Shown: positions 1 through 17,614 of the stretch, piece by piece | Numbering within the stretch: the stretch's first letter is position 1 | How the letters are laid out: each line of letters starts with the position of its first letter | Source of the DNA: a candidate division TA06 bacterium SM23_40 | Lineage (GTDB): Bacteria > LJUI01 > SM1-40 | Assembly: GCA_001303705.1 (NCBI GenBank) | Contig: LJUI01000040.1 | Coordinates: 1 to 17,614, forward strand | Direction: 5' to 3' | DNA length: 17,614 bases | Program-made: the position numbers and the translations under genes | The notes under the pieces: generated by a model | Told to the model about the DNA's origin: nothing | The model's database searches: none | Seen by the model: only the letters and a program-made list of their open reading frames with translations

Positions 1-670
1 AGATGCCGCCGAAGAAGTGCGCGTCGACGGACGTGTCGAACAGAAAGCGCCAGTAGAACGTAAGTCGGGGCCGGAGCATCTCCGTGAGATTCTGCTCGAT
101 ATACGCGAACAGAGGCTCGAGCGTCGTGCCTTCGAAGTCCTTCACCCGTGGAACAAGGACCCTCTGTCCCATCCTGGTCGGATCCGAGTAATCGTATTCT
201 TCGACATAGAGCACATCCTGCAACTTGACGACCGCCCGGTCCCATCGCGTCTGCCCGTACTGGCTGCGCGGGAGGACAGGCCTGGGCTCACCGGGGAGCG
301 GCCCGAGGAGTTCCCGGAGCCGGTCTTTCAATTCCCCGAGATATCCGCGATACTCGCGCCGCTCGGGGGAGCCCATCTCGTCCAGCTCTTCTTCAAACGC
401 CGCGATCATGTCGTACACGGGCTGACGCGCCCGTTCTGCCGCCGCCGTCTCGGCCAGGATGATCTCAGGGTCACCGCGCCCGAAACTCTCCAGCATCATC
501 TGCCTGTACTCGACTGTGGCTCTGAATACAAAAGACCCCCATCCACGGACGAATATCGGGCCGAGCACGATGATCAGGGCGGCGACCATCAGTACGATCG
601 AGCCGACCCCGAGACCGGTGAACGACCGATCCAGAAGTTTCCTCGTTCCGAGCTGCGTCTTACTCTCCAC
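1..670 (-). CDS. pstA: Phosphate ABC transporter permease PstA (partial, C-terminus beyond left edge)
   Basis: One of the two inner-membrane permease subunits of the high-affinity phosphate importer. Only 223 codons are visible. After a basic N-terminus there is one membrane segment at about residues 19-41 (GVGSIVLMVAALIIVLGPIF), then about 165 mostly polar residues rich in Glu, Arg and Asp. The frame ends in FFGGI, which looks like the motif opening the permease core in PstA proteins. The GTG start at 670 is the only supported start: AGGA lies 6 nt upstream and an in-frame stop lies at 692-694. The GTG lies inside the end of pstC (stop at 660-662), so the two are probably translationally coupled. 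The long segment between the first helix and the core is much larger than in the short E. coli-type PstA; enlarged PstA proteins are known in some Proteobacteria. Identification rests on position after pstS-pstC and on the core motif. Confidence 0.85.
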   Translation of the reverse strand, partial: MESKTQLGTRKLLDRSFTGLGVGSIVLMVAALIIVLGPIFVRGWGSFVFRATVEYRQMMLESFGRGDPEIILAETAAAERARQPVYDMIAAFEEELDEMGSPERREYRGYLGELKDRLRELLGPLPGEPRPVLPRSQYGQTRWDRAVVKLQDVLYVEEYDYSDPTRMGQRVLVPRVKDFEGTTLEPLFAYIEQNLTEMLRPRLTFYWRFLFDTSVDAHFFGGI

Positions 671-1853
671 CCAGCATCCTCCTGGTCCGCCTCATCACCA
701 ACTCGCTCGCCAGATTGGCGACAAATGAGATGGCGAGGAGGCAGAGGGCCATCGCGAAAAGCACGTGGTAGCGAGCCGAGCCGGTGACATGGTCGGCCTC
801 GCCCATATCGCCCGCAATCGTGGCCGTCAGCGTTCGAACCGGCTCCAGATAGTTGAACCACGGCTCAGGAATCTGCGCCGCGTTGCCAGAGGCCATCCAT
901 ACGACCATCGTCTCCCCCACAGCGCGCATCACTCCGAGGATAACAGCGGCAAGGATTCCACTGCTTGCCGCAGGGATCACAACCCGCAGGACAGTCTCCG
1001 CTCGCGTGGCGCCGAGTGCATAGCTCCCCTCACGCAGCTCGCGCCCTACAGCCTGAAGTGCATCCTCAGATACGCTCACAATGGTCGGCAAGGCCATTAT
1101 CCCCAGAATGATCGAGACGTTGAGCGCGTTGGTGCCGCTCGTAACCTCCACACCCCGGATCCCCCCGGAAAGCCGGTACAGGAGCCAGAGCCCGGGCCCG
1201 ACGATTGCCACTATGGTGGCTGTGCGCCCGGCGAGCAGAAAGCGGCCCGACACCCGACGGCTGACGAGCCCGCCCGCCACTACGGCCCCCAGCAGGATGA
1301 TCGGAACTCCGACCAGCCATATCGCGACGGAGAGAAGCCCCGGTCCCCGTGTCTGCAGGAGCGGAGCGAAGACCACGAGGGCAAAGAACCCGTAAGCAAC
1401 TGATGGGATGGCTGCGAGGATTTCGATGACGGGCTTGACGACTTGCCGCACCGCGAAGGGAAGCACGAAGCTCAGGCAGACGGCAGCAGATACCCCCATG
1501 GGTACGGCCACGACTACTGCCCCGAGCGTCACCAACCCACTCCCGATGAACATAGCGAGGGCTCCGAACTCGGGCGGGTCCGCTGAAGGATACCACGCGA
1601 TGCTGGTGAAGAACTCCTTGAACCCTCGCAGAGTGAAGAACGGCAACGCATCCTTGAATATGAAAATGAAGATAAACAGAACCGCGACCGTTGAGACCGA
1701 AGCGATGGCAAACAGAAGACCCTCCCCGAGAAGAGAGCCCAGGCGCCGGAAGCGCCTGGACCTCTTCGTAAGGAGCAACTCGGATCGTGTGAGCGCCGCT
1801 GGGCTCCTGGTTTCCGCGATCGTCGCAGTAGGAGAGTCGTCTCTATTCCCCAA
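660..1853 (-). CDS. pstC: Phosphate ABC transporter permease PstC
   Basis: Inner-membrane permease partner of PstA. The 397-residue frame has a polar N-terminal tail of about 40 residues, a first helix at about 45-66, and several further hydrophobic segments. Family motifs are clear: IPSVAYGF at 149-156, ALPTIVSVSEDAL at 254-266, an EAA-type cytoplasmic loop for ATPase contact at about 264-300 (ELREGSYALGATRAETVL), and GETM at 313-316. The start is TTG at 1853, preceded by GGGAGG at 1859-1864 with 5 nt spacing; no ATG is better placed. The gene follows pstS by 24 nt and overlaps the GTG of pstA by 11 nt, so pstS-pstC-pstA are one transcription unit. It should be induced with pstS from the PHO-box promoter upstream. 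pstB and phoU are expected beyond the left edge but cannot be seen. Confidence 0.95.
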   Translation of the reverse strand: MGNRDDSPTATIAETRSPAALTRSELLLTKRSRRFRRLGSLLGEGLLFAIASVSTVAVLFIFIFIFKDALPFFTLRGFKEFFTSIAWYPSADPPEFGALAMFIGSGLVTLGAVVVAVPMGVSAAVCLSFVLPFAVRQVVKPVIEILAAIPSVAYGFFALVVFAPLLQTRGPGLLSVAIWLVGVPIILLGAVVAGGLVSRRVSGRFLLAGRTATIVAIVGPGLWLLYRLSGGIRGVEVTSGTNALNVSIILGIMALPTIVSVSEDALQAVGRELREGSYALGATRAETVLRVVIPAASSGILAAVILGVMRAVGETMVVWMASGNAAQIPEPWFNYLEPVRTLTATIAGDMGEADHVTGSARYHVLFAMALCLLAISFVANLASELVMRRTRRMLGGE

Positions 1854-1877
1854 CGTCGCCTCCCGCCCGTGCGCGCA

Positions 1878-2738
1878 TCAATACTGAGTCAAAGGAACGA
1901 ATCCGATCGCCTCGATTATCTCCTGTCCCTTCTTGCTCATGTGCAGGGTCACGAACCCGTGCACGTGGCTACCCAGCTTCGGATATCTGTTTGTGAACAT
2001 GTACAGCGGCCGTGCGATCGGGTATTTACCGCTCGCAACGGTATTGCCCGTGGGAGCGACACCGTTGACCGTGAGAGCTTTGACTGTCCGATCCACAAAC
2101 CCCAGCCCCACGTAGCCGATGGCGGCCTGCGTGCTCTGTACCCGCTGGCGTATAGCGCCGTTACTGCCGACATACTCGACCCCGGCCGCTATCTTCTCCT
2201 TCCTCATCACGATGTTCTCGAACGTCTCATAGGTACCGCTATTCGTGTCACGGCTGATCACAACGATCTTCTTCTCGGGGCCGCCGACTTCATTCCAGTT
2301 CGTGATCTTGCCGAGATAGATATCTCGCACCTGCTCCAGTGTGAGGTCGCTCGCAGGATTGCTGGGATGAACGATGACCGCCAGCCCGTCCATGGCGACC
2401 ACGTGAGCGACGGGAAGGACGTCCTTCTCCACCGCGGCCTTGAACTCGGATTCCTTCATGAACCGGGACATGTCGGCGATATGGCAGGTGCCGTTGATGA
2501 GACTCTTGGCCCCGTTCCCGCTACCCGACTCGCTGACCGTGATGTTGACCTCGGGGTACTTCTCCATGTAGTACTCCGCGAACGCCTTCGCGATAGGTCC
2601 CACAGTCGTGGACCCATCGATGACGATCTCGTGCCCTTTGTCCTCAGCGGCACTAGCGCCGCCCACGAACATGCTCAAGCTCGAGACCACGACCATCAAC
2701 GCAAGGGCCTTTCCCAGCTTCGAGAATACGCTTCGCAT
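1878..2738 (-). CDS. pstS: Periplasmic phosphate-binding protein PstS
   Basis: Binds inorganic phosphate in the periplasm and delivers it to PstCA. The 286-residue product begins with a signal peptide (basic start, hydrophobic 10-25, likely cleavage after ASA at residue 30). Phosphate-ligand loops of the family are present: GSTTVGP at 42-48, SGSGNG at 71-76, DMSR at 89-92 and RDTNSGT at 163-169. The length fits the compact PstS subfamily. ATG at 2736-2738 has GGGAGG about 8 nt upstream. There is no lipobox cysteine at the cleavage site, so a soluble periplasmic form is more likely than a lipoprotein. It is the first gene of pstSCA and is preceded by an 11-bp-phased PHO-box array at 2786-2824. 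Confidence 0.95.
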   Translation of the reverse strand: MRSVFSKLGKALALMVVVSSLSMFVGGASAAEDKGHEIVIDGSTTVGPIAKAFAEYYMEKYPEVNITVSESGSGNGAKSLINGTCHIADMSRFMKESEFKAAVEKDVLPVAHVVAMDGLAVIVHPSNPASDLTLEQVRDIYLGKITNWNEVGGPEKKIVVISRDTNSGTYETFENIVMRKEKIAAGVEYVGSNGAIRQRVQSTQAAIGYVGLGFVDRTVKALTVNGVAPTGNTVASGKYPIARPLYMFTNRYPKLGSHVHGFVTLHMSKKGQEIIEAIGFVPLTQY

Positions 2739-2771
2739 CGTCTTTCCTCCCTGGCGCGTGGATCCATTCCC

Positions 2772-2777
2772 ACGTTA
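2772..2777 (-). promoter_or_regulatory. Candidate -10 element of the pstS promoter
   Basis: On the minus strand TAACGT lies 8 nt downstream of the last CTAACA hexamer of the PHO-box array. The match to TATAAT is only partial (TA at the first two positions and the final T). Its position agrees with the porin and response-regulator promoters, where the -10 follows the last hexamer by 9 nt. No good -35 is seen, as expected for an activator-dependent promoter. Confidence 0.4.
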
Positions 2778-2785
2778 CGCCGTAA

Positions 2786-2824
2786 TGTTAGAATCCTGTT
2801 AGGACAGGGTCAGATCCTTGTTAG
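2786..2824 (-). promoter_or_regulatory. PHO-box array upstream of pstS (four phased hexamers)
   Basis: On the minus strand four hexamers occur at exactly 11-bp intervals: CTAACA (2819-2824), CTGACC (2808-2813), CTAACA (2797-2802) and CTAACA (2786-2791). Two of them lie within an 11-bp direct repeat, CTGTCCTAACA. Eleven-bp phasing of half-sites is the known architecture of PhoB/PhoP binding sites, and the hexamer resembles the TTAACA-type repeat of Gram-positive PhoP. A PhoB/PhoR-type pair is encoded nearby. The repeat is seen directly; the binding protein is inferred. Confidence 0.75.
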
Positions 2825-2840
2825 GACAGCCGGCCTGCCC

Positions 2841-4004
2841 TTAGAACTTCGTCTGCAGATCGACTTGCACTCGCTGGTAGTGTCTTGACTGGTCGTCGGA
2901 GCCGATGCCGAGTTCGTTCACGAAATACGTCGCGCCAGCAGTGACGTTCTTGCCGATCTGGTACCCGAAGCCCAACTCGAACCCCTTGCTGTTGGTTCCG
3001 CCGCCTCCAAAGTCCGAGTCGGTGTACGCCCCGATCACCGCATCCCTCATGAGCTCCCGGTAGTCGCCATAGAGCTTCCAGTCACCGCGCTTGTTCGTCG
3101 TGCCAATAGAGGCACCGGCCAGCCAGCCATAGTCCTCGTCGTTAGCGTCGTCGACACCCAGATTCATCACATAGTCACCGTGGAGGGCGACCGGGACCCC
3201 CTGGATCTTGAACTTGAGTTCAGCGAACGGCTCCAGCTCTTCGTAGTCCTGTGTGTAGATCGTGTTCGCGCCCTGGACAACGACGCTGTTGCCGAATTCG
3301 TCACTAGCGTCGTAGAAGGTCGGGAAGTGTTCGGCCTCCGTGAACTGATAGTAGCTCCCGCCGACGACGAGCACGGCATCGCTGAAGGCCTCTCCGTCGC
3401 CGAGAGGAAGCTCAAACTCGAGCCCACCCTGTGCTCCCAGGAGCCGGGAGTCATCGTCCTGCGAACGCTCCTCCACCCAGAAGCCACCGCCAGACGCGAG
3501 GATGCTGACCTTCCCAAGGTCCCGGCCAAAGCTCGCAGCAAGCCCTTCCAGTGTCAGGTCGCCGTCCCAGACGAGCTCTGTCTTTCCCGGGGTCCGGAAC
3601 GGATTCCTCATCTTGCCACCGAACAGATGGAATCCACGGAAGCACCCCGGATGCCAGTCGATGTAGACAAGGTCGAGCCAGATCTCCTTGGTGCTGAACC
3701 CGCCATCGAGCGTCTGGTTCGTGGAGACCGGATCGTCCCCTCCGCTCGCGAGCCGGAAGACCAGATCGAGGTCGCCGCCGACTGCCGCCGTGAGCCCTAT
3801 CCGGGCCCTGATCCGCTCGCGATATCTGCTGTCTGCACCCTCCTCGTCGATGTACTCGAACCTGTACCGCAGATCCCCACTCGGCATGACGCTCTCGGTC
3901 CACGGGGCGGCCAATACCTGCACCGTGCCCACCGACAGCAGCACAGCTACCAGCACGCCCGAGCATATCAGGCTCGGGAACCCACTCAACGAGGACCTGT
4001 TCAT
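2841..4004 (-). CDS. Putative outer-membrane porin (Porin_5-like), likely phosphate-regulated
   Basis: Predicted outer-membrane beta-barrel that would let small solutes, plausibly phosphate, into the periplasm. Starting at ATG 4002-4004 the product has 387 residues and a signal peptide (hydrophobic segment about 11-32, cleavage near LAA at 31-33). The mature part is rich in alternating aromatic and polar strands with Gly and Asp turns. It resembles 'putative porin' proteins in the segments GDLRYRFEYIDEE, DPVSTNQTLDGGFSTKEIWL and LVWDGDLTLEGLA, and it ends in Phe (VDLQTKF) as expected for BAM-assembled barrels. The start has AAGGAGG 4 nt upstream. In-frame upstream starts (ATG 4037, GTG 4124) would put 11 or 40 polar residues before the signal peptide and were rejected. 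It lies between phoR and pstS and has its own PHO-box promoter. Substrate specificity cannot be read from the sequence. Confidence 0.85.
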   Translation of the reverse strand: MNRSSLSGFPSLICSGVLVAVLLSVGTVQVLAAPWTESVMPSGDLRYRFEYIDEEGADSRYRERIRARIGLTAAVGGDLDLVFRLASGGDDPVSTNQTLDGGFSTKEIWLDLVYIDWHPGCFRGFHLFGGKMRNPFRTPGKTELVWDGDLTLEGLAASFGRDLGKVSILASGGGFWVEERSQDDDSRLLGAQGGLEFELPLGDGEAFSDAVLVVGGSYYQFTEAEHFPTFYDASDEFGNSVVVQGANTIYTQDYEELEPFAELKFKIQGVPVALHGDYVMNLGVDDANDEDYGWLAGASIGTTNKRGDWKLYGDYRELMRDAVIGAYTDSDFGGGGTNSKGFELGFGYQIGKNVTAGATYFVNELGIGSDDQSRHYQRVQVDLQTKF

Positions 4005-4023
4005 AGGACCTCCTTCGGTTGCG

Positions 4024-4070
4024 CCACCTCCTGGCATCTGTTGCGATCTCTCTTCCCACCTCCTGGCATC
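4024..4070 (-). repeat. 15-bp direct repeat in the porin mRNA leader
   Basis: A 15-bp sequence (plus strand CCACCTCCTGGCATC) occurs at 4024-4038 and again at 4056-4070, a period of 32 bp. On the transcribed strand each copy reads GATGCCAGGAGGTGG, so each carries an ATG and an AGGAGG Shine-Dalgarno-like core ahead of the true ribosome site of the porin. It may be a chance local duplication or a leader with extra ribosome-binding cores. Confidence 0.6.
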
Positions 4071-4190
4071 ATAGCAGCCCGCCCCGGGGCCGGGTACACA
4101 CTCTTCAGCCTCCCCTCCGGGCACGACACCGCCCCACCCCTCCCCTCAATGTCCCAGCCCCGGAGCTCTACTGCTTCGGGCTGCAGAGCA

Positions 4191-4196
4191 AATATA
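4191..4196 (-). promoter_or_regulatory. -10 element of the porin promoter
   Basis: Minus-strand TATATT lies 9 nt downstream of the last hexamer of the porin PHO-box array. It would give a leader of about 180 nt before the ATG at 4004. No consensus -35 is present, because the PHO array occupies that position. Confidence 0.6.
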
Positions 4197-4205
4197 GGTG
4201 GAGTT

Positions 4206-4233
4206 TGTTTGGCCTTTGTTAGACAGGCCTTAG
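4206..4233 (-). promoter_or_regulatory. PHO-box array upstream of the porin gene (three phased hexamers)
   Basis: On the minus strand CTAAGG (4228-4233), CTAACA (4217-4222) and CAAACA (4206-4211) are spaced at exactly 11 bp and end 9 nt before TATATT. Both hexamer and phasing match the array upstream of pstS, so the porin is probably activated by the same response regulator under phosphate limitation. The array lies just past the end of the phoR gene. Confidence 0.7.
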
Positions 4234-4274
4234 AAGTGTATGAAATGGGGGAGGCCAGCCGAAGAGAGTGCAGA

Positions 4275-6038
4275 TTACGCAGCCGGCAGATGTATGACGA
4301 AGGTGCTGCCCTTGCCCGGAGAGCTCTGTACAGAAATCGTCGCTCCGTGCACCTGGGCGACGTGTTTGACGATCGCAAGGCCCAGGCCGGTGCCGCCGAG
4401 CTTCCGGCTCCGAGCGTTATCGACGCGGTAGAACCGCTCAAAGATCCTCGGAAGGTGTTGCGCTCCGATCCCACACCCTTCATCCCGAACCCGGATCACG
4501 ATTTCGTCAGCTTCCTTTGTGGCGCTCACGAGGATAGTCCCACCCTCCTCGCTGAATTTGATGGCATTGTCGATGAGATTGACGACGGCACTCTCGAGAA
4601 GAGCCACGTCGATCCTGGCCGTGAGACCTCCCTCGAACGTCGTCTCGATCGAGATATCTTTCGCAGCGGCCTCACTCTCACACGTCCGGATGGCGGCGCG
4701 AACCACGGGCTCGATTGAGCCCTTTTCCAGTTCAAGCTCCCGCCTCTCCTCCTCCTGCTCAAGTCGGGAGATCATGAGCAGATCTTCAATGATCGCGTTG
4801 AGGCGGTCAGCCTGGCGGGCGATCATCTCCAGGAAACGCTCAGCGTCCCGGGGCCTCTCGAGCGCCCCACTCCCGATCGTCTCGGCCGCCCCTCTAATAG
4901 AGGTGATCGGAGTCTTGAGCTCGTGCGAGACATTTGCGACGAAGTCCCGCCTGACACGCTCAAGCCGGCGTAGCCTGGTGACATCGTTGAGGACGATGAC
5001 CGCTCCCGCCCTTCTCCCGTCTGCGTCACGTAAGGCCGCACCGTGAGCCTGGAGAAAACGATCGGGCGCACCTGCTACGAAGATGTCACCCTCGGTAGGT
5101 TCAGCCGAGGTGAGGGCACGCCCCACAAACGCCTGGAGTTCCACATTACGGAGGACCTCTTCAATGGCTCGACCATCCGCCGAATCGGGGTCGACGCCGA
5201 GCAGCCGACCGCAGGCAACGTTCATCTCCACGACACATCCACTCGAATCTACGGCGAGGACTCCCTCCTGCATGCTCGAGAGGATCGCCTCACGTTCATT
5301 GCGCTCTCTCGTCGTGGTGCGAAGTCGCTCATCGAGCCGAGCTGCCATCTCGTTCAACGACTCGGCAAGGGCCGCGATCTCTGCGATCTCGGAGATGGGG
5401 AGTCGCCGCCCGAGCTCGGCCCGCCCAAACGACCGCGCACCTCTCCCAAGCTCGCCCAGCAACCGGCTAACCCGCCGCGAGACAACGAGACTGACTGCTG
5501 CGAAGAGCCCCACGACTACGAGCATGAGCACGGTGATCCTGACATATATGGACCTGAGTGCACTGGCCACAAACCCGGGAGGAACTGAGGTCCTCACTGC
5601 CCCCACGATCTCGCCGTCGACTTCCAGCGGGACGGCAGTGTACATCAGTTGCATCTGCCGCGTCTGGCTGTACCGCATCGATGAGCCTGCCTGCCCGCGG
5701 AGCGCTCTCGCAATCTCCGGCCGATCGCCGTGGTTCTCCATCCGCAGCGGATCCTCGTCGGAGTCCCCGAGAACATTGCCCGCGAAGTCCACGACCGTTA
5801 TGCGGGTCGAGGATTCTCTTCCCAACTTCTTGCACAGTGCGTCGATGCGGGCTGGATCGGAGAGCCCGACCAGCTGCTCCTTGATGAGACGCGCCCGGGC
5901 CTCGAGATCCTGGGACGTTGCATCGACATAGAGAGCGCGAAAGAAACGGGGCGTGAGTCCGACGATTGCGAGGAAAGCCACGATAATCGTGAACAGGTAG
6001 AAGACGTAGAGCTGCCAGAGAAGCCGACGTCTGCGCAT
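4275..6038 (-). CDS. phoR: Phosphate-regulon sensor histidine kinase, PhoR type
   Basis: Membrane sensor kinase that would phosphorylate the adjacent response regulator when phosphate is scarce. In the 587 residues I see a first membrane helix (about 9-29), a periplasmic sensor segment (about 30-165), a second helix (about 166-187), a HAMP-like linker (about 188-240), a PAS-like domain (about 245-355), and the HisKA H-box VSHELKTPITSIRG with phospho-accepting His372. The ATPase domain follows, with N-box NLIDNAIKFS (487-496), G1 box DEGCGIG (519-525) and G2 box GGTGLGLAI (548-556). The extracytoplasmic domain makes it longer than E. coli PhoR and closer to the Bacillus PhoR plan. ATG 6038 lies 3 nt after the regulator's stop with its ribosome site (AGGGAG) overlapping that stop. 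The assignment to phosphate rests on the linked pst genes and PHO boxes. Confidence 0.9.
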   Translation of the reverse strand: MRRRRLLWQLYVFYLFTIIVAFLAIVGLTPRFFRALYVDATSQDLEARARLIKEQLVGLSDPARIDALCKKLGRESSTRITVVDFAGNVLGDSDEDPLRMENHGDRPEIARALRGQAGSSMRYSQTRQMQLMYTAVPLEVDGEIVGAVRTSVPPGFVASALRSIYVRITVLMLVVVGLFAAVSLVVSRRVSRLLGELGRGARSFGRAELGRRLPISEIAEIAALAESLNEMAARLDERLRTTTRERNEREAILSSMQEGVLAVDSSGCVVEMNVACGRLLGVDPDSADGRAIEEVLRNVELQAFVGRALTSAEPTEGDIFVAGAPDRFLQAHGAALRDADGRRAGAVIVLNDVTRLRRLERVRRDFVANVSHELKTPITSIRGAAETIGSGALERPRDAERFLEMIARQADRLNAIIEDLLMISRLEQEEERRELELEKGSIEPVVRAAIRTCESEAAAKDISIETTFEGGLTARIDVALLESAVVNLIDNAIKFSEEGGTILVSATKEADEIVIRVRDEGCGIGAQHLPRIFERFYRVDNARSRKLGGTGLGLAIVKHVAQVHGATISVQSSPGKGSTFVIHLPAA

Positions 6039-6041
6039 AGG

Positions 6042-6728
6042 CTACTCCCTGAACCTGTATCCTACCCCGCGCACCGTCTCGATGTATTCGCCCGCCGATG
6101 CGAGTTTCTTGCGCAGCCCCACGATCTGCACGTCGACTGACCGATCGCTCACCGGATAGTCCATCCCCCTCACCGCATCGACGATCTGATAGCGCGTGAA
6201 GACCCAGCCAGGGTGGCGCGCGAGGTGTGCCAGGATGCTGAACTCTGTGTATGTCAACTCGAGGGGCTTGCCCTTGACCGTTACTCTGTGTCGCACAGGA
6301 TCGATGACGATGTCATCCACCTTGATGACAGCGTCCTTGTCCCGGGGCTGCATGGCCTTTCTCCGGAGAACCGCCCTGATTCGCGCAATGACGACCTTGG
6401 GACTGAACGGCTTGGTGATGTAGTCGTCCGCACCCAGCTCAAGACCGGTCACTATGTCCGATTCATCGCCCTTGACGGTAATCATGATGACGGGAATGTT
6501 CTCCGTCCGGTGATCTCTCCTCAGGGCTTTGCAGACCTCCAGGCCGTCCACGCCGGGCAGCATCAGATCGAGGAGCACTATGTCGGGAAGGTCGGCTCTC
6601 ACCTTGCCGAGCCCCTCCTCCCCGGATCCTGCCCCCGTCACCCGGTACCCTTCCTTCTCGAGGTTGTAGCGGAGTATCTCCTGGATATCTTCTTCGTCTT
6701 CGATAATAAGTACGTGCTCTCGAGGCAT
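6042..6728 (-). CDS. phoB: OmpR/PhoB-family response regulator (phosphate regulon)
   Basis: DNA-binding response regulator, the partner of the sensor kinase encoded 3 nt downstream. The 228-residue product has a receiver domain (about 4-118) with acidic residues EDEED at 10-14, phospho-acceptor Asp54 (LLDLMLPG), Thr84 and Lys106 (KPFSP). A winged-helix output domain (about 132-227) follows, with the OmpR-type ending ETVRGVGYRF. Length and domains are those of PhoB/PhoP. ATG 6726-6728 has AGGAGA 6 nt upstream. It is first in a two-gene unit with phoR, and its own promoter carries a degenerate phased array (6772-6799), suggesting autoregulation. It is the likely reader of the arrays at the porin and pstS. 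It could equally be named phoP; membership of the phosphate regulon is inferred from the neighbours. Confidence 0.9.
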   Translation of the reverse strand: MPREHVLIIEDEEDIQEILRYNLEKEGYRVTGAGSGEEGLGKVRADLPDIVLLDLMLPGVDGLEVCKALRRDHRTENIPVIMITVKGDESDIVTGLELGADDYITKPFSPKVVIARIRAVLRRKAMQPRDKDAVIKVDDIVIDPVRHRVTVKGKPLELTYTEFSILAHLARHPGWVFTRYQIVDAVRGMDYPVSDRSVDVQIVGLRKKLASAGEYIETVRGVGYRFRE

Positions 6729-6756
6729 AGCATATCTCCTGCTCAGTTCCCTGTAC

Positions 6757-6762
6757 TCTATA
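6757..6762 (-). promoter_or_regulatory. Candidate -10 element of the phoB-phoR promoter
   Basis: Minus-strand TATAGA lies 9 nt after the last phased hexamer, the same distance as in the porin promoter. A competing reading is a sigma70 promoter with TTGACA at 6793-6798 and TAATAA at 6771-6776 (spacer 16 bp), which could give basal expression. Confidence 0.45.
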
Positions 6763-6771
6763 CAATCGCAT

Positions 6772-6799
6772 TATTAGGATATCGCTAGGATTTGTCAAG
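6772..6799 (-). promoter_or_regulatory. Degenerate PHO-box array upstream of phoB-phoR
   Basis: On the minus strand CTTGAC (6794-6799), CTAGCG (6783-6788) and CTAATA (6772-6777) recur at 11 bp. The hexamers match CTAACA poorly, but spacing and distance to the -10 copy the porin promoter. A weak site would fit modest autoactivation of the regulator. Confidence 0.45.
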
Positions 6800-6898
6800 A
6801 AATGAGATTCATATGAGCGGAATGGATCCTGCTCGTCTCGTCGTGCGCACCTGATGTCGCATCGACTTTTTCGTAAATTTCGGACCAATTGTAATTTC

Positions 6899-6910
6899 CC
6901 TGTTGACAGG
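6899..6910. promoter_or_regulatory. Inverted repeat over the -35 of the regulator/export operon (possible operator)
   Basis: CCTGT-TG-ACAGG is an inverted repeat with 5-bp arms and a 2-bp centre. Its right arm is part of the -35 box, so a bound dimer would block RNA polymerase. The GbsR/MarR-like protein made from this promoter is a natural candidate for autorepression. The repeat is short and the link is inference. Confidence 0.35.
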
Positions 6911-6931
6911 AATTCTGATAACTACTATAAT
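6903..6931 (+). promoter_or_regulatory. Consensus sigma70 promoter of the gbsR-lol-like operon
   Basis: TTGACA (6903-6908) and TATAAT (6926-6931) both match the sigma70 consensus fully and are separated by the optimal 17 bp. The DNA just upstream of the -35 is AT-rich (about 6868-6897). The TATAAT lies 25 nt before the ATG at 6957, giving a short leader. Such a strong promoter is normally held down by a repressor. Confidence 0.85.
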
Positions 6932-6956
6932 GACAACGTCTACAAGGAGGGCAACC

Positions 6957-7439
6957 ATGATGGAACAGGAAAGGCCTAGTGAACTAACGTCTTACGTCGA
7001 GCAGTGGGGGATGCTCTTCGAACAGCTTGGAGCTACCCGTATGATGGGCAAGGTGCTGGGGTGGCTGCTCATCTGCGATCCCCCGGGGCAGACCGCCAGG
7101 CAAATCGCAGACGCCATCGGGGCGAGTATAAGCTCGATTAGCATCGCCACCCGCGCCCTGACCCAGGCAGCGATGATCGAACGGGTAGGCGTGCCCGGAG
7201 AGCGCAGCGCCCGCTTCCGCGTCAGGCCCGGCATGTGGTCGAGACTCATCAAAGTACGCATGGGGCACCTCGCCACGATGCGCGAGCTGGCCGACGAGGG
7301 ACTGAGGCTTCTCGATTCTCCGGACGCCGGACGTGCGCTGAGACTCAGGGAGATCCAGAGCTACTGCGAGTTCATCGACAGGGAACTCCCCGCGCTTCTC
7401 GCCCGGTGGGAGGAGGAATGGAAAGGAGGGAAGTCATGA
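6957..7439 (+). CDS. GbsR/MarR-family transcriptional regulator
   Basis: Small winged-helix DNA-binding protein, 160 residues, probably the local regulator of the envelope-export genes that follow. It resembles the GbsR-like branch of the MarR superfamily: YVEQWGMLFEQLGATRMMGKVLGWLLICDPP at the N-terminus (residues 13-43, written here only as a landmark by its conserved WG, G, R and GWLL positions), then a helix-turn-helix at about 45-76 (QIADAIGASISSISIATRAL) and a wing with GVPGERSARFRVRPG. The C-terminal half is helical and charged, probably for dimerisation. ATG 6957 has AAGGAGG 6 nt upstream; the next ATG (6960) is also possible, and an upstream TTG lies inside the promoter. Its stop overlaps the next start in ATGA, so it is co-transcribed. 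The ligand is unknown; osmolyte sensing as in Bacillus GbsR is not implied. Confidence 0.85.
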   Translation: MMEQERPSELTSYVEQWGMLFEQLGATRMMGKVLGWLLICDPPGQTARQIADAIGASISSISIATRALTQAAMIERVGVPGERSARFRVRPGMWSRLIKVRMGHLATMRELADEGLRLLDSPDAGRALRLREIQSYCEFIDRELPALLARWEEEWKGGKS

Positions 7440-8704
7440 CTGCGGAAAGAGATCGGCGAAGGTACCCGTGCCGGGCGGCCGGCCTGTATCTGCTGGCGCT
7501 CGCCGTGGTTCTCACGCCTCTCCTCGCGGGAACCGCCGCATCAGAGACCCACGTGAGACGCGAAGCCGGCGTGGAGAAGAGCACCGCCTCCGGAACAGAG
7601 GGCCGTTCAGAGCAGTATGTACGAGCGGGGGACGTGGAGACGCCCGGCGCAGGGACTTCCTCAATAGGGAGCATGTCTGCGCAGGCCGCGCAGACGCAGA
7701 GCGCACAGGCTTCCCCGAAACAGAAGAACCCTGCGCACGCCGCTGCTGGCACCACAGGGATACCTAGTGAGGCCGAGGCGCCCTGCACAGATACCGACAA
7801 CGCCAGCGCACAGATGTCTTCACCGGGAGAGACCCCACCGACAGACACCGACAACGCCGGCGCACAGACGTCCTCCGAGGGAGAGACGCCACCGACAGAC
7901 ACCGACAACGCCGGCGCACAGCTACCTCCCGACGAGGAGACGACGACGCCAGCCGAGCCGGAAACAGAAAGCGCACGGACCCCTTCGCAAACCGAACCAC
8001 CCGCGCCGGAGATGGGCGAGGCACCCGATGTGACGCGCCTGTTGAGGCGACTCGACGAGATGTACGAATCCTCGGGCACTTCGGCGCAGGTCGAGATCAC
8101 GATTGTCAAGCCGGACAAGACCAGGACGCTGCGGCTCCGCGCGTGGAGCAAGGGAGACGACAAGGCCCTCATCGTCATCGACGCGCCTGCCCGCGATGCG
8201 GGGACCGCTACGCTCAAGGTGGGCAGGAACCTCTGGAACTACCTGCCCAAGATATCGCGCACCATCCGCGTCCCTCCCTCGATGATGATGGGATCGTGGA
8301 TGGGGACTGATCTGACCAATGATGACATAGTTCGCGAGTCGTCCTACGAGGAGGACTATACCTCGGAGCTCGTGGGGATGTCGGCCGACCCTCGAGGATG
8401 GAAGGTTCGGCTCGATGCCCGCCCCGACGTTGCCGGTCTCTGGAACCGCGTGGAGATCGTCTTCTCCACGGATGAGGGACTCCCTGTACAGGCTCAGTTC
8501 TTCGATCGGAAGGACCGTCTCTCGCGTACCATGCGCTTCGAAGAGGTAAGGCAGATCGGCCGCAGGCAGGTGCCCACGGTCATGACCGTGATACCCGAGC
8601 GCGAAGAGAACGAGTACACAGAGCTCCGCTATCTGTCTATCGATTTCGACATCGAAGTCGATGATGATATGTTCAGCCTCTCCCAGTTGGAACGGAGGCG
8701 CTAG
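7436..8704 (+). CDS. LolA-like outer-membrane lipoprotein-sorting protein with long repeat linker
   Basis: Predicted periplasmic carrier of lipidated or hydrophobic cargo working with the ABC transporter encoded next. The 422 residues comprise an N-terminal hydrophobic segment (about 15-36; cleavage near AGTAA is possible), a low-complexity linker rich in Thr, Pro, Ala and Glu (about 37-195) containing three 18-residue repeats, and a LolA-like domain (about 197-420). That domain carries the family landmarks NLWNYLPKISRTIRVPPSM around 266-283 and WMGTDLTNDDIVRESS around 288-303. ATG 7436 was chosen for AAAGGAGGG 5 nt upstream, the ATGA overlap with the regulator and the signal-like start. An upstream extension to 7235 would run through the regulator gene. 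The linker is unusual and may hold the domain away from the membrane if the hydrophobic segment is not cleaved. Cargo is unknown. Confidence 0.85.
   Translation: MTAERDRRRYPCRAAGLYLLALAVVLTPLLAGTAASETHVRREAGVEKSTASGTEGRSEQYVRAGDVETPGAGTSSIGSMSAQAAQTQSAQASPKQKNPAHAAAGTTGIPSEAEAPCTDTDNASAQMSSPGETPPTDTDNAGAQTSSEGETPPTDTDNAGAQLPPDEETTTPAEPETESARTPSQTEPPAPEMGEAPDVTRLLRRLDEMYESSGTSAQVEITIVKPDKTRTLRLRAWSKGDDKALIVIDAPARDAGTATLKVGRNLWNYLPKISRTIRVPPSMMMGSWMGTDLTNDDIVRESSYEEDYTSELVGMSADPRGWKVRLDARPDVAGLWNRVEIVFSTDEGLPVQAQFFDRKDRLSRTMRFEEVRQIGRRQVPTVMTVIPEREENEYTELRYLSIDFDIEVDDDMFSLSQLERRR
7775..7936 (+). repeat. Three-copy 54-bp (18-residue) coding tandem repeat
   Basis: In-frame units start at 7775, 7829 and 7883. 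Each encodes a variant of E-(A/T)-P-(C/P)-TDTDNA-(S/G)-AQ followed by four to five variable residues, at residues 114-167 of the LolA-like protein. Units 2 and 3 are nearly identical at DNA level, so the expansion is recent or maintained by slippage or recombination. Confidence 0.9.
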
Positions 8705-8728
8705 AGCCCCAGAACCAGGGAGGAGGAC

Positions 8729-9970
8729 ATGGTATCCAGAAGCACCTTACGAATTGCATGGCGTAATCTCGGGCGCAACCGCAAGCGCACCATTCTCGCG
8801 CTCTCGGCGATAGCCGTCGGCCAGTTGGCCTTTCTCAGTGTCGCCGCCCTCATGCGTGGCTTCGGGGAACAGTATCTCGATTCGATAACCGGTCCCATGG
8901 TGGGCCACATACAGATCCACGCACCACGGTGGAGAGATGACCGGTCCATCGACGTGACGCTGCGGCACGTTTCAGCCACCATCGCCGAGGTCTTGCAGGA
9001 CCCGGACGTCGAACGCGCATCTCCCCGCATCTACGCCCCTGCCCTCGCAGCACTGGAAGTGGAAGGATTCATGAGCGTAGTCGTCGGCATCGATCCTGCC
9101 GCCGAATCACACCCCCGTGGGCTTGTCCCAGGCGAGCACCTTTCAGGCCAGCTAGGAGAGCATCGCGTCCTGGTCGGCGCGGCGCTCGCACAGAAGCAGA
9201 CCATCGAGCCCGGCATGGAGATCGCGATCGTGGGACAAGACGTGGATGGGTCCATCGCCAACGATCTGTTCACGGTATCGGGCGTCATCCCGTCCGCGAT
9301 CGATATCGTCCACAGTCAGGGCATCGTCATGTCCTTAGAAGACGCTCAGGAGCTCTTCCTCATGCCGGATCAGGCGCACGAGATCGTCATTCACCTAAGC
9401 AATCCGGACCGCATTGGCGATGTAGTTGCGCGTCTCTCCTCTCTCCCGCTCCTTCGGGATGCAGAGGTGCTCCCATGGCAGGAGATCCTTCCCCAATTCG
9501 TGTCTATCCTCAAGCTTATGGAGGGCTATATATTCGTGGTTCTGTTCATCGTCTTCCTCGCGGCAGCGGCCGGTATCGCAAACACCATGTTGATGTCGAC
9601 CTTCGAGCGCACCCACGAATTCGGCATGCTCCTCTCCCTCGGGTGCGGCCCGGGCCGCCTTTCGAGGATTATCGCGACAGAAGCCTTGCTCCTCGGGCTG
9701 GCGGGCGTGTCCATAGGAACAGCACTGGGAGTAGGGCTGGTCGCCCTCACCTCCGGATCTGGAATAGACTACGCCGCCCTGGGAGGCAGCGCATCCTCGT
9801 ACGAAGCCGCCTTTGCGGGGATCACGATGTCATCCCATACCTTCCCGAAGACGTACGTGAGTGATGTAGCCGTGGGAGTGATCGCAGTGCTCCTCACTTC
9901 GCTCCTCTCTGTCACCTGGCCTGTACTGCATATCGTGCGTCTCGAGCCGATGGAGGCAATGCGATCATGA
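8729..9970 (+). CDS. ABC transporter permease, FtsX/LolC-LolE/MacB type (first copy)
   Basis: Inner-membrane subunit of an export or extraction ABC transporter. The 413 residues show the classic plan: a cytoplasmic start with AWRNLGRNRKRT (10-21), a first helix at about 22-42, a large periplasmic domain (about 45-265), and three C-terminal helices (about 268-290, 310-345, 375-400). The FERTHEFGMLLSLG segment after the second helix is the coupling element typical of FtsX-domain permeases. It starts 24 nt after the LolA-like gene with GGGAGGAGG just upstream of the ATG. Its stop overlaps the next permease start in ATGA. Two unequal permeases with one ATPase recall LolCDE; LolC/E and MacB-like exporters cannot be told apart from sequence alone. 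Confidence 0.9.
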   Translation: MVSRSTLRIAWRNLGRNRKRTILALSAIAVGQLAFLSVAALMRGFGEQYLDSITGPMVGHIQIHAPRWRDDRSIDVTLRHVSATIAEVLQDPDVERASPRIYAPALAALEVEGFMSVVVGIDPAAESHPRGLVPGEHLSGQLGEHRVLVGAALAQKQTIEPGMEIAIVGQDVDGSIANDLFTVSGVIPSAIDIVHSQGIVMSLEDAQELFLMPDQAHEIVIHLSNPDRIGDVVARLSSLPLLRDAEVLPWQEILPQFVSILKLMEGYIFVVLFIVFLAAAAGIANTMLMSTFERTHEFGMLLSLGCGPGRLSRIIATEALLLGLAGVSIGTALGVGLVALTSGSGIDYAALGGSASSYEAAFAGITMSSHTFPKTYVSDVAVGVIAVLLTSLLSVTWPVLHIVRLEPMEAMRS

Positions 9971-11208
9971 GAGTGTCGATCATCACGAAGTTCGCCGTTC
10001 GCAGTCTCGGACGAAACGTACGCCGCACACTACTCTCTGTCGTCGGTATCGGTATCGGCTGCGCGGTGGCGCTCTTCCTTACCGCCTTCATGCGAGCCAG
10101 CAACCAGATGCGAGTCCGGGCGATCGCGGAGAGCGGCTTCGGGCACGCGAGGATCGTCCCCATCGAATGGGAGCGGACCCGCGATAATGAGCTTCGACTC
10201 CCGGATTGGGAAGTCGCACTCGAGACTGCCAGATCCACCGATGGCGTGAAGGTGGCTGCCCCTCACGCACGTGTCACAGCGCTCCTCGCCTTCGGCACGA
10301 GAGTCGCAGGGGTAGAGATGGTCGGTGTCGATCCTCCGGCAGAACAACAGACGAGCCGTCTCGTGCTTGCTGTCAGTGCGGGAAGGTACCTCCGCACCGG
10401 AGACCGGGGCGTTACGGTAATAGGAAGCACCATTGCCGAGCGTCTCGATGTCGAGCTCGACGATGATCTGCTTCTCACCGTCGTCAGAGGCGATGGGGAG
10501 ATGGAATACGCTATGCTTCGGATCGTCGGCATCATCAACACGGGCAGTCGGGAGATCGACGGGTCCATATGCCACATCACCCTCGAGGACCTCGAACGGC
10601 TCACCGGCGTTGTGGGAGCGGGAGAGATAACGCTCACGTTCGACGACCCCAGGAAAACCGATCGCCTGGCAGCTCAACTCGAAGAGAGGGTGCCGGAGGG
10701 GGATGCCGTCCTCACGTGGAAGCAAGTGGTGCCCGCGCAGGGCGCTGACTATGAGAGCGACCGTGCTTTCATGAATCTCCTTATGGGCATTGTAGTCGTT
10801 GTCGTAGTCCTCGGGATCACGAGCGCGCAGCTCACGGCGATCCTCGAACGAAAGCGCGAGTTCGCGGTACTGATGGCACTGGGGATGAAGGGCCTTCAGG
10901 TGATCCGCCTCGTCCTCGTCGAGACCGTAACGCTCGGAATACTGGGCGCGGCCGCCGGGCTGTTACTGGCCCTGCCCCCTGTGTACTACACCGCCACCAG
11001 GGGTCTCAATTTCGCCGCGATCCTGGGGGGAGACTCTGCGATCTCGGGAGTGCTCTTCGACCCGATCTTCTACTCAGATATGGGGGTCTGGATGATTCCC
11101 TATGCGCTGTTCGTGGCACTCATCTCCACGCTCATCGCAGCTGTATGGCCAGCCTGGTATGCATTCAATACAGATCCGACGTCGGCTCTCAGTCTTCGGG
11201 AGGCATAG
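9967..11208 (+). CDS. ABC transporter permease, FtsX/LolC-LolE/MacB type (second copy)
   Basis: Second inner-membrane permease, also 413 residues and of the same architecture but clearly diverged from the first. It begins RSLGRNVRRTLLSVVGIGIG with the first helix at about 18-42, has a large periplasmic domain, then three C-terminal helices starting with a Val-rich segment near 272-290. The coupling motif ILERKREFAVLMALG and a final WPAWYAFNTDPTSALSLREA follow. The ATG overlaps the previous stop by 4 nt, indicating coupled translation and a heterodimer in a fixed ratio. The nearby ATPase starts 2 nt after its stop. By analogy with LolC/LolE one permease may bind the periplasmic LolA-like carrier, but which one is not evident here. 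Confidence 0.9.
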   Translation: MRVSIITKFAVRSLGRNVRRTLLSVVGIGIGCAVALFLTAFMRASNQMRVRAIAESGFGHARIVPIEWERTRDNELRLPDWEVALETARSTDGVKVAAPHARVTALLAFGTRVAGVEMVGVDPPAEQQTSRLVLAVSAGRYLRTGDRGVTVIGSTIAERLDVELDDDLLLTVVRGDGEMEYAMLRIVGIINTGSREIDGSICHITLEDLERLTGVVGAGEITLTFDDPRKTDRLAAQLEERVPEGDAVLTWKQVVPAQGADYESDRAFMNLLMGIVVVVVVLGITSAQLTAILERKREFAVLMALGMKGLQVIRLVLVETVTLGILGAAAGLLLALPPVYYTATRGLNFAAILGGDSAISGVLFDPIFYSDMGVWMIPYALFVALISTLIAAVWPAWYAFNTDPTSALSLREA

Positions 11209-11210
11209 CG

Positions 11211-11930
11211 ATGAACAACACGCTCGTAGATGTTAAGAACGTGACAAAGGATTACCGCGCCGGCAAGGTTATCGTCCATGCTCTCCGCGGCCTCGACCTA
11301 GCCATCCACGAGGGAGACTTCATGTCCATCGTCGGCCCGAGCGGCAGCGGCAAGACCACACTCCTCAACCTCGTCGGCGCGCTCGATACCGCCACCAGTG
11401 GAGAGGTGAGCGTCTTCGGCAACGATCTCTCTACAATGGGCCGCAGGCGACGCGCCGACCTTCGCCTGAAATCGCTCGGTTTCGTCTTTCAAGCATACAA
11501 CCTCATCCCGGTGTTGACCGCGCGCGAGAATGTCGAATTCGTCCTCGAGCTACAGGGCGTGGGCAGCGAGCGCCGCGACATCGCATTCTCCACCCTGGAC
11601 GACCTCGGAATGGGTGACCTTGCCGACCGCCAGCCAAACGAGCTTTCCGGCGGACAGCAGCAGCGCGTAGCAGTGGCCCGGGCTGTGGCGTCACGCCCGA
11701 GGCTCGTCCTTGCGGACGAGCCGACGGCCAACCTCGACAGCGAGAACGCCGAGGCGCTGCTCCAGATGATGAGGCATCTCCGCGACGAGCAGGCCATGAC
11801 GTTTGTCTTCTCGACCCATGATCCCCTTGTCGTCTCGTATGCGTCACGCGTCGTGACACTGCGGGACGGCAGAGTAGTGAGCGATGAACTGAAGGACCCG
11901 ACCTCGGACGCCCACGAGGCAGGCAATTAG
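11211..11930 (+). CDS. ABC transporter ATP-binding protein, LolD/MacB family
   Basis: Cytoplasmic ATPase that would power the two permeases. All nucleotide-binding motifs are intact in the 239 residues: Walker A GPSGSGKT (42-49), Q-loop Gln94 in FVFQAYNLIPVLTARENV, signature LSGGQQQR (145-152), Walker B LVLADEPT (165-172), D-loop NLDS and switch His203 in STHDP. The sequence LIPVLTARENVEFVL and the length match the LolD/MacB/FtsE group rather than importers. ATG 11211 was chosen because GGGAGG lies 7 nt upstream, overlapping the previous gene's end, and because the protein then begins with the usual short beta strand. The longer frame from 11145 overlaps the permease by 64 nt and is unlikely. 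Confidence 0.93.
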   Translation: MNNTLVDVKNVTKDYRAGKVIVHALRGLDLAIHEGDFMSIVGPSGSGKTTLLNLVGALDTATSGEVSVFGNDLSTMGRRRRADLRLKSLGFVFQAYNLIPVLTARENVEFVLELQGVGSERRDIAFSTLDDLGMGDLADRQPNELSGGQQQRVAVARAVASRPRLVLADEPTANLDSENAEALLQMMRHLRDEQAMTFVFSTHDPLVVSYASRVVTLRDGRVVSDELKDPTSDAHEAGN

Positions 11931-11943
11931 CCGGGGGCATTCG

Positions 11944-13233
11944 ATGCGTCTGATAAGAATCGGAAAGCTGCTCCTTGGCACGACCACGGCGATCTGTCTT
12001 TGCGCCTCGGTGCCTGCCTCACACTCGTTCGAACTCTGGTCGAGTAGCGATGGCAACATCCACTATTCCCTCGACGCCTCCCTCAAGTCGACTTCTCTTC
12101 TCGCACGCGCACCCGATGACTCGCTCCTCTACCCGGAGCGCTGGAGCGGCGCCTCTCTGTGGCGAATGCGTCTCGCCTTCGAAGCGCGGGCCGGCTCGTG
12201 GCTCAACGCCGAGGTAGCCTATGAGCAACGCGCCCGCACTATCTCGGAACGCTCTGGCGCAGGAGGCGGCGCGGGTATCCTCGCGTCTGAGAGCCGCGCG
12301 CCCTACCGTATTGCACAGGTCGACGAGGCGCTTGTGGAGATCGGCAGCACGTTCTCGTACAGACACGAACTGGACCGGGCCTTCGTGGCGGCCTATTTCG
12401 GGAGGGCCGAGATCGCGGCGGGCAGGCAGGCGATCGGCTGGGGGCGCGGCGTGCTCTTCAGCGCAGTCGACATCCTTGCTCCGTTCACCCCCCTGGAGAG
12501 CGATCGAGAGTGGCGCCGCGGCATCGATGCCGTACGCGGGAGCATTCTCCTCACCGACCTCATCTCCTTCGATGCTGTAGCGGCGATAGGCGAGTCGCTC
12601 GACACATCCTCATTTGTGGGACGCCTGCGCGGATATGTCGGCAACCTCGACGGCGAGCTCTTCGTCGGCAGGCGGTACGAGGACTACCTGTACGCGGCCA
12701 CGGCCTCCGCGCCGGTGTGGGAGGCCGAACTGCACGGCGAGGTCGCCCTGTTCAACACACCTGAAGACGTCCCGGACGGGGGCACCTTCGGGCGCGACGA
12801 CCTCGTTGCCAAAGCGGTCATCGGGGGATCGTACAGCTTCGATATAGGAAGCGGCATTCTTGCCTTCGCCGAGTACCACTACTCCGGATTCGGGGTACCA
12901 AAGATAGAGGACCTGGGGACACACCTGCAGGAGGAGGCATTCCGGGAGCGGTTGGCTCGCGGCGATACGCAGATTCTCGGCCGACACGCCGTAGCGTTTC
13001 AGGCCACGTATGGGATCGGGGCCCTCCTCTCCCCCAGCGCCTCCTGGATACTGAGCCCGGCAGATGGTTCAGGTGTCCTGATCCCGGGGGTCTCGTGGAT
13101 CTTCTCAGATAATCTGACCCTCACCGCCAGTGCCTACCTCCCTCACGGCGAGGAACCCCACGACGGCCAGCTCACGAGCGAATACGGCGGCACCCCGGCC
13201 AGCGGACTCCTCCAGATCAGCTTCTACTATTGA
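11944..13233 (+). CDS. Outer-membrane beta-barrel protein of the export operon
   Basis: Predicted outer-membrane protein of 429 residues. It has a signal peptide (basic MRLIRIGK, hydrophobic 9-24, cleavage near PASHS at 24-28) followed by many amphipathic strands with Gly/Asp turns. A conserved-looking block at about 155-200 includes GRQAIGWGRG, DILAPFTPLE and REWRRGIDAVRG, and the chain ends in aromatic residues (ISFYY). It resembles the DUF1302-type or generic outer-membrane proteins often found with LolA-like and FtsX-permease genes, but I cannot assign a named family. It is 13 nt downstream of the ATPase gene with a GGGGG ribosome site, so it belongs to the operon. It could be the outer-membrane acceptor or exit, replacing LolB, which is absent. 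The last two sense codons lie inside the first 26-bp repeat. Confidence 0.75.
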   Translation: MRLIRIGKLLLGTTTAICLCASVPASHSFELWSSSDGNIHYSLDASLKSTSLLARAPDDSLLYPERWSGASLWRMRLAFEARAGSWLNAEVAYEQRARTISERSGAGGGAGILASESRAPYRIAQVDEALVEIGSTFSYRHELDRAFVAAYFGRAEIAAGRQAIGWGRGVLFSAVDILAPFTPLESDREWRRGIDAVRGSILLTDLISFDAVAAIGESLDTSSFVGRLRGYVGNLDGELFVGRRYEDYLYAATASAPVWEAELHGEVALFNTPEDVPDGGTFGRDDLVAKAVIGGSYSFDIGSGILAFAEYHYSGFGVPKIEDLGTHLQEEAFRERLARGDTQILGRHAVAFQATYGIGALLSPSASWILSPADGSGVLIPGVSWIFSDNLTLTASAYLPHGEEPHDGQLTSEYGGTPASGLLQISFYY

Positions 13234-13355
13234 TCGATTCACCCTCGTAATACTACTAATCGATTCACCGTCCCACTACCATTGATCGATTGGCAGTCCT
13301 ATCACTATTGATCGATCGACCGCCACATCAGCTCCGATCGATCGGGGATGCATGC
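13226..13355. repeat. Five-unit imperfect 26-bp tandem repeat centred on ATCGAT
   Basis: The core ATCGATT or ATCGATC starts at 13233, 13259, 13285, 13311 and 13337, exactly 26 bp apart each time. Units start at 13226, 13252, 13278, 13304 and 13330; the first four share ACTAYTRATCGATT-like sequence followed by ACC and pyrimidine-rich DNA, and the fifth is the most diverged. The array overlaps the last codons and stop of the outer-membrane protein gene. Twenty-six is not a multiple of three and stops occur, so it is not a protein repeat. There are no unique spacers, so it is not CRISPR. The self-complementary core could suit a dimeric protein. Confidence 0.8.
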
Positions 13356-13499
13356 GTAATCGGTGCGTGCGATCGGCTTCGAGGCAAGGCCATTCTCTAG
13401 CGATCAGGAAGACCTGCCTTGGAGGAACCGGCTTAGTAGTCAAGGCGAGGTGACCGTACAGAATCTGATGGGCGCGAAAAATCCGATAGGAAGTCGATG

Positions 13500-14222
13500 T
13501 CACAGCCAGAAGTGATAGTAGAAGTCGACCTTCTCGATCGAATAGCCGCACTTCTCATACAGGTTACAGGCAGGGACATTCGCCTGCTGTGTGACGACCT
13601 GTCCATACCTGAACCCACGGGCCATGAACCACTGCTGGGCGGAGCGAACCAGAGTCTCCCCGTATTCCCTTCCTCTGTAGTTGCCGTCGACGGCAATCAG
13701 GCCGATTTCTCCGCGCTCGCCCTTACTCCCCAGCGTCACCATCCCGACAACTGACTCGCCGTCCCGGATCACGAGCACGGCGTCCGCGAGCATCCCCTTG
13801 AGACAATTGTGTATCCACGTGGTGTACAGCTCGACGAACTTCTTCCTGGGGATCCTGGGGTCCACAGCGAACCGAGAATACTCCCCGCTCTGAACGCCCA
13901 GTGCTTCCAGATCCGATATCCGCATCGAGGGCTGATACGGCTCGACGGCCGCGGCGGGCACGAACTGTGTCGACACAATGGTGCTGAAGTCGATGAAGAA
14001 CGTTGTTTTCTTGTCCGCGAGGAACCCGCCCAGGGACTGCGCAGCAGGCTGGGAACTGCGGCTGGTACTGTCCGAAGGCCAGTATACCAGCTTCACATTC
14101 TCCTCTCTCAGCGTCGATAGAACCCGCGCCAGCTCTTCGCTGTCGAGCCGCGGCGCCGTTATGAAGGCGACTCTGAATCCGAAGAAATCAGTGTCCCAGT
14201 CGAGTATCCGATACATTCCCAT
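13500..14222 (-). CDS. GNAT-family N-acetyltransferase, WecD/RffC-like
   Basis: Predicted acyl-CoA-dependent N-acyltransferase, similar in plan to enzymes that acetylate amino sugars on nucleotide carriers. From ATG 14222 the product has 240 residues, near E. coli WecD. Residues 6-16 (LDWDTDFFGFR) match the WD-x-x-FFG start of this subfamily, VKLVYWPSD follows, and the acetyl-CoA loop VDGNYRGREYGETLV lies at about 176-190. The end, CGYSIEKVDFYYHFWL, has the typical aromatic C-terminus. The start is uncertain: 14222 has AGGTGA 8 nt upstream and leaves the family N-terminus intact, while the frame stays open to a GTG at 14399 with further ATGs at 14324 and 14312. No sugar-biosynthesis genes adjoin it, so the substrate is unknown. 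It stands alone between the repeat array and the glycosylase gene. Confidence 0.75.
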   Translation of the reverse strand: MGMYRILDWDTDFFGFRVAFITAPRLDSEELARVLSTLREENVKLVYWPSDSTSRSSQPAAQSLGGFLADKKTTFFIDFSTIVSTQFVPAAAVEPYQPSMRISDLEALGVQSGEYSRFAVDPRIPRKKFVELYTTWIHNCLKGMLADAVLVIRDGESVVGMVTLGSKGERGEIGLIAVDGNYRGREYGETLVRSAQQWFMARGFRYGQVVTQQANVPACNLYEKCGYSIEKVDFYYHFWL

Positions 14223-14583
14223 GTGCTCTTTCACCTGCGTCGCGGCCCATTCCTGCTCGCTTGCCGGCCGACCCCTGCACGCTCCCTGCGGGACGATGAC
14301 GAATAAAGCCATCTTCCCTGCCATCCTCGTCCCAACAAGCTGCGAGCTGAGGGGACAGCCCAATGCCGGATGAGAGCCAGCCGATCCGTCAATCGTCACT
14401 CACTGCGTTATGGCCACCCCCGGTACTCACTCTGTTACCGGTGACGGCCCGGGGCAATGGCACTGCTGCTTCATTCTCCGCCCCGGCGACTAGACTCCGG
14501 GCACCGACCTGACGGCGGCCGCCTCCGGCTCACGGGCAGAATGTATACTGATGCCGAAGAGTCAGTGCAGGTCCCCCTACGGC
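14223..14583. other. Gap between acetyltransferase and glycosylase genes
   Basis: No separate gene is supported. The minus-strand acetyltransferase frame stays open through 14223-14399 and may be translated if the GTG start is used. An inverted repeat CCGGTA (14420-14425) / TACCGG (14436-14441) with a 10-nt loop is present but has no T-run. No clear promoter or terminator was found. Confidence 0.5.
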
Positions 14584-15192
14584 CTACTTGACGAGACGCA
14601 GGGCAGCGGCGATATCTCCGGCAATCATCCTCCGCTTGCTCTTCTCGATGAAAAAACTGGGGCCTGCCTGCAGGTACGACGGGAAGACCCTCTTGCCCTG
14701 AAAGAAGTACTCCTGACCCCGGATCTTGTACGTGGAGCCAGCAGGTATCACCCTTCCCTCGCCCGCCCTCTTTGCTATATAGTTGACCGCTTTGATCGCA
14801 ACATCGCCCATCAGCATCAGTACCTTCGTCTTTGGAAAGAGTCCCAGTTCCTTTTCCAGCAGGGAGGAACACTCCTTGATCGTCGCGGCCTTTATACCGT
14901 ATCCGGTCTTCCCGCATTTCACGGCTGTTGTGAGGTACACGCCCAAACCGACAACGTCCTCCAAGGACGAGACGTCTTCACCGGCATCCCTGAATGCCTG
15001 GACCGTCGTCTGGGCAAACAGAGGATCGCCTTTCGAGTAGTAATAATCGCCAGAGTCCTCAGGGGCAGCCTCCGAGATCATCACGATCGATATATCACCG
15101 GGGTTCACGTCCACACCGGGAATGACATAGCACTCGTGCTTCACATCCGTACAGGGGAACTCTTCGCACTTCACCCGCTTGCTCACCCGCAT
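14584..15192 (-). CDS. Uracil-DNA glycosylase superfamily protein (family-4-like)
   Basis: Probable DNA-repair enzyme that would excise uracil or another deaminated base. The 202-residue product has a motif-1 region SEAAPEDSGDYYYSKGDPLF at 40-59, comparable to the E-A-P-G...PF-G of family-4 enzymes. It has Cys93 in TTAVKC and Cys108, 15 residues apart as in the iron-sulfur-binding pair of that family, and N-terminal Cys9, Cys14 and Cys21 that could complete a [4Fe-4S] site. LMLMGDVAIKAVN (126-138) matches the L-G-x-x-A strand. At motif 2, where H-P-S-Y-L is usual, the sequence reads VFPSYLQAG (169-177), so the His position is Phe. ATG 15192 has GGGAGGA 9 nt upstream. It lies 239 nt after the ferredoxin-like gene on the same strand and may share its transcript. 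Activity is uncertain because of the changed residue. Confidence 0.7.
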   Translation of the reverse strand: MRVSKRVKCEEFPCTDVKHECYVIPGVDVNPGDISIVMISEAAPEDSGDYYYSKGDPLFAQTTVQAFRDAGEDVSSLEDVVGLGVYLTTAVKCGKTGYGIKAATIKECSSLLEKELGLFPKTKVLMLMGDVAIKAVNYIAKRAGEGRVIPAGSTYKIRGQEYFFQGKRVFPSYLQAGPSFFIEKSKRRMIAGDIAAALRLVK

Positions 15193-15431
15193 TTCTCAAT
15201 GTCCTCCCGAATCTGATCCAGGACGAGGTTTTCCCCCGACTACGGCAGGCTCCCTTGTGCCAGGCATGCGATCGGTATGGACCCTTTAGGGCGCGTCATC
15301 CCTGGAACAACTCGTGCAGGTGCACAAATCTCTGTCTGTATCCGGCAAGAGTCGCTCAACCTCACCGGACCAGGGCCTCCTTTCTACAGTCAATCGGCTG
15401 CCCGTCGAGAGCCTCGCCACAGCACACTTCA
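15193..15431. other. Gap between glycosylase and ferredoxin genes
   Basis: Apart from the glycosylase ribosome site (minus-strand GGGAGGA about 15202-15208) I see no gene, strong promoter, terminator or repeat in these 239 bp. Confidence 0.5.
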
Positions 15432-16298
15432 CTACCAGAGCCCGGCAACCTCGGCTCTCTCCTGTCTCGGGACGAGGGCAATCGCATCGTTGGGGCACGC
15501 CGCCCTGCACACCCCGCACCCGAAACACCGCTCCGGCGCGATGTACACCTTGGAGAGTGCGGACGAATAGAACTGCGCCCCGAACTGGCACTGACTCATA
15601 CAGGACTTGCATCCCGTGCACAGATCCCAGTCTACTTCGCAGACGTATTCCGCCCGGAAGAACGTAGCTACACCATCCTTCTCGATGTACGCTTTGTACG
15701 CCCCGCAATCGCGATCGCAGTTGCACAACCCGATGATATAGGGAGTCACGCCTGTCCAGATGCTGTGGACCAGCCCCTCGTCATCGTATGCGCGGAAGAT
15801 CTGCTTGGCCTTCTCCTTATCGAGCACCTCCAGGGACGAAGCGGCATCGGGAAACGTGCCCAATATTCCCTTCGGGTCGATCCCGAACCCGAAGCAGTAT
15901 CGTTGGTCTGTCTTGCCCGTATAGATGTAGCGGCATCCACAGGGCAATCTCGTGATCGAGTTCACCGCATCTATCACTTCTTCCACGTCCTCGATCGGCA
16001 GCACTTGACCGAAATGAACGATCTTCCGCGCCCGCACGATCTCTTCTTCTGTGCGCTCAACCTTGGGAGTGTCGGCTGACGCTGCAGGTGGTGACTCGTC
16101 CCGCTTCCCCGGTATCCTCCCGAACGCGGGCAGCACAAACTCTTCCAGAAAGCGGCTCACCCACTCAACCCGTGTCAAGGCCCCGGCAATCTTCTTCTGC
16201 GGAGATGAGAGCTCCTCGTGGAGCAGTCCATCCGAGTAGTTCTTCATCTGGAGATACCACTTCTTCCCCTCACCATGCTCAGTGCAGAACTCACACAT
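15432..16298 (-). CDS. Ferredoxin-like protein with two [4Fe-4S] motifs and extra cysteines
   Basis: Predicted cytoplasmic iron-sulfur protein of 288 residues, with no signal peptide. The C-terminal part has two complete ferredoxin motifs, C227-x2-C230-x2-C233-x3-C237 and C258-x2-C261-x2-C264-x3-C268-P. Ahead of it is a region with further cysteines: MCEFC at the start, PCGCRY (C120, C122), RYCFGFG (C135) and LCNCDRDCG (C192, C194, C198). This pattern recalls electron-transfer proteins of anaerobes that have a PCGCR...CNC region before a dicluster ferredoxin, so an additional cluster is possible. A charged linker lies at about 60-92. ATG 16298 has GGGGGA about 5 nt upstream. No partner oxidoreductase or hydrogenase is encoded in the window, so the redox partner is unknown. 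The family name is not certain, but the dicluster domain is. Confidence 0.8.
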   Translation of the reverse strand: MCEFCTEHGEGKKWYLQMKNYSDGLLHEELSSPQKKIAGALTRVEWVSRFLEEFVLPAFGRIPGKRDESPPAASADTPKVERTEEEIVRARKIVHFGQVLPIEDVEEVIDAVNSITRLPCGCRYIYTGKTDQRYCFGFGIDPKGILGTFPDAASSLEVLDKEKAKQIFRAYDDEGLVHSIWTGVTPYIIGLCNCDRDCGAYKAYIEKDGVATFFRAEYVCEVDWDLCTGCKSCMSQCQFGAQFYSSALSKVYIAPERCFGCGVCRAACPNDAIALVPRQERAEVAGLW

Positions 16299-16407
16299 CT
16301 CGATCCCCCTTCCCGCGCTGCCAGCGCGTCGCCCAATGGCAGAGTCCGGGAGCGATTACAGGGACTTCGCATTCAATGCTTATTTCCAGCGCCGGCACCC
16401 TTCAGCC

Positions 16408-16491
16408 TCACCGGCCTGCTCACTTGCACAGTTCATCACCGGCCTGCTCACCTGCGCACTTCATCACCAGTCTGCTCACCTGCGCACTTCG
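16408..16491. repeat. Three-copy 28-bp tandem repeat
   Basis: Contiguous units at 16408-16435, 16436-16463 and 16464-16491, each a variant of TCACCGGCCTGCTCACCTGC followed by GCACTTCA. Units differ at a few positions only. There are no spacers between units, and 28 is not a multiple of three, so neither CRISPR nor a protein repeat fits. Function unknown. Confidence 0.9.
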
Positions 16492-16559
16492 GGCTTGACG
16501 AGGCCGTCGCAGCCTCGCCCGATAGGCCTGCGCCGCCGGCCCCCAGACGCCCTGAGCCG

Positions 16560-16826
16560 TCAGGTCATCATGGTACCGCTGGTACGGAGACTGTCAACAC
16601 CATTCTCGGCCACCCAGATCCGAGTCGAGAACGATACGCCTTTCTTGCCCCCGATTATCCGGAGCTCACTGAATGCCTGGAGGCCCGACGGCAGGGAGAG
16701 ATCGAGAACCAGGGTGCCGGCACGAAATATCCACACAGGTCCGTGCCGGCAGCCGGACATCGGGGTCACCGGGGTATCGGATTTCAGCATCATGGGGGAC
16801 TTGACAATTGGCGATTCCCGGGTCAT
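16560..16826 (-). CDS. Doubtful small hypothetical frame (88 residues)
   Basis: The frame has a balanced composition, unlike the other frames here, with a hydrophobic-polar pattern (GPVWIFRAGTLVLDLSLPSG, then LRIIGGKKGVSFSTRIWVAENG). That could be a fragment of a beta-rich protein. It has no recognised motif, no neighbour on its strand and no clear ribosome site. It could be a gene remnant or chance. Confidence 0.2.
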   Translation of the reverse strand: MTRESPIVKSPMMLKSDTPVTPMSGCRHGPVWIFRAGTLVLDLSLPSGLQAFSELRIIGGKKGVSFSTRIWVAENGVDSLRTSGTMMT

Positions 16827-17145
16827 GGTTTATGGTTACCCTGAGTGCCGGGTCGTGAACAGATCGAGCTTCTCTGCTCATCTATTCTGATGTAGGGCAG
16901 CTCTTGCAACGAAGATGCTCCTCGGCAGCGAAGCTCGGTTGGCGCAGTACCTCCCTGGAGTGCTCGCCGAGGAACAGCGCCATTCCCGCCTATGCCGGCG
17001 GCGTACCCGGCGTATCGACAGCAGTGGGTGGCCCCGGATCTATTGGGTCTGGGAGGTAGTACCCGAGAGGCCGGCCATCATACAAACATGGCAGACTGGC
17101 AGGCGTTTCGCTGCCCGGCCCTCGTGGGAGAGATTATCCATAGCG

Positions 17146-17172
17146 GGCCCGAGCGGCAGAGCAGCTCGGGCC
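17146..17172 (+). terminator. Terminator-like hairpin before the beta-helix gene
   Basis: GGCCCGAGC (17146-17154) pairs perfectly with GCTCGGGCC (17164-17172) around a 9-nt loop, and TTTCCGTCTCT follows. The stem is strong and GC-rich, but the T-run is short and interrupted. It may end plus-strand transcription entering from the gene-poor stretch, or insulate the next gene. Confidence 0.5.
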
Positions 17173-17263
17173 TTTCCGTCTCTATAAGCCCTCAGCACGA
17201 GGAAGAGTCTTCACAACGGGGGACTCCCAACGGGAGATGCACCGCGGACAAGAGGAGAACTCC

Positions 17264-17614
17264 ATGAGACTGCTGGCGACCCTGGCGTGTGCAATCTCGA
17301 TTGTCGGGATTACGGCAACCGTCTCCGCGATGGTCTGGCCGGTGCCGAGCCCGCAGTGTCCCACCATCCAGGCAGGGATCGACTCGGCGGCTGCCGGGGA
17401 CACGGTACTCGTGGCCGACGGAACCTACACCGGCACGGCGAACCGCGATCTCGATTTCTCGGGCAAGGCGATCGTGGTGATGTCGGAGAACGGACCCGAG
17501 GTGACGATCATCGACTGCGAGGCGCTGGGCCGCGGGTTCTTCTTCCATGGCGGGGAGGACGCAAGCTCGATAGTAAAAGGCTTCACCATTCAGAACGGAG
17601 CGGTTGGCGACGGC
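17264..17614 (+). CDS. Secreted right-handed beta-helix repeat protein (partial, runs off right edge)
   Basis: N-terminal 117 codons of a predicted exported protein. A signal peptide is evident (MRLLATLACAISIVGITATVSA, cleavage near VSA at 20-22). Then come the segments typical of pectin-lyase-like or parallel beta-helix proteins: CPTIQAGIDSAAAGDTVLVADGTY (about 32-55, given as landmarks TIQAGID and GDTVLVADGTY), then FSGKAIVVMSENGPEVTIIDC and VKGFTIQNG, each a beta-helix turn. Proteins with this opening are common as secreted surface repeat proteins in FCB-related bacteria. ATG 17264 has AGGAG 6 nt upstream. Function (adhesin, polysaccharide lyase or surface protein) cannot be decided without the C-terminus. 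Confidence 0.85.
   Translation, partial: MRLLATLACAISIVGITATVSAMVWPVPSPQCPTIQAGIDSAAAGDTVLVADGTYTGTANRDLDFSGKAIVVMSENGPEVTIIDCEALGRGFFFHGGEDASSIVKGFTIQNGAVGDG

Follow-up and report, generated by a model that had tools for sequence, protein, structure and literature searches.

Predicted YTAAC-type PHO boxes at the pst-pho locus of a candidate division TA06 genome and a suggestive link between box type and PhoB Arg201

Three promoters in a single phosphate locus of a candidate division TA06 bacterium carry tandem 11-bp repeats which, judging from sequence comparisons, are very likely PHO boxes read by the PhoB protein encoded in the same locus and serving to activate pst, a porin gene and, probably, phoB-phoR. 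The window (the whole stretch of DNA analysed, 17 614 nucleotides) is an entire 17.6-kb contig from a MAG of 2.88 Mb (189 contigs, ~90% complete). The boxes would consist of half-sites arranged head to tail at intervals of 11 bp, i.e. one helical turn, and would be the targets of phosphorylated PhoB. When phosphate is low, PhoR would phosphorylate PhoB, which would then bind three to four half-sites standing in for the -35 element and recruit sigma-70 RNA polymerase to the -10 box located 8–9 nt downstream. The genes switched on would be pstSCA(B) and that of the outer-membrane porin, probably along with phoB-phoR, thus creating a positive feedback. The core of the half-sites would be YTAAC, and not GTCA, because this PhoB lacks Arg201; covariation among genomes and a published E. 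coli contact both point that way. We infer binding, phosphorylation, activation, transcription and the phosphate response of the locus from these comparisons.

The genes of the locus are on the minus strand in the order phoB, phoR, porin, pstS, pstC and pstA (Table 1), the last one being truncated by the contig end. The phoB-phoR-porin-pstS-pstC order was found again in relatives. No separate phoU was found beside pst within the assembled window, because the contig stops within pstA. Besides this porin, the assembled genome contains no Porin_5 protein.

Table 1. Coordinates of the genes, predicted half-sites and promoter elements in the window
Feature	Coordinates	Strand	Basis
pstC, phosphate permease	660..1853	-	TIGR02138, 250.9 bits (above cut-off of 196)
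pstS, periplasmic phosphate-binding protein	1878..2738	-	TIGR02136, 294.8 bits (above cut-off of 206.6)
pstS -10-like TAACGT	2772..2777	-	8 nt past last half-site (relatives: usually 9)
pstS PHO half-site 4, CTAACA	2786..2791	-	triple 26.3 bits, shuffle P < 1/4000
pstS PHO half-site 3, CTAACA	2797..2802	-	sequence, pattern search, matrix scan
pstS PHO half-site 2, CTGACC	2808..2813	-	sequence, pattern search
pstS PHO half-site 1, CTAACA	2819..2824	-	sequence, pattern search
outer-membrane porin	2841..4001	-	Pfam Porin_5, E 9e-46
porin -10-like TATATT	4191..4196	-	9 nt past last half-site
porin PHO half-site 3, CAAACA	4206..4211	-	best porin triple 18.2 bits, shuffle P < 1/4000
porin PHO half-site 2, CTAACA	4217..4222	-	sequence, pattern search, matrix scan
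porin PHO half-site 1, CTAAGG	4228..4233	-	sequence, pattern search
phoR, membrane histidine kinase (HAMP, PAS, HisKA, HATPase)	4275..6038	-	domain matches
phoB, OmpR/PhoB-family response regulator	6042..6728	-	PF00072, PF00486
phoB -10-like TATAGA	6757..6762	-	9 nt past last half-site
sigma-70-like promoter TTGACA-17-AATAAT overlapping phoB repeats	6770..6798	-	11/12 consensus matches
phoB PHO half-site 3, CTAATA	6772..6777	-	14.2 bits, shuffle P 0.019
phoB PHO half-site 2, CTAGCG	6783..6788	-	sequence, matrix scan
phoB PHO half-site 1, CTTGAC, degenerate	6794..6799	-	sequence, matrix scan

A divergent gene cluster lies on the plus strand (6957–13233). A perfect sigma-70 promoter, TTGACA-17-TATAAT (12/12; 6903–6931, +), is found ahead of its start near 6957 and suggests that the standard -10 sequence holds in this host. 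Two proteins of the cluster have no Pfam match, a small one which resembles a DNA-binding regulator and one of 429 amino acids; the others are a LolA-like lipoprotein-sorting protein (PF17131), an ABC ATPase and two FtsX/MacB permeases. As a whole the cluster resembles a gene set for exporting outer-membrane lipoproteins or for transporting lipids. The LolA-like protein displays a long low-complexity stretch of TDTDNAGAQ repeats (about 7780–7940, +) between its signal peptide and its domain.

The hexamers, 11-bp spacings, -10-like boxes and positions reported in a first-pass annotation of this DNA were all exact on the minus strand. Half-sites are 11 bp apart at pstS (four copies), porin (three) and phoB (three), and all three sites display the arrangement expected of a PHO box, namely at least two direct repeats with a period of 11 nt at a fixed distance from the -10 box and no separate -35 element, phoB having in addition a -35-like TTGACA. 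Two features of the E. coli type are absent: the cores are CTAACA, CTGACC, CAAACA and CTAATA instead of CTGTCA, and the -10 box starts 8–9 nt past the hexamer instead of 11. The core is YTAAC at an 11-bp period, as in the boxes of Bacillus, cyanobacteria and Bacteroidota. When each intergenic region was subjected to dinucleotide shuffling, the score of the site was reached in 0 of 4000 shuffles for pstS, 0 of 4000 for porin and 75 of 4000 for phoB (P = 0.019), in agreement with the earlier view that the geometry shared by the three promoters is not due to chance. A matrix trained without the window and applied to both its strands gave 26.3 bits for pstS, 18.2 for porin and 14.2 for phoB, the next best score being 5.1 bits; the maximum in 200 shuffled windows was 8.4 bits on average (sd 3.0, highest 21.0).

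Specificity was also assessed at the level of the genome. The search for three YTAACA at 11-bp spacing with up to three mismatches returned 3 matches, two at pstS and one at porin (8 matches for the reversed-pattern control). A sequence-only covariance model that included the window sites retrieved exactly pstS, porin and phoB in 2.88 Mb at E ≤ 10. When trained without the window sites, the model had pstS as its sole match in the genome (E 1.3), the porin and phoB sites falling short of the E 10 limit genome-wide. The first-pass annotation had proposed to look for enrichment of the box at phoU, pho, phn and glp genes; no further site was found in the assembled genome, and its two genes with PhoU domains have no box upstream (best score, 3.6 bits). 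One of the two is a long 798-codon frame, probably coding for a Na/Pi cotransporter. From these scans, the detectable strong regulon seems to be confined to the pst-pho locus in the assembled genome.

Conservation was analysed in 79 pstS upstream regions, i.e. that of the window and those of relatives found via PstS; sampling by PstS similarity favours genomes with a PstS of the window type, and gene starts in the relatives were assigned by rule and are uncurated. A tied-repeat motif model was fitted to these regions unsupervised, no consensus being assumed. The log-likelihood gain was 350 for a period of 11, with CCTAACA as consensus, against 35–94 for periods 7–10 and 12–15; a refit without the window gave 366, against 9–19 for shuffled sequences. 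Fifty of the 79 regions scored above the 99% null, where 0.8 would be expected; the repeats are thus kept upstream of pstS in relatives, a check also suggested by the first-pass annotation. The -10 score in relatives peaks exactly 9 nt past the last hexamer, and none of the other distances from 2 to 21 scores high. When the matrix trained on pstS was applied to 787 kb of loci, sites were detected at 19 out of 26 porin promoters and 13 out of 41 phoB promoters (3 raw matches in the shuffled loci). The box is found upstream of pst and other phosphate genes and is maintained there in relatives. In several loci lacking a pstS site, the porin gene sits directly ahead of pstS. Most covariance-model matches in eight related genomes are within the pst locus; an off-locus match in one relative precedes an unlinked Porin_5-like porin gene (CTAATA..CTAACA-CTAATA, then TATATT after 9 nt).

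The box had initially been called lineage-specific. CTAACA-type boxes were found in MAGs labelled Krumholzibacteriota, Eisenbacteria, Kiritimatiellota, Verrucomicrobiota, Planctomycetota, Sumerlaeota, Aminicenantes and others; being common to MAGs of many phyla, the box is therefore not lineage-specific. YTAAC boxes are also present in further phylum-diverse genomes. Pontiella is a cultured relative that has the box. One locus (L134) contains, near 5285–5307, exact tandem CTAACCCCAAA repeats with an 11-bp period; these probably form a simple repeat array rather than a PHO box.

The linked response regulator, already designated as the likely binder, is still the best candidate. It combines a receiver and a winged-helix domain, is linked to phoR and pst, and is the only protein of the assembly with a PF00486 domain (Trans_reg_C, OmpR/PhoB-type DNA-binding). 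Its score against the TIGR02154 equivalog is 262 bits, under the curated cut-off of 296; it is the only full-length match to TIGR02154 in the assembled genome, and TIGR02154 is also its best match among NCBIfam families. On this basis, PhoB very probably reads the predicted PHO boxes of the locus. Alignment of its recognition helix, RSVDVQIVGLRKKL, to E. coli PhoB indicates that Arg201 is replaced by Gly. The E. coli base contacts T194, V197, R201 and R219 correspond to S, V, G and R; V197 and the minor-groove Arg219 are kept, R201 is lost and T194 is conservatively changed. The crystal structure of E. coli PhoB on DNA shows a bond between Arg201 and a guanine, and contacts of Thr194 and Val197 with thymines (PMC3973317). 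In its transactivation loop the window PhoB departs from E. coli PhoB by E177Y, W184R and E191S, which suggests that the sigma contact may differ; W184R abolishes activation in E. coli PhoB (PMC3973317), and relatives with the same PhoB helix have Arg or His at the Trp184 position. An effect of the altered loop (W184R) on the 9-nt gap was considered and found unsupported, since YTAAC-type PhoBs of other branches, which apparently keep Trp (as read by eye), also show a 9-nt gap in the phylum-diverse set.

Alternatives to this interpretation were weighed. An origin of the repeats by chance or local duplication deserves practically no credence and is already refuted for pstS and porin: the hexamers are admittedly short, and some are degenerate, but the period-11 fit, the shuffles, the genome scan and the recurrence at the same genes in different phyla all argue against it. 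Local duplication was specifically ruled out, since the spacers are dissimilar whereas the period is kept from phylum to phylum. Binding of the repeats by a regulator other than PhoB is very improbable. We infer PhoB binding, and another OmpR-type regulator could be missing because the MAG is ~90% complete; against this, the assembly contains a single PF00486 protein, PhoB-type operators have been described as 11-bp direct repeats (PMC4415409) and box type tracks PhoB type across genomes. There is more to say for the idea, unlikely as it is, that PHO boxes exist at pstS and porin alone and that the phoB repeats are a constitutive sigma-70 promoter (TTGACA-17-AATAAT) whose hexamers fall by accident on an 11-bp grid. 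The phoB site, with its degenerate hexamers, is the weakest of the three (shuffle P = 0.019), it is overlaid directly by an 11/12 consensus match and it was detected in just 13 of 41 relatives. However, phoB sites in relatives far exceed the shuffled rate, and the second -10-like box, TATAGA, is at the conserved 9-nt distance. TTGACA-17-AATAAT may be a rival or an additional basal promoter of phoB, which may be basal, autoregulated or both; a basal promoter and autoregulation could both be true.

With PhoB as the predicted reader of the boxes, the relation between box type and Arg201 was analysed at pst-linked loci with a detectable box, GT boxes being CTGTCA-like and AA boxes YTAACA-like (in a few cases, PhoB and pstS lie on different stretches and were matched as belonging to one genome). 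At P < 0.01, 10 GT and 2 AA boxes were counted for PhoBs with Arg201, and 0 GT and 36 AA for PhoBs without it; the phylum-diverse genomes alone gave 9 GT and 2 AA against 0 GT and 11 AA. At P < 0.003 there was no exception (6 GT and 0 AA with Arg201, 0 GT and 35 AA without); the two Arg201 PhoBs with AA-like boxes at the looser cut-off are those of L129 and L223. The Fisher values for this link (1e-8 and 2e-4) overstate the evidence because changes on the PhoB tree are few: about two in box type and four in the residue, with one supported independent pair. So few independent switches rule out the link as proof of causation; we regard it as suggestive. In one genome (G006, comprising L084 and L115), the pst operon is orthologous, with a PstS 66% identical to that of the window, but PhoB is from another branch, that of the Arg201 group, and the pstS promoter of L084 reads TTGTCA-CTGTCA-CTGGCA, an apparent natural swap of regulator together with operator. 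Three loci from MAGs labelled Sumerlaeota and Planctomycetota (L062, L066 and L106) display TTTATA or TTTACA boxes accompanied by a PhoB helix RNIDVH.R[SA]VR.KL; these boxes are perhaps a third flavour.

The two box types also differ in register. In the phylum-diverse set, the -10 box is 9 nt past the hexamer for AA boxes (12 promoters, including those of the window). For GT boxes the distance is 11 nt (10 rows, 9 genomes), the same as at phoA and pstS of E. coli. Alignment by the -10 box, on a small sample, places gTCAY of the GT class opposite yTAAY of the AA class, and seems to speak against simply matching CTAACA to CTGTCA base for base, as is common practice and as was done in the first-pass annotation. 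A broader proposal, which we put forward tentatively as only just short of an even chance, is that two physically distinct PHO-box classes exist across bacteria. PhoBs with Arg201 would read GTCAY, with the -10 box 11 nt past CTGTCA; the others would read YTAAY, with the -10 box 9 nt past YTAACA. Aligned by the -10 box, the classes would share a T-x-A-Y core, and two discriminating base pairs would lose guanine along with the loss of Arg201; the YTAAC class would be in wide use, with the textbook E. coli box as a special case. A somewhat smaller, still appreciable, probability goes to the correlation being due to shared ancestry only, i.e. to two PhoB subfamilies differing at many residues, Arg201 not being causal. 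The small number of changes on the tree is in line with shared ancestry, as are the AA-like boxes of L129 and L223; the guanine contact of Arg201 in the E. coli crystal (PMC3973317) and the lack of any linked GT box among 36 PhoBs without Arg201 are against it.

In terms of significance, the window boxes represent a known switch with a new sequence, with possibly a new rule on top. They yield a PHO-box matrix and a spacing rule for many uncultured phyla whose phosphate regulons are inaccessible by culture. They also turn a general remark of the literature, that box sequence follows regulator contacts, into a question about one residue, namely whether Arg201 decides between CTGTCA and YTAACA as well as the 2-bp shift relative to the -10 box. 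In the collection of papers searched, none pairs CTAACA with the term 'Pho box', which is weak evidence of novelty.

Among known systems, the PhoP repeats of Bacillus subtilis are TTAACA-like, with a YTAACA core at about 11 bp as in the window; B. subtilis is a Firmicute. The first-pass annotation had found the hexamer closer to the Gram-positive repeat although the cell is Gram-negative. The comparison of letters is correct, but there is no paradox: 'Gram-positive-like' is misleading because YTAAC boxes have been published for cyanobacteria (PMC1906773) and Bacteroidota (PMC9603813). The cyanobacterial SphR box, CTTAACCT with 3-bp linkers (PMC1906773), resembles the window boxes by its YTTAAC core, three tandem units and 11-bp period; it differs by a C-rich tail (CA in the window) and by a regulator from another branch. 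PhoP of Riemerella anatipestifer, a Gram-negative member of the Bacteroidota, has a TTTAACA motif identified by DAP-seq (PMC9603813). The Gram-negative host, OmpR-type regulator and TTTAACA core are points in common, whereas that PhoP has hundreds of sites, with virulence-related targets reported (PMC9603813), against three sites in one locus here. PHO boxes in general are made of 11-nt direct-repeat units whose consensus differs by species and depends on regulator contacts (PMC4415409); the Streptomyces PhoP box, GTTCACC (PMC4415409), shares these units with the window boxes but not their core. Finally, the PhoB PHO box of E. coli (CTGTCAT, 11-nt direct repeats) is similar in its tandem 11-bp repeats, its pstS and phoB targets, its location in place of the -35 element and its OmpR/PhoB-type regulator; the window differs from it by a CTAACA core (CTGTCA in E. 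coli), a regulator without Arg201 and a -10 box at 9 nt (8 at the window pstS), whereas E. coli phoA and pstS have it at 11 nt.
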